A stretch of 47,810 nt of DNA, from the NCBI GenBank assembly GCA_900318465.1, contig ONKQ01000018.1, positions 1 through 47,810 on the forward strand, read 5' to 3'. Below are positions 1 to 47,810 of the stretch, piece after piece. The notes beneath the pieces are model-generated. The model did no database searches. It worked only from the letters and a program-made list of their open reading frames with translations, and was not told the DNA's origin. Position 1 is the stretch's first letter. The number at the start of each line of letters is the position of its first letter. The position numbers were made by a program, and so were the translations under genes. The DNA comes from an uncultured Bacteroidales bacterium. GTDB taxonomy: Bacteria > Bacteroidota > Bacteroidia > Bacteroidales > F082.

Positions 1-266
1 AAGTTACTGATTTTCAAGACATTATACAAGTTTTTCCACCAAATTATTCGGCCAAATTTGAACTTTTTCTGTTGCTTATAAAAATTGTCATGTACTAAGT
101 AACAAAATACAATAATAATTCAACAAGTTATACTCCGTAGAGGTTTCTTTTGCTTGATTTTTAGAAGTCCCCACTACAAAAACCCATTTACCTTTAAAAT
201 AATAAGACTATTTTTGAACAAACAAAAGGTAAGATATATCTGCTAATTGCAGTTAGTAGAATTGTT
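1..266. other. Left-edge AT-rich stretch with no recognised gene
   Basis: I see no coding frame of useful length on either strand. A sequence resembling a Bacteroidetes -7 element (TATTTTTG at 209-216, plus strand) has no gene downstream on that strand. The stretch lies beyond the 3' end of the minus-strand lipoprotein gene and may be its trailer. Confidence 0.4.
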
Positions 267-683
267 TTATTGTTTTATGCATGTCATTCGTGTGGAAGCA
301 TAATATGGATAATACACCCCGTTATACGGCAAACGACCAGTTGTTGTACTTGGTAAAACCAAAACATTTCCATTTAAAGTTCCAGTATCAAAGACAGTGA
401 TTAAATTTCCCCCATCACTATTTAAAGATTCTAAATACAGATTATTTCCAGACACTTCACCAAACGTATTAAAATAACCAGATACTTGAATTCTTGATGA
501 ATTGACCTTTGTAATAACAATATTTCCATTATCCGTTATAGTTCCTGAATCATTGCCCCATGTAACATTTTCAATGGTACTAACAGAATAACGTCCAACA
601 AAAGCATTCGCATTGCCAGTTTTAGTACATGAAGAAGCTAATACAATTAATACCACATAGGACAACAATAATAGTTTTTTCAT
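267..683 (-). CDS. Small hypothetical lipoprotein
   Basis: This 138-residue protein has a type II signal peptide: a Lys-Lys start, a hydrophobic stretch and a lipobox ending in ASSC at about residues 16-19. Cys19 would be the lipidated residue. The mature part is polar, rich in Gly, Asn, Thr and Ser, with alternating hydrophobic residues that suggest a small beta structure. I recognise no catalytic motif and no named family. Bacteroidetes lipoproteins are commonly outer-membrane anchored; that location is an inference. The gene stands alone behind a long structured leader with a clear promoter, so it may be controlled after transcription starts. Confidence 0.75.
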   Translation of the reverse strand: MKKLLLLSYVVLIVLASSCTKTGNANAFVGRYSVSTIENVTWGNDSGTITDNGNIVITKVNSSRIQVSGYFNTFGEVSGNNLYLESLNSDGGNLITVFDTGTLNGNVLVLPSTTTGRLPYNGVYYPYYASTRMTCIKQ

Positions 684-947
684 CGTATATTATTTGTACT
701 TTCAGTCCCCAAAGCACAGGAGAATCCTTTCTTCCCCAATTGGTTGACACAAAAGAAGCGTGGAACTGATATGCTCCACATCTCAGCGAAGGTTGTAGGA
801 AAGACCCGATACAAAATGCAGATAAAGCAGTCCACGCTGAACGCGCAGAACCACTATGCCTAAATTCTTGTATCGTTGAAAACTCCTACATTTTCGCTGA
901 CAAGTCAAGCATAACGCTTCTATAAACCGGACTTGGCGCACCAAATC
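684..947 (-). ncRNA. Long structured 5' leader of the lipoprotein gene
   Basis: About 265 nt separate the predicted transcription start near 947 from the start codon at 683. On the minus-strand RNA three blocks pair in nested order: TCAGCGAA (893-900) with TTCGCTGA (783-790), TGTAGGA (884-890) with TCCTACA (794-800), and CGATACAA (868-875) with TTGTATCG (807-814). This gives one interrupted stem capped by a loop of about 50 nt. Nearer the gene there is a second hairpin (GTGGA at 775-779 with TCCAC at 760-764), then a possible CTTC/GAAG stem around 731-758. Its function is unknown; it could be a cis-regulatory RNA or a conserved leader class. Confidence 0.55.
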
Positions 948-953
948 CGATGG

Positions 954-983
954 CAAAAATAGCGAAAAATCGGGAAATGCAAG
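954..983 (-). promoter_or_regulatory. Bacteroidetes-type promoter of the leader/lipoprotein gene
   Basis: The -7 element TATTTTTG is the complement of 954-961, and TTG of the -33 element is the complement of 980-982. The spacing of about 18 nt is close to the usual 19. Transcription would start near 947. Confidence 0.6.
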
Positions 984-1051
984 AAGTTTGTGGAAAAATC
1001 TTGCGGATGATTATTTTCGCGACAATCCTACTCGAAAAAACCTACATCTAA

Positions 1052-3580
1052 TTAGTTAATCACATGAATATCTCTTTGCGGGAATGGGATAGTGATACCG
1101 TTGGCGTTCAAGGCGTTGTAGATGACCTCTTTGGCGCGGTCGGTATAGCTGCCACTCTGGTTCGACAGGACGTATTGCTTCACCGAGACCTGCATTGCGC
1201 TCTCGCCAAAGTCGCCAAACACCACGCTGATGCCCTTGCTTGAATCTACTACGTCACGGCCACTGCTGTCCTGCGTACACAGCTCCTTCATGGCTCCCAA
1301 AAGAATGTCGCGCACTCGCTGCATATCGGTGCCGTATGCCACACCCACGTCAATCTTGACAAGTTCGTAGGAAACACTCTTGGATAGGTTGGTGAAACTC
1401 TTCTGGAACAGGTCGGAGTTGAGGAAGGAGACAGTGGAGCCGTCAGAGGTCACCAACAAGGTGGTCTGATAGGTGATGTCGGAAACTGTGCCGCGCACCC
1501 CGTTGCACTCTACCCAGTCGCCCACTTTCAAGCGGCTCGTCATAAGCTGGATGCCGTAGATGATGTTGTTGAGAATGTCCTTGAGGGCGATGCCAAGACC
1601 AGCTGAGAAACCGCCCAGTATCAGGCCAACCGTGCTTGTTGGGATTTGGAGCTTGTCGATGGCAAGGATGGCGTAAACCGTCCAAACCAGCAGGTTGATG
1701 ATGGTGTTGGCTAACGAAAGGTTGATGGCATTCTTTTCGATGGTACTGCAATTGTTCTTGCGCATGAACCTGACATAGCTGCCATACTGCCAGAGGTAAC
1801 GCAGAGCCTTGCCGATGTAAAGGAAGACGAACACCAATCCCGTCAGCAGGATGAGGCTATATATGGAAACAGATAAGACCATCTCGCCACTCGCGTTCAC
1901 CAACTGGTAGAAAGGCTCGTAGCACAGGGCCATGAAGAGCTGGTCGAAATCGAACACGTCCAATGAGAGGCGGAGGCAGAACTGAAGCGAGGCAATGCCC
2001 GTCACGGGAATCACCACGTCCTTTAGCAAGTCGTAGAACCAAGTAACACCAAACATGAGTTTCTCCTTGTCGCTGCCATCGATATAGGTGATGCTCTCGC
2101 TGTATGCCTCGATGCGGCTGCTGAGCCGCTTTTCCTTGTAGAAAGAGAGGAGATGCGACATGACGGTAAGGGTGAGGATGAAAGCCAGCTGAAAGTACCA
2201 CCATAGCAAGACCAGCAGGGCCACGAAAATAAAACCTACCCACGCAATGACGGTGGCAACAACGATGATGCCGAACGAAATCCAGTTGATGACTGCATCA
2301 ACGCGTTCCATCTTGCTTCGTCGTAGCAGACATATCAGCAACTGCCATACAGAGGCTACAATCAGCAACGGAGGCATGAAGAAGTTCATCAGGTCGTTGG
2401 GAAGGAAGAGCACACGACAGCTGACGACAACGGCGACAGTATAAATGGTGGGCAGGTAGTTGCCGAGGCCGAATTTGAGTCGCTCGGGCTTGAGGCGATT
2501 GAGCAATGCTGCAACAAGTGCTACCAAAAGCCACAAGAAAGTATTTGACAAATAGAGGGCTCGATCCTCCTTCGGGTTGGAGAGGCTACAGCTGCTGGCG
2601 ATGGCTATGCAAAACAAACAGGTAAGCAATAGCACGACATAGGGGCGTTGCTCCTTGGCCACCAAGTGCTGCACCACCTTGACGCGACGGAACACGGGAA
2701 GTAGCAGCAAAGCCATCAATCCCCACAGGGCAAAGAACCCCACTATGTAGAACAGCACAGCACTATTGTATTTCGGATCGAAGGATTCAAAGGCTTTTTT
2801 CCAATAAGTCGAGGGGGCTTTGAATATGATGTCCCACGAAATCTGGCCATCCTTCAGGATTTTGCGTTGGAGTATTTTGTAATATTCCTGAACATAGTCG
2901 TAGGCATGTTGCATACGGAGATAGGTCTCATAATACAAGGCCGTGTCGGCGACAATGAGCGAGCGGTAGTCGGCGTATATCTTCAGCAGCTCGGCTACGT
3001 AATAGAGGCATGAGTCGCGGACCGTCTCGCGCTGAAAGTCAAGGGAATGCAGAACGCGAGTCGAGTCGAGCAGCGAGACCCCGATGATTTCGTTCAACTG
3101 CGTCTCAGCGAGCGAATAGAGGTTCTGAAGTGTATCGTTGTCACAGGTCAGGCTGTCAGGCAATTCAATGTGGGCTTCGCGCTCGGGCGGGATACGTCGC
3201 AGCACTTCCATAAGGTTCGCATAGCGTTTGATTTCGAAGTCGAGGTCACTGAGGATTTGATCGACGGATTCCTTGTCCTTGTTGAAGCTTTCGTATTCCT
3301 CGTTCACTTTCTCGAAGGCGTAACAGAGGTCGAAGGTGTAGTCAGGCTGTCGCGAATAAAGCATCAGAGAGAGTTCTTCGCAGTCTTCCATGAGGTCGAG
3401 CAACTTCTGATGTTGTTCCTCGAAGTTGGTTGTGGTTTTTGCCCTATTGTCTATCTTTTGCTGGTATTGTGCCCTCAACTCGTCCTTCAGCAGCGTGAGG
3501 GCTTGGCCCAGGTTGCCGGCAAAGGCCACAAGTGCCACAGCTGCCAAAAGGGAGAGCATTAAGTAACGTTTGGTTTTCAT
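1052..3580 (-). CDS. MscS-family mechanosensitive ion channel, long multi-TM form
   Basis: This 842-residue protein has an N-terminal signal peptide. A charged, coiled-coil-like region (about 25-270), probably periplasmic, follows. Eight or more hydrophobic segments run from about 275 to 680. The MscS core follows: the pore helix with Gly/Ala packing (GGFSAGLGIALKD), then the beta domain with the signature VGDWVECNGVRGTV and a C-terminal alpha/beta cage part ending near HVIN. At 842 residues it is far longer than E. coli MscS (286) and resembles the MscK/YnaI-like multi-TM group. Its likely role is release of solutes on osmotic downshock from the inner membrane. It is transcribed alone; a possible -7 element (complement of 3600-3607) lies 20 nt upstream. 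Confidence 0.9.
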   Translation of the reverse strand: MKTKRYLMLSLLAAVALVAFAGNLGQALTLLKDELRAQYQQKIDNRAKTTTNFEEQHQKLLDLMEDCEELSLMLYSRQPDYTFDLCYAFEKVNEEYESFNKDKESVDQILSDLDFEIKRYANLMEVLRRIPPEREAHIELPDSLTCDNDTLQNLYSLAETQLNEIIGVSLLDSTRVLHSLDFQRETVRDSCLYYVAELLKIYADYRSLIVADTALYYETYLRMQHAYDYVQEYYKILQRKILKDGQISWDIIFKAPSTYWKKAFESFDPKYNSAVLFYIVGFFALWGLMALLLLPVFRRVKVVQHLVAKEQRPYVVLLLTCLFCIAIASSCSLSNPKEDRALYLSNTFLWLLVALVAALLNRLKPERLKFGLGNYLPTIYTVAVVVSCRVLFLPNDLMNFFMPPLLIVASVWQLLICLLRRSKMERVDAVINWISFGIIVVATVIAWVGFIFVALLVLLWWYFQLAFILTLTVMSHLLSFYKEKRLSSRIEAYSESITYIDGSDKEKLMFGVTWFYDLLKDVVIPVTGIASLQFCLRLSLDVFDFDQLFMALCYEPFYQLVNASGEMVLSVSIYSLILLTGLVFVFLYIGKALRYLWQYGSYVRFMRKNNCSTIEKNAINLSLANTIINLLVWTVYAILAIDKLQIPTSTVGLILGGFSAGLGIALKDILNNIIYGIQLMTSRLKVGDWVECNGVRGTVSDITYQTTLLVTSDGSTVSFLNSDLFQKSFTNLSKSVSYELVKIDVGVAYGTDMQRVRDILLGAMKELCTQDSSGRDVVDSSKGISVVFGDFGESAMQVSVKQYVLSNQSGSYTDRAKEVIYNALNANGITIPFPQRDIHVIN

Positions 3581-3641
3581 TTGTTAGAAAAAGAAAACGC
3601 AAAAATAGGGAAATTGGGGATTAAGGATGATAATGCACCCC

Positions 3642-3671
3642 AAAAAAAGGCCTCGCCAATGACGAGGCCTT
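3642..3671 (-). terminator. Intrinsic terminator of the surface-protein operon
   Basis: On the minus strand an AAGGCCTCG / CGAGGCC hairpin with a short loop is followed by seven U residues. It lies just after the stop of the small protein at 3689. Confidence 0.85.
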
Positions 3672-3688
3672 AATCTGACGAAATAATA

Positions 3689-3964
3689 TCAATCCGGCAG
3701 TTCCGTCTTCGACTTTCTTCTCTTGCCCAGCAAATAAGCACCGCCAAGACATCCCAGAAGCCAGATGCCATTGCCAATTGGGGTATAGTCCCATGTGGTG
3801 TCGTGGTCAGGCATAATCCCTGGAAAGTCAAACACTGTGGTATTGCTGCGGTTCTTGTTATATTCATCTTCCATGATGAAGAACTGCGCGTAGGTTTTAT
3901 TCACATTGATGAAACTCATCATTACAACCATCAGGCTCACTAAGATTTTGCTTCTTGTTTTCAT
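3689..3964 (-). CDS. Small exported protein with a C-terminal membrane anchor motif
   Basis: This 91-residue protein has a cleavable-looking signal peptide (about 1-26, ending YAQ), a short acidic/polar middle and a C-terminal stretch YTPIGNGIWLLGCLGGAYLL followed by GKRRK. That end (TP-x-Gly-x-Gly, hydrophobic helix, basic tail) resembles surface-anchor or sorting tails and is shared with the protein at 14699-14956. The gene starts 16 nt after the stop of the giant surface protein, on the same strand and ahead of a shared terminator. The two are therefore probably co-transcribed. Its function is unknown. It may be a membrane-tethered accessory of the surface protein, or simply belong to a widespread small-protein family of Bacteroidales. 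Confidence 0.7.
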   Translation of the reverse strand: MKTRSKILVSLMVVMMSFINVNKTYAQFFIMEDEYNKNRSNTTVFDFPGIMPDHDTTWDYTPIGNGIWLLGCLGGAYLLGKRRKSKTELPD

Positions 3965-3980
3965 AATTCGTTCCCTCCCC

Positions 3981-6900
3981 TTATTTGATGACCATCTTTT
4001 GAACTTTCACTTTATCGTTGCCGATTAGCCTCAGCAGGTACACACCACAGGCAACCTTGGGCAAGCTGACGCTGCTTTGTCCGCCCGTGACACGTGTCGT
4101 CATGAGGCAACGCCCTTGGACGTCGAACATCTGCAACATACCCTCGCCGTTGACAATCAGCTCGCCGCCGAACATGAAGGCGAAGTGGTCAGCATCCTCT
4201 CCGTCGTCTGGCTCTTCAGGCTCGTCGAGGTCATCGTTATCGCACCTGAACACGAGCTTGAAACGCGACTTGTAGTCTTCAACACTGGCTTCAAACCTGT
4301 ATTCTTCTGTGGTGAGGCAGTCGATGTCAACGCCTGTGATGTTGTCGATCAGATGCAGATAACTGAATTCGCCGTGGCGGGTGTTCCAGTTCAGGGTGAA
4401 AACGCCATTCTCGACAGCCTCGAAGCGCACGGGAACCTCGTTCACGCCCACAGGCGCAAATAGCACTTGGAAACTCTCGCCTTCCATTTGGGCATAGATT
4501 CGCCCTTTGCCCTTGTGCAGGTTGTCAATCTTCTGACCGCCGCCAAACTCGGGACGGTCCACCTCCACCGTGGTCAGGTCCATCTCACCATCCTCGTCGT
4601 AGCAAAGCAGGTTCACCAAAAGATAGTCCACATTGTCGCGGAAAGGTGCGTCCCAAGTAGTGATTGTTCCTCCCTGGCGCATATCCACATTGAATGAGAA
4701 ACTACCACCGCCGTCATTAACTTTCACAAAGAAGCCTTGATGGGGATGGATGACCCCGTTGGCATACAACGGCACGTTTCGTGACTGCGATACCGTGTAA
4801 TAGATATAGTGGTCTTTCCCTGGTAAGCTTTCATCGAGAATGGCATATGTAGGCAATATTCCTCCATCCACTGCCTTGCTCCCTGACACGCCGAAATTCA
4901 GGTAACTCTGGTAAGGATTTCCCAAAAGGTGTATTCCTCGCCAGATGGTTGTGTAGCCTCCGTCAGTTCTGGCATTCGGACCCATCTGAAGATGAGTATC
5001 ATTGCCGCTCTTGGGCAAAAAGAGCGACATGGATTCGTTGTTCAGTACACCATCAGCCATCATCATAGAAATGTTGGACAACGACATCAAATAGCCCTTG
5101 CCAAATTCCATGTTCACATCATTCTCATATCCTTCAGAGAACCTCTTGTGCTTTCCAACTTTGTCCGCGTCCATGTGCCAATGGTCGTTGTCTGCGCGTT
5201 TGTAGTTGATCCAATGGTAATACGACTCACTGTAGTCATACAAATCGAAGTAACCATCATCAGTGGTATTTCTCCATGTGCCGTAAGGCGTGTTAGTGGG
5301 GAAATAGATGGCACTTGTTTCAGTCCATGTGGTTTTCGCATCTGGATCGAATAAAGCTCTATTGGTATAAATGTTTTCAGGTGCATCTTCACCATTATTG
5401 ACCGGGCCGCTTGAATGATAATTCAATCCCATAGGTGCGCCACCCAGTGCCGAGGAGAACAAGTGCCAGTTGGCATCCTTGATGGTCACGCCCACGCGGG
5501 CAGTCAATTTGTCACCAACAATTTGCGTGATGCCAATATCCTCATGGATGTAGAGCGGAACATTGGTGTTGCCACTGATGGAGACAGGCACATACGTAAC
5601 AGGATTGGTCGCAGGAGTTATTTCAGGCTGCACATTATATAAATACATGGCGGCAACCGATTCAGGCGTGTTGAGGGCTTGAAAATTCTTGCCTGAAGTT
5701 GAAACTCCATTGACTTCAACCGTTTCCTTCCACATGTGATTGATATCGTCCTCATACAACATATAAATCTTGTCCTTCGAGCCAACACTGTTGAAGTCCG
5801 AAATCTGGAGGATGGGATAGTCGTCGTTGATGGGGCTGCCCATAGTGCGGGTCCAAATTGTGTATGTGGATTGATGTGCTTCATCTTGTTTCACCCAATT
5901 GTTAAGCGAAGCCAACAGACCTTTCAGTCCATTTTCATCCATCGGACCAGTCTCAATGTAGGTAGTGGCATCGCCGCCGAATGTCGCAATCTCTTGGTCG
6001 TTGTGCGCAAAACCATATTTGCCACTAACAAGGTTGGTAACATCGTAAGTACGGCGCAGGGTAGTACCTGTTCCATCAGCATACAACCATTGCCCTTGAC
6101 CTGTCTTGCCAACAGGAGTGAAGCAATACTTGATGTTTGTTGCCGCAACAACGTTGTTCCCTGCAATCCAATAGAACTTATCATTACCAATATTGGGAGT
6201 GTTGGTTTCGTTGTTGTAGCGCACATACACATTCTCAATCTCACCGTTGTTCACGCCCACAATGCCACCCACTTTGTAGTCAAGCGGCCCGGTGAACAAC
6301 ACATTGGCAAAGCTGTTCTTCAATGAAAAACCACTGTTCAATTTGCCTACCAAACCGCCCATGTGTCGACTAGTACCAGTTATGGTAGGCATGGCCATAC
6401 AAGAATGGACATCGCCTCCTTTTACTTCACCCACAAGGCCACCCACGTATGTATCGTCGTGGCTATATGTGGCATTAAAGGTCATGCGAGCCTCACTGTT
6501 GCTGAGACTGCCTCCTTTCATCTCGCCAGCAATACCACCGGCTGAATAGACAATGTCCTCTCCGTCAGAAACGAAAAGGCCGTCATCTACGAATGTGTTT
6601 TTCACCACGGCACCCTCGGCGAGATAACCGAACAGTCCGTATTTTCTGATGCCCGTGAGGAAAAGGCCTTGGATACCATTGATGACATGACCCTGGCCGT
6701 CAAAGGTACCGCAATAATAATGCTTGTTAATTGTATACCAAGTTTCGTTGTTATCTGGATTAGGTACTGGATTTTCCGAATCATAAAACAAGGAAGCATC
6801 ATCTGTAGAAGCAACCAAATTTGACACGAAGAATTTTTGCACCGATCCTATGGGTACCCACAAGTAGGCACTCATGTCCAAATCGTTCATGATTTTGGCA

Positions 6901-9900
6901 TTGGCTTTCGGGTTTTTGTTCGCATCCCATTTAAAATGTTTGGCTCCTTCTCCTGTTTCTCCGCCTTCTATTTCGTCAAATATATTCAAGCCATTGACGT
7001 AGGAAGTGAACCATGCCAATCCTTCAGGACTGTAGATTTCCCATTTCAAAGGTTCGCCAGTTCCGTCTGCTGTGTTTTGTTCTGGATTGGTAATCACATA
7101 ATGCCCTTTCCATTTCGGATCCGAAGAAGGATTCAACGGATTGTCAGATCCTTTCATGTGGTTATCCGTCTCTGGGTCAGTCATCACAACAGGATGCGTC
7201 CAGCAGCCCCAAAGGTAAATGAACTTGCCCAAAAAGGGTGCTATGTTGCGGCGAGTGTGCACGGCCACGTAGGATTCCGAGTCCTCAAACACGGCTCCTT
7301 TCATGGTGTTAGCCATTCCATCATCACCGGCTCCAGCCAACATCATCAAACTAAACAACCAGTTTTCATACAAATTGGGATTATTAGGTGCTACACCTGT
7401 GGTTTCCACAGTGTTGTATGCGCCGCCAAACGAGCTGGCCGTGGCAATCACCGGGCAGAAGCCTTGAAGCACACTGAAACCAATATGTGAATAAGGCGAT
7501 TCTCCCTCATCCATCTTGCCGTTTCCATTGGTATCTGTAAAGCCTGAAATGTCAGAGAGCAACGTAATGACAGATATGTTATTGTCGCCCGGAGCACCAT
7601 CATTTATGTTTACATGAAAATTATAGTCATAACGGGTAAGAAACACATTGTTGTATTCGCTGTCATCAGGCTTAAAGGAAGGATTATCCCAAGAGGTTTG
7701 GAAAAGGGTTGCATAATTCGGATCGTCGGGATCAAGATCTTTAGGAATCCTCAACCATTCTTCTTGCGAAATGGAACTGGTGAAGTTGCGGTCGACACGG
7801 AGGCCGTGCCTTGTTTGAGGGTCGTCAGTATTTTCGCCCACATAAAGGCGGCCATCCAAGTAGATGCCGCCGCCGTGCTTGCCGATAGGCACATGGTTGT
7901 AGTTCACCTCGCACTTGTCCGTCATTTGCATTTGGGCGTATTGGTCAGCACTTTCCCTACCGATGTAGATGCCGCCACCAGCCTCGGATGCGTAGTTATG
8001 GTTGATTTGTCCCTTGGTCGCTTCGTTGGCCGAACCCGAAAAGATGAGTCTGGCGCCTTGCTTGTCGATGCAGACGCCGCCGCCGTAGGTGGCGGTGTTG
8101 TTGTTGATTTGGGGGATGTTGACCGGCTCTTCGTCCGAAGGCCTGCCATTCCTGCTGCGGCGGGTGGTGGTGTCTTCTTCGGGCGTGTTGGCCAAAACGG
8201 CCTGCTGCAAGGGCGTAAGTTCTTGGAAGAAAGGATTTTTCTCCACTTCAGGATACACACTACGCGGAAGTTTGCCCGCAGCGTCCATAGCCTTGCTTCC
8301 GGATGAAGTCGTGAATTGTATTATCCCTTCGCTGTAGCCTGTGTGTCCGGCACTGTTGGTCGCATAGGCCCTTGCCATATAGGAAGTATTGGCACTAAGG
8401 CCTTCAAAGGTGTAGGAAAACACATCGCCGACACTGAGAGATTCGCGTTGCGGCCCCCATGTGCTTCCACCGTCAGTTGAAAGTTGGAAGCCCTTTGACG
8501 TCACTGTCACTTCACCAATGCCATTATAGAACAATTTGGCATTGACCGAGGCGGAGTTGGCGGTAACGTCGAAATCCACACCAGCGACTACAACAGGTTC
8601 GTTGCCGTGGGTCTTTACTGTAACTGCAGGACTGGCATCGAAATAGTTCTTCCCGCCATAAGTGTATTTTCCGTAGGCAACCACATAATAGGTCGTGTTT
8701 GGGTTAATGGTGATTCCGCTTGTCGTGCTATTGACAACGAATCTCGAGCAGCCTTCATTTTGGTTGTAACTATGGGGATCAGGCGGTGTAAGTTGCCCAG
8801 CAGAAGGCGCAAATCTTATCTTAGTCACATCATCCCAATGACCTGTCCAGTCCACGTTTTCACCTAAATCAGTAGGATACGGACGTGTGGAAAAAGCGAT
8901 GCCATATTCTTTGTTGGTTGCTCCACTTTCCATGGCGAATCCCCTGTCCACATGGTGGAAGTGGACGATGAATCCGTTGGATAAGATGTTTTCCACCTCG
9001 AGGATTTCGAGGATGGGATGGGCTTCGCGTTCCTTGATCTCGAAGGTGCCACCACCGCCATACACGCCGCCGCCGTAGCCGCCCGAGGGGTCGTCGGCGT
9101 GGTTGTTGTTGATTTGGCCGCCATACATATAAATGTTGCCGCTGTTGATGAACACGCCGCCGCCTTTTCCAGTAGTGGCCGTGTTGTTGTTGATTCGGTC
9201 GCCGTGGATGGTGATGCCGCCTTCATGGTTGTTGATGCCGCCACCGTTGATGTAGGCGGTGTTGTTGCAAATGCGGCTGGCCTTAGAGTTTACAAAGCCA
9301 TACGTATCGCATGGGCCTACTACGAGGTTGCCCTTGTCGGTGTAGAGTCCGCCGCCGCGACCTTTCTTGGCCTTGTTATGATCGACGAAACTGCCATAGA
9401 CGCGGAGTTCGCCGTCGTGGTTGTCGAGGCCACCACCGTTGATGTCGGCTTCGTTGCGGAGGATGTCGCAATGCTCGGCGAAGATGGAGCCGTATTTGAG
9501 GTAGAGGCCACCGCCGCGACCAGTGAGTTCGTTGCCGCTGCTGCCGTTGCCGTATGCCTTGTTGTCGTTAAGATCGGTATGGAGGAGGCGCACGGTATAG
9601 CCCGAGAGGTCGGCGTGGGGGCCTTCGCAGAACATGCCACCGCCGCTGCCGCCGCTGCCAATGGCACCTTGTCCGTCGGGACCTTGTCCGTTGGAGCCGT
9701 ATGTAGTGCCGGCCTCGTTGTGGTGTACGTTGGCAAAACGCACGTCCAAGCGCCCGATGTGGGTATTGAGGCCACCACCGTTGGTGCCGGCTTTGTTATA
9801 GCTGAACACGGTGCCAGTGTTTTGGCATTGTTCCAGTGTGGGAGCTGGGACAGGGTCGTTATACAACGCGCTGGGCCAGATGCGGATGTCGCCGGCATTG

Positions 9901-12782
9901 GTGTAGATGCCGCCACCACGTCCATATGTGGCCGTGTTGTTGCTGATGTCGCCGCCATAAATCTCGATGTCGCCCGAGTGGTCGTCAATGCCGCCGCCGT
10001 TGGTTTCGGCTGTGTTGTTGAGAATCTTGGAACTGATGATTTTGATGGTGCCACCGTCGAGGTAAACACCGCCTCCATGGCCTTTGCTCACCGTGCCAGC
10101 AGCCGAGTTGTGGTATATTAAGGTGTTGGTAATGTCCACCTCACCGTTGCCCGCGTCAATGCCGCCGCCGTTGCCGTTGGTGGCCGTGTTGTGTGTGATG
10201 CGGGTGTGGGTGGCTTCGGCTGTTGGGTCATAGGTACCACCACTCCAGTCCACCAACTCCCATGCACCAGCACCACTGTTTGCATCAGGATTCCACAAGT
10301 CTCCGATAACATCCAATTCTCCCTTGTCAACATAGATGCCGCCGCCGCCCGTGGCACTATTGTAGCTGATGACGGCACCGCCATGTATGAGGGTCATGGA
10401 TTCTTTGTTTGGCACACTCACATACACGCCGCCACCCAATCCGTTGCTGGCGGTGTTATAGTCGATGTGGCCGCCTTCCACATGCACTGTTCCACCCAAC
10501 ACGCAAAGACCGCCACCGTTGCCGTTCAGAGCCTTGTTGGCGGTCGGGTGGTCTGTCATGCCGATGGTGCCGTTCCTTACGGTGACCATGCCTTGGTTGA
10601 CACGGCCACCTGTGCGGTCGTAATGTACATACACTCCGCCGCCGTCGGTATAAGCATCGTTGTTGTAAACCTCAAGGGTTTTCCCAACCGCACCGATGTT
10701 CACGTTGAGTTCACTAACAAAATTTTCTAAATCATAGAGGCTGGCGATGTGGAAACCACCGCCGTTGCCAGGCCTTGGATCGTCAGTCACTTCCGTATCC
10801 GTAAAAGGGGAGTAAGAATTTTGGTTAAGATTGCCAATGGTAAGATTGTATCGTCTAGCATGGTTGTTCGAAATATTGCCCGACAACACATTAACGGTCA
10901 TCGTGCCGCCTGGATCTTCATCATTTTCATAAGGGGTAATAGTCTGTATAGGGTAAGTATAAGACGAAGGTCCTGTCTGCACATGACTACTGATAGTTTC
11001 AGTAAATCCACCAACAATAGTATCTGTTTTGAAGTCTGCTTTAAAGCGAGGATCTTTGCTATTTCTCTTGGCAATATAAATGCCAGCGCCTTCGGCTTTA
11101 TCGGGGAAAGTGCCTTCGGTGGAGGTATAGTTGTCACATATATGGGCACCATCGATAGTAATTTCTCTTGACAATTCGCCTGACACCTTAAAACGCACTG
11201 GATTAATCATTTGGTACGTATAATTATCAGGTGTCGTTGCTCTATATCCGACATGCCTCTTGGCAGCATTGTCGATGATGGCCACGCCCGCGCCTTGGGG
11301 AGCACGATTGTTTTTGATGGCACAACCTGTACCGAAATAAGCTACGTAAGAGGCATCCCTTGGGTTGTTGTCAGTGTCGAAGCCCACATCATCGGTGGGG
11401 TCGATGACGATATAGGCACCTCCGCCCGTTTGAGAGGCATAGTTGTCGAACACCCTGACGTATGCAGAACCATCTTCATTGAATCCTTCACCACCAAGCG
11501 TGACATTGAAGCCATCGCCAGCGTATGACAATTGGCCGTCGTTGTAAGGCCAGAACATGAGGCCACCACCATTTACGGCATGGTTTTTCGAGATATAGGT
11601 ATACCCATTTCCGTCTTTCTTGAAAGTCGTCTTGGCGCAGGTGGATATGGCCCCACCCTCTTTCGCGCAGTTCCTCACAATGGTGCAATTCCTTATGATT
11701 AGTTCTGACTCAATTAATGGTCCATCTTCAGTGTTTTTATAATTCCTGCCACTACGCCAGTTAATGGCACCGCCTTGGCCCGCCAAGGGCTGGTCTTCCA
11801 CTTTATAGGTTTCTGGCTCATACCAATACTGTGCAGGAGTGTGTGCATCCAAATCTCTGTATTGGTTGTCGTGGATATAACAGTTTTTCAATACCATTTT
11901 TCCGCTCGAATTGCCTTGCGAACGGATGATGCCGCCCATACCCGAAATGCGATCGTAAACCATGAACCAGCCGTTATCCTCATCCTCATGAAGGAGATTG
12001 TGGTGTATTTCCACATTTTCCATGAAAACATCATTCTTACCTACAAGGATGCTGAATACTCTTCCAAAACTATTCCAATTTTGGCCATTACCTTCAAAAT
12101 GATGAATTTTTCTGGTTCCACCATAACACTTTCGCATTTCCACATTCTTCATACGAACAACCAAGGTACTCGGATCATTTATATCCAGTTTGTTATTTGT
12201 ACAACTAATAACACCCCACCTATTATATATTTCATTACCTACTACGGAAAACTTCTCTATAATGACATGTTGCAACCATGCCTCGGCATCGTCATGACAC
12301 GCAACGGCCGGGCCAATCCTTTTTTCATCCCATGAATCAGGGTGAGGCAAACCGTCGTCCCTGTTTCCCGCACCACCATCGATGGTGAGTACATTTGATT
12401 CATCGCCGATGATAAACAATTTTTTTCCTCCATTAACCTCAAAAACACATTGTCCTGATGTAGGAAATACACCTCTTGTTATGGTTACATTTCCAACAGG
12501 ATACAATTCCAACGTACCATTAACTTGAACCCTGAAAGGCACAGTTTTATTTACAGATATCTGAAATCTACCAGATGCTGGGAATTGGCCATCCGGTGTC
12601 GAACTCTCCCATTCAGGCAAACTAGTCACATTATCTGGTCGTGTTTTCCAAGTTACTTCATCTAGTTCTTGTCCACACACTATAGATGCTGTGCCAAGCA
12701 AAAAAGCCAAAGTCAGGAGGCAGAAAAGAGGGGAATACACACGGGCATGGATGTTCTTTCGGAACAATGCGATTTTTTTCAT
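3981..12782 (-). CDS. Giant beta-helix surface protein with type IX secretion C-terminal domain
   Basis: From the ATG at 12782 the product is 2933 residues with a signal peptide (about 1-38, ending CGQ). Numbering from that Met, residues about 60-1255 hold many Gly-rich repeats of the form NNTA..GGGI(Y/D), typical of right-handed parallel beta-helix proteins. About 1259-1494 resemble two fibronectin-III-like units. A Pro/Glu/Arg-rich linker follows (about 1495-1555), then more helix repeats. About 2030-2200 carry GLUG-like motifs (GGIAGEMKGG, GGLVGEVKGG, GGLVGKLNSG). The last 60 residues (FDVQGRC ... GVYLLRL ... VQKMVIK) match a type A CTD that directs export by the Por system. It is probably a cell-surface adhesin or polymorphic outer-membrane-type protein. 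An in-frame ATG at 12911 would add 43 residues; I prefer 12782 because the signal peptide then lies at the N terminus. Confidence 0.85.
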   Translation of the reverse strand: MKKIALFRKNIHARVYSPLFCLLTLAFLLGTASIVCGQELDEVTWKTRPDNVTSLPEWESSTPDGQFPASGRFQISVNKTVPFRVQVNGTLELYPVGNVTITRGVFPTSGQCVFEVNGGKKLFIIGDESNVLTIDGGAGNRDDGLPHPDSWDEKRIGPAVACHDDAEAWLQHVIIEKFSVVGNEIYNRWGVISCTNNKLDINDPSTLVVRMKNVEMRKCYGGTRKIHHFEGNGQNWNSFGRVFSILVGKNDVFMENVEIHHNLLHEDEDNGWFMVYDRISGMGGIIRSQGNSSGKMVLKNCYIHDNQYRDLDAHTPAQYWYEPETYKVEDQPLAGQGGAINWRSGRNYKNTEDGPLIESELIIRNCTIVRNCAKEGGAISTCAKTTFKKDGNGYTYISKNHAVNGGGLMFWPYNDGQLSYAGDGFNVTLGGEGFNEDGSAYVRVFDNYASQTGGGAYIVIDPTDDVGFDTDNNPRDASYVAYFGTGCAIKNNRAPQGAGVAIIDNAAKRHVGYRATTPDNYTYQMINPVRFKVSGELSREITIDGAHICDNYTSTEGTFPDKAEGAGIYIAKRNSKDPRFKADFKTDTIVGGFTETISSHVQTGPSSYTYPIQTITPYENDEDPGGTMTVNVLSGNISNNHARRYNLTIGNLNQNSYSPFTDTEVTDDPRPGNGGGFHIASLYDLENFVSELNVNIGAVGKTLEVYNNDAYTDGGGVYVHYDRTGGRVNQGMVTVRNGTIGMTDHPTANKALNGNGGGLCVLGGTVHVEGGHIDYNTASNGLGGGVYVSVPNKESMTLIHGGAVISYNSATGGGGIYVDKGELDVIGDLWNPDANSGAGAWELVDWSGGTYDPTAEATHTRITHNTATNGNGGGIDAGNGEVDITNTLIYHNSAAGTVSKGHGGGVYLDGGTIKIISSKILNNTAETNGGGIDDHSGDIEIYGGDISNNTATYGRGGGIYTNAGDIRIWPSALYNDPVPAPTLEQCQNTGTVFSYNKAGTNGGGLNTHIGRLDVRFANVHHNEAGTTYGSNGQGPDGQGAIGSGGSGGGMFCEGPHADLSGYTVRLLHTDLNDNKAYGNGSSGNELTGRGGGLYLKYGSIFAEHCDILRNEADINGGGLDNHDGELRVYGSFVDHNKAKKGRGGGLYTDKGNLVVGPCDTYGFVNSKASRICNNTAYINGGGINNHEGGITIHGDRINNNTATTGKGGGVFINSGNIYMYGGQINNNHADDPSGGYGGGVYGGGGTFEIKEREAHPILEILEVENILSNGFIVHFHHVDRGFAMESGATNKEYGIAFSTRPYPTDLGENVDWTGHWDDVTKIRFAPSAGQLTPPDPHSYNQNEGCSRFVVNSTTSGITINPNTTYYVVAYGKYTYGGKNYFDASPAVTVKTHGNEPVVVAGVDFDVTANSASVNAKLFYNGIGEVTVTSKGFQLSTDGGSTWGPQRESLSVGDVFSYTFEGLSANTSYMARAYATNSAGHTGYSEGIIQFTTSSGSKAMDAAGKLPRSVYPEVEKNPFFQELTPLQQAVLANTPEEDTTTRRSRNGRPSDEEPVNIPQINNNTATYGGGVCIDKQGARLIFSGSANEATKGQINHNYASEAGGGIYIGRESADQYAQMQMTDKCEVNYNHVPIGKHGGGIYLDGRLYVGENTDDPQTRHGLRVDRNFTSSISQEEWLRIPKDLDPDDPNYATLFQTSWDNPSFKPDDSEYNNVFLTRYDYNFHVNINDGAPGDNNISVITLLSDISGFTDTNGNGKMDEGESPYSHIGFSVLQGFCPVIATASSFGGAYNTVETTGVAPNNPNLYENWLFSLMMLAGAGDDGMANTMKGAVFEDSESYVAVHTRRNIAPFLGKFIYLWGCWTHPVVMTDPETDNHMKGSDNPLNPSSDPKWKGHYVITNPEQNTADGTGEPLKWEIYSPEGLAWFTSYVNGLNIFDEIEGGETGEGAKHFKWDANKNPKANAKIMNDLDMSAYLWVPIGSVQKFFVSNLVASTDDASLFYDSENPVPNPDNNETWYTINKHYYCGTFDGQGHVINGIQGLFLTGIRKYGLFGYLAEGAVVKNTFVDDGLFVSDGEDIVYSAGGIAGEMKGGSLSNSEARMTFNATYSHDDTYVGGLVGEVKGGDVHSCMAMPTITGTSRHMGGLVGKLNSGFSLKNSFANVLFTGPLDYKVGGIVGVNNGEIENVYVRYNNETNTPNIGNDKFYWIAGNNVVAATNIKYCFTPVGKTGQGQWLYADGTGTTLRRTYDVTNLVSGKYGFAHNDQEIATFGGDATTYIETGPMDENGLKGLLASLNNWVKQDEAHQSTYTIWTRTMGSPINDDYPILQISDFNSVGSKDKIYMLYEDDINHMWKETVEVNGVSTSGKNFQALNTPESVAAMYLYNVQPEITPATNPVTYVPVSISGNTNVPLYIHEDIGITQIVGDKLTARVGVTIKDANWHLFSSALGGAPMGLNYHSSGPVNNGEDAPENIYTNRALFDPDAKTTWTETSAIYFPTNTPYGTWRNTTDDGYFDLYDYSESYYHWINYKRADNDHWHMDADKVGKHKRFSEGYENDVNMEFGKGYLMSLSNISMMMADGVLNNESMSLFLPKSGNDTHLQMGPNARTDGGYTTIWRGIHLLGNPYQSYLNFGVSGSKAVDGGILPTYAILDESLPGKDHYIYYTVSQSRNVPLYANGVIHPHQGFFVKVNDGGGSFSFNVDMRQGGTITTWDAPFRDNVDYLLVNLLCYDEDGEMDLTTVEVDRPEFGGGQKIDNLHKGKGRIYAQMEGESFQVLFAPVGVNEVPVRFEAVENGVFTLNWNTRHGEFSYLHLIDNITGVDIDCLTTEEYRFEASVEDYKSRFKLVFRCDNDDLDEPEEPDDGEDADHFAFMFGGELIVNGEGMLQMFDVQGRCLMTTRVTGGQSSVSLPKVACGVYLLRLIGNDKVKVQKMVIK

Positions 12783-13022
12783 AATGTTAAAATTGTTTTT
12801 TTGGGGGTAATTCTTCAATTCTAAATGGTTCTGCATGGCCGCCTCGACTGCGGCGCAGGTTTTTTTTCGTACATCAAGCAAAGATTGCAATTCTACAGCG
12901 TTTCTTTTCATTGAGTATTCTTTTAATTATATTATTACTTGTTTTACAGTGATTTACATAAATTATTATAGTCGTTCCATCTCCAATGAAGAGACTTCAC
13001 CACTTTAAAAATTGTGCAAAGA
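12783..13022 (-). promoter_or_regulatory. Promoter and leader of the giant surface-protein gene
   Basis: A -7 element TATCTTTG lies on the complement of 13015-13022, giving a leader of about 225 nt to the ATG at 12782. Within it the complement of 12831-12858 folds into a strong GC hairpin (CTGC-GCCGC paired with GCGGC-cat-GCAG). An in-frame ATG at 12911 opens a 43-codon extension that runs through this hairpin into the main frame. The region may be a regulatory leader or an N-terminal extension. Confidence 0.5.
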
Positions 13023-13110
13023 TAAGAAAAAAGGAAAAGCTGAGATGAAAAAAAATTGCATCAGACGATTAATTTCAAGGTTGAAAGAACTTTTCGCCCA
13101 TAGTTTTGCC

Positions 13111-14142
13111 TCACTCAAACAACGTCATCTCCCCCGTAGGCTTAAATCTCGTCTTCCCCAAATGCTTGTAAGCCAAATCGGTGCACTCGCGGCCACGGGG
13201 CGTGCGCATGATAAAGCCTTCTTGGATGAGGAAAGGCTCGCAAACCTCCTCAATAGTACCAGGGTCCTCGCCCACTGCCGTAGCGATGGTGTTCACGCCG
13301 ACGGGACCGCCCTTGAACTTGTCGATGATGGTCGAAAGAATCTTATTATCCATGTCGTCAAGGCCATGCTCGTCTACGTTTAGGGCTTTCAGACCGATTT
13401 TTGCAATTTCTAAGGTAATGGTGCCGTCGCCTTGTATTTGGGCGAAGTCGCGAACACGGCGCAAAAGCAGGTTGGCGATACGCGGCGTGCCACGGCTGCG
13501 GCGGGCAATCTCGAAAGCCGCCGTGTCGTCGATGGGCACTCGCAAAATGCTCGCCGAGCGTTTCACGATTTTGGCCAAAGTGTGCGCATCGTAATACTCC
13601 AACCTTAAATTAATGCCGAAGCGAGAGCGCAAGGGTGCCGTCAGCAGGCCGCTACGGGTGGTGGCACCAATTAATGTAAAAGGATTCAACGTGATTTGGA
13701 TGCTGCGCGCACTCGGACCCGTTTCGATCATAATGTCGATGCGAAAGTCCTCCATAGCTGAATAGAGATATTCCTCCACCACGGGGCTAAGGCGGTGAAT
13801 CTCGTCGATGAACAGCACGTCGTTGGGTTCAAGACTGGTGAGCAGACCCGCAAGGTTGCCCGGCTTGTCAAGGACTGGGCCAGAGGTCATCTTCATGCCC
13901 ACGCCAAGCTCGTGCGCGATGATGTGCGAAAGGGTGGTCTTACCCAAACCCGGAGGGCCATGCAGCAAGGTATGGTCGAGGGCTTCGCCACGCTGGGCGG
14001 CGGCCTTCACGAACACGCGCAGGTTGTCAACGACCTGTTTCTGTCCAGCAAAACTGTCAAACAAGTCGGGGCGCAGGGCGTTCTCAAGGTCTTTTTCGGC
14101 CTTGCTCAGATGGGAGCCTGATGCATCAAGGTTACTGTTCAT
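13111..14142 (-). CDS. ruvB: Holliday junction branch migration DNA helicase RuvB
   Basis: This 343-residue protein has the normal length for RuvB. Walker A (GPPGLGKT) lies at about 64-71, Walker B with DEIH at about 115-118, and the sensor-1 region reads [11 protein letters not shown]. The C-terminal winged helix ends in the typical [15 protein letters not shown]. RuvB forms hexameric rings that, with RuvA, pump DNA through Holliday junctions during recombination repair. The gene is monocistronic here and divergent from the SPOR gene, sharing a short promoter region with it. Confidence 0.97.
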
Positions 14143-14159
14143 CGTTCAAAATTGCGCCA

Positions 14160-14213
14160 CAAAGATACAACTTTCGGCGAAATTTGGGATGTTATCAAAA
14201 AAATGTATCTTTG
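14160..14213. promoter_or_regulatory. Divergent promoters for ruvB and the SPOR gene
   Basis: On the plus strand TTTG (14183-14186), 19 nt and TATCTTTG (14206-14213) form a textbook Bacteroidetes promoter for the SPOR gene. On the minus strand TATCTTTG (complement of 14160-14167) serves ruvB; its -33 element is weak. Confidence 0.75.
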
Positions 14214-14232
14214 CAGCCTAAATGGATTTCCT

Positions 14233-14643
14233 ATGAAACGTTTCATCTGCCTATCCCTATTCGTCATCATGGCCGTCGCAGCAATGGCGCAAAATCATGG
14301 TTTCCTGAATGTTGACCAAGACAACCGCATCGAGAGCTTGATTGCAAAGCAACGCCTACTACAAAGAATCGACAGCTCGTTCAATGGTTATAGGGTTCAT
14401 GTTTTCATGGAAATTGGCAACGAAGCCTTACAACATGCCGAGGAGGTGAAAAAACAATTTGAGAAGGCCTTCCCCGACATTCCCATTTACCTGACCTACG
14501 TCGAGCCGTATTTCCGCCTGCGCGCGGGCAATTTCCGCAATCGCGTTGAGGCTGAGCAATGCCTACGCCGCATCAAGCCTCGTTTTAAGGAGGCTTTTGT
14601 CACGGCGGACATGATTTACCGACCGAAAATCAATGCGAATTAA
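14233..14643 (+). CDS. Exported SPOR-domain-like protein
   Basis: The product is 136 residues. The ATG at 14233 was chosen because it opens a signal peptide (MKRFICLSL ... AMAQ) and sits 20 nt after a strong promoter; an in-frame codon upstream would bury the signal. Residues about 50-130 look like a SPOR fold: GYRVHVFMEIGN, a helix (EEVKKQFEKAFP), then YFRLRAGNFRNRVEAEQCL. SPOR domains bind denuded peptidoglycan glycan strands at division sites, so a periplasmic wall-binding role is likely. It stands alone, convergent with the small protein at 14699 across a shared hairpin. Confidence 0.75.
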   Translation: MKRFICLSLFVIMAVAAMAQNHGFLNVDQDNRIESLIAKQRLLQRIDSSFNGYRVHVFMEIGNEALQHAEEVKKQFEKAFPDIPIYLTYVEPYFRLRAGNFRNRVEAEQCLRRIKPRFKEAFVTADMIYRPKINAN

Positions 14644-14645
14644 AT

Positions 14646-14677
14646 AGTTTGGGCGAGCCTGATGGCCCGCCCAAACT
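14646..14677. terminator. Bidirectional terminator hairpin
   Basis: AGTTTGGGCG (14646-14655) pairs perfectly with CGCCCAAACT (14668-14677) between two convergent genes. Pyrimidine-rich or T-containing tails follow on both sides, though they are short. Confidence 0.7.
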
Positions 14678-14698
14678 GTTTCAAAAAGGATGCTCAGA

Positions 14699-14956
14699 TT
14701 AGTCTTCCTTACGTTTCTTGCCCACGAGGTAAGCTGCTCCAAGAGCCGTCAGCACGGCAATGCCAGTGCCGAGGGGAGTGGCATCAACGTCATCGCTGCC
14801 ACCGTGGCTGCCAGGGAGGATGAATGGTGTGGTTGACTCAGTATTGTCTCTGAAATCTTCATCATAGCCACCACCTTTGCCCAACAAACCGTTTTGAGCG
14901 AAAGCACCGATTCCCATCGTGAGGAGGATTGCGATTGTAATTGCCGTCTTTTTCAT
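14699..14956 (-). CDS. Small exported protein with C-terminal anchor, paralogue of 3689-3964
   Basis: This 85-residue protein starts at the ATG at 14956, which opens a signal peptide (MKKTAITIAILL ... AFAQ). The middle is Gly/Asp-rich. The end reads ATPLGTGIAVLTALGAAYLV followed by GKKRKED. The TP(L/I)G-x-G start, the hydrophobic helix and the GK-x-RK tail match the protein encoded at 3689. Function is unknown; the tail suggests membrane retention with the basic residues inside. A -7 element TATTTTTG lies on the complement of 15004-15011. Confidence 0.7.
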   Translation of the reverse strand: MKKTAITIAILLTMGIGAFAQNGLLGKGGGYDEDFRDNTESTTPFILPGSHGGSDDVDATPLGTGIAVLTALGAAYLVGKKRKED

Positions 14957-15085
14957 CGTTGATTTGTTTATTGTTTGATTTGTAAGTTTTCCAAATGAGG
15001 TTGCAAAAATACACAAAAAAGCCATACCTTGCATAGAAAAATGTAGAAAATTTGGTTGTTCTCCAAATTGCCTACATTTTTTCTC

Positions 15086-15125
15086 TGGATTGCTTCGTCG
15101 TTCCTCCTAGCAATGACGCGAAGCG
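15086..15125. repeat. Dispersed palindromic repeat (GGATTGCTTCG family)
   Basis: The sequence GGATTGCTTCGTCG ... CAATGACGCGAAGCGG is one copy of a repeat seen again near 32361-32450 and 40600-40634. It lies between genes and shows partial dyad symmetry. Confidence 0.6.
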
Positions 15126-15134
15126 GATCAAATG

Positions 15135-16055
15135 TCAATTCAAGAATTGCATAACATTTTCGACCACTATGCCCAACCGCAATAAAAACGCCTCCTCGGT
15201 GGCAAAACCGATGTGTGGCAACATAATGAGATTCGGCGCACCAAACAGCGGATTATCCTGGTTCAGAGGCGGTTCCTTGCCGTAAACATCGGTGGCGGCA
15301 GCGGCGATTTGGCCTTGTTTCAGGGCATCAGCCAAGGCAGTTTCGTTCACCACAGGACCACGAGCCGTATTAATTAATAAGGAAGTAGGCTTCATCAAAG
15401 CGAATTCCTTCGCAGTGATGAAGTCGCGGGTCTCGTTGTTCAAGGCAATGTGCAGTGTAACGATGTCGGATTCCTTCAGCAAGGTCTCCTTGTCGACGAA
15501 GGTCACGCCGTCGACTTGCTTCGGGGTGCGGTTCCAAGCCAACACCTTGCAGCCGAAAGCGTTGGCAATCTTGGCCACGCGCTGCCCAATGTTGCCCATA
15601 CCGATGATGCCGAGAGTCTTCCCCCCGATTTCGCGACCGGGTACGATGCCTTTGCGGTTACATTGGCGCGTAATCGTATCGTTTTCAGGCACTTTGCGAT
15701 AGAGGTCAATCATCAAGGCGATGGCCAATTCAGCGACGGCCTCGGTGCTGTAACCAGCCGCGTTTTTCACGACGATGCCGCGACGCTCACATTCCTCCAA
15801 GTCGATGTGATCCAAGCCAGTGAAGGCAATGGAGAGCATTTTCAGGTTGGGGCAAGCATCAAGGAAGTCCTTGCGCAACGGAATGTTGCTCTCGATGATG
15901 ACTTCCGCACCTTCAGCGCGGTGTATCAGTTCATCAAGATTTTCGTTGCGGTCGGGATAGATAACCACCTCATGGCCAGCCTTTTTCAGACCCTCGCAAG
16001 CCGCCTCAATCTGCTCGAGTTTCAGGCCGAGCGGTTCAAGAAAGACGATTTTCAT
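15135..16055 (-). CDS. D-isomer-specific 2-hydroxyacid dehydrogenase
   Basis: This 306-residue NAD(P)-dependent oxidoreductase has the Rossmann motif GMGNIGQRVAK at about 150-160. The catalytic triad of the family is visible: Arg in NTARGPVVNE, Glu in YGKEPP and His in LPHIGFAT. The sequence is of the phosphoglycerate dehydrogenase / glycerate dehydrogenase type without an ACT domain. The exact substrate cannot be read from the sequence. Its ATG overlaps the stop of the RidA gene by 4 nt, so the two are translationally coupled. This would pair a 2-hydroxy/2-oxoacid enzyme with removal of reactive enamines. Confidence 0.9.
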   Translation of the reverse strand: MKIVFLEPLGLKLEQIEAACEGLKKAGHEVVIYPDRNENLDELIHRAEGAEVIIESNIPLRKDFLDACPNLKMLSIAFTGLDHIDLEECERRGIVVKNAAGYSTEAVAELAIALMIDLYRKVPENDTITRQCNRKGIVPGREIGGKTLGIIGMGNIGQRVAKIANAFGCKVLAWNRTPKQVDGVTFVDKETLLKESDIVTLHIALNNETRDFITAKEFALMKPTSLLINTARGPVVNETALADALKQGQIAAAATDVYGKEPPLNQDNPLFGAPNLIMLPHIGFATEEAFLLRLGIVVENVMQFLN

Positions 16056-16426
16056 TTCGCGGCAATCATTTCGATTTCAACCAAAGCCTTCTTGGGCAGT
16101 TCCTTCACGGCAAAGGCGGCGCGGGCGGGGCAGTCGCCCTTGAAATACTTGGCGTAGACCGTATTCATTTCGCCAAAATAGCTCATATCAGCGAGATAGC
16201 AAGTCGACTTCACCACATTGTCGAAGGTACAGCCTGCCGCTTCGAGGATGGCTTCGAGGTTTTTCATGCTCTGTTCGGTCTGTGCGCTGACGCCCTCAGG
16301 CATCACACCCGTTTCGGGATTGATGGGCAGCTGGCCCGAAATGTAGACGAATCCGTTGGCTTCAATGGCCTGACTATAAGGCCCAATGGCTCCAGGAGCC
16401 TTGTCTGTTGCGATAGCTTTTTTCAT
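16052..16426 (-). CDS. ridA: RidA family enamine/imine deaminase
   Basis: This 124-residue protein has the usual RidA length and motifs: GAIGPYSQAI near the N terminus, VYISGQLPINPETG, and CPARAAFAVKELPKKALVEIE with the catalytic Arg at about 105. RidA trimers hydrolyse reactive 2-aminoacrylate enamines and imines released by PLP enzymes to 2-oxoacids and ammonia, protecting cytosolic PLP enzymes. It is the first gene of a two-gene operon with the dehydrogenase. Its promoter overlaps the divergent DivIC-like promoter. Confidence 0.95.
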   Translation of the reverse strand: MKKAIATDKAPGAIGPYSQAIEANGFVYISGQLPINPETGVMPEGVSAQTEQSMKNLEAILEAAGCTFDNVVKSTCYLADMSYFGEMNTVYAKYFKGDCPARAAFAVKELPKKALVEIEMIAAK

Positions 16427-16453
16427 TGTTTGAGTTTTTTAATGGTTAATGCG

Positions 16454-16482
16454 TTGCAAAAATAGGAAAAATGTTACTTTTG
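16454..16482. promoter_or_regulatory. Overlapping divergent promoters of ridA and the DivIC/FtsB-like gene
   Basis: On the plus strand TTG (16454-16456), 18 nt and TACTTTTG (16475-16482) precede the DivIC-like gene. On the minus strand TATTTTTG (complement of 16457-16464) precedes ridA. The two cores overlap, so they may exclude each other. Confidence 0.65.
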
Positions 16483-16505
16483 CAGCACAAAAAATCGACG
16501 CCATT

Positions 16506-16802
16506 ATGACATTCAAAAAAATCCTTCGCAAACTCTATAACCGCTACGTCTTTGTCATCATAGGCTTCCTCGTCCTGTTCCTTTTCGTTGACCAGTTCAA
16601 CCTTTTTGAGCAAATCCGCCTCCACCAGACACAGAAGGAGCTAAAAGACCAGATTGAATTCTACGAGAAAGAGATTTCGGAAAGCCAAGACCTGCTCAAC
16701 CGCTTGGAGAAAGACACAGCCACGATGGAACAGGTAGCCCGCGAAAACTACATGATGAAACGCGACAACGAAGTCATTTATCTAATTGAGACTCAGGAAT
16801 GA
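16506..16802 (+). CDS. Septum formation initiator (DivIC/FtsB-like)
   Basis: The product is 98 residues from the ATG at 16506, chosen because it follows the promoter and puts the membrane segment near the N terminus. It has a short basic cytoplasmic N terminus, one transmembrane helix (YVFVIIGFLVLFLFV, about 14-28) and a periplasmic coiled coil (about 35-75). The ending ARENYMMKRDNEVIYLI is typical of the family. Such proteins join FtsL and FtsQ/DivIB in the divisome. The stop codon overlaps the start of the following DUF5686 gene (ATGA). Confidence 0.9.
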   Translation: MTFKKILRKLYNRYVFVIIGFLVLFLFVDQFNLFEQIRLHQTQKELKDQIEFYEKEISESQDLLNRLEKDTATMEQVARENYMMKRDNEVIYLIETQE

Positions 16803-19237
16803 AGCCTCAAAAGCGCATATTTTCCCTTCTCTTCTTGCTGATGGTCGCAATGGGGCAAAACCTCATTGCACAAAGCCATTCGGTGAGTGGGAAAATCACC
16901 GATGCGCAAAACCGACAACCCTTGGCTTTCGTGAATGTGGTGGTCAATGAAGGACTGAACGGCACGATGAGCGACATTGACGGCCGTTACGAAATCAGCT
17001 CCACCGAGCCCATCCACCGAATCAAGTTCTCATCTGTGGGATATGAGACTCAAACCATTGAATTGCAGCCCAATGCAAAGAAATGCAACATTGCCTTGAA
17101 GCCCATCACCTTCGAGCTGAAGGAGGTGGTCATCAACGCAGGCGAGAATCCTGCCCACCGCATCATCGACAGCCTATTGGCGCACCGCAAAGACAACAAT
17201 CCCAACTCCTTGCAAACCTACAGCTATCACATCTACGACCAAATGGTCATCACCATTGACAGTTCCGACTTCGGCAAAGCCATGGCCACCACCACAGTCC
17301 CGCAGGAAAGTGCCATGCAAATGTTTGACAGCATCCTGAAAAAGAGCGACTTGATGGTGATGGAAACAGCCTCGGAAGTGTTTTTCCTTGCTCCCGACCG
17401 CAAGCTGCAAAACGTGCTCGGCACCAAAATCGCCGGCATGAAGGAACCGACGTTCATGTATTTGGTCAACAGTATGCAGAGCATCAGCTTCTACGACGAG
17501 ATGATCAACGTGGCCGGCACGGAGTATGTGAACCCCATCAGCCGAGGCAGCAAAACACACTATTTCTTCACGTTGGAGACCGTTGAGCCTATTGGCCAAG
17601 GCGACTCGCTTTACGTGATTTCGTTCCACCCGCTCAAAGGCAGCACGTTCAATGGGATGCGTGGCACCATGACCGTCAATAGCGATGGTTGGGCGTTGCA
17701 GAGCGTGAAAGCCGAGCCCAACGAACAAGACGGCGTTTATACCGCCAACATCCAGCAGCTTTACCAAAAGATTGAAAACCAATGGTTTCCGAAGCAACTC
17801 AACACCAATCTGCGCTTCCCAAGCATGACGGTCGACATCGACGGCAACCAATTCCCCATGGTAGCTATCGGAAAAAGCTACCTCACCGACATTGAAATCA
17901 ACCCCGACCTGTCGAAACAGCGTTTTTCCAACATGGAAATCGTCGTCGACCCCAATGCCGCCTACCGTGACGAAACCTTTTGGAACCAGCACCGCATCGA
18001 TTCGCTAACCCAAAGAATACAAGCCACTTACCTCCTCGTGGACTCGCTCACACAAGGGAGCGACATTTTCGACCGCGTTTTGGGCATCACCGACAAGCTT
18101 TTGGAGCAGTCGGCATTCCCTTTCGGGCCTTTCGACCTCGACCTTGGCAATTTGGTGAAATACTCAGCCCGTCGGGGTTGGTATTTCGGCCTCAGACTCG
18201 TCACCAACGACCGCCTTTCGCGTCATCTGCGCTTTCATGGATTCATGGGCTACTGGACCCGAATGAGGGGCTTCGACTATGGAGGCGGCCTCAAATACTT
18301 GATCGACAAGCAAAAGCAGATGGAAATCGGGATAAAATACAGCCAAAAATCCGAGACTTTGGGTGAATTTGAAGGCTTTGAAGACGGCGGAGGACTGTTG
18401 TCGGAAAACTCGTATAAGTACATCTTCTATGGCAATATCGATGTGCGTCGCAGAGCCGCCGAACTGGATTTCAGCACCCGATTTGCGAGGTATTTCAAAG
18501 GATTTTTGAATCTCAACCTCGCCGACAAAACCTATCTTCTGCATCCTTTCGACACCTTGCCAACCACAAGATTAGCCACAGCAGAAATCAAGCTGCGTTT
18601 TGCCTACAAGGAAAAATTCCTGAGCAAACCCACTGGCATACAATCGCTTGGAACAATCTACCCCATCGTTTGGCTGTCATACGCGCATTCCTTCCCGAAC
18701 ATTTTGGGCAGTAAATATGAATACGACCGCGTCAAGTTTGAGGTCACGAAAAACTTCTACACGCGCTACATGGGCGTCTCGAAAATCGTGCTTCAGGCAG
18801 GTTACGCCTCGGCCACTTGTCCCGTGATGGAAACCTTCGACCTCCTCGGCAGCTACGAGCCTTTCGGACTTTACTCGCCGGGAAGTTTCAGCACGATGCG
18901 CGAGAACGAATTTTTCTGCGACCGGTTTGTTGCACTCTATCTGAGCCACAACTTCAGCGGAATGTTATGGAAGACCAACTCCATCTGGTTCAAGCCTGAG
19001 CTAACTTTGGTCACCAATTTGGCTTGGGGTGACATGGGTCCAGAAAAGGGCATCACGGGATTGGGATTCAAAACGATAGACAAAGGCTATTTTGAGAGCG
19101 GTTTCGTCGTGAAAGGGCTGTTCAACGCCATGTGGACTAAAGTCGGAGCTGGCGTTTTCTACCGTTATGGGCCTTACGCCTTCGACAATGTGTGGCAGAA
19201 TTTCGCCTTCAAATGGAGCGCGACGTTTGAATTGTAG
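16799..19237 (+). CDS. DUF5686 / carboxypeptidase-regulatory-like domain outer-membrane protein
   Basis: The protein is 812 residues. A signal peptide (about 1-25) is followed by a carboxypeptidase-regulatory-like beta-sandwich (SGKITDAQNRQPLAFVNVVV ... SDIDGRYEI ... KFSSVGYETQ, about 28-105), as in TonB-dependent receptors. The rest matches the DUF5686 arrangement, with many alternating aromatic strands from about 450 on (for example ARRGWYFGLRLV, RRRAAELDFSTRFARYF) and ending in FKWSATFEL, consistent with an outer-membrane barrel. No TonB box or plug is evident. Function is unknown. It is translationally coupled to the DivIC-like gene. Confidence 0.8.
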   Translation: MKPQKRIFSLLFLLMVAMGQNLIAQSHSVSGKITDAQNRQPLAFVNVVVNEGLNGTMSDIDGRYEISSTEPIHRIKFSSVGYETQTIELQPNAKKCNIALKPITFELKEVVINAGENPAHRIIDSLLAHRKDNNPNSLQTYSYHIYDQMVITIDSSDFGKAMATTTVPQESAMQMFDSILKKSDLMVMETASEVFFLAPDRKLQNVLGTKIAGMKEPTFMYLVNSMQSISFYDEMINVAGTEYVNPISRGSKTHYFFTLETVEPIGQGDSLYVISFHPLKGSTFNGMRGTMTVNSDGWALQSVKAEPNEQDGVYTANIQQLYQKIENQWFPKQLNTNLRFPSMTVDIDGNQFPMVAIGKSYLTDIEINPDLSKQRFSNMEIVVDPNAAYRDETFWNQHRIDSLTQRIQATYLLVDSLTQGSDIFDRVLGITDKLLEQSAFPFGPFDLDLGNLVKYSARRGWYFGLRLVTNDRLSRHLRFHGFMGYWTRMRGFDYGGGLKYLIDKQKQMEIGIKYSQKSETLGEFEGFEDGGGLLSENSYKYIFYGNIDVRRRAAELDFSTRFARYFKGFLNLNLADKTYLLHPFDTLPTTRLATAEIKLRFAYKEKFLSKPTGIQSLGTIYPIVWLSYAHSFPNILGSKYEYDRVKFEVTKNFYTRYMGVSKIVLQAGYASATCPVMETFDLLGSYEPFGLYSPGSFSTMRENEFFCDRFVALYLSHNFSGMLWKTNSIWFKPELTLVTNLAWGDMGPEKGITGLGFKTIDKGYFESGFVVKGLFNAMWTKVGAGVFYRYGPYAFDNVWQNFAFKWSATFEL

Positions 19238-19262
19238 TAGGGGCAGAACTGTGTGTCTGCAC
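19238..19262. repeat. Degenerate copy of the GTAGGGGCAGA palindromic repeat
   Basis: The sequence GTAGGGGCAGAACTGTGTGTCTGC directly after the DUF5686 stop resembles the repeat units at 45920-45945 and 46913-47208. Confidence 0.5.
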
Positions 19263-19263
19263 A

Positions 19264-19312
19264 GTTGAGAGTTGAAAGTTAAAAGTTGAAAGTTGAAAGT
19301 TGAAAGTTGAAA
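19264..19312 (+). repeat. Seven tandem 7-bp units (GTTGAAA) abutting the apbE start
   Basis: Three slightly degenerate units (GTTGAGA, GTTGAAA, GTTAAAA) are followed by four perfect GTTGAAA units at 19285-19312. Only GTT then separates the array from the ATG at 19316. Slippage would change the leader length by 7 bp steps. Confidence 0.85.
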
Positions 19313-19315
19313 GTT

Positions 19316-20314
19316 ATGAGAAAAGCATTCATATTGGTGATGATAAGTTTGGTGGTTTTTGCGTCTTGTGACAAGCAGCCGCAAAAAACCGTCCTTCAAG
19401 GCTTGGCGCAAGGCTCCTATTATGCCATCACTTACTACGATGAGCAAAACCGCAATTTCCAGCGCGAAATTGATTCCATTTTTCATGCTGTGGATATGTC
19501 GGTCAACCTTTGGGTCGATAGCTCAATCATCTCGAAAGTCAATCGAAACGAGGATGTTACGCTCGACAGCATCTTCATCGGCAACTTCAATATCGCCCAA
19601 AAAGCTGCCGTTTTGTCCGACGGCTATTTCGACCCGACCATCTCCCCTATCGTGGCGGCTTGGGGCTTCAGCTACAAGAGCGGCGACAGCATCACGCCAC
19701 AACTCATCGACAGCCTGAAACCATTGGTCGACTATCGGAAAGTGCGCATCGAAAACGGGAAAGTCATCAAGGAAATCCCTGACATAACATTGGATTTCAA
19801 CGCCATAGCACAGGGCTACACCTCCGATTTAATCGCCAGATTCTTGGAAAGCCGAGGCATCAAGAACTATTTGGTCGACACGGGGGGCGAAATCATGGCC
19901 AAAGGTGAAAAAGCCAACGGCCAGCCTTGGATTGTAGGCATTGAGAAGCCCGCCGAGAACATGGACTCGGAGCGCATCGTGCAGACCTGCATTGCCTTGC
20001 GCGACAAAGGTTTGGTCACTTCGGGAAGCTCCCGGAAATATGTGGAACGTGACGGCAAACGTTATTCCCACTGCATCGACCCGAAAATAGGCTACCCCGT
20101 TGAGCATCAAGTGCTCAGCGTGACCGTAATGGCCGAAAACTCCGTTTGGGCCGATGCCTTGGCCTCCATCGGCATGGTGATGGGCATGGAGAAGTCGTTA
20201 CAGCTTTTCCAAAGCATGGAAAACGTGGAAGCCTATTACATTTTCGTGAACGAGCAAGGCGAATTGGAAACCTTCGCGACAGAAGGCTTCGAAAGTTTGA
20301 TTATCAAAAACTAA
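19316..20314 (+). CDS. apbE: FAD:protein FMN transferase (ApbE) lipoprotein
   Basis: The product is 332 residues from the ATG at 19316; a TTG three codons upstream lies within the repeat array. A lipobox (VFASC, Cys at about 18) indicates a lipoprotein. ApbE motifs are present: DPTISPIVAAWGF, DFNAIAQGYTSDLIA, LVDTGGEIMAKG, VTSGSSRKYVERDGKRYSH and the metal-binding WADALASIG. ApbE transfers FMN from FAD to Thr of target proteins such as Na+-NQR and RNF subunits, on the outer face of the inner membrane. No such target is encoded in this window. A membrane-protein gene follows 5 nt after the stop. Confidence 0.95.
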   Translation: MRKAFILVMISLVVFASCDKQPQKTVLQGLAQGSYYAITYYDEQNRNFQREIDSIFHAVDMSVNLWVDSSIISKVNRNEDVTLDSIFIGNFNIAQKAAVLSDGYFDPTISPIVAAWGFSYKSGDSITPQLIDSLKPLVDYRKVRIENGKVIKEIPDITLDFNAIAQGYTSDLIARFLESRGIKNYLVDTGGEIMAKGEKANGQPWIVGIEKPAENMDSERIVQTCIALRDKGLVTSGSSRKYVERDGKRYSHCIDPKIGYPVEHQVLSVTVMAENSVWADALASIGMVMGMEKSLQLFQSMENVEAYYIFVNEQGELETFATEGFESLIIKN

Positions 20315-20319
20315 TCACT

Positions 20320-20817
20320 ATGAACTGGACAATTATTGTTTTGGAAACAATTGTTTTAACTGCGGCATTCACGGTGATGATACTGATTCCGTTGGTGAAA
20401 AACCCCGTTTGGTGGATTGCGGACTATCCGGAAGATATTCAGGAAGAGTATTTCAAGACGCACGAGCGCATACCATCTAAGTTCTTCACGCCCACCGTGT
20501 TATTGAAAAAAGGCATGGCACTGCTCATCGCGCTTGTGCTGTTGCTTGTGGTGGTCAAGTTGGCCAAAGCCTACGATTTTTGGTCGGCGTTTGCTGTTGG
20601 CTACGGGATATGGCTGTTCATCGACTGGTACGACTGTTTCTTCTTGGACTGGGTGCTTTTCGCGAACATGAAGTCCGTCCGTCTGCCCGGCACAGAACAC
20701 ATGGACGAAGCGTATCATCAGAAGAAATACCACTTTGTGCAATCCTGTTGGGGAATGCTTATCGGACTCATCCCCTGCCTTGTCGGTGCAGGCCTTTATG
20801 CTTGGTTGTTATGTTAA
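20320..20817 (+). CDS. Integral membrane protein of unknown function
   Basis: The ATG at 20320 was chosen because it follows the apbE stop by 5 nt; the frame is open far upstream inside apbE. The product is 165 residues with about four transmembrane helices: 4-24, about 66-85, about 90-110 and about 143-163. Between helices 1 and 2 lies a charged segment (DYPEDIQEEYFKTHERIPSK). A Trp/Asp-rich stretch (WLFIDWYDCFFLDWVLF) and an HMDEAYHQKKYHF loop follow. The gene is probably co-transcribed with apbE. No enzymatic motif is recognised. Confidence 0.75.
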   Translation: MNWTIIVLETIVLTAAFTVMILIPLVKNPVWWIADYPEDIQEEYFKTHERIPSKFFTPTVLLKKGMALLIALVLLLVVVKLAKAYDFWSAFAVGYGIWLFIDWYDCFFLDWVLFANMKSVRLPGTEHMDEAYHQKKYHFVQSCWGMLIGLIPCLVGAGLYAWLLC

Positions 20818-20946
20818 GTAGATGAATAAGTGCAGTTTACATAAAAGACTCGAGACACATGACAGCCCGACGCGAGACATTGAGCTCGTCCCGTGTCCCG
20901 AAGTCTCGTGTCCCGAGTCAAAAAAATTGCAGTTTAATCTTTGAAT
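20816..20946. repeat. Dispersed intergenic repeat, copy 1
   Basis: It starts at the stop codon of the membrane-protein gene (AAGTAGATGA) and continues with GTTTACATAA, a block rich in GACTC/GAGTC and CCCGAAGTC palindromes, and ends ATTGCAGTTTAAT-C-TTTGAA. The same order of blocks is found at 43763-43896. Both copies sit just before a gene start. Confidence 0.75.
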
Positions 20947-20961
20947 AGTTTCCTAACCAAT

Positions 20962-21420
20962 ATGAATACCGAGACAGCATATATCGAAAAACTTGGTCTG
21001 CGTCCGCATCCCGAAGGCGGCTATTATCGTCAACTTTATGGAAATGACGAGAAAGGAAAGAAAAACATTTCCACTATTTATTACATGCTGACTGCCAACG
21101 ACATTTCAGCATTTCATCGGCTTCACAATGTTGTTGAGATTTGGTATTTTCATGCTGGCGCACCTCTTAACATCTATGTCATCGACCCTGATGGAGAACT
21201 GGCCATTCACACTCTTTCAACCGAGGTTGAGATGCAAGCTGTCATCATGCCGGAGCAATGGTTTGCGGCTGAAATTCCATCGAAACAAGGTTTTTGTCTT
21301 GTTGGCTGTGCTGTCGGTCCGGCGTTTAGTTTCGAAAACTTCGAGTTGGCAAAGAAATCAGAGCTTGCGAAGCAATACCCGCAGCATAAGGAACTGATTG
21401 AAAGATTATGTAAGGATTAA
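20962..21420 (+). CDS. Cupin_5 (DUF985) family protein
   Basis: The product is 152 residues from the ATG at 20962. It begins EKLGLRPHPEGGYYRQLY, the hallmark of the DUF985/Cupin_5 family. The single-domain cupin barrel continues with TIYYMLTANDISAFHRLHNVVEIWYFHAGAP in shorter conserved blocks, then MPEQWFAAEI and LVGCAVGPAFSFENFEL. Members are sometimes annotated as possible sugar or thiol-related cupins, but no reaction is established that I can name. The His/Glu residues expected of a metal-binding cupin (FHRLH, VEIWYFH) are present. The next gene starts 3 nt after its stop, so they form an operon. Confidence 0.88.
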   Translation: MNTETAYIEKLGLRPHPEGGYYRQLYGNDEKGKKNISTIYYMLTANDISAFHRLHNVVEIWYFHAGAPLNIYVIDPDGELAIHTLSTEVEMQAVIMPEQWFAAEIPSKQGFCLVGCAVGPAFSFENFELAKKSELAKQYPQHKELIERLCKD

Positions 21421-21423
21421 ACG

Positions 21424-21993
21424 ATGGACGCAGTCTTATACATTCACGGAAAAGACGGAAGCGCGTCGGAAAGCGAGCATTACAAGCCGCTGTTTCCCGA
21501 TTGCGAGGTCTTTGGTTTGGACTACCAGACTTTCAGTCCTTGGGAGACAGGCAAGGAAATACACAAAGCGGTAGAAGGGCTGAAAAATCGATACGAGAAC
21601 ATCTTCCTGATTGCCAACAGCATCGGTGCGTACTTCAGCATGAATGCCGACATTGACGAAATGGTTCAAAAGGCCTATTTCATTTCGCCGGTGGTCGATA
21701 TGAAGAAGCTGAACGGCGTTGAGCTGACAGGGGAATGGCTCCACTATGTCAAGACTCACCCCCTCCGATGGAACGTGCCGACACATATCCTATACGGCAG
21801 CAAAGACAACCTGATTTCATTCGACACCGTTAGCGACTTCGCGAAAAAGCACAATGCCACGCTAACCGTCATGGAAGGCGGCGAGCATTGGTTTCACACC
21901 GAAGAGCAGATGCGGTTTTTGGATGAGTGGATTTTGACTAGAAGCGGCAAGGGATGGGTGGAAGAATTTCTACCAACTTCAATTTCAACATAA
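21424..21993 (+). CDS. Alpha/beta hydrolase fold protein (RBBP9/YqiA-like)
   Basis: This 189-residue protein begins with YIHGKDGSASESEHY, an oxyanion-type loop. A nucleophile elbow ANSIGAYFS places Ser at about 67; the first small residue of GxSxG is Ala with Asn beside it. Acid and base candidates are Asp in YGSKDNLIS and His in GGEHWFH near the end. The length and short lid fit small serine hydrolases such as RBBP9/YdeN or YqiA. The substrate is unknown. The stop lies next to the hairpin that was the original tRNA-Lys terminator before the element inserted. Confidence 0.8.
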   Translation: MDAVLYIHGKDGSASESEHYKPLFPDCEVFGLDYQTFSPWETGKEIHKAVEGLKNRYENIFLIANSIGAYFSMNADIDEMVQKAYFISPVVDMKKLNGVELTGEWLHYVKTHPLRWNVPTHILYGSKDNLISFDTVSDFAKKHNATLTVMEGGEHWFHTEEQMRFLDEWILTRSGKGWVEEFLPTSIST

Positions 21994-22019
21994 AAAAAAC
22001 CGCCGAATCAGCGGTTTTT
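21994..22019. terminator. Bidirectional terminator, originally that of tRNA-Lys
   Basis: AAACCGC (21997-22003) pairs with GCGGTTT (22011-22017), with A-tract and T-tract on either side. On the minus strand it immediately follows the stranded GGGAGTACCA tRNA 3' end at 22023-22036, so it once terminated the tRNA gene. Today it serves the hydrolase gene on the plus strand. Confidence 0.8.
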
Positions 22020-22022
22020 CTG

Positions 22023-22036
22023 GTACTCCCGCAGGG
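22023..22036. other. Left attachment site (attL)
   Basis: GTACTCCCGCAGGG is identical to 29230-29243. Read on the minus strand with the two bases to its left it spells CCCTGCGGGAGTACCA, the original tRNA-Lys 3' end including CCA. Confidence 0.88.
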
Positions 22037-22162
22037 AATACAAATTTGAAAACGATAGAAAACAATTGCACCAATAATAACACACAGAACACACTGAATA
22101 ATAAGTATTTACAAACAAGCAACAAATTCAATCGGTTTCAATTATTTTCTTTTGTAGTCGAA

Positions 22163-22187
22163 TATCACGCCAAAATCACGCCAAAAA
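22163..22187 (+). promoter_or_regulatory. Left arm-type integrase site (tandem ATCACGCCAAA)
   Basis: Two tandem 11-bp units ATCACGCCAAA form part of a 25-bp sequence repeated identically at 29150-29174. The site is 127 bp inside attL and just upstream of the integrase promoter, so integrase binding could also repress its own gene. Confidence 0.7.
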
Positions 22188-22189
22188 TA

Positions 22190-22219
22190 TTGCAGGTTTG
22201 AAAAAAGGTCGTATCTTTG
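22190..22219 (+). promoter_or_regulatory. Integrase gene promoter
   Basis: TTG (22190-22192), 19 nt and TATCTTTG (22212-22219) fit the Bacteroidetes consensus. The integrase ATG is 25 nt downstream. Confidence 0.75.
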
Positions 22220-22243
22220 CAGCGCAATTCAATTTCAAACACT

Positions 22244-23662
22244 ATGGCAACAATAACATTATCACTATCCGCCAAAGCGGACAAGACAACGGGGAAATCT
22301 GAAATCCTTATCCGTTTCGTAGTAGGCAGCAGAATCAACCAAAGAGGCAAAACTAACATCTTCATCGAAGCCTCACATTGGAACGCCAAAGAGCAGCGTA
22401 TCGTTATCCCCAAGTTCAGGCTTATGAACGATGAGCAAAAGCAGCTTGTCACGGAACTAACCGCCGCCGACAAACAACTTGCCAACCTGAAGGAGCGCAT
22501 AATGCAAGCGTTCAACGAGGTAGGCGCAGGCAAGGTTGGACTTGCCAAAGAATGGTTGAAGTCAGTTATCAACGAGTTCAACAACTTTCCAACAGCGACC
22601 ACCGAAGAAGAAAGCGAAGCAGAACATCTGCCCACATTCTTTGAAGCCTTTGATATGTACCTTAACGGCAAGAAGTTTTCCGCAAACCGCAGGAAAGGTT
22701 ACCCGGTACTTTGCAGAATCTTGAAACGATATGAGTTGTACACAAGCAAACCCCTGACCTTTGAAAGCCTCACAGCCGACACGCTCCGCGACTTCGAGAA
22801 CTTTCTGAAAGAGGAACACACCTACTACAAGAAAGCCGTTGAGCAGACCGAGAAAGCCAAAGGAAAGAAGATTGGCAGAACTTACCTTGACATCATGGAA
22901 GCCGTACCGTTGAGCCGTACACCCGAACCGAGAGGCGAAAACGCCATCAGCGACTTGATGCGCAGGTTCAGGGCGTTTGTCCGTTGGGCGAATGGACTTG
23001 ACAAAGACTACAAGTTGGAGAAGCCCATCACCAGTAACAACCCTTTCAACGCTTATTCCGTGCCAAAGGAGATTTACGGAACGCCCTACTACATTACCAT
23101 CGAGGAACGCAACCAACTTTATAACGCCCAACTTGAAGAACCGTTGGCAACCCAACGCGACATCTTCGTTTTCCAATGCTGTATCGGTTGCAGGGTTTCA
23201 GATCTATGGGCAATGACAAAGGCAAGTATTATTGACGGTGCAGTTCAATATATCCCACGCAAAACAAAGGAGGGAAACCCCGTGACCGTCAGCGTACCGC
23301 TAAACAAGCAGGCAACCGCCCTCGTGGAGAAATACAGGGACTATGAGGGCAAAGGCTTGTTTCCGTTCACCTCACAGCAAGAATACAACCGTAGTATCAA
23401 AGAGATATTTGAATCCGCAGGCATTACACGCATGGTGACGGTGCTAAACCCCACGACAAGAGAGGAAGAAAAACGCCCCATTTCGGAAGTTGCGAGTTCA
23501 CACATGGCAAGGCGTACATTTGTGGGCAATCTATACAAACAAGTCAAAGACCCGAATTTGATAGGTTCTTTGTCAGGTCATGTTGAGAACAGCAGGGCGT
23601 TTGTACGCTACCGTGAAATTGACGAGGAAACCAAGAAAGAACTTGTTTCAATGTTGGATTAA
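22244..23662 (+). CDS. Tyrosine recombinase / integrase of the tRNA-Lys element
   Basis: The product is 472 residues from the ATG at 22244, just after the promoter. An N-terminal arm-binding domain (about 1-90) and a SAM-like core-binding domain (about 125-270) precede the catalytic domain (about 285-472). Catalytic residues are Arg at about 317 (CIGCRVSDLW), Lys in PRKTKEG, His-x-x-Arg in SSHMARRTF (about 420), His in SGHVENSRAF and Tyr at about 455 (FVRYREID). The architecture is that of Bacteroidetes conjugative and mobilizable element integrases. It should catalyse recombination between attP and the tRNA-Lys attB. The unknown gene at 23681 follows after 18 nt. Confidence 0.95.
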   Translation: MATITLSLSAKADKTTGKSEILIRFVVGSRINQRGKTNIFIEASHWNAKEQRIVIPKFRLMNDEQKQLVTELTAADKQLANLKERIMQAFNEVGAGKVGLAKEWLKSVINEFNNFPTATTEEESEAEHLPTFFEAFDMYLNGKKFSANRRKGYPVLCRILKRYELYTSKPLTFESLTADTLRDFENFLKEEHTYYKKAVEQTEKAKGKKIGRTYLDIMEAVPLSRTPEPRGENAISDLMRRFRAFVRWANGLDKDYKLEKPITSNNPFNAYSVPKEIYGTPYYITIEERNQLYNAQLEEPLATQRDIFVFQCCIGCRVSDLWAMTKASIIDGAVQYIPRKTKEGNPVTVSVPLNKQATALVEKYRDYEGKGLFPFTSQQEYNRSIKEIFESAGITRMVTVLNPTTREEEKRPISEVASSHMARRTFVGNLYKQVKDPNLIGSLSGHVENSRAFVRYREIDEETKKELVSMLD

Positions 23663-23680
23663 TCAGGAAAGGAGGAAGTT

Positions 23681-24514
23681 ATGGAATACACCAAAAGCGA
23701 GGTAAGAGAGTTGAAAAACCTGATTGATGAGGACATTCTCAAACTTGAACATTACACAAAACTATATATTCCCGACCCTATGACGGGATTGGCAGAATTG
23801 TGTATTGCTGACTTTGCAGTTACGGAACTTGACGCTCATCTTAAATGTATGAAGAAGTATATCATAGACACGGACAATTACAACCTTGCCGTTGAGATTG
23901 AGGGGAAAGTTACGCCCGTATGGGAAAAGTATATTGAGAAAGTCAATAACAAAGATGAGATAAAAAGATTGGGAACTATGCCAGGGCATCTTCATTTTAG
24001 CAATATCAGAGATACAATGTTGGATTGGTTGGATTGGCTTGATGAATATGAGGCAGCGCACCCGACCACGCCCACAAGCACCCAGTCAGGCGAAAACGGA
24101 GGAAACAATCAATCCAAACTTGACACGGAGACACTTCAAACATTGTTTATCAAAGGGTTTTTCAATGATGATTACCAAGTGCAGGACACATACGACAAAA
24201 GTATCAAGTTATCCCGTTTCGACAAGTTTTGCCAACGCCTTGAAATGGTATTGACCGACACGGACAAAAAGCCAACCCAAAAGGAAATTGGCTCATTAGC
24301 CTATATGATATATTGCAGCCAATACACCAAACCCGACTATCAAAAGCCAAAGAGAGAGGGAGAGAAAGGTTGTTTTGCTAACCTGATAAGAACTTTCTTT
24401 GATATTGTCAGGATAGACCGCCCAAGCGAAACAAGCCCCAACAAATACGACAAGCCAAACCAAGATTTGATTGATTTGTTTGGGGACATTTTGAAATGGG
24501 AAGAATCGGAATAA
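23681..24514 (+). CDS. Element protein of unknown function
   Basis: This 277-residue, mostly helical, charged protein has no signal peptide or membrane segment. An N-terminal helical part (about 1-125, with repeated Leu/Asp/Trp residues such as DTMLDWLDWLDEYE) joins a Thr/Ser/Gln/Asn-rich linker (about 126-150). The C-terminal part (about 150-277) contains FDKFCQRLEMVLTDTDKKP and ends DLFGDILKWEESE. I recognise no catalytic motif. It lies directly behind the integrase and ends before a strong terminator, so it is probably in the integrase transcript and could help integration, excision or regulation. Confidence 0.7.
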   Translation: MEYTKSEVRELKNLIDEDILKLEHYTKLYIPDPMTGLAELCIADFAVTELDAHLKCMKKYIIDTDNYNLAVEIEGKVTPVWEKYIEKVNNKDEIKRLGTMPGHLHFSNIRDTMLDWLDWLDEYEAAHPTTPTSTQSGENGGNNQSKLDTETLQTLFIKGFFNDDYQVQDTYDKSIKLSRFDKFCQRLEMVLTDTDKKPTQKEIGSLAYMIYCSQYTKPDYQKPKREGEKGCFANLIRTFFDIVRIDRPSETSPNKYDKPNQDLIDLFGDILKWEESE

Positions 24515-24566
24515 GGTACAAATCGAAAACGAAAATCCGATACCAAATCCGTTATTCATTGTTTAA

Positions 24567-24591
24567 GGTGCTATAAATCAGCACCTTTTTT
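24567..24591 (+). terminator. Terminator separating the integrase and replication operons
   Basis: GGTGCT (24567-24572) pairs with AGCACC (24580-24585) and is followed by six T residues. Confidence 0.85.
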
Positions 24592-24594
24592 CGT

Positions 24595-24609
24595 ATCGGA
24601 TAATCCGAT
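24595..24609. promoter_or_regulatory. Palindromic operator candidate before the HTH gene
   Basis: ATCGGAT-A-ATCCGAT is a perfect 7-bp dyad with a one-base spacer. A half-site (ATCCGATA) lies at about 24535 and a related block (ACGGAT) follows at about 24615. It lies about 75 nt before the HTH start, close to a weak promoter-like CACCTTTG. It is a candidate binding site for the HTH protein or another element regulator. Confidence 0.5.
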
Positions 24610-24684
24610 TTCAAACGGATAGAAATAGTTGATTGCACCTTTGCAGCGCAATCGGAGCAAACCAAAACCCGATTGGAAATAACA

Positions 24685-24978
24685 ATGAACATTCAAGAAC
24701 TTGCGCAATGCGCACCCGCAATCAATCTGACCATCACGGCAAGCGACCTGAAAGACTTTGCCGCCCTATTGATTGCAGAAACCAAAGCCGAGTTGGAGCA
24801 GTCCATCAGCGACAGCAAGGCGGAAACCTACCTATCAAGTGAGAAAGTTATGGAGATGATGGAGATTTCCAAGACCACGCTTTGGAGGTGGAAACAACGC
24901 GGTTATCTTGTCCCCGTGAGAATCGGAGGAAATGACCGTTATCGTTTGTCGGACATTCAAAAGATTGTGGAGGGCTGA
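24685..24978 (+). CDS. Excisionase-like helix-turn-helix protein (MerR/HTH_17 type)
   Basis: The product is 97 residues from the ATG at 24685. The N-terminal half is helical. The C-terminal half (about 47-95) is a winged-helix of the excisionase/AlpA group: YLSSEKVMEMMEISKTTLWR, then WKQRGYLVPVRIGGNDRYRL and SDIQKIVEG. Such proteins bend DNA to promote excision and often regulate the element's genes. It starts a four-gene run (HTH, nuclease, ATPase, primase), which puts it in a position to link excision and replication. Confidence 0.85.
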   Translation: MNIQELAQCAPAINLTITASDLKDFAALLIAETKAELEQSISDSKAETYLSSEKVMEMMEISKTTLWRWKQRGYLVPVRIGGNDRYRLSDIQKIVEG

Positions 24979-24981
24979 ACT

Positions 24982-25626
24982 ATGGAACAAAAAAGGACAG
25001 CCGAAGCCGCCCCGAACACAGCGGCAAAGGTACAAAGAAATCTCTACATAGGCAAGGGAAAATTTGATTGCTCAACAATCATTCTTGCAATGGTGACAGC
25101 CACCGACCCCGACCCTATGGATTGGAACGAGTTGGATAGTTTCAGCAGCAAGCCGCCACAACGAGAGCGCAAGCCACGCAAACAAGCCTACACCAAGCCC
25201 CAAGCGGTCAAAAGGTTGGAGCAGGTCACGGGCGACAAGCACCGCGACGACACCGCCAACGGCTGCACACGGTGCATTATTGCCTACCTGAAATATAAGG
25301 GTTGGCAAGCCGAGAGGATAAACACAACGGGCATACCCATAGACAGCCGTAGGCAGGTCACAGACATAACCGGCAGAACACGCAACATTGGCAGCTTGAC
25401 ATGGCGACCAAGCGGCAGCACCTTAGGAAGTGCCGACATATCCGCCACCATCAACGGGCGAAGCGTGAAGATTGAGGTCAAGATTGGCAAGGATAGGCAG
25501 AGCGAAGCACAAAGGCAGTATCAGGCAGCCATCGAGCAAGCGGGCGGTTTGTACTACATAGCCCATGACTTCACAACCTTTGTTGCCTGGTACCATCAGA
25601 ACTTTGGAAAAGGAGGTCAGAAATGA
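24982..25626 (+). CDS. VRR-NUC-like PD-(D/E)XK nuclease
   Basis: This 214-residue protein starts 3 nt after the HTH stop. Its first ~70 residues are variable and basic. From about 145 it has a small restriction-like nuclease core: GSADISATINGRSVKIEVKI, then QSEAQRQYQAAIEQAGG and YYIAHDFTTF. The Asp of SAD, the Glu-x-Lys of EVK and a Gln-rich helix form the likely active site, as in VRR-NUC proteins. Such nucleases accompany primases and helicases in phages and satellites and may resolve branched DNA. It overlaps the ATPase gene by 4 nt. Confidence 0.75.
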   Translation: MEQKRTAEAAPNTAAKVQRNLYIGKGKFDCSTIILAMVTATDPDPMDWNELDSFSSKPPQRERKPRKQAYTKPQAVKRLEQVTGDKHRDDTANGCTRCIIAYLKYKGWQAERINTTGIPIDSRRQVTDITGRTRNIGSLTWRPSGSTLGSADISATINGRSVKIEVKIGKDRQSEAQRQYQAAIEQAGGLYYIAHDFTTFVAWYHQNFGKGGQK

Positions 25627-26618
25627 GCGACAATAGAGATTTTGCAGCCTTGATAGGTGAAGATTTAAGCAGGGCTGAAGCCATGAAAGACGGAATCCCC
25701 GAAGTGGTGGGAATGCTCCGTATCAAGTCCGCCAACCAAACATTGGTTGAGGCACAACAGCGACCCGATCCAAATCCTTTGTGGCTATCCTTATGGTACG
25801 AGGGGGAGGTTTGTTGTTTGTTTGCCGACAGCAATTTGGGCAAGTCTATCTATGCCGTTCAAATCGGGGAGAGTGTCGCCAAAACAAAACGAGTGCTTTA
25901 CTTCGATTTTGAATTGTCTGATAAGCAGTTCCAACTCCGTTATACTGATGAGCAAGGGCATTTGTATCACTTTCCCGACAAGTTTTATCGTGTAGAGATA
26001 AACAAAGAGAATCTTGATGTTGATAACTTTGAGGAAAGTATCATCAGCAACATTGAAGCCGCAGCCCTTCAATCAGGTGCGGAGGTGCTAATCATTGACA
26101 ATCTGACATGGATTTGCAGCAACAGCGAGAAAGGCGATGTAGCCGGGCGTTTTATGATGAAACTAACAGCATTAAAGAAAAAGCATAATTTTTCCGTGCT
26201 TATTGTCGCCCATCCCCCAAAGCGAGATATGACACGCCCTATCACGCAAAACGATTTGGCAGGCAGCAAAAAACTATTCAATTTCTTTGATAGTTGCTTT
26301 GCCATCGGTCAAAGTGCAAGGGACAACGCGCTTCGTTATATAAAGCAGATAAAAGTCCGTCATGGAGAGTTCGAGTACCATTCCGATAATGTTATTATTT
26401 GTCAGATTGAAAAAAACGGTGCTTTTCTCCAATTGACCCCAATCGGTTTCGCTACCGAAAGGGAACACTTGAAAGAACAAAGCGAAAAGGACAAAGACGC
26501 ATTAAAGCAACAAGCAATCGAAATGAGGGCAAATGGAATGAGTGTCAAAGAAATATCGGTTGCATTGGGCGTACCCGACAAAACCTTATACAGATGGTTT
26601 AAAGAATCAAAAGAATAA
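25623..26618 (+). CDS. RepA/AAA_25-like hexameric ATPase (replicative helicase candidate)
   Basis: This 331-residue RecA-fold ATPase has Walker A FADSNLGKS at about 67-75, a following YFDFELSDKQFQLR block and Walker B EVLIIDNLTW at about 154-163. The motif SVLIVAHPPKRD and a sensor segment DLAGSKKLFNFFDSCFAIGQ come next. The C terminus (about 285-331) is a resolvase-type HTH (MSVKEISVALGVPDKTLYRW). These features resemble plasmid RepA (RSF1010 type) and mobile-element helicases. Together with the primase it likely replicates the excised element. The DNA-binding tail may recognise the nearby origin-like repeats. Confidence 0.85.
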   Translation: MSDNRDFAALIGEDLSRAEAMKDGIPEVVGMLRIKSANQTLVEAQQRPDPNPLWLSLWYEGEVCCLFADSNLGKSIYAVQIGESVAKTKRVLYFDFELSDKQFQLRYTDEQGHLYHFPDKFYRVEINKENLDVDNFEESIISNIEAAALQSGAEVLIIDNLTWICSNSEKGDVAGRFMMKLTALKKKHNFSVLIVAHPPKRDMTRPITQNDLAGSKKLFNFFDSCFAIGQSARDNALRYIKQIKVRHGEFEYHSDNVIICQIEKNGAFLQLTPIGFATEREHLKEQSEKDKDALKQQAIEMRANGMSVKEISVALGVPDKTLYRWFKESKE

Positions 26619-26630
26619 TCATGTTTCATT

Positions 26631-26690
26631 CTCGTTTTTCTCATTTTCTCATTTTCTCATTGTGAGAGAGTGAGAATTTGAGAAAGCGAG
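26631..26690 (+). promoter_or_regulatory. Periodic long hairpin between the ATPase and primase genes
   Basis: Three TTTTCTCA-type units after CTCG on the left (26631-26659) face three TGAG units and CGAG on the right (26663-26690), forming an imperfect stem of about 28 bp with a 3-nt loop. It lies within the intergenic gap of an otherwise tight operon. It could set primase levels by attenuation or RNA processing. Confidence 0.55.
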
Positions 26691-26720
26691 AGGACAACAA
26701 AAAAGAAAGGAAATAGAACC

Positions 26721-27776
26721 ATGTTAGAGAAATACAAAGGTAGAGCCACGCGCCACCAATGCCCGAAGTGTGGCGACCCCCATTCATTCACCTATTATCT
26801 TGACAAAGACGGTCAACCCATCGACCCGACTTGCGGCAGGTGCGACCACGAAAGCGGTTGCGGCTACCATTACACGCCAAGCGAATACTACCGAGACCAT
26901 CAGAGCGAAAAACCCATGAAAAACTTCGTCCCGAAAATGCAGCTTCAGACCAAGCCAATAAAGCCGCTTTGCACAATTCCATTCAGGTATGTGCGCCAAT
27001 CGGCAAGTTACAACAGTACCTTTGTCAAATTCCTTTGTGGCTTGTTCGATAGATACACCCTAAAAAGCCCGACAATATCAAGATTGGGCGAGTTGTACGC
27101 CATTGGAGCGACAAAAGACATGGATATAATCTATTGGCAGATTGACATTAACGGCAAAGTCAGGACGGGCAAGATAATGAAGTATGGAGAAGATGGCCAC
27201 CGTATCAAGAACGGAAACGGAGTGAATTGGATTCATGCCAAGATGAAAAAGGACGGTCTTTTGCCCGATGATTGGGAACTGACGCAATGCTTGTTTGGTG
27301 AACATTTGTTGAACTTGTCAAAGAACAAAGAAAAGGTTGTTGCCATAGTGGAAAGCGAGAAATCCGCGCTCATCGGTGCAGCTTGTTTTCCTCAATATGT
27401 ATGGTTGGCAACGGGAGGCAAATCGCAACTATCAATAGACAAAATGAAAGTGTTGTCAGGTAGGACGGTGATAATGTTTCCTGACGCTGACGGATTCAAG
27501 GAATGGACGGAGAAAGCAAAAGAGTTTACATTCTGCAAAGTGACGGTTTCCGATGTGTTGGAGAAGAACGCAACCGATGAGGAAAAAGCCAACAAGATAG
27601 ACATTTCCGACTGGCTAATAAAGCAACTAAAAGATGGTTATGCTCCACCCATACCAACGGAAGAATATCAATGGCTATTCGGTTTCAAACCCAAGTCTGA
27701 TTTGGATTTGATGATAGAAGAACACCCATTCATTCAAACAATGATTGACGAGTTGGAACTGAAACCTGATGAATGA
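26721..27776 (+). CDS. Primase-like protein with zinc finger and TOPRIM domain
   Basis: This 351-residue protein starts with a zinc ribbon: Cys14/Cys17 (HQCPKCG) and two further Cys in PTCGRCD, with another Cys and His nearby (GCGYHY). The middle part (about 95-195) is of DUF6371 type. A TOPRIM core follows: VVAIVESEKSALIGA at about 206-220 carries the catalytic Glu, and TVIMFPDADGFKEW at about 249-262 carries the DxD-like metal site. It resembles the primases of Bacteroides mobilizable elements such as NBU1 PrmN1. It likely makes primers for replicating the element. Confidence 0.82.
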   Translation: MLEKYKGRATRHQCPKCGDPHSFTYYLDKDGQPIDPTCGRCDHESGCGYHYTPSEYYRDHQSEKPMKNFVPKMQLQTKPIKPLCTIPFRYVRQSASYNSTFVKFLCGLFDRYTLKSPTISRLGELYAIGATKDMDIIYWQIDINGKVRTGKIMKYGEDGHRIKNGNGVNWIHAKMKKDGLLPDDWELTQCLFGEHLLNLSKNKEKVVAIVESEKSALIGAACFPQYVWLATGGKSQLSIDKMKVLSGRTVIMFPDADGFKEWTEKAKEFTFCKVTVSDVLEKNATDEEKANKIDISDWLIKQLKDGYAPPIPTEEYQWLFGFKPKSDLDLMIEEHPFIQTMIDELELKPDE

Positions 27777-27781
27777 GAATT

Positions 27782-27803
27782 GGCGGAGCAATCCGCCTTT
27801 TTT
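27782..27803 (+). terminator. Terminator after the primase gene
   Basis: GGCGGA and TCCGCC pair across a 4-nt loop, followed by six T residues. Confidence 0.9.
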
Positions 27804-28498
27804 CGTGGTGTTGATATAGATTACTTGTTTTCCCCCGATTATCGGTTTTCCACTTTTGCAGTCGCAGAGAGTTGTTTGCCTCATTTCTTATACTTTGCTC
27901 AACCTTTAATCATTTTGATTATCAATGATATATCCGTTGAATCCGTTGAAACAATCCTTGAAGTCCGGCGAAGTCGAAACAATATACACGCGCAAGGAAC
28001 AAACCATGCTCCGCACACATACGCACGCCTACGCGCATATACGCATAGGGCAGCAGTCGGGACACCAAAACAATCCCCAACACGCACACATGACGGAATG
28101 TATCAACGGATTACTCGTTTTCCGAGATTTTACCCTATTCCCTTTGTAGAAAATACATATCACCCGAGACCGAAAAAGGTACTACTTTTGAGAGGGCGCA
28201 CCCCCTATCGTGGGCATGGGGTCAGGGACATAGAGAAAAGTATATATATACCGTAACAGCCGCGTATCGTTCCACCTATGCACCCCCGTCTTTGGGGTGT
28301 CGGTGTTTCCATAGGTAACTATGTTTTAGGTCTCCATGTGGCGTATCGTTCCACCTACCCCCGTGCCGACCTTGCCAGTGGGGGTATGGGTCAAGGGCGC
28401 AACGCTCATCAGTAATGACAAGAACGCAGCCGAGCGCAAAATAAATCCATCAGGAAGCAGGGAGCAATCAGAGAAAGAACTATCTTTGCAGTCCCTAA
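27804..28498. other. Non-coding, repeat-bearing region; candidate replication or transfer origin
   Basis: I find no convincing gene in about 700 bp; the open frames here are low-complexity (CACACATACGCACG-type stretches). GCGTATCGTTCCACCTA occurs at 28262-28278 and again at 28341-28357. Each is followed by a GC hairpin: CACCCC/GGGGTG (28281-28299), itself inside an outer ACCTATG/CATAGGT stem ending at about 28316, and ACCCCC/GGGGGT (28357-28385). A TATATATATA tract lies at about 28242-28251, between the primase gene and the repeats. An AT tract beside iterons and hairpins next to rep genes suggests an origin; an oriT is the alternative. Confidence 0.45.
28481..28488 (+). promoter_or_regulatory. 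-7 element upstream of the small right-end genes
   Basis: TATCTTTG matches the Bacteroidetes -7 consensus. No good -33 element is seen. It would start a transcript at about 28495, with CTAAATGTTTACAC at its 5' end. Confidence 0.5.
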
Positions 28499-28672
28499 AT
28501 GTTTACACCAATGCACAACAAACGACACTCACAACGCCCGTATGGTGGTGGTAGCGGAAACGCCCACACGGTTCGTAAACAACCGAGGACACCTTCACGG
28601 GTGTTGCTTTATCCTAAATGTTTACACAAATGGAAGAAGAAAAGACCATTGAGCAGCTTAATGTTGAATTGA
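28499..28672 (+). CDS. Possible 57-residue basic leader peptide
   Basis: An ATG at 28499, a few bases after the expected transcription start, opens a 57-codon frame rich in Lys, Arg, His and Pro (MFTPMHNKRHSQRPYGGG). The frame runs out of register into the next gene, ending 40 nt past its likely start. The sequence context CTAAATGTTTACAC is repeated exactly at the next gene start. This arrangement could mean translational coupling or attenuation. I have no homology support, and it may not be translated. Confidence 0.3.
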   Translation: MFTPMHNKRHSQRPYGGGSGNAHTVRKQPRTPSRVLLYPKCLHKWKKKRPLSSLMLN

Positions 28673-28932
28673 TGGAAGCTGCCGCCCAATCGGGCAACAT
28701 TCGTATTTCAAAACTCACAGCCTCGATGTTCAAGACAGCGTTACAGATGGACGCGGCTATTGGCGAACTCCTAACCTTGTTCGATTGTGTTTATAACGCG
28801 GAGCAATCGAATGAACTGGATAAGCGCCTAAATGAACTTTACATTCCGTTACGGGATGCCATCTTTCAGGAGATTGGTTTGTATATCGGGGACAATGCCT
28901 TTCAGACACCAAGAGATTTCGGAGGCTTGTAA
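28630..28932 (+). CDS. Small acidic helical protein of unknown function
   Basis: The product is 100 residues from the ATG at 28630; an in-frame ATG at 28618 inside the repeat CTAAATGTTTACAC would add four residues. It is a mainly helical, acidic protein (EEEKTIEQLNVELMEAAAQS at the start) with no membrane segment and no known motif. Its C terminus is DNAFQTPRDFGGL. It is the last protein gene of the element. It could be a regulator or accessory factor; the sequence does not say which. Confidence 0.6.
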   Translation: MEEEKTIEQLNVELMEAAAQSGNIRISKLTASMFKTALQMDAAIGELLTLFDCVYNAEQSNELDKRLNELYIPLRDAIFQEIGLYIGDNAFQTPRDFGGL

Positions 28933-29045
28933 AATCCCCGCAGAGCCACGAAACAAGCCCGCAGGGGCGTTTTCCTTTCCGAGTTGATAAATTGCTCAAC
29001 TCATAGCGCAACACTTGTTTAAAATCGTTCTAAATAACAATCTCG

Positions 29046-29075
29046 TTGCAGGTATCGGGAAAATGTGTATCTTTG
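29046..29075 (+). promoter_or_regulatory. Strong promoter of a probable small RNA
   Basis: TTG (29046-29048), exactly 19 nt and TATCTTTG (29068-29075) form a consensus Bacteroidetes promoter with no protein gene downstream before the element end. Confidence 0.75.
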
Positions 29076-29081
29076 CGGCAG

Positions 29082-29147
29082 ATTTCCACCATAGGAAATT
29101 GAATTGCAACCGCACCCCAAGACACGCCAGTTTTGGGGTGTTTTTTT
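29082..29147 (+). ncRNA. Probable ~65-nt small RNA at the right end of the element
   Basis: A consensus promoter ending at 29075 would start a transcript near 29082. The perfect terminator CACCCCAA (29113-29120) / TTGGGGTG (29133-29140) plus seven T residues would end it near 29147. The body contains GATTTCCACCATAGGAAATT, which can form a GATTTCC/GGAAATT-type hairpin. It has no useful open frame. It might be an antisense or immunity-type RNA of the element, or a regulator of the integrase arm region that lies 3 nt beyond it. Confidence 0.55.
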
Positions 29148-29149
29148 AC

Positions 29150-29174
29150 TATCACGCCAAAATCACGCCAAAAA
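29150..29174 (+). promoter_or_regulatory. Right arm-type integrase site (tandem ATCACGCCAAA)
   Basis: It is identical over 25 bp to 22163-22187 and in the same orientation. It is 56 bp inside attR. Confidence 0.7.
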
Positions 29175-29181
29175 CAACAAA

Positions 29182-29215
29182 AGAAAAACCCTAACTGACT
29201 GATTATCAATTAGGG
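29182..29215 (-). terminator. Element-supplied terminator for tRNA-Lys
   Basis: On the minus strand CCCTAA (complement of 29210-29215) pairs with TTAGGG (complement of 29189-29194) and is followed by TTTTTC. It lies 15 nt after the tRNA, on element DNA, and replaces the terminator displaced to 21994-22019. Confidence 0.75.
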
Positions 29216-29229
29216 ATTTCTTCTAAACC

Positions 29230-29243
29230 GTACTCCCGCAGGG
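29230..29243. other. Right attachment site (attR), overlapping the tRNA-Lys 3' end
   Basis: GTACTCCCGCAGGG equals attL. Here the two bases to its left are CC, so the minus strand reads GAGTACGG rather than GAGTACCA: the encoded CCA is lost. Confidence 0.88.
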
Positions 29244-29303
29244 GGTCGAACCCTGGACACCCTGATTAAGAGTCAGGTGCTCTACCAACTGAGCTACGGA
29301 AGC
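29231..29303 (-). tRNA. tRNA-Lys (anticodon CTT)
   Basis: This is a 73-nt cloverleaf without encoded CCA. The acceptor stem is GCTTCCG with CGGGAGT (one G-U at position 1-72 and another at 4-69). The D arm is GCTC ... GAGC, the anticodon stem CCTGA/TCAGG encloses the loop CTCTTAA (anticodon CTT), and the T arm is CAGGG-TTCGACC-CCCTG. The 3' end forms the right junction of the integrated element. The gene body including its 5' part and promoter is chromosomal, while the 3' trailer is element DNA. Confidence 0.95.
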
Positions 29304-29318
29304 ATCGTTTTGCGGCTG

Positions 29319-29348
29319 CAAAGGTACAACCTTTTTTCGTTCCCGCAA
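29319..29348 (-). promoter_or_regulatory. Promoter of tRNA-Lys
   Basis: On the minus strand TTG (complement of 29346-29348), 19 nt and TACCTTTG (complement of 29319-29326) match the consensus. The tRNA 5' end is 16 nt downstream. Confidence 0.8.
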
Positions 29349-29410
29349 TAGTTTTTCTCCGAATTTTTTCTTCGACTTTACAATAACTTGAAAATCAATC
29401 TATTGAAAAA

Positions 29411-30163
29411 TCAGTCGGCGAACCACTGCTTGAACTCGCTCACGCGGGCCTTGCTGATGATGATCTTGTCGGGCACTTCCACATTGAGGTTCAAGGCGAG
29501 TTTGTTGCCAAACCATATCGACACATCCTTGATGGCGCCGCGCGACACGATGTATTGACGGTTGGCACGGAAAAACGCCGAGGCCTCAAGCTGCTCCAAC
29601 AATTCATCCAAAGTTTGGTTGGTATAGTAGGTCTTGCGGTCGAAGGAAACGATTTTCACCATCTTGTCGTCGATGCAGACGTAGGCAATGTCTTTGGCGG
29701 CCAACGGAACCAACTTGTCGCGCTCCGGCAAGAGGAAATAGTTTCTCCACTTCGGCTTCAGGTCTTCAATCATCGTGGCGAGAGCCTTGTAGTCGCCATC
29801 GGCACCACCCGTGAGCGTGTTGAACTTGTTCATCGCGCGTTCAAGGTCTTTCTTGTTGATGGGTTTCAGCAAGTAGTCGATGCTGTTCACTTCAAAGGCT
29901 TTGAGGGCATACTCGTCGTAGGCCGTGGTAAAGATGACGGGGCAGGTGATGTTCACCTTATCGAAAATGGCAAACGAAGAGCCATCAGCCAGATGGATGT
30001 CCATAAAGACCAGGTCGGGCATGGGATTGGACTTGAACCAATCCTTGGCTTCAGCGATGGTTTGCAGCACACCGACGACTTCGGTTTCGGGGCTGACTTT
30101 GCCTATCAGCTTGCTGAGCGCTTGTGAGGCCATCATTTCGTCTTCAATAATTAATGCTTTCAT
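29411..30163 (-). CDS. LytTR-family response regulator
   Basis: This 250-residue protein has a receiver domain (about 1-120) with acidic residues EDE at 7-9, the phospho-acceptor Asp at about 55 (LVFMDIHLAD), Thr in FTTAYDEYA and Lys in YLLKPINK. A LytTR DNA-binding domain follows (about 145-250) with the family motifs FLLPERDKLVPL, AFFRANRQYIVS and NLNVEVPDKIIISKARVSEF. It pairs with the histidine kinase gene upstream (13 nt gap, same strand). Targets cannot be predicted from the window. Confidence 0.95.
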   Translation of the reverse strand: MKALIIEDEMMASQALSKLIGKVSPETEVVGVLQTIAEAKDWFKSNPMPDLVFMDIHLADGSSFAIFDKVNITCPVIFTTAYDEYALKAFEVNSIDYLLKPINKKDLERAMNKFNTLTGGADGDYKALATMIEDLKPKWRNYFLLPERDKLVPLAAKDIAYVCIDDKMVKIVSFDRKTYYTNQTLDELLEQLEASAFFRANRQYIVSRGAIKDVSIWFGNKLALNLNVEVPDKIIISKARVSEFKQWFAD

Positions 30164-30176
30164 ATTTAGTCAATTT

Positions 30177-31367
30177 TCAATCATTTACAAGGGGCAAAAT
30201 TACGATAAAATTATTACCGTCGTCAAAAATCTGCACTTTTTTGTCCCATTGCAGCCTATATCGTTCCGTCAAATTGGCCAAGCCGATGCCTGTGCCTTCC
30301 TCCTCCGAAATTTTGGGTTGCTTTTTATTCTTGATTATCAGGTGGTTGTCATCATCAGTGGAAAGATAAATAGTCAATGGTTGTTTGGAGGAAATCACAT
30401 TGTGCTTGATGGCGTTTTCAATCAATCCTTGAACGGCCAAAGGCAGAACCAAGTGATTATCATACCTTTCGTGGTCGATGTGATGGTCGAAAACCAAGTT
30501 GTCGCCATAACGCATCTTCAGCATTCGGCAATAGTCGGCTGCGCACTTCAACTCCTCGACAAGTGTGACGACTTCCCGCTTCTGCAAAGTGTAGCGCATC
30601 ACGGTGGAAAGCTGTTGCACATACTCCTCAGCACTATCAGAGTCGACGGTGATGAGCGACTGGAGCGTGTTCATCGAATTGAACAGGAAATGCGGGTCGA
30701 GTTGGTTTTTCAGGGCCTCGTAACGCGAGCGGATGCTTTCGGCACGAAGCGTCTCATTCTCAACTGCTGACTTTTTCTGCAAATAGACCGAACGAAACAA
30801 ATAAGCCGACAGCACAGCAAAAGCATACAAAGGCAAATCGCCCAACCAACCCTTTACCACACAAATGAACAGAGAGTGATTTGGCCTCCAACTTGGCCAC
30901 CCAAACCATTGGAAAACAATGCATAACGTACTCATTATTATACCAACGAATATCGAACCAAAAACAATTGCAAGAAATTCGCCACGTTTTTTCTTAAACA
31001 TCAAACTCATGATCTTCCTATCGTACAGCAATACGATGAAAACCATGATGAAAGTGAGCGGGATATTCACCAATACTTTGTACAACCATCTGCCTTTTGG
31101 AGGTTCGGGAGGCCCAGGACGATGGTACCGTGGTTCAGGAATTGGACAGGGTTGCGTTTCCGTAAGCTGTAGCGTATCTGCGTCCAGAGCATCGACATTC
31201 AGGTTATCCCAACTTTCCACCTCAATTGGGTTGTCAAACATAGGTCTGCTGAAATAATGCATCAAAACGAACAACACATAATAGGCCAAGGTGACAGCCA
31301 ACGAGAGCAGCACTATCCGTTTCAACGAAAGGTAATTGTCAACTTTGTTCATTATCTGCTTATTCAT
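30177..31367 (-). CDS. LytS-like sensor histidine kinase (His_kinase/HATPase)
   Basis: The protein is 396 residues. The N-terminal half has about four transmembrane helices (about 18-36, 93-112, 130-155 and 170-188), with a Pro-rich extracytoplasmic stretch (about 70-90, PIPEPRYHRPGPPEPPKGR). The phospho-acceptor His lies in the motif LKNQLDPHFLFNSMNTLQSL at about 226. The ATP-binding domain shows the N box (LIENAIKHN) and the G box (GTGIGLANLTERY). It is the cognate kinase of the LytTR regulator that follows. No dedicated sensor domain is recognised, so the signal is unknown. Confidence 0.94.
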   Translation of the reverse strand: MNKQIMNKVDNYLSLKRIVLLSLAVTLAYYVLFVLMHYFSRPMFDNPIEVESWDNLNVDALDADTLQLTETQPCPIPEPRYHRPGPPEPPKGRWLYKVLVNIPLTFIMVFIVLLYDRKIMSLMFKKKRGEFLAIVFGSIFVGIIMSTLCIVFQWFGWPSWRPNHSLFICVVKGWLGDLPLYAFAVLSAYLFRSVYLQKKSAVENETLRAESIRSRYEALKNQLDPHFLFNSMNTLQSLITVDSDSAEEYVQQLSTVMRYTLQKREVVTLVEELKCAADYCRMLKMRYGDNLVFDHHIDHERYDNHLVLPLAVQGLIENAIKHNVISSKQPLTIYLSTDDDNHLIIKNKKQPKISEEEGTGIGLANLTERYRLQWDKKVQIFDDGNNFIVILPLVND

Positions 31368-31409
31368 GATTCAAAGTTTGCAGCGACTCGCCCTAAAGAC
31401 CGAAGCTTT

Positions 31410-32276
31410 TTAAAGGCTTGAATAACTCGGCGAGAAGGTGTCGCCCAAGCTAACATCGCCAGTAGTCAGTCCTTTCTTGAGCCAGCGCGAGCGTTGGGCC
31501 GAGGTGCCGTGGTTGAAGGTTTCAGGCGCGGTGCGACCGTAGGCTTGCTTCTGGAGGTAGTCGTCGCCGATTTTGGCAGCGGCATTCAGTGCCTCCTCAA
31601 TGTCGCCGTCTTCAAGCGAGCCGAACATTTTGTTGTCGTTGTAGGCCCACACGCCGGCGAAGAAGTCGGCCTGCAATTCGAGGCGCACGCTCACTTCGTT
31701 CGATTTGGGCGTGTTGCGGCCATATTGCGCCATCTGCTGGTGCGCCTGACCCAAAATGCCGAGTTCGTTTTGCACATGGTGGCCAACCTCGTGGGCAATG
31801 ACGTAGGCGTAGGCAAAGTCGCCGTCGGCTCCGATTTGGCGTTTCATGCTCTTGAAAAACTCAAGGTCAAGGTAAACCGTGTTGTCGGCGGAGCAATAGA
31901 AAGGCCCGCCCGCCGAGGTTGCGTTGCCACAGCCCGAGTTGACGGCATCGCTGTAGATGACCATCTTGGGGGCGTGGTAGGTGCGGCCCATTTTCTGGAA
32001 TTCGCGCGTCCACACGTCCTCGGTGCCGGCGAGGATGCGCTTGCAGAATGTCATCAACTCGGCATCCACTTGGCTGTAGTCCTTGCCGTCGTCGACGTAT
32101 TCTGTCTGGGTTGTCGAACTCATTTGTTCCATGACAGCACTCGGGTCGCCGCCAAGCAGACTGATGAGCAAATAAATCACGATTCCGCCGATACCGATTC
32201 CACCGGCAGCGGCAGCGGTTTTCTTCCCTCTGCGGTCTTCCACATTGGTACTTTCTCTTCTTCCTTCTAATTTCAT
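31410..32276 (-). CDS. Neutral zinc metallopeptidase (YpfJ/KPN_02809 family)
   Basis: This 288-residue protein begins MKLEGRRESTNVEDRRGK, the conserved start of this family. One transmembrane helix follows (about 24-43, GGIGIGGIVIYLLISLL). The peptidase part contains the zinc motif HEVGHHVQ at about 165, with further conserved SVRLELQADFFAGVWA and TFNHGTSAQRSRWLKKG blocks. The domain probably faces the periplasm. Physiological substrates are not established. It is transcribed on its own; a TAATTTTG -7 element lies on the complement of 32306-32313, close to the divergent promoter for the gene at 32477. Confidence 0.92.
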   Translation of the reverse strand: MKLEGRRESTNVEDRRGKKTAAAAGGIGIGGIVIYLLISLLGGDPSAVMEQMSSTTQTEYVDDGKDYSQVDAELMTFCKRILAGTEDVWTREFQKMGRTYHAPKMVIYSDAVNSGCGNATSAGGPFYCSADNTVYLDLEFFKSMKRQIGADGDFAYAYVIAHEVGHHVQNELGILGQAHQQMAQYGRNTPKSNEVSVRLELQADFFAGVWAYNDNKMFGSLEDGDIEEALNAAAKIGDDYLQKQAYGRTAPETFNHGTSAQRSRWLKKGLTTGDVSLGDTFSPSYSSL

Positions 32277-32354
32277 GATGATTCGTTTTTAGAGATTGAT
32301 GGGGGCAAAATTAGGAAAAAACCAAAACAGATTCCCAATTTTCCGAAAAAACTG

Positions 32355-32362
32355 TAATTTTG
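32355..32362 (+). promoter_or_regulatory. -7 element for the small-protein/5'-nucleotidase operon
   Basis: TAATTTTG lies about 115 nt before the ATG at 32477. A copy of a dispersed palindromic repeat fills the leader. Confidence 0.5.
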
Positions 32363-32450
32363 CTTCGTCGCTTTGCGTCATGGCAAGCGGAGCGCGGCTG
32401 TCCAGATGACAAACTATCCGGATTGCTTCGTTACTCGCAATGACGCAAGG
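32361..32450. repeat. Pair of GGATTGCTTCG-family palindromic repeats
   Basis: TGCTTCGTCGCTTTGCGTCA (32361-32380) and GGATTGCTTCGTTACTCGCA (32420-32439, continuing ATGACGCAAGG) are two related copies in one leader. Confidence 0.6.
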
Positions 32451-32476
32451 CTGAAACAATTAAACGACTTAACAAT

Positions 32477-32671
32477 ATGAAAGCTTTCGTCAACGACACC
32501 GAGGTGCGCACTTATTACGGCGCAAAAGTGAAATCAGTGGTGCTGGCCTATTGCCGCGCCAAAAACCTGCCGCTCAAGCTCGACGGCATAACAGTGAGAG
32601 ACGCCTACGGCAACCTCGTCGACCTCGACGGCTCGCTCCGTGCCAATTCAAGAATCTACGTAAAACTCTAA
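32477..32671 (+). CDS. Small cytosolic protein, beta-grasp-like appearance
   Basis: The product is 64 residues with no signal peptide. The pattern is: strand MKAFVNDTEVRTYYG, helix AKVKSVVLAYCRAKNL, strand LKLDGITVRDAYG, then NLVDLDGSLRANSRIYVKL. Strand-helix-strand-strand with an ending in an Ile-x-Val strand suggests a compact ubiquitin-like (beta-grasp) fold, but this is inference from pattern only. The lipoprotein 5'-nucleotidase gene follows after 5 nt. No C-terminal Gly-Gly is present, so it is not a ThiS/MoaD-type carrier. I do not recognise the family. Confidence 0.65.
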   Translation: MKAFVNDTEVRTYYGAKVKSVVLAYCRAKNLPLKLDGITVRDAYGNLVDLDGSLRANSRIYVKL

Positions 32672-32676
32672 ACATT

Positions 32677-34128
32677 ATGAAACAACTCGTCAAACTGACT
32701 TTGGTGGCTTGCGCCTCCGTGTTGCTCTTCTCGGCCTGTAAGACCCAAGAAATGAAAACGAGGGAGGAAGCCGAGCAAAAGATTTATGTCGTCTCCACCA
32801 ACGACATGCACGCCAACATCGACAACTTCCCTAAAATGGCTGGTTTAATTGACAGCCTCCGCAGTGTCCATCCCGACCTGCTCCTGTTCGGCGCGGGCGA
32901 CAACCGCTCGGGCAACCCCATCAACGACCGATGCGATGAACCCGGACACCCGATGTGCGAACTGATGAACGCCGTCGGCTTCGACCTCTCGACCTTCGGC
33001 AACCATGAATGGGACGGCGGTCCCATTGCCTTGCGCAATGTGCTCACATGGGCCAAGTTCCCCTTCGTGTGCGCCAATGTTACTTTCGACGACACTTTGC
33101 GGATGCCCAATGTTTATCCTTACCGAATATTTGAGCGCAACGGACTGAAAATCGGTGTGATAGGCGGCATCCAAGTGGGCGTGAACGGTTTGCCCGATTT
33201 CCACCCGAAAAATGCCGGAGGTTCGCATTTCGTCTCCCTCAATGAGGTCTTGCCCAAATACATCGAAGAACTGAAGGATTGTAACGCCGTTTTCCTGCTC
33301 TCGCACTGCGGCTTTGAGGATGACTGCGAAACCGCCGCGAAGTTTCCCCAATTGGATGCCATTTTCGGCGGACACAGCCACACCCGCGTTGAGAAGAAAC
33401 AAATCGTAGACGGCGTGTTGGTCACGCAGGCCGAGTCAAAGGTGAAATATGTCACCCTCAGCACTTTCACTTTCCGCAATGGCAAAATCGTCGACAAGGA
33501 AATGCAACTGCTCTCCATTAAGAATTTCCCGAAGCGCAACGCGGAAGTGCAAAAAATGGTGAACAAATTCAATAGCGACCCGTATTTCTGCACGGTGGTT
33601 GCCAACAACCTAACGCCTGTCAAGAGTTACGAGTCGCTCGGCTGCCTGATGACCGATGCCATCCGTTATACTTTGGATGCCGACATGAGTTTCCAGAATC
33701 CGGGCGGTGTGCGCTACGACACCCTTTCGGCACGCCCCATGACCATCAAGGATATTTTTGCCCTCGACCCCTTCGACAACGAAATCATCGCCTTCACGCT
33801 CAGCGGACAGGAAATCATCAATCTGATGCAGTCGTGCTTCGTCACCGACCACGGCCCCATCTATTGCTCGGGCTGCTCCTATACTTATAAGGTGAACGAT
33901 AAAGGCGAAATGACCGACATCGAAGTGACTTTGGAGAACGGCAAGCCGTTGGACCTCAACGCCAAATACAACATCGTGATGAACAGTTACATGTCGTCCG
34001 TGTTCAACTACAAGCATGAGGACGCAGGGCGATCCACCTTCAGGACATCCAACGATCTGATGATGGAATACCTGTCGAAACACCCTGAGATTAACTATGG
34101 AAAGGTTTCGAGGGTGAGTGAGAAATGA
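32677..34128 (+). CDS. 5'-nucleotidase / metallophosphatase lipoprotein (UshA-like)
   Basis: The product is 483 residues from the ATG at 32677, which opens a lipoprotein signal (LLFSAC, Cys at about 21). The metallophosphatase domain (about 35-280) has STNDMHANID, GAGDNRSGNP, FGNHEWDGGP, LLSHCGFEDD and FGGHSHTR, which together bind two metal ions. A short linker leads to the 5'-nucleotidase C-terminal domain (about 300-480) with LTPVKSYESLGCLMTDAI, FQNPGGVR and FALDPFDNEI. It likely hydrolyses extracytoplasmic nucleotides for salvage; upp lies 1.2 kb downstream on the same strand. It follows the small protein by 5 nt, consistent with an operon. Confidence 0.92.
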   Translation: MKQLVKLTLVACASVLLFSACKTQEMKTREEAEQKIYVVSTNDMHANIDNFPKMAGLIDSLRSVHPDLLLFGAGDNRSGNPINDRCDEPGHPMCELMNAVGFDLSTFGNHEWDGGPIALRNVLTWAKFPFVCANVTFDDTLRMPNVYPYRIFERNGLKIGVIGGIQVGVNGLPDFHPKNAGGSHFVSLNEVLPKYIEELKDCNAVFLLSHCGFEDDCETAAKFPQLDAIFGGHSHTRVEKKQIVDGVLVTQAESKVKYVTLSTFTFRNGKIVDKEMQLLSIKNFPKRNAEVQKMVNKFNSDPYFCTVVANNLTPVKSYESLGCLMTDAIRYTLDADMSFQNPGGVRYDTLSARPMTIKDIFALDPFDNEIIAFTLSGQEIINLMQSCFVTDHGPIYCSGCSYTYKVNDKGEMTDIEVTLENGKPLDLNAKYNIVMNSYMSSVFNYKHEDAGRSTFRTSNDLMMEYLSKHPEINYGKVSRVSEK

Positions 34129-34202
34129 TTTTTGGCACGGTTTTGGTAGTGTGATAGGGTGAACAACTAAACTGAAGTCAAACCCTCAAAACAATCGCAA
34201 CT

Positions 34203-35294
34203 ATGAAAGCCAAGAACATTTTGATGAGCATCCTGTTGGTAATGGGATCCATCGCAGCAAAAGCAGCCGGTTACCCGCCTGAACTCGCCTTGGTATCACA
34301 GCCGGTGATGGTGTACAACCACAACTCAATCACAGTCTACTACGACGTGGAGAACATCGGCGACTACACCTATAGGGGCGACATCTGCATCTACCTCGAC
34401 CCCGAATATGGTCACGAATACGTTGAGAAATACGTGAAAGTGCGCCCCGGTCGCATCAAGAGAATCGAAGTCGAGATTCCTTGCCGCGCCATCGACCGCC
34501 ACGTTGTTTACACGCTCATGCCCTACTACTCGATGGGTCGCGAACTCTACAGTTTCACCACCTTTGAATACTTCGAGCCTGTCCGCTTCTGCTGGCATGG
34601 GCCTCGCACCGAGCCTTGGGTGGTGATTCACATCGGACCAGTAATGCGCTACTATCACCGTCCCGGCACCTACCGCTACTACTACGACGGTTTCCGCCCG
34701 CCGATGCCCGTTGGCCCTGGAATGCCGCCCCCGATGGACCCGATGCACCACACCTACGGCTATCACCACAACAACGGCGGCTATCCTGCCACCCACGAGT
34801 GGAGCAACAAGCCTGAGCCGAAGCCCAACAACAATACGCCTGCACCCACTGCAACAGTCAGGCCGAAAGCCAACGGAGGCAGCATGAGCAATGGCAACAA
34901 CCACAGCGGTGGCAACCCACCCGCGCCGAACAACAACGGCGGCAACGTGAAGCCCAACAGACCCAACAACAACGGATCGAACAGTGGCAGAACGCCAAAC
35001 AACAGCAGCAACGTCGGTCGCCCGAACTCTAACAGCCGTCCAAGCGGAACCAGCAACAGCTCCACGACAGGACGCACGGGCAACAGCAGCTCCAACAGCC
35101 GCGTGGGAAACAACTCCAACAGCAGCCGCCCGAGCGGCACCTCCAACAGCTCCGCAAGCAGCCGCAGTGGTAACAGCAGCGTCAGCCGCAGCAACTCAAG
35201 CTCGAGCAGCAGCACTCGCAGCGCCAACGGCAGCTCCAGCAGCAGAAGCTCCTCATCAAACAGCAGCGCCGGAGCAGGCACCAGAGGCAGATAA
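34203..35294 (+). CDS. Secreted protein with long Asn/Ser/Gly/Arg-rich disordered tail
   Basis: This 363-residue protein has a signal peptide (about 1-21, ending AKA). A beta-sandwich-like domain (about 25-125) follows, with the pattern VMVYNHNSITVYYDVENIGD. Residues about 126-190 are rich in Tyr, His, Pro and Met. From about 200 the sequence is low-complexity Asn, Ser, Gly, Pro, Thr and Arg to the C-terminal GAGTRGR. The tail is basic, lacks Cys, and is probably disordered. I see no catalytic motif and no type IX CTD. Possible roles are nucleic-acid or polysaccharide binding outside the cell. A terminator hairpin follows the stop. Confidence 0.75.
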   Translation: MKAKNILMSILLVMGSIAAKAAGYPPELALVSQPVMVYNHNSITVYYDVENIGDYTYRGDICIYLDPEYGHEYVEKYVKVRPGRIKRIEVEIPCRAIDRHVVYTLMPYYSMGRELYSFTTFEYFEPVRFCWHGPRTEPWVVIHIGPVMRYYHRPGTYRYYYDGFRPPMPVGPGMPPPMDPMHHTYGYHHNNGGYPATHEWSNKPEPKPNNNTPAPTATVRPKANGGSMSNGNNHSGGNPPAPNNNGGNVKPNRPNNNGSNSGRTPNNSSNVGRPNSNSRPSGTSNSSTTGRTGNSSSNSRVGNNSNSSRPSGTSNSSASSRSGNSSVSRSNSSSSSSTRSANGSSSSRSSSSNSSAGAGTRGR

Positions 35295-35310
35295 AAACGA
35301 CAAAATCGAC

Positions 35311-35349
35311 AAAAAAGTTAGGACGGCCATCGGTCGCCCTAACTTTTTT
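35311..35349 (+). terminator. Terminator after the Asn/Ser-rich protein
   Basis: AAAAAAGTTAGG (35311-35322) is the exact complement of CCTAACTTTTTT (35338-35349). The hairpin may act in both directions. Confidence 0.85.
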
Positions 35350-35351
35350 CA

Positions 35352-35359
35352 TACCTTTG
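35352..35359 (+). promoter_or_regulatory. -7 element of the upp promoter
   Basis: TACCTTTG lies 3 nt after the preceding terminator and 17 nt before the GTG start of upp. The -33 position falls inside the terminator hairpin and is poorly matched. Confidence 0.5.
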
Positions 35360-35376
35360 CCAAAATCTTTCGAACC

Positions 35377-36039
35377 GTGAAAACCGTCAACTTTGCAGAA
35401 TCCAACAGCGTCATCAACCAATATGTCGCTGAACTGAGAAACGTCAGAACACAAACAGACCGCAACACCTTCCGCCACAACCTGCAACGCATCGGCCAAA
35501 TGATGGCCTACGAGGTGAGCAAGACTTTGCACTATTCCGAAAAGGAAATCCAAACCCCTTTGGACACGGCAAAAGTCAGCACGTTTGATGACAATATCGT
35601 GTTAGCCACTGTGTTTCGCGCTGGCCTGCCTTTCCACCAAGGTTTCTTAGACGTCTTCGACCATGCGGACAACGCTTTCGTTTCGGCTTACCGCTATTAT
35701 TTGGACGAAAAACATGAGAATGTCGGTATTAAAGTGGAATATCTCGCCGCTCCCGACCTCACCGACAAAACCGTCATCATCGCCGACCCGATGTTGGCCA
35801 CCGGTGGCAGCCTCGAATTGGCCTACCAAGCCCTATGTACCAAAGGCATACCGAAACATTTGCACCTGTGCTGCGTCATTGCCGCCCAAGCTGGTATCGA
35901 CAACCTCATGAAGTTGTTCCGTCCTTTGGACAATGTCACGTTATGGTGTGCCGCCATCGACCCGTTCCTGAACGAGCACAAATACATCGTTCCCGGTCTC
36001 GGCGATGCAGGCGATTTGGCCTACGGAGACAAAATCTGA
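35377..36039 (+). CDS. upp: Uracil phosphoribosyltransferase
   Basis: The product is 220 residues from the GTG at 35377. This start is chosen because no ATG occurs before the conserved core and the family begins with a sequence like KTVNFAESNSVIN. The substrate region has VFRAGLPFHQGFL. The PRPP-binding loop is VIIADPMLATGGS at about 129-141, and the uracil-binding C terminus reads PGLGDAGDLAYGDKI. The enzyme converts uracil and PRPP to UMP in the cytosol. With the 5'-nucleotidase upstream it fits pyrimidine salvage. The gene is convergent with elbB, only the stop codons separating them. Confidence 0.93.
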   Translation: MKTVNFAESNSVINQYVAELRNVRTQTDRNTFRHNLQRIGQMMAYEVSKTLHYSEKEIQTPLDTAKVSTFDDNIVLATVFRAGLPFHQGFLDVFDHADNAFVSAYRYYLDEKHENVGIKVEYLAAPDLTDKTVIIADPMLATGGSLELAYQALCTKGIPKHLHLCCVIAAQAGIDNLMKLFRPLDNVTLWCAAIDPFLNEHKYIVPGLGDAGDLAYGDKI

Positions 36040-36705
36040 TCAATCCCGCTTTCCGTCAAGCGTATCGATGATAGTACCAACCAAGTTGAAAGCCCCGTCG
36101 TAAACGTCTTTCAGCGTCGCGTCGAGCATATAGGCGGGCGTGGTGAAGACCAACATTTCGTTGTCGGCACACACGTCGCCATGCTCGGTTTGCACATGGT
36201 TTGCACCCATTTTCATAATATTATCAGCATCGGGAGTGCCATCGTTGCCCAAAGTGATACACACATCAGGGATGAGTTTGGCGAACATCACGGGCGAGAT
36301 GCACATTCCGCCGATGGGTTTGTTGGCCTCGCGCGTTTCAACGATGGCACGGGCCACATCGGGCTTCACCTCCATTTCGGCACCTTTATAGGCATAATCG
36401 CAAAGGTTCTTGGCCACGCCATAGCCGCCGCTGAAGAGCAGGGCATCATAATCCTCGGCCTTATATTCCTCGATGGGCTTCACCTGACTACGTGCCAAGC
36501 GTGCGGCTTCGGTAAGGATGTTGCGCTCCTCGTCGACTTTCTCACCGGTCAGATGGTCAATGACCTCGGTTTGAGGGCGATTGGGCGCAAAGCATTGGTA
36601 TTCACAATGATGCTGCCCGATGGAGAGCAAAAGGGTGATGGCTTCGTTGATTTCGCTGCCGTCCTTCCGACCGCAGCCTGCTAAAACTACTGCAAATTTC
36701 TTCAT
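36040..36705 (-). CDS. elbB: ElbB/DJ-1-superfamily glyoxalase-like protein
   Basis: The product is 221 residues from the ATG at 36705. It begins KKFAVVLAGCGRKDGSEINE, the signature of ElbB, and contains YDALLFSGGYGVAKNL and the nucleophile elbow PIGGMCISPV with Cys at about 137. ElbB belongs to the class I glutamine amidotransferase-like/DJ-1 superfamily; E. coli ElbB has weak glyoxalase activity and was linked to isoprenoid metabolism. Its real role is not settled. It stands alone on the minus strand; a TACCTTTG -7 element is on the complement of 36731-36738. Confidence 0.92.
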   Translation of the reverse strand: MKKFAVVLAGCGRKDGSEINEAITLLLSIGQHHCEYQCFAPNRPQTEVIDHLTGEKVDEERNILTEAARLARSQVKPIEEYKAEDYDALLFSGGYGVAKNLCDYAYKGAEMEVKPDVARAIVETREANKPIGGMCISPVMFAKLIPDVCITLGNDGTPDADNIMKMGANHVQTEHGDVCADNEMLVFTTPAYMLDATLKDVYDGAFNLVGTIIDTLDGKRD

Positions 36706-36791
36706 GTTGATTCGGATTTGATATTTGAGGCAAAGGTAAGGAAAATCCACCGAAACACCAGAAAAAGAGGACAAGTTTTTGCAAAAACACC

Positions 36792-36846
36792 CCTTCAACT
36801 CTGCGGAAAGTGCTTTTTTTTGATAGATTCCGCAGAGTTGAAGGCA
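36792..36846. repeat. 55-bp palindromic repeat, left copy flanking the ATPase gene
   Basis: Perfect 17-bp arms CCTTCAACTCTGCGGAA and TTCCGCAGAGTTGAAGG enclose a 19-nt loop with eight T residues. The copy at 38317-38371 is identical over 55 bp, loop included. Confidence 0.92.
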
Positions 36847-36854
36847 TATTTTCT

Positions 36855-36862
36855 TACTTTTG
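36855..36862 (+). promoter_or_regulatory. -7 element of the ATPase gene
   Basis: TACTTTTG lies 20 nt before the ATG and 8 nt after the palindrome. The -33 position falls inside the palindrome's right arm, so cruciform or protein binding there would affect transcription. Confidence 0.6.
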
Positions 36863-36882
36863 CAGCATCAAATCCATGAAAA

Positions 36883-38301
36883 ATGATTATTGGGAGAGCC
36901 AACGAAAAAGAAAAGATGATTCGGGCGTATCAGTCTGAATATTCGCAATTTGTAACTGTTTATGGGCGCAGGCGCGTAGGCAAGACCTTCTTCGTCAGGG
37001 AAACTTTTGGCTACAAATTCACCTTCGAACACGCAGGCGTGGCCCGCACCGACATGAAAGGGCAGTTGGCGGCATGGAAATCGTCGCTCCACGACGCGGG
37101 AATGGCCAAGCCGAAACTCCCCAAAAACTGGCTCGATGCTTTCGACATGCTCAAAGACCTCATCAAGGCCTCCGACGAGAGGAAAAAAGTCATCTTCATC
37201 GACGAAATGCCTTGGATGGACACCCTGCATTCAGGCTTCATTCCCGCTTTGGAACACTTTTGGAACGGTTGGGCTTCGGGACGGAAAGACATCCTTCTAA
37301 TCGTTTGCGGCTCAGCCACTTCGTGGATCATCAACAAACTCATCAAGGACCACGGCGGGCTGCGCGGACGGGTGACTGCAAAAATCCTCATCCAGCCGTT
37401 CACCCTTGCGGAATGTGAGCGTTATGCCAAAGCCTTCAAGTTGGGCATGAGCCGTAGGCAAATCGTTGAGGCTTATATGGTTATGGGCGGCATTCCCTAT
37501 TACTGGTCGTTTTTGGACAGGCAGAAAAGCCTCGCACAAAACATCGACGACCTGATTTTCGACCCGCAAGGAGAACTTTACAACGAATTTGACGCGCTTT
37601 ACGCCTCGCTGTTCAAGGATCCCGAAGCCTACATCCAAGCCATCACCATCCTCGGAAAAAAGAAAGCCGGCATGACCCGAGAAGATTTGGTTGCAGAAGG
37701 CATGGACGACAACGGCAAACTCACCAAAGTGCTCGCCGAACTCGAATATTGCGGTTTCATCAGGAAATACAACAACATCGGTTTCAAGAAGAAAAACGCT
37801 GTGTTTCAACTGATTGACCCATACACTTTGTTCTATTTCAGATTCATTGCGGAAAACACACGCTCCGACAAACATTTCTGGTCGGAGAACCAAAACTCGC
37901 CGCTGTATTACAATTGGTGCGGCTTGGCCTTCGAGCGGGTTTGCTTTGCCCACGAGGAGCAAATCCTTAGGGCTTTGGGCATTTCGGGCATCTCCACCGC
38001 TTTCTATTCGTGGCGCAGCGTTCCGAGCAAAACGACTGAAACCGGCGCGCAAGTCGATTTGGTCATCGACCGCACCGATGGGGTCATAAACCTTTGCGAA
38101 ATCAAGTTCACGAAAGAGCCTTTCACGGTAAACGCCGATGACGAATCGAATTTGGAGACGAAAATCGCCCGACTTTCCGAAGAAATCCGCACCGACAAAG
38201 CCATCCATTTGGTGCTGATTTCGGCCAAAGGCCTAAAGAAAAACGAATATTCAAGTATCTTTCAGAATATCATTACTTTAGAAGATTTATTCAAGGCATA
38301 A
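36883..38301 (+). CDS. Archaeal-type AAA ATPase with DUF234 C-terminal domain
   Basis: This 472-residue protein starts MIIGRANEKEKM, usual for this family. The P-loop is YGRRRVGKTF at about 27-36, and Walker B is KVIFIDEMPW at about 103-112. Sensor-like CGSATSW and arginine-rich GLRGRVTAKI follow. A winged helix region (about 255-315) links to the DUF234 domain (about 320-472), which contains a PD-(D/E)XK-like core GAQVDLVIDRTD ... NLCEIKF. The combination suggests an NTP-dependent nucleic-acid enzyme. Many Bacteroidetes carry several copies, and their role is unknown. The gene is enclosed by identical 55-bp palindromes, as if it were a cassette. Confidence 0.9.
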   Translation: MIIGRANEKEKMIRAYQSEYSQFVTVYGRRRVGKTFFVRETFGYKFTFEHAGVARTDMKGQLAAWKSSLHDAGMAKPKLPKNWLDAFDMLKDLIKASDERKKVIFIDEMPWMDTLHSGFIPALEHFWNGWASGRKDILLIVCGSATSWIINKLIKDHGGLRGRVTAKILIQPFTLAECERYAKAFKLGMSRRQIVEAYMVMGGIPYYWSFLDRQKSLAQNIDDLIFDPQGELYNEFDALYASLFKDPEAYIQAITILGKKKAGMTREDLVAEGMDDNGKLTKVLAELEYCGFIRKYNNIGFKKKNAVFQLIDPYTLFYFRFIAENTRSDKHFWSENQNSPLYYNWCGLAFERVCFAHEEQILRALGISGISTAFYSWRSVPSKTTETGAQVDLVIDRTDGVINLCEIKFTKEPFTVNADDESNLETKIARLSEEIRTDKAIHLVLISAKGLKKNEYSSIFQNIITLEDLFKA

Positions 38302-38316
38302 CCCTCCAAGAAATAG

Positions 38317-38371
38317 CCTTCAACTCTGCGGAAAGTGCTTTTTTTTGATAGATTCCGCAGAGTTGAAGGCA
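38317..38371. repeat. 55-bp palindromic repeat, right copy flanking the ATPase gene
   Basis: It is identical to 36792-36846 and begins 16 nt after the ATPase stop. CTTTTTT follows the right arm, so it could end transcription of the ATPase; it also lies just beyond the stop of the convergent hydratase gene. Confidence 0.92.
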
Positions 38372-38377
38372 CTTTTT

Positions 38378-39163
38378 TCATTCCCAACTCGGCTTCCGTT
38401 TCTCGAAAAACGCTTTCATCCCTTCTTGTCCCGCCTTTGAGACCCGCTGGGCGGCGATGAGAAGCGAAGTTTGGTAAAAAACAGGATTATTTGGATCGTT
38501 GGTGCCCGTCACCATGCGGAGGAGATTTTTGCACTCGACGATGGCATCGGGCGAAGCGTGAAGGAAATGGTCGATGTATTGTCGCTCAGTGTCAATCATT
38601 TCCGACTCATCGACAACCACATTCACCAAACGGAAATCCTTGGCCTCGGCTGCGGTGAAGCGGCGACCCGTCAGCATCAGTTCCTTGGCGGCGGTGTTGC
38701 CGATTTTGCTCACCACAAAAGGCGAAATGGTGGCCGGCGTAAGACCCAACTTGACCTCAGTGAAGGCGAACTTGGTCGCCTTCTCAGCAATGACAATGTC
38801 GGCGGCAGCAATGATGCCGTTGGCCCCGCCAATGCAAGCGCCATGCACATCCACGATGACGGCCTTGTTGCAATAATAAATGGTGCGGAACAGCTTGGAA
38901 AGCTTTTCTGCATCGGCAATGTTCTGCGCATGACTGAAACCTGCCATCGCCTTCATGTAAGTCAAATCGGCACCCGCACAAAATGCAGGGCCGTTGCCTT
39001 TCAAGACGATGACGCGGATGTCGTCGCGGCTGTTGAGCCAGTCGAAGGCCTCGGTCAATTCATGTATCAGAGTGTCATTCAGGGCATTGCGCACCTCAGG
39101 GCGGTCAAGGTTAATCCATGCCACACTTTCGCCTAATTGTACTTTTATAGTGTTGAAATCCAT
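38378..39163 (-). CDS. Enoyl-CoA hydratase/isomerase family protein, methylglutaconyl-CoA hydratase-like
   Basis: The product is 261 residues from the ATG at 39163. The crotonase fold is clear: LDRPEVRNALNDTLI, the oxyanion region GPAFCAGADLTYMKAMA, GACIGGANGIIAAADI and the catalytic-Glu segment FTEVKLGLTPATISPFV. The last segment and AGADL-x-YMK are typical of methylglutaconyl-CoA hydratases of leucine breakdown, though the substrate is not proven. The C terminus EGMKAFFEKRKPSW is typical of the family. It is a single gene here, convergent with the ATPase cassette. Confidence 0.88.
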   Translation of the reverse strand: MDFNTIKVQLGESVAWINLDRPEVRNALNDTLIHELTEAFDWLNSRDDIRVIVLKGNGPAFCAGADLTYMKAMAGFSHAQNIADAEKLSKLFRTIYYCNKAVIVDVHGACIGGANGIIAAADIVIAEKATKFAFTEVKLGLTPATISPFVVSKIGNTAAKELMLTGRRFTAAEAKDFRLVNVVVDESEMIDTERQYIDHFLHASPDAIVECKNLLRMVTGTNDPNNPVFYQTSLLIAAQRVSKAGQEGMKAFFEKRKPSWE

Positions 39164-39412
39164 AGCCGTCAGTTTTTCAGTTGAAAGTTGTTCGGTTGTT
39201 CGGTTTAGAGTTGAGACTGCAATATTCGTGAAAAAACGCCAATCTGACACAATCATTCCACAAAAAATTCGTTTCTTTGCACGCGGAATGGTTTTTGTAG
39301 CCTTCCCGCCCGCCCTGAAGGGGCGACACTTTTGTAATCCCCCAGCAGGCATCGGCTGCCACAAGGTGACAGCCCTACAACCCAACAAATGAACAACTGG
39401 TAATTGAACACA

Positions 39413-39868
39413 ATGGACGACAACAATTTCAATAACGGACTCGACGACCTCTTGAACATGTTCAAGAAAATGATGGAAAACCAAGACCTTGACGCCATTC
39501 CGGGCATCAACGAAGAGCAAAAGGAACAGCTGAAAATGTTCCTCGAAGACTTCGACGAGCTGAAAGACGACATGAAAGTGGAAATCTACAAATTAGACCC
39601 CTTCTCAAAACAGCTCGTGGGCATGGTGATGGGACAATTGAAAAACTTTACGGGCGATATGCAACAGCCTATGAATCAACCTACTGTACCTCAAGAGCCA
39701 GCACCCAACAAGGAAAAGCAACTCACCGACATCCCTGGCACCAATGAGAACCTTGAAGCACAATTGGCCGCCATTGACGCACAACTTCGCAACCCCGACC
39801 TCAGCGACGAACAAATCAACGACCTGCTTGACCAACGTTCAGCCATCGCTGCCGAACTGAATCATTAA
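39413..39868 (+). CDS. Small acidic cytosolic protein of unknown function
   Basis: The product is 151 residues from the ATG at 39413. It is strongly acidic (many Asp/Glu) and helical, with no signal peptide. The first part (about 1-75) has DDLLNMFKKMMENQDLDAIP and LKMFLEDFDELKDDMKVEIY. A Gln/Pro-rich hinge follows (about 85-105, QQPMNQPTVPQEPAPN). A C-terminal helical hairpin (about 115-151) reads LEAQLAAIDAQLRNPDLSDE. I do not recognise a family. The barrel protein gene follows 12 nt after the stop, so they may be co-transcribed. Confidence 0.65.
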   Translation: MDDNNFNNGLDDLLNMFKKMMENQDLDAIPGINEEQKEQLKMFLEDFDELKDDMKVEIYKLDPFSKQLVGMVMGQLKNFTGDMQQPMNQPTVPQEPAPNKEKQLTDIPGTNENLEAQLAAIDAQLRNPDLSDEQINDLLDQRSAIAAELNH

Positions 39869-39880
39869 TTACCAACCGAT

Positions 39881-40561
39881 ATGAAAAAAATTCTCTTTAC
39901 ACTCATCGCGCTGACCTTGTCTGTCACCTCGTTTGCCCAACTGATTGCTAACAAGACCGACAAAAAAATAACCGTTGGCTTCGACATCTTCAGCGACTTC
40001 CAACTCATACCCATCAGCAACACCATCAATTGGGATGCAAGAGGTTTCAACCAAGGCGCCAGTTGGTACATCACCTACAATTTCCCCTTGGGTGAAAGCT
40101 CGAAGCACACCGTCAGCATCGGGGCAGGCATGAGTCACCACAACTATTTCTCCTACAACAACATCCTCAACCCCTATAACGACACGCTCATCATCAGCGA
40201 TTCATACCGCGAAAACCAATCCTTCAAACGTGCCAAAGTCAACGCCAACACTGTCGACATCCCCTTGGAATTGCGTTTCCGCATCAAGGACCAAGTGAAG
40301 ATTGGCGTAGGCTTCAAACTCGGAATCATGGTGATGGCCAAGACGAAATACGTCGGCCCCAACGATGACGGCACCATCATCCACGAGAAGGAGCTTTACA
40401 TCAACAACTTGGAACGCTACAACTATTCCACCACGTTGCGCGTCGGCTGGAAATGGGTCAGCCTGTTTGCAGCATACCAACTCAATCCCGTGTTTGAGGT
40501 CGGCCACGAAGCACCTGTCATCCATCCGCTTTCGGTCGGAATTTCCATCGCTCCGTTCTGA
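39881..40561 (+). CDS. Outer-membrane beta-barrel protein (PorT/OmpW-like size)
   Basis: This 226-residue protein has a signal peptide (MKKILFTLIAL ... SFAQ, about 1-19) and about eight alternating amphipathic strands ending SVGISIAPF. The terminal Phe is typical of barrel assembly signals. Strand-like segments include SWYITYNFPLG, HTVSIGAGMSHHNYF, TVDIPLELRFRI and VKIGVGFKLGIMV. It resembles small Bacteroidetes PorT-type outer-membrane barrels. Function is unknown. The palindromic repeat supplying the queG start follows it. Confidence 0.75.
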   Translation: MKKILFTLIALTLSVTSFAQLIANKTDKKITVGFDIFSDFQLIPISNTINWDARGFNQGASWYITYNFPLGESSKHTVSIGAGMSHHNYFSYNNILNPYNDTLIISDSYRENQSFKRAKVNANTVDIPLELRFRIKDQVKIGVGFKLGIMVMAKTKYVGPNDDGTIIHEKELYINNLERYNYSTTLRVGWKWVSLFAAYQLNPVFEVGHEAPVIHPLSVGISIAPF

Positions 40562-40599
40562 TTTACAACGGATTGCTTATTTCCGCTTCACAAAAGCAT

Positions 40600-40634
40600 T
40601 GGATTGCTTCGCTATGTTCGCCATGACGCAAAGC
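40600..40634. repeat. GGATTGCTTCG-family repeat overlapping the queG start
   Basis: GGATTGCTTCG ... CGCCATGACGCAAAGCG matches the copies at 15086 and 32420. Both possible queG start codons (40614 and 40623) lie inside it. Confidence 0.65.
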
Positions 40635-41570
40635 GTGTCGGAATGGATTATTACTGAAGCCGAAAAGATGGGCTTCGACGCTTGTGGCATCGCGCGGGCT
40701 ACGGCCTTAGGCGAAGAGTCGGCACACATGGAACAATGGCTCGACGACGGGCATGAAGGCGAGATGGGTTATTTGACCCGCAACCGCGAGAAACGCTACG
40801 ACCCCCGCCTGCTGGCCGAAGGCACCAAAAGCATCGTTACCGTACTATACAACTACTTCCCTAAACAAACCCTCGGCGGCGAGCGTTTCAAAATCGCCAA
40901 ATACGCCTACGGTGCCGACTACCACGATGTGCTGAAACGCAAGATGCGTCAGCTCTTGGAACGCATTGAAACCCAATCAGGTAAATTAGAAGGTGTGCGC
41001 ATTTTCGTCGATTCGGCACCCGTTTTAGACCGTGCCTGGGCCGTCAGATGCGGCTTGGGCTTCATCGGCAAAAACACCTCGCTCATCCATCCCCAAAAAG
41101 GCTCGTTTTTCTTTATCGGGCACCTGTTTCTGCCCTTAGACCTTACCGAAACCGGCCAAGCCATGACCAACCGTTGTGGACGCTGCACCAAGTGCTTGGA
41201 TGCCTGCCCCACTGGAGCCTTGGAGTCGCCGTTCCACATCGATGCGCGCAAGTGCATCTCCTACCTCACCATCGAATACAAAGGCACATTGGAAGGTCAT
41301 GATCCTGAGCAGTTTAAAGGCTGGATGTATGGCTGCGACATTTGTCAGGACGTGTGCCCCTACAATCGTTTCGCGCTACCCCATAAAGAGCCTGAGTTCG
41401 AGCCTTCGGAACGACTTTTAGCCATGCGCGAGGAAGATTGGAAAAACCTCAATCCAACTGATTTTGAGGCACTTTTCAAGCGTTCCGCCGTGCAACGTGC
41501 GGGATATGAAGGCCTGAAAAGAAACATCGACTTTATCGCAAGGGAGAAAAGAGATTGTAAGTCAACGTGA
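40623..41570 (+). CDS. queG: Epoxyqueuosine reductase QueG
   Basis: The product is 315 residues from the ATG at 40623; an in-frame ATG at 40614 would add three. Conserved motifs are FDACGIARA, LARNREKR-type YLTRNREKRYDPRLL, VDSAPVLDRAWAVRCGLGF-like core, and two 4Fe-4S ferredoxin sites: CGRCTKCLDACPTGA at about 184 and CDICQDVCPYN at about 239. QueG uses cobalamin and iron-sulphur clusters to reduce epoxyqueuosine to queuosine in tRNA. The last 38 nt overlap the 3' end of the convergent barrel gene. Both possible starts fall inside a dispersed repeat. Confidence 0.95.
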   Translation: MTQSVSEWIITEAEKMGFDACGIARATALGEESAHMEQWLDDGHEGEMGYLTRNREKRYDPRLLAEGTKSIVTVLYNYFPKQTLGGERFKIAKYAYGADYHDVLKRKMRQLLERIETQSGKLEGVRIFVDSAPVLDRAWAVRCGLGFIGKNTSLIHPQKGSFFFIGHLFLPLDLTETGQAMTNRCGRCTKCLDACPTGALESPFHIDARKCISYLTIEYKGTLEGHDPEQFKGWMYGCDICQDVCPYNRFALPHKEPEFEPSERLLAMREEDWKNLNPTDFEALFKRSAVQRAGYEGLKRNIDFIAREKRDCKST

Positions 41571-42177
41571 TTTGGATGACCTTGTTGTAAGAATGGTCGA
41601 AGAGCCTTAGCGGGTTTGGATTGGTTTGCATCGGCGTGATGGAATACATCATCCGTGCGCCTATGCCCAAATGCTTGGTGAAGGCATAATGCAGGCCGAA
41701 ATTGCCCGTAACTGAAAAGAAATTCAGCCTCCACGTCTGGGTAGCCGCTTCAATCTCACCACGATATTTCAACAGAAAATCCAGACTCAAGCCCAACTCC
41801 AAGGCCAAATTATCCAACGGCTTGCCATAGACCGTGAAATGTCCGAAGTCGTAACGCAACATCAAAGGAATCTCGGCATAATGCAGCCTCAGGTTGTAAG
41901 CAAGATAGTTATTTTCGATGATTTCCTTGGCAGAGGAATGCGCGCCCATCTGCGTGTATTTCAACTCCATCTGAAGGGCAAAGTGATTGGCGACAGGAAG
42001 GCTGACGTAGGTGCCAGCCGTAAATCCCACTTTGTGGAAACCATAGTACGAGTCGCCGTCCACTTGGCTGAAAGTGGCACCCGCGATGAGACCCGCATTG
42101 AACGACTGGGCCAACGTCGTTTTTGCCCCAATGAGCATCAAGGCGAGGAGCAATACAGAAAAACAAATTCTTTTCAT
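41533..42177 (-). CDS. PorT-family outer-membrane beta-barrel protein
   Basis: This 214-residue protein has a signal peptide (about 1-23, ending TLAQ) and the pattern of the PorT family (outer membrane protein beta-barrel, OMP_b-brl_2): FNAGLIAGATFSQVDGDSYYG, HKVGFTAGTYVSLPV, HFALQMELKYTQMG, AEIPLMLRYDFG, and a final ITLTYNLF strand. It probably sits in the outer membrane; PorT itself supports type IX secretion, but this short copy cannot be assigned that role. It follows the mltF gene by 13 nt on the same strand, so they may form an operon. Its 3' end overlaps queG. Confidence 0.85.
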   Translation of the reverse strand: MKRICFSVLLLALMLIGAKTTLAQSFNAGLIAGATFSQVDGDSYYGFHKVGFTAGTYVSLPVANHFALQMELKYTQMGAHSSAKEIIENNYLAYNLRLHYAEIPLMLRYDFGHFTVYGKPLDNLALELGLSLDFLLKYRGEIEAATQTWRLNFFSVTGNFGLHYAFTKHLGIGARMMYSITPMQTNPNPLRLFDHSYNKVIQITLTYNLFSPLR

Positions 42178-42190
42178 AACTGATTGATTT

Positions 42191-43657
42191 TTAGTCCATC
42201 AAAACCCGATAATTCTGATAACGTTCCATGATGTCGGCCACAAACCGATACGTCTGGCCACCCCTAAGATAGCCGCACTTGCAACATGTATCGTTAAGGA
42301 ATTTCGACTTGTTCAAGATATAATAGTCCACATTGCCGTCCCACACGTCCGGTGCTTTCCCAAATTTCCAAGCCAATCGTTGGGCATCGTAGACGTGGCC
42401 CAAGCCGGCATTGTAGGCAGCCAACACAAACTTCACCCGTTCCGTGCTATCCGCGACCTTGTTTTTCAACGACTTGTCAAGAAACGAAATGAGCTTTCCG
42501 CCAGCCTCCAATTGTTGTTGGGGCGTGGCGTCATAGCCGATGCCGTAACGTCTCATCACTGAAGGCATAAGCTGCATCAGGCCGAAAGCCCCTTTCTCGC
42601 TTTCCAAGTCGGCCCTGAACCGCGACTCCTGATAAATCAAGGCAGCCAGCAAACGCCAGTCCCAACCGATTTTTTTCGCCGTTCTCTTGATGTCAGCATC
42701 ATACCTCGAAAGGCGTTTGTTCGACGCCTCACGCCTTGAGGAAATATAGTGCCCGTTCTTCAGATAGCGGGTCATAATGAGCCGCAAATGCTTCTGATCG
42801 CCCTTGTCAATCCAATCATTGATGGCCGTCAACAATGTCGAATCCTTTTCCTGTCGGATGACCCATCCGATGGGTTCTTCCAAGGTCACCGCAAACTTGA
42901 TGTCCAATCCGCTAAGGTCGTACGTCGCCATTTTCGCAATATACTCATCCACAATGGTATAGTCAATCAGGCCATCATGTACAGCACGCATCAAGCCGAT
43001 ACTGTTCAAGGTATCACATTCCACCACGTAAACCGTATCGCCGATGCTTTCCGAAAGGTAATCCAACGTCTTGACTGCATGGCTTCGTGTGGGCACATGC
43101 ACCGTTTTCCCCGCAAGGTCGAGCGGCGAGCGAAGCAACTGACTTTCAAGCCGATTCCCTGACGACTTGGAGTTCCATCCTTTGGGCAAACGCTGAACAA
43201 GGACGCTCTTTTGCTTGAAAATCGGATTGGAAAGGAAATAGTTGTGCTTCAATTCCTTATGCAGGCAAACGCCAGTTGCCAACACGTCCACCTCTCCCGA
43301 TTCCAACATCTTAAAACAGGAATCCATGTTGTCGTTCACCACCATTTCAAGCTTGAGGCGGTTGGCATCGCAAAACCCTTTGAGCAATTCATACTGAAAC
43401 CCGGCCGGATGGGCATTGTACATGTTGTAATTGATTTCGCTGCAATTGGTAACGGCCACCACAACCCCGCGTTCCCTCAAATGCTCCATCACCGTCAAAG
43501 TGTCGATGGGAAGTTGAGGCTCTTCAATGATTATCGTATCTTCTTCTAAATCAATTTCTTGCTCAAATTTTTCCTCTACCTTGACAGGGTTTTGGCAAGC
43601 GGTCAATAAGAGGAATGGAATCAGTATTCCTATGCTTTTGAACAATCTTCCACGCAT
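42191..43657 (-). CDS. mltF: MltF-like lipoprotein: solute-binding domain plus lytic transglycosylase
   Basis: This 488-residue lipoprotein (LLTAC, Cys at about 20) has an N-terminal periplasmic solute-binding domain (about 55-290, SBP_bac_3-like) and a C-terminal SLT lysozyme-like domain (about 315-450). The catalytic Glu is in ALIYQESRFRADL and further SLT motifs are GAFGLMQLMPSVMRRYG and FVLAAYNAGLGHV. This is the domain order of E. coli MltF, which cleaves peptidoglycan to 1,6-anhydromuropeptides and is allosterically regulated. It is in the outer membrane or periplasm. The barrel gene follows after 13 nt. Confidence 0.93.
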   Translation of the reverse strand: MRGRLFKSIGILIPFLLLTACQNPVKVEEKFEQEIDLEEDTIIIEEPQLPIDTLTVMEHLRERGVVVAVTNCSEINYNMYNAHPAGFQYELLKGFCDANRLKLEMVVNDNMDSCFKMLESGEVDVLATGVCLHKELKHNYFLSNPIFKQKSVLVQRLPKGWNSKSSGNRLESQLLRSPLDLAGKTVHVPTRSHAVKTLDYLSESIGDTVYVVECDTLNSIGLMRAVHDGLIDYTIVDEYIAKMATYDLSGLDIKFAVTLEEPIGWVIRQEKDSTLLTAINDWIDKGDQKHLRLIMTRYLKNGHYISSRREASNKRLSRYDADIKRTAKKIGWDWRLLAALIYQESRFRADLESEKGAFGLMQLMPSVMRRYGIGYDATPQQQLEAGGKLISFLDKSLKNKVADSTERVKFVLAAYNAGLGHVYDAQRLAWKFGKAPDVWDGNVDYYILNKSKFLNDTCCKCGYLRGGQTYRFVADIMERYQNYRVLMD

Positions 43658-43762
43658 ATTTCATTCATTTTGAGGCCGTAAAAGTAGTAAAAATTACTTT
43701 TTGATTGAAAAATCGCATGACTTTTGGCTTAATTTTGTACTTTTGCTTCTTATTTTGTTTGT

Positions 43763-43896
43763 AAGTAGATGAGCAAATTTCGTTTACATAATAGTCTGCG
43801 AGACTCCGAGACTGCGGGACTTCGAGTCAAACAAATACCCGAAGTCACGTGTCACGAAGTCACGAAGTCAAAAGATATTGCAGTTTAATTTTTGAA
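43763..43896. repeat. Dispersed intergenic repeat, copy 2
   Basis: It shares block order with 20816-20946: AAGTAGATGA, CGTTTACATAA, palindromic GACTC/GAGTC and CCCGAAGTC stretches, then ATTGCAGTTTAAT and TTTGAA. It lies between a TACTTTTG promoter (43738-43745) and the acyltransferase start. Confidence 0.75.
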
Positions 43897-43906
43897 CACT
43901 TACTTA

Positions 43907-45196
43907 ATGGCCAAGAAAATACAAGATCCGGATTTTTGGTACACCACTCTACTGCCTTACGTCAACTGGCACACGCGCCGTGCCTATCGCCGTTTTGAGG
44001 TGCATGGCAAGAAAAACCTGCCCAAAGAAGGAGGCCTGATTTTTGGTGTCAACCACAGCAACACCCTGATGGATGCCTTAGTGCTGCTCTCTGCCGACAA
44101 CATTAGGAAAGTGTTCATCGCACGAGGCGACATCTTCAAGAATCCCTTTGTGGCCAAGCTGTTGAACTTTTTCCGTATCCTGCCCATTTTCAGAATGCGC
44201 AACGGTGTGGCGGCAGTGCGCCAAAACGACGACTCGCTCAACAAGGCCGTCGATGTCATCCACGACAGCGTCGACCTTTACCTCTTCCCCGAAGGCACCC
44301 ACCGCACCAAGCACTCGCTGATGCGCTTTGGCAAGGGCCTCTTCCACATCGCCTTGGACGCCAGCAAGCAATTCGGCAAGGAGAAACCCGTCTACATCAT
44401 CCCCACTGCCATCGAATACGGCGACTATTTCCGTTTCCGCAGCACGACGATGATCAATTTCGGCAAGCCCATCAACGTGACCGAATTCCTCAAAAACACC
44501 ACCGAGGAAAACGAAGCCGTCAAAATCAACCAACTCAAGGAAATGCTCAGCGGCGAGATTTCGAAACTCTTCACCTACATCCCCGACGACGAAGACTACG
44601 ACGCCATTTGGGAAATCGTGAAGATGAAGAACGAGAAACGCGCCGGCGGACTCTACAAAAAGATGCTCCGCAACCGTGCCACGGTTGACAAAGTACTGAA
44701 ATTCAGGGAAGAAAAACCAGAGGAAGCCAAAAAACTCTTTGAGCGCGTGATGAGCTTTGCCAAGGAGCGCGTCAGGCAAAGAATCTCCGTCATGTCGACC
44801 GCGAAAAAATATCCCTTGCTCAATTCCTTGTGGAAGTTGGTCGTTTTGTTGGTTGGGCTGCCTTACTATGCGGCTTCGGCCATCGTCACCCTGCCCGTGT
44901 GGCTCACTACGTGGATCATTCGGAAAAACCTGAAAGACCCCGCCTTCGGCAACACGGTCAGCTATGGAGTACGTTTTGTGTTGTCTCCTCTGATTTTCAT
45001 CATTGGGGTCGTCGTCGCCTTCTGCAACCTGCCTTGGGCTTGGGCCTTGGGAGTCACTGTGCTGCTCTATTTTTCCTACTCCTTGTTCATCGACTATAAC
45101 GAGCTGTTTCGTCGCTGGCTCTCCGATGTGCGCTGGACCTTCAAGAAACGCCTTCGCAAACAATATGAATCACTGAACCTCAACACTTTATTCTGA
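43907..45196 (+). CDS. PlsC-like 1-acyl-glycerophosphate acyltransferase family protein
   Basis: The product is 429 residues from the ATG at 43907. The acyltransferase domain (about 30-220) has the catalytic NHSNTLMDA (NHx4D) at about 49 and FPEGTHR at about 127, plus VYIIPTAIEYGDYFRFR. The C-terminal part has two or three hydrophobic helices (about 305-330 and 350-385) and a basic tail. It probably transfers an acyl group to a lipid at the inner membrane, such as lysophosphatidic acid or an ornithine/glycine lipid precursor. The length exceeds plain PlsC (about 240) because of the extra C-terminal region. Its TGA overlaps the ATG of the phosphoesterase gene by 1 nt. Confidence 0.9.
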   Translation: MAKKIQDPDFWYTTLLPYVNWHTRRAYRRFEVHGKKNLPKEGGLIFGVNHSNTLMDALVLLSADNIRKVFIARGDIFKNPFVAKLLNFFRILPIFRMRNGVAAVRQNDDSLNKAVDVIHDSVDLYLFPEGTHRTKHSLMRFGKGLFHIALDASKQFGKEKPVYIIPTAIEYGDYFRFRSTTMINFGKPINVTEFLKNTTEENEAVKINQLKEMLSGEISKLFTYIPDDEDYDAIWEIVKMKNEKRAGGLYKKMLRNRATVDKVLKFREEKPEEAKKLFERVMSFAKERVRQRISVMSTAKKYPLLNSLWKLVVLLVGLPYYAASAIVTLPVWLTTWIIRKNLKDPAFGNTVSYGVRFVLSPLIFIIGVVVAFCNLPWAWALGVTVLLYFSYSLFIDYNELFRRWLSDVRWTFKKRLRKQYESLNLNTLF

Positions 45197-45906
45197 TGTC
45201 GCAACGTTGGATCATCCCCGATATTCACGGTTGTGTGAAAACCGTCAAAGTTTTGCTTGAGAACATCCTCAAGGTAACGAAAAACGACCAGCTCTATTTC
45301 TTGGGCGACTACATCGACCGCGGCCCCGACGGGAAAGGCGTCATCGACTATATGATGCACTTGCAGGAGGAGCAGTTTGACGTGCATTTCCTGAAGGGCA
45401 ACCATGAGGACATGTGTGTGAAATCATACGAGGCCGACCAAAAGAAGAAATTCCTCGGCGGCAAGCACCTTGAGCAGAAAGAATGGGAAGCCGTGGGCGC
45501 GAAGGCGACCTTAAACAGTTTCGGCGTGAAACACCCGCGCGAGATTCCGAAATTGTACATCGATTGGATGAACCAATGCCTGCCGTATATCGAATTGGAG
45601 AACTACATCCTTGTTCACGCAGGCATGAACTTCAAAATCGACAACCCGTTTGAAGACGAGCGCAGCATGATGTGGACACGCAAGTTCAAGGTCGACTTCA
45701 ACAAGTCGCATGGCAAGAAAATCATCCACGGCCACATTCCCGTCGACCACAGCTTCATGAACTTGGTGGTCGAGCAAAACGAAAACTACGACTTCATCGC
45801 CTTGGACAACGGTGTTTTCGTGACCGACAAGCCAGGCTTAGGCAACCTGACAGCCTTCAACCCCGACACGGGGCAATTGTTGGCACAATCGAACATGGAC
45901 ATGTGA
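45196..45906 (+). CDS. PPP-type metallophosphatase (serine/threonine phosphatase-like)
   Basis: This 236-residue calcineurin-like phosphoesterase has the metal motifs PDIHGC (9-14), FLGDYIDRGPDGKG (about 35-48), LKGNHED (about 68-74), VHAGMNF and HGHIPVDH. The sequence resembles bacterial PPP enzymes such as PrpA/PrpE or Ap4A-cleaving ApaH-like proteins; the target is not determined. It has no signal peptide. It begins within the stop codon of the acyltransferase gene, so the pair is translationally coupled. A palindromic repeat follows. Confidence 0.92.
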   Translation: MSQRWIIPDIHGCVKTVKVLLENILKVTKNDQLYFLGDYIDRGPDGKGVIDYMMHLQEEQFDVHFLKGNHEDMCVKSYEADQKKKFLGGKHLEQKEWEAVGAKATLNSFGVKHPREIPKLYIDWMNQCLPYIELENYILVHAGMNFKIDNPFEDERSMMWTRKFKVDFNKSHGKKIIHGHIPVDHSFMNLVVEQNENYDFIALDNGVFVTDKPGLGNLTAFNPDTGQLLAQSNMDM

Positions 45907-45919
45907 TTTCCCTCCACCC

Positions 45920-45945
45920 GTAGGGGCGAACCCGTGTGTTCGCCC
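45920..45945. repeat. GTAGGGGCGAA palindromic repeat
   Basis: GTAGGGGCGAACCCGTGTGT followed by TCGCCC is a dyad unit of the same family as the array at 46913-47208. Confidence 0.75.
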
Positions 45946-45992
45946 AACCCTCCTGTTTGTCGGTTGGCTAGTGGTGTCAGTGCCGTTGCGGT

Positions 45993-46271
45993 TTACTTTA
46001 CCACCGATATGAGAGGCACGCCCAGCACTGCAGAAATACGTGCCAACGTTGAAAGAGTGAAGTTATGGGTACCGCCTAACCATGAGTGGACAGAAGCAGG
46101 GGAAGTGCCGAGTCTTGCAGCCAACTCCTTTTGTGTCATCCGCTTCTTGTGCAGGGCATCGTCAATAGCGGTGGAAATGTCCAACGACCAATCTACTTTC
46201 AACTTGATTTCGTCAGGCGTTTCATCTGTTACTTTGAGGAAAAGCCTTTCTGTTTCTACTGCGTGTTTCAT
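45993..46271 (-). CDS. XRE-family HTH antitoxin-like regulator
   Basis: This 92-residue protein has an acidic N-terminal part and a Cro/C1-type HTH (about 40-90) reading MTQKELAARLGTSPASVHSW, then LGGTHNFTLSTLARISAVLG. The order (toxin-like gene first, HTH gene second, with a 4-nt ATGA overlap) is that of HigBA-type modules. It likely neutralises the upstream gene product and autoregulates the pair by binding the promoter. No toxicity data can be read from sequence. Confidence 0.82.
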   Translation of the reverse strand: MKHAVETERLFLKVTDETPDEIKLKVDWSLDISTAIDDALHKKRMTQKELAARLGTSPASVHSWLGGTHNFTLSTLARISAVLGVPLISVVK

Positions 46272-46753
46272 ATATCGAAAGTTTTATTGTCAAGACCTGT
46301 TATCGTCGTTTTCTCAATGCTGATTGTGCCCTTGCGTTCGGCAGCTTTCAGCAATGCGTCAAGTTTCTGCAAGGTCAGCACGTAGCCGCTTAATTCGTCG
46401 CTTTCGTTATAGGTGCGTGTTTTTTTCTGACCGCCATTACCCACGATGAGTACGCCGTCAGACAGACGCAGACAATAGAGACGCAGTTTGTTGGAACTCA
46501 CGGGGATTGCTGCTACTCTGTCGCTCATTTTGCCCTCTGGTCTGAACAGCCTTTCAAGGAAACCCAACTCCTGAACCATGCGGCGCATCACACGGAGAAT
46601 CTCTTGCAAATCGGGCTGAAGCTCAACATCGGCATCGTTCTTTGTTATGAACTTTTGGAACTCGGTGTAGCTCTCGCCCTCAAAGCAGATAGTGAACAGA
46701 CCTGCTTTCTCGGTCTGGCTTACTGATTGAATTGTTGCTGTTGCCATAATCAT
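46268..46753 (-). CDS. RelE/HigB-like toxin candidate
   Basis: This 161-residue protein has no signal peptide. A central region resembles the RelE-like fold: QELGFLERLFRPEGKMSDRV, then LPVSSNKLRLYCLRLSDGVL-type strands and NGGQKKTRTYNESDELSGYV. A C-terminal helix and strand pair reads LLKAAERKGTISIEKTTITG. It is longer than classical RelE (about 95) because of about 60 extra N-terminal residues. The RelE-type active-site Arg/Lys residues are plausible but not certain. It is encoded before an HTH antitoxin-like gene with 4-nt overlap. Start could be 46753 or the ATG at 46747. Confidence 0.65.
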   Translation of the reverse strand: MIMATATIQSVSQTEKAGLFTICFEGESYTEFQKFITKNDADVELQPDLQEILRVMRRMVQELGFLERLFRPEGKMSDRVAAIPVSSNKLRLYCLRLSDGVLIVGNGGQKKTRTYNESDELSGYVLTLQKLDALLKAAERKGTISIEKTTITGLDNKTFDI

Positions 46754-46769
46754 CTCGTTTTAGTCAGTG

Positions 46770-46796
46770 CAAAAGTACAACTTTATTCTGAAACAA
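46770..46796 (-). promoter_or_regulatory. Promoter of the toxin-antitoxin-like pair
   Basis: TACTTTTG is the complement of 46770-46777, and TTG the complement of 46794-46796, a spacing of 16 nt. It lies 17 nt before the first start codon. Confidence 0.6.
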
Positions 46797-46912
46797 TTAC
46801 TTTTTATAGAAACTTTTTTATCTTAAAAAGTAATTTTTAACATTATGGCACGATATTGAAAAACAACGAAAGGCAGCCGAAGCGCGGGGTGATTTGAAGC
46901 CCTCGCGAACCC

Positions 46913-47208
46913 GTAGGGGCAGACCCGCGTGTCTGCCCTTTTTAATCGCGTTGCCATTGCGTTTGTTGGGCGGACAAAACCATCCCGATTCCAGCCCCGT
47001 CGGGGCGACAGGATGACCCGCATCAACGTAGGGGCAGACCCACGTGTCTGCCCTTATTAATCGCGTTGCGATTTCATTTGTTGGGCGGACATTTCTTTAT
47101 TATTGGGCGGACACATGGGTCCGCCCCTACACCTATCACCATTGGGCGGACACGTGGGTCCGCCCCTACACCTATCATTATTGGGCGGACACGTGGGTCC
47201 GCCCCTAC
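46913..47208. repeat. Array of five GTAGGGGC-type palindromic repeats
   Basis: Units lie at 46913-46938 and 47028-47053 (GTAGGGGCAGACCC ... GTCTGCCC, each with the same roughly 37-bp tail TTAATCGCGTTGC ... TTGGGCGGAC), and in inverted form at 47105-47130, 47144-47169 and 47183-47208 (GGGCGGACACGTGGGTCCGC then CCCTAC). The last three are spaced exactly 39 bp apart. The whole gap 46754-47317 has no convincing gene; the frame that reads WADTWVRPYTY three times is a consequence of the 39-bp period. Confidence 0.9.
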
Positions 47209-47222
47209 TGGGGGAAAACAAC

Positions 47223-47252
47223 AAAAGACGGCCCTCCATAACGAAGGCCGCC
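47223..47252 (-). terminator. Terminator of the right-edge surface-protein gene
   Basis: On the minus strand GGCGGCC and GGCCGTC pair (one G-U) around an extended TTC...GAG stem, followed by TTTTG. It follows the stop at 47318. Confidence 0.65.
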
Positions 47253-47317
47253 TTCCATGGATTTGATTAGGTTCATCCTATTTCATTCCCGCATTGCAAA
47301 TGCGCAAGGACAGAACT

Positions 47318-47810
47318 TTATGGTTCAGGGTAAGTGTAAGGGCTATCCGTTATCTGACCTGTTACGCCGCCAATGGTTACCGTGCCGCAACTGACCTGAC
47401 CCGCTCTTCTGCCCAAGCCGATGGATCTCATTGCTCTGCCACCCTTGGTGGCTGTGACTTGCGTCACCCCATCGGTGATGGTGATGGTGCCGCAGTGTCC
47501 TAAATATGCCGTACCGATGCCAGCAGCATAATAGCCTCCTGTCGCTTCGACTGTTCCGCCTGTGATGAGGATGTTGCCACATTCTTGATTACCAGTGCCA
47601 GCTGTTCCGATGCCCGCGCCGCCATTGCTGCTACCAGTAAGATTGCCACCTTTAGCAATGACCGTGCCCCCAGTGATGGTGATATTGCGGCAAGCATTGT
47701 TTCTACCGGCGCCGATGCCAGGAGCTGTGCCATCGCCAATAGCGGTAATGTGACCGCCTCTTATTTCGATGTTGCCGCACGATTGAACACAAGAACCAAT
47801 GCCCGGCCAA
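47318..47810 (-). CDS. Partial repeat-rich surface protein (3' end only)
   Basis: An open frame of 164 codons enters from the right edge and stops at 47318; its start lies outside the window, which is why no ATG begins it here. It contains four repeats of the type GIGxGxxxxxCGxITITGGTV (for example GIGTAGTGNQECGNILITGG, then GIGTAYLGHCGTITITDGVT). The period is about 35-40 residues, with a conserved Cys before Gly. It ends QITDSPYTYPEP without a type IX CTD. Such repeats occur in exported Bacteroidales surface proteins. The other domains cannot be seen. Confidence 0.75.
   Translation of the reverse strand, partial: WPGIGSCVQSCGNIEIRGGHITAIGDGTAPGIGAGRNNACRNITITGGTVIAKGGNLTGSSNGGAGIGTAGTGNQECGNILITGGTVEATGGYYAAGIGTAYLGHCGTITITDGVTQVTATKGGRAMRSIGLGRRAGQVSCGTVTIGGVTGQITDSPYTYPEP

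Follow-up and report, generated by a model that had tools for sequence, protein, structure and literature searches.

PICMIs, phage satellites of Vibrionaceae, are excised upon phage induction and packaged as concatemers (PMC10803314). Tycheposons are named with other marine satellite-like elements in a second article (PMC11389934). A literature search by title and start of abstract, with subscription journals mostly outside its coverage, returned no described phage-satellite family of Bacteroidota; two candidates were set aside, one dealing with marine Charybdis elements and the other with a survey of defence systems. Bacteroidota dominate the gut and the rumen. In a 47,810-nt stretch of Bacteroidales DNA (the window, to whose positions our coordinates refer unless another locus is named), we describe an element of 7,221 bp (22023-29243) that we regard, with slightly better than even confidence, as a minimal integrative element of Bacteroidales, satellite-like and operating in the manner of a PICMI.

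A small element at tRNA-Lys and its relatives

The element lies between two 14-bp copies of the tRNA-Lys 3′ end (GTACTCCCGCAGGG, at 22023 and 29230), the second of which is the end of tRNA-Lys(CTT) itself, as the initial annotation had proposed; the reverse complement was absent in a search of the whole window. Since this 14-bp core also flanks elements in three further genomes (3512/27352, 10163/32757 and 6808/30492 in the stretches read), the repeat is not due to chance. Both ends also carry a 25-bp direct repeat (TATCACGCCAAAATCACGCCAAAAA), which by its sequence is likely an arm site for Int/Xis, and analogous repeats occur within both ends of the related elements E055, L180 and L192. Elements of this kind occupy several tRNA genes (Lys, two Leu, Arg and Glu), and a second one resides at tRNA-Leu in the same genome (G000:C55, 7372-14223). 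This second element, both RNAs described below and the accompanying 100-residue ORF were absent from the initial annotation.

Profile searches recovered the integration and replication modules that had been read from the sequence: the integrase gene int, orf277, an HTH_17 excisionase-like gene, a VRR-like nuclease, an AAA_25 ATPase and a primase with zinc-binding and DUF6371 TOPRIM-like parts (Table 1). The nuclease is weakly recognised, with no match in a Pfam search; its homologue in L180 (7732-8235) matches phrog_93 (2.7e-7) and the Holliday junction resolvase phrog_5702 (5.9e-4), and VRR_NUC at just 0.12. In the primase, E211, E213 and D255 are invariant and D257 nearly so across 22 aligned sequences. 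The integrase is ~75% identical in the relatives at tRNA-Lys. The orf277 protein (AF2 model poor, pLDDT 51.5) has homologues after int in L009, L010 and L013 (31-34%) and in L180 (35%, 1.3e-21), and the genes at its position in L055, L215 and L216 lack significant similarity to it. The same searches gave no credible family match for the last ORF of the element and, in agreement with the absences claimed earlier, recognised no relaxase/mob, coupling, capsid or terminase gene in it. Names of structural type appeared weakly, as terminase-small-subunit HTH profiles on the C-terminal HTH of the ATPase (best 0.0048) and a tail-sheath profile on the nuclease (0.076). Among the fetched loci, the 15-base core of GCGTATCGTTCCACCTA recurs just in the sister element L214.

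Table 1. Predicted features of the element, with window coordinates, strand and basis
Feature	Position	Strand	Basis or remark
Left attachment core GTACTCCCGCAGGG	22023..22036	.	exact copy of tRNA-Lys 3′ end
Left arm-type direct repeat TATCACGCCAAAATCACGCCAAAAA, 25 bp	22163..22187	+	identical copy at 29150-29174
TAnnTTTG promoter motif of int	22212..22219	+	sequence
int, tyrosine integrase, 472 aa	22244..23662	+	Phage_integrase 4.9e-9, SAM_5 5.6e-6
orf277, helical protein without credible family match	23681..24514	+	same position as iolg of PICMIs
Excisionase/AlpA-like HTH_17 protein	24685..24978	+	PF12728 5.5e-7; phrog_66 excisionase 4.7e-8
PD-(D/E)XK VRR-like nuclease	24982..25626	+	phrog_824 4.5e-5, phrog_93 endonuclease 1.2e-4
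AAA_25 (RepA/DnaB-like) ATPase with C-terminal HTH	25623..26618	+	AAA_25 6.6e-15, HTH_23 7e-8, phrog_239 6.5e-19
Primase, zinc ribbon + DUF6371 (TOPRIM-like)	26721..27776	+	Zn_ribbon_16 2.3e-20, DUF6371 4.5e-50, phrog_47 primase 1.2e-5
Two copies of GCGTATCGTTCCACCTA, noncoding stretch	28262..28357	+	candidate cis site (origin or packaging)
TAnnTTTG promoter of c4 unit	28481..28488	+	motif in 7/7 element c4 units
Upstream copy of c4 target (CCTAAATGTTTAC...)	28494..28513	+	sequence
c4-2 antisense RNA	28535..28605	+	RF02944, 62.6 bits, E 1.2e-11
c4 target across start of 100-aa ORF	28613..28632	+	TGTTTAC complements c4 loop GTAAACA
100-aa ORF after c4-2, three predicted helices	28630..28932	+	AF2 pLDDT 72
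Promoter motif of right-end RNA	29068..29075	+	sole TAnnTTTG in last 300 bp
Right-end antisense RNA with hairpin, int-complementary segment (29095-29107) and terminator	29076..29147	+	fold -28.3 kcal/mol
Right arm-type direct repeat TATCACGCCAAAATCACGCCAAAAA, 25 bp	29150..29174	+	identical to left copy
tRNA-Lys(CTT)	29230..29303	-	3′ end 29230-29243 = right attachment core

The three same-site relatives (22.6-23.9 kb) are elements at tRNA-Lys, of the sort that the initial annotation had suggested seeking, for which searches with PF03432, PF01076 and Tn4555-type mob found nothing, and they carry defence-type cargo: Dnd/Pbe (DndC 4.6e-142, PbeA 1.6e-233) or weakly Zorya-like genes. This cargo occupies the slot between primase and attachment gene, which in the window holds the 100-residue ORF alone. 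Replication modules are swapped among related elements; L214 carries DUF3987 (PF13148, 6.2e-32), a PICMI primase family. Another relative, L014, carries a terminase large subunit (phrog_38, 6e-102), and two other L014 proteins that were scanned gave no match.

Two candidate antisense RNAs

The c4-2 match scores above the 41-bit cut-off of the RF02944 covariance model (Rfam) in the window and in L180, and in all seven element c4 units it is preceded, 46-58 nt upstream, by TAnnTTTG, which we take to be the promoter motif of Bacteroidales. Its variable loop matches the target copies that the same element carries, both in the window and in sister elements. Although few bases pair (7 nt in the window), loop and target match over at least 7 nt in 10 of 12 own pairs, against 5 of 132 foreign pairs; L220 and L221 are the two c4 matches in which it is absent. 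The predicted RNA is a member of the c4 clan both by covariance score and by a loop complementary to a target near the downstream start, and c4 RNA is a phage-type regulator. Matches occur in 17 of 173 family genomes, all within the host's genus. Twelve contexts were read among the 19 matches: seven are small tRNA-linked elements, four are contigs of the same genus that bear phage genes for packaging, tail formation or lysis (terminase 7.1e-9, portal 4.2e-43, tape measure 2.6e-225, amidase 1.5e-50), and one has a nuclease-like gene alone. Seven other element-bearing loci that were scanned, including all three same-site relatives, gave no c4-2 match. A homologue of the 100-residue ORF, 77% identical, also lies 3′ of c4-2 in L214, with a common motif in L180 and L216; the predicted structure of the window's 100-residue protein found no fold match.

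A second predicted RNA, at the right end, contains a 13-nt complement to the int leader together with CCATAG over the int start codon. The unit recurs in each of the 12 elements for which both ends could be placed, although their leaders fall into several different sequences, and comparison of these elements indicates: (i) that the own int leader pairs best with the right-end RNA in every one, (ii) that the complement is framed by an upstream promoter motif in 12 and a downstream T-run in 11 (L213 being without), and (iii) that it varies along with the int leader in several sequence types, covering or abutting the int start. Points (ii) and (iii) argue against the complement being an inverted DNA site that Int or the HTH protein binds rather than part of a putative RNA regulator, a reading that we consider unlikely. 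It would fit the closeness of the complement to the arm repeats, within the recombination region, and a blind duplex-energy scan, which ranks other sites higher in the tRNA-Lys group. Judged by energy alone, E055 is the one element whose int leader has the right-end RNA as its strongest partner; in the window a site inside the primase gene outranks this RNA, and in E009, E010 and E013 the right end is not among the seven best partners.

Satellite, mobilised element or resident island

Our best reading is a satellite-like element kept quiet by two antisense RNAs and presumably packaged by a helper phage. Genes for integration and copying, none for cell-to-cell transfer and an RNA of phage kind together suggest travel in phage particles, and the predicted gene content is that by which phage satellites are generally defined: integration and replication genes with no structural genes of their own. 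In the quiet state, the right-end RNA would keep int translation low and the c4 RNA would restrain the 100-residue protein, which is antirepressor-like by position. Both blocks would be lifted by a trigger, for which infection or induction of a phage is the most likely candidate. Int and the HTH protein would then excise the element, the ATPase and primase would replicate it, perhaps into concatemers, and packaging into helper particles would fall to the terminase of the helper. Because the post-primase slot holds defence genes in longer relatives, a carrier host may be protected against other phages.

The initial annotation had left the choice between a satellite and mobilisation in trans. 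Neither reading is proved, but the balance shifts towards a satellite because the c4-2 RNA also occurs in same-genus contigs that encode terminase, portal, amidase and tape-measure proteins, because the gene order with its defence slot is PICMI-like, and because L014 carries a terminase large subunit. An iOriT-type element, excising and replicating by itself and conjugated through a cis oriT by the relaxase of a co-resident ICE or plasmid, seems rather unlikely to us. Such elements are a recognised class (PMC11389934), the ATPase-primase module is common to Tn4555-type elements, where a mob gene comes after the primase, and there is room for a cis site in ~0.7 kb of noncoding sequence (27777-28480). 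However, neither PF03432 nor PF01076 relaxases were found in the own genome or in those of the nearest relatives (PF03432 being absent from 28 of 38 genomes, and PF01076 present in 2 of 22), a search of 72,556 plasmid records with the right-hand DNA (27770-29225) gave no match, and the phage-type c4 RNA does not suit this reading. Tn4555-type mob, found in 10 of 59 loci, is confined to two other clades (Tn4555-like and Prevotella) and occurs in none of the seven rows of the window's ATPase clade. A search for the CTnDOT protein TraJ drew a blank in the own genome, which shows little, as it matched nowhere. A relaxase in a related full-length version, the finding that the initial annotation had named as contrary to its view, was sought as PF03432, PF01076 and Tn4555-type mob, none of which was found in the own genome or for the same-site relatives; as the latter carry defence-type cargo and searches of their genomes with PF03432 and PF01076 found no relaxase family, the element is hardly a mob element shortened by deletion.

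It is improbable, in our view, that the locus is a phage- or satellite-derived island now domesticated for host defence or superinfection immunity, which keeps its integration, replication and immunity genes and moves rarely, by generalised transduction or transformation. The defence cargo of same-site relatives, the lack of any packaging or structural gene and the lack of a virome trace would be expected of such an island. In IMG/VR (2.9 million contigs), no close relative emerged, which weighs against the satellite reading too: single queries with int, ATPase and primase, which reach close relatives only, found none, a profile of 26 ATPases found two loci, both of the Tn4555 clade, and neither the L180 form of the 100-residue ORF nor the element-type c4 core was detected. 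Also against the satellite reading, GenBank phages held no match to this ORF or to the right-hand DNA, and the own genome yielded no clear helper prophage (PF03354, none; phrog_2, weak matches at 5.5e-7 and 6.9e-5). For the element itself, core genes that are open, intact ends that retain their core and arm repeats, the presence of two such elements in one genome, the use of several tRNA genes and swapped replication modules point to recent mobility rather than domestication.

Beyond the single locus, we propose tentatively, and somewhat short of even confidence, that the satellite-like elements form an undescribed Bacteroidales family of phage satellites resembling PICMIs, in which replication modules (ATPase + DUF6371, DUF3987, G2P-type Rep) are swapped while the surrounding frame, made up of integrase, excisionase, defence slot and tRNA, stays constant. 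Control would combine a c4-type immunity RNA, whose variable self-matched loop may define incompatibility groups, with an int-silencing right-end RNA that would become the immediate upstream neighbour of int on circularisation. If true, this would account for the arrival of large defence islands (Dnd/Pbe, Zorya-like, restriction systems) at tRNA sites of these hosts although no conjugation genes are present; pairs of c4 loop and target would constitute an immunity code that can be read, and the int-antisense RNA would offer a direct handle on the timing of excision.

Comparison with known systems

Tycheposons and other marine satellite-like elements target tRNA genes with a tyrosine recombinase and have variable cargo and no conjugation genes, in which the window element and its relatives are like them; they are set apart by replication genes and hosts. 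The Bacteroidales records CP103138, CP103278 and NZ_CP032820, which we take to be Tn4555-type (cfxA) elements although they do not use the name Tn4555, contain HTH/excisionase, AAA ATPase and DUF6371 primase genes in the same order, and the ATPase is ~54% identical to that of the Tn4555-type L052. They differ in the mob gene after their primase, which the window's clade is without, and in an integrase remote from the window's. The immunity region of P7 is of the c4-icd-ant type, like that of P1. In P1, as in the reading favoured here, an operon-encoded antisense RNA helps to block downstream genes (PMC8198154). In contrast, c4-2 is a separate Rfam family within clan CL00128, the 100-residue protein is not recognisably related to Icd or Ant, and the window's c4 unit sits in a small element without phage structural genes.

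The likeness to PICMIs extends to small size, the presence of a primase, the absence of capsid-remodelling genes in both, and the order int, gene of unassigned role, PF12728, replication, defence slot and attachment gene, with defence genes in that slot coming from the same-site relatives and not from the window copy. The families by which PICMIs are recognised are present in the window as integrase PF00589 (4.9e-9) and AlpA PF12728 (5.5e-7; PF05930 being the alternative). However, PICMIs insert at fis rather than at tRNA genes, as the window element (tRNA-Lys) and its relatives do, and use PF13148/PF19263 (DUF3987/DUF5906) primases in place of ATPase + DUF6371, with DUF3987 found in the sister L214. 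The window element belongs to another phylum and adds predicted c4-2 and int-antisense RNAs.

Ends, genes and relatives of the tRNA-Lys element

The 7.2-kb element that the initial annotation placed between 14-bp tRNA repeats was borne out: the core, GTACTCCCGCAGGG, occurs twice in the window, the right copy within tRNA-Lys(CTT), and identical 25-bp direct repeats lie one inside each end. All seven ORFs scanned between the ends are on the plus strand. Family scans back the integrase, the HTH_17 protein, the ATPase with its C-terminal HTH and the zinc-ribbon/DUF6371 primase; for the VRR-like nuclease, phrog_824 and phrog_93 gave weak support. No credible family match was obtained for orf277 or the last ORF (100 aa), and the scans recognised no relaxase, coupling, capsid or terminase gene among the seven, in agreement with the absence annotated earlier. 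The C-terminal HTH of the ATPase weakly matched terminase-small-subunit HTH profiles (best 0.0048), which we take as common HTH folds. The predicted structure of orf277 was a poor model (pLDDT 51.5), and a fold search with the 100-aa ORF gave 88 hits with E of 10 or less, none of them at 0.001.

Coordinates of features of the element in the window
Feature	Position	Strand	Remark
Element	22023-29243		7,221 bp
Core, left and right copies	22023 and 29230		14 bp
tRNA-Lys(CTT)	29230-29303	minus	3′ end is the right core copy
Direct repeats	22163 and 29150		25 bp
Complement of int start	27337-27350		14 nt, inside primase gene
c4-2 RNA	28535-28605		RF02944
Last ORF	28630-28932	plus	100 aa
Right-end RNA	29076-29147		antisense to int start

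The ATPase is present in seven of 60 genomes and, within the same family, in 21 of 173, each count including the element's own genome. This genome holds a second element (fetched locus L055, G000:C55, 7372-14223; 6,852 bp) at a tRNA-Leu(CAA). The integrase of this second element is a different one, one of its ORFs is lipoprotein-like, and at its right end it has an int-antisense RNA of its own. Three other genomes carry elements of 23,854, 22,608 and 23,698 bp at this tRNA-Lys, each bounded left and right by the same 14-bp core. Common to these same-site relatives and the window are int, an orf277-type gene, HTH, ATPase and primase; the window-type nuclease was not recognised in the three, where a 111-114-aa ORF takes its position. 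After the primase, one carries DndC, PbeC/DndD and PbeA; the cargo of the other two, a related pair, was scanned from loci L009/L064 and recognised in L013 by ORF likeness, and comprises weakly ZorA/ZorB-like proteins, a 465-aa protein with a tubulin match below threshold and a 1,053-aa protein. The weakly ZorA/ZorB-like, sub-threshold tubulin-like, 1,053-aa and Endonuclease_NS proteins occur together in L009 (9695-18487), L064 and L013, and are possibly an unlisted defence system. Two or three DUF6266-type proteins stand in tandem before the right end of L067 (14014-16185) and likewise of L064 and L068, all longer tRNA-Lys elements; one copy had no match among 50,697 phage records.

L011, a relative next to a tRNA-Val, has genes for a methylase and a type III restriction-like protein. 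Of ten downstream proteins picked from ten loci, seven looked defence-like or were ambiguous: methylases in L011, L022, L035, L038 and L044, Abi_2 in L029, and Schlafen/AlbA together with Fic-like in L019. The remaining three were an IS66 transposase (L025), a housekeeping gene that in L055 lies outside the element, and a Tn4555-type mob protein with no Pfam family above cut-off. No clean empty site was obtained: the window's left-flank hydrolase gene was matched in part, at 79-82% in three genomes of the genus and at 73-74% in a fourth, and the stretches read around them held no tRNA-Lys. Genome G062 has a single core copy at tRNA-Lys, beside a presumably leucyl-tRNA-synthetase-like gene; the 34 kb read there showed no integrase.

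Two RNA units and their own targets

A unit made up of a promoter motif, a short hairpin, a complement of the int leader and a terminator sits some 120-200 bp ahead of the right core. The window RNA pairs with its int leader through 13 nt, GCAATTCAATTTC, and through CTATGG over the int start codon. In eleven elements the last 300 bp contain a single promoter motif, whose RNA matches the element's own int leader in each, and L216 is a twelfth, with one motif, a 14-nt complement and a 16-bp core repeat at 1438 and 7961 (the twelve being the window, the same-site relatives E009, E010 and E013, the second element E055, and L045, L180, L192 and L213-L216). Compared with leaders of other types, the own leader formed the best duplex in all twelve elements, by a narrow margin in L045 and L213. 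Exact complements are 11-14 nt long except in L180, where a two-base mismatch leaves an exact run of 8; L213 has no clear T-run. The int leaders are of several kinds by sequence, with partial likeness between some (E055 and L213/L215; L045 and L192), and the match has therefore been kept while the sequence changed.

Equal or longer complements were found in 1/270, 2/256, 1/936, 1/886 and 0/928 control stretches. In 31 leader tests, eight best exact complements reached at least 11 nt; seven of them were at the right end with promoter and T-run, and the eighth (L038) had neither. This test passed over L180 because its pairing, found by eye, has mismatches. Many loci in this test end before the right end, and integrases for which no promoter motif was found include those of L014, L015, L021, L030, L182, L188-L191 and L193; such cases count neither for nor against the unit. 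The right end was singled out by the exact-complement and own-versus-foreign tests and, in blind duplex-energy scans of the int leader, in E055 only. The exact complement inside the window primase gene forms a stronger duplex than the right-end RNA and probably reflects chance.

The second unit is a c4-2 RNA directly before the last ORF, scoring 62.6 bits in Rfam (cut-off 41) in the window and 74.4 bits in L180; none was found in seven other loci scanned alongside L180, the three same-site relatives among them. Matches (E up to 0.001) occur in 17 of 173 family genomes, 15 above cut-off and all in the window's genus. Twelve contexts were read out of the 19 matches listed (ten fetched, the window and L180), of which seven are small tRNA-linked elements: the window, L180, L213-L216 and L222. 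Six have an integrase, HTH, replication module and small ORF after c4-2, and on the cut contig of L222 a nuclease, c4-2 and ORFs are visible. Their replication modules vary, from ATPase with DUF6371 (window, L180) to DUF3987 (L214, 6.2e-32) and Phage_CRI Rep (L216, 3e-12; 72% identical in L213 and L215). The other five contexts (L217-L221) are other contigs, four with terminase, amidase, portal or tape-measure genes and L217 with a nuclease-like gene only.

The layout in all seven elements is promoter motif, CCTAAA with a target copy, c4, CCTAAA with the target, and ATG; CCTAAA is absent from L217-L221. Over at least 7 nt, the c4 loop is matched by the downstream target of its own unit in 10 of 12 contexts, against 5 of 132 foreign pairs, the own pairs of L220 and L221 lacking such a match. 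L214 encodes a 77% homologue of the 100-aa protein, which also has a short motif in common with the L180 and L216 ORFs, visible in a four-way alignment only; BLAST of the window ORF against that of L180 gave no alignment. Taking as model the c4-icd-ant operon of P1 (PMC8198154), the c4-2 unit may be read as an immunity or induction switch.

Mobilisation genes and phage links

The initial annotation had considered that a relaxase in a full-length relative might mark this copy as a deletion derivative; PF03432, PF01076 and Tn4555-type mob were looked for and not found in the genomes of the same-site relatives. Of 61 loci given to the mob survey, 59 had an ATPase ORF and ten of these carried Tn4555-type mob (8 of 40 among loci with at least 4.5 kb downstream). 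The ten are confined to a Prevotella clade (2 of 2 rows) and a Tn4555-like clade (8 of 10 rows, the others, L050 and L072, being short contigs), with none in the window's seven-row ATPase clade (support 100/99). PF03432 was absent from 28 of 38 genomes, including the element's own and those of L009-L015 and L045, the ten matches being counted genome-wide at whatever distance from the element; PF01076 matched in two of 22 genomes, neither close to the window. CTnDOT TraJ gave no match in any genome searched and is therefore uninformative. Because mob is confined to two other clades and PF03432 and PF01076 are absent from own and near genomes, the window copy does not look like what remains of a mob element. 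Descent by deletion is likewise unsupported by the same-site relatives (22.6-23.9 kb), which carry other cargo in genomes where no relaxase family was found. The element may be mobilised in trans, a reading kept because its core genes are common to elements that carry mob. The same ATPase-primase pair occurs in elements of L182, L188, L193 and L015, in none of which Tn4555-type mob was detected; those of L182, L193 and L015 are situated behind a gene that we take to be mnmE-like and have a Tn4555-like order.

As to a phage satellite, ten proteins of L014, L015 and L045 were scanned for phage genes. L014 gave a terminase large subunit (phrog_38, 6e-102) and L045 a RusA-like resolvase (3e-5); in L015 one protein matched the tape-measure family phrog_9959 (1.5e-77) and another phrog_5377 (2.4e-32), a phage family of unknown function. 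The L014 terminase lies between a core and a right-hand part that both match L045, in which no terminase was recognised; L014 is truncated by its contig at the left end, and L015 in its right part. An Rfam DUF2693-FD RNA (44.9 bits, cut-off 44.5) occurs near this right-hand part, at L014 8754-8804. IMG/VR contigs with related terminase genes numbered 442 confirmed and 80 kept; tblastn at 1e-6 found relatives of the window nuclease in four of the 80 and none of its ATPase, primase or integrase. On the IMG/VR contig L097 (6,645 bp), two ORFs make up a terminase-large-subunit-like gene, no ORF was recognised as a portal, and an HTH shares 45% identity with its L045 counterpart; this contig may be another terminase-bearing satellite. 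In L180 the mini-element slot contains a 98-aa protein (8263-8559) weakly similar to DUF5681 (0.001); proteins of the DUF5681 kind sometimes occur close to terminases.

Tn4555-type contigs excepted, the searches of IMG/VR and of GenBank phages brought up nothing close to the window element. Two GenBank 'phage' records, MT839118 and MT836838, have full-length ATPase matches and were ruled out as packaging evidence because both fall in the Tn4555 clade, one with a mob gene; two further ATPase matches among these records were weaker. A helper prophage search of the own genome gave no PF03354 and weak matches only to phrog_2.

Proposed mechanism and comparison with PICMI

At the level of sequence, the anatomy, boundaries and gene families of the element are established, together with both RNA units and their self-matching. 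We propose that in the integrated state the right-end RNA would keep integrase translation low and the c4 RNA would keep the 100-aa protein low, and that a phage trigger would relieve both. Int and the HTH protein would excise the element, the ATPase and primase would amplify it, and a helper would package it.

The closest worked-out system is PICMI, the phage satellites of Vibrionaceae. Their gene plan (PMC10803314) comprises int, an int-overlapping gene needed for excision, alpA, primase and a defence slot before the attachment gene; their DNA is packaged as concatemers, and they have no capsid-remodelling genes. The PICMI definition specifies a DUF3987/DUF5906 primase and a fis site, which places the window element outside it. 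Known here as sequence, the element is not a PICMI by definition, yet it would appear to work like one.
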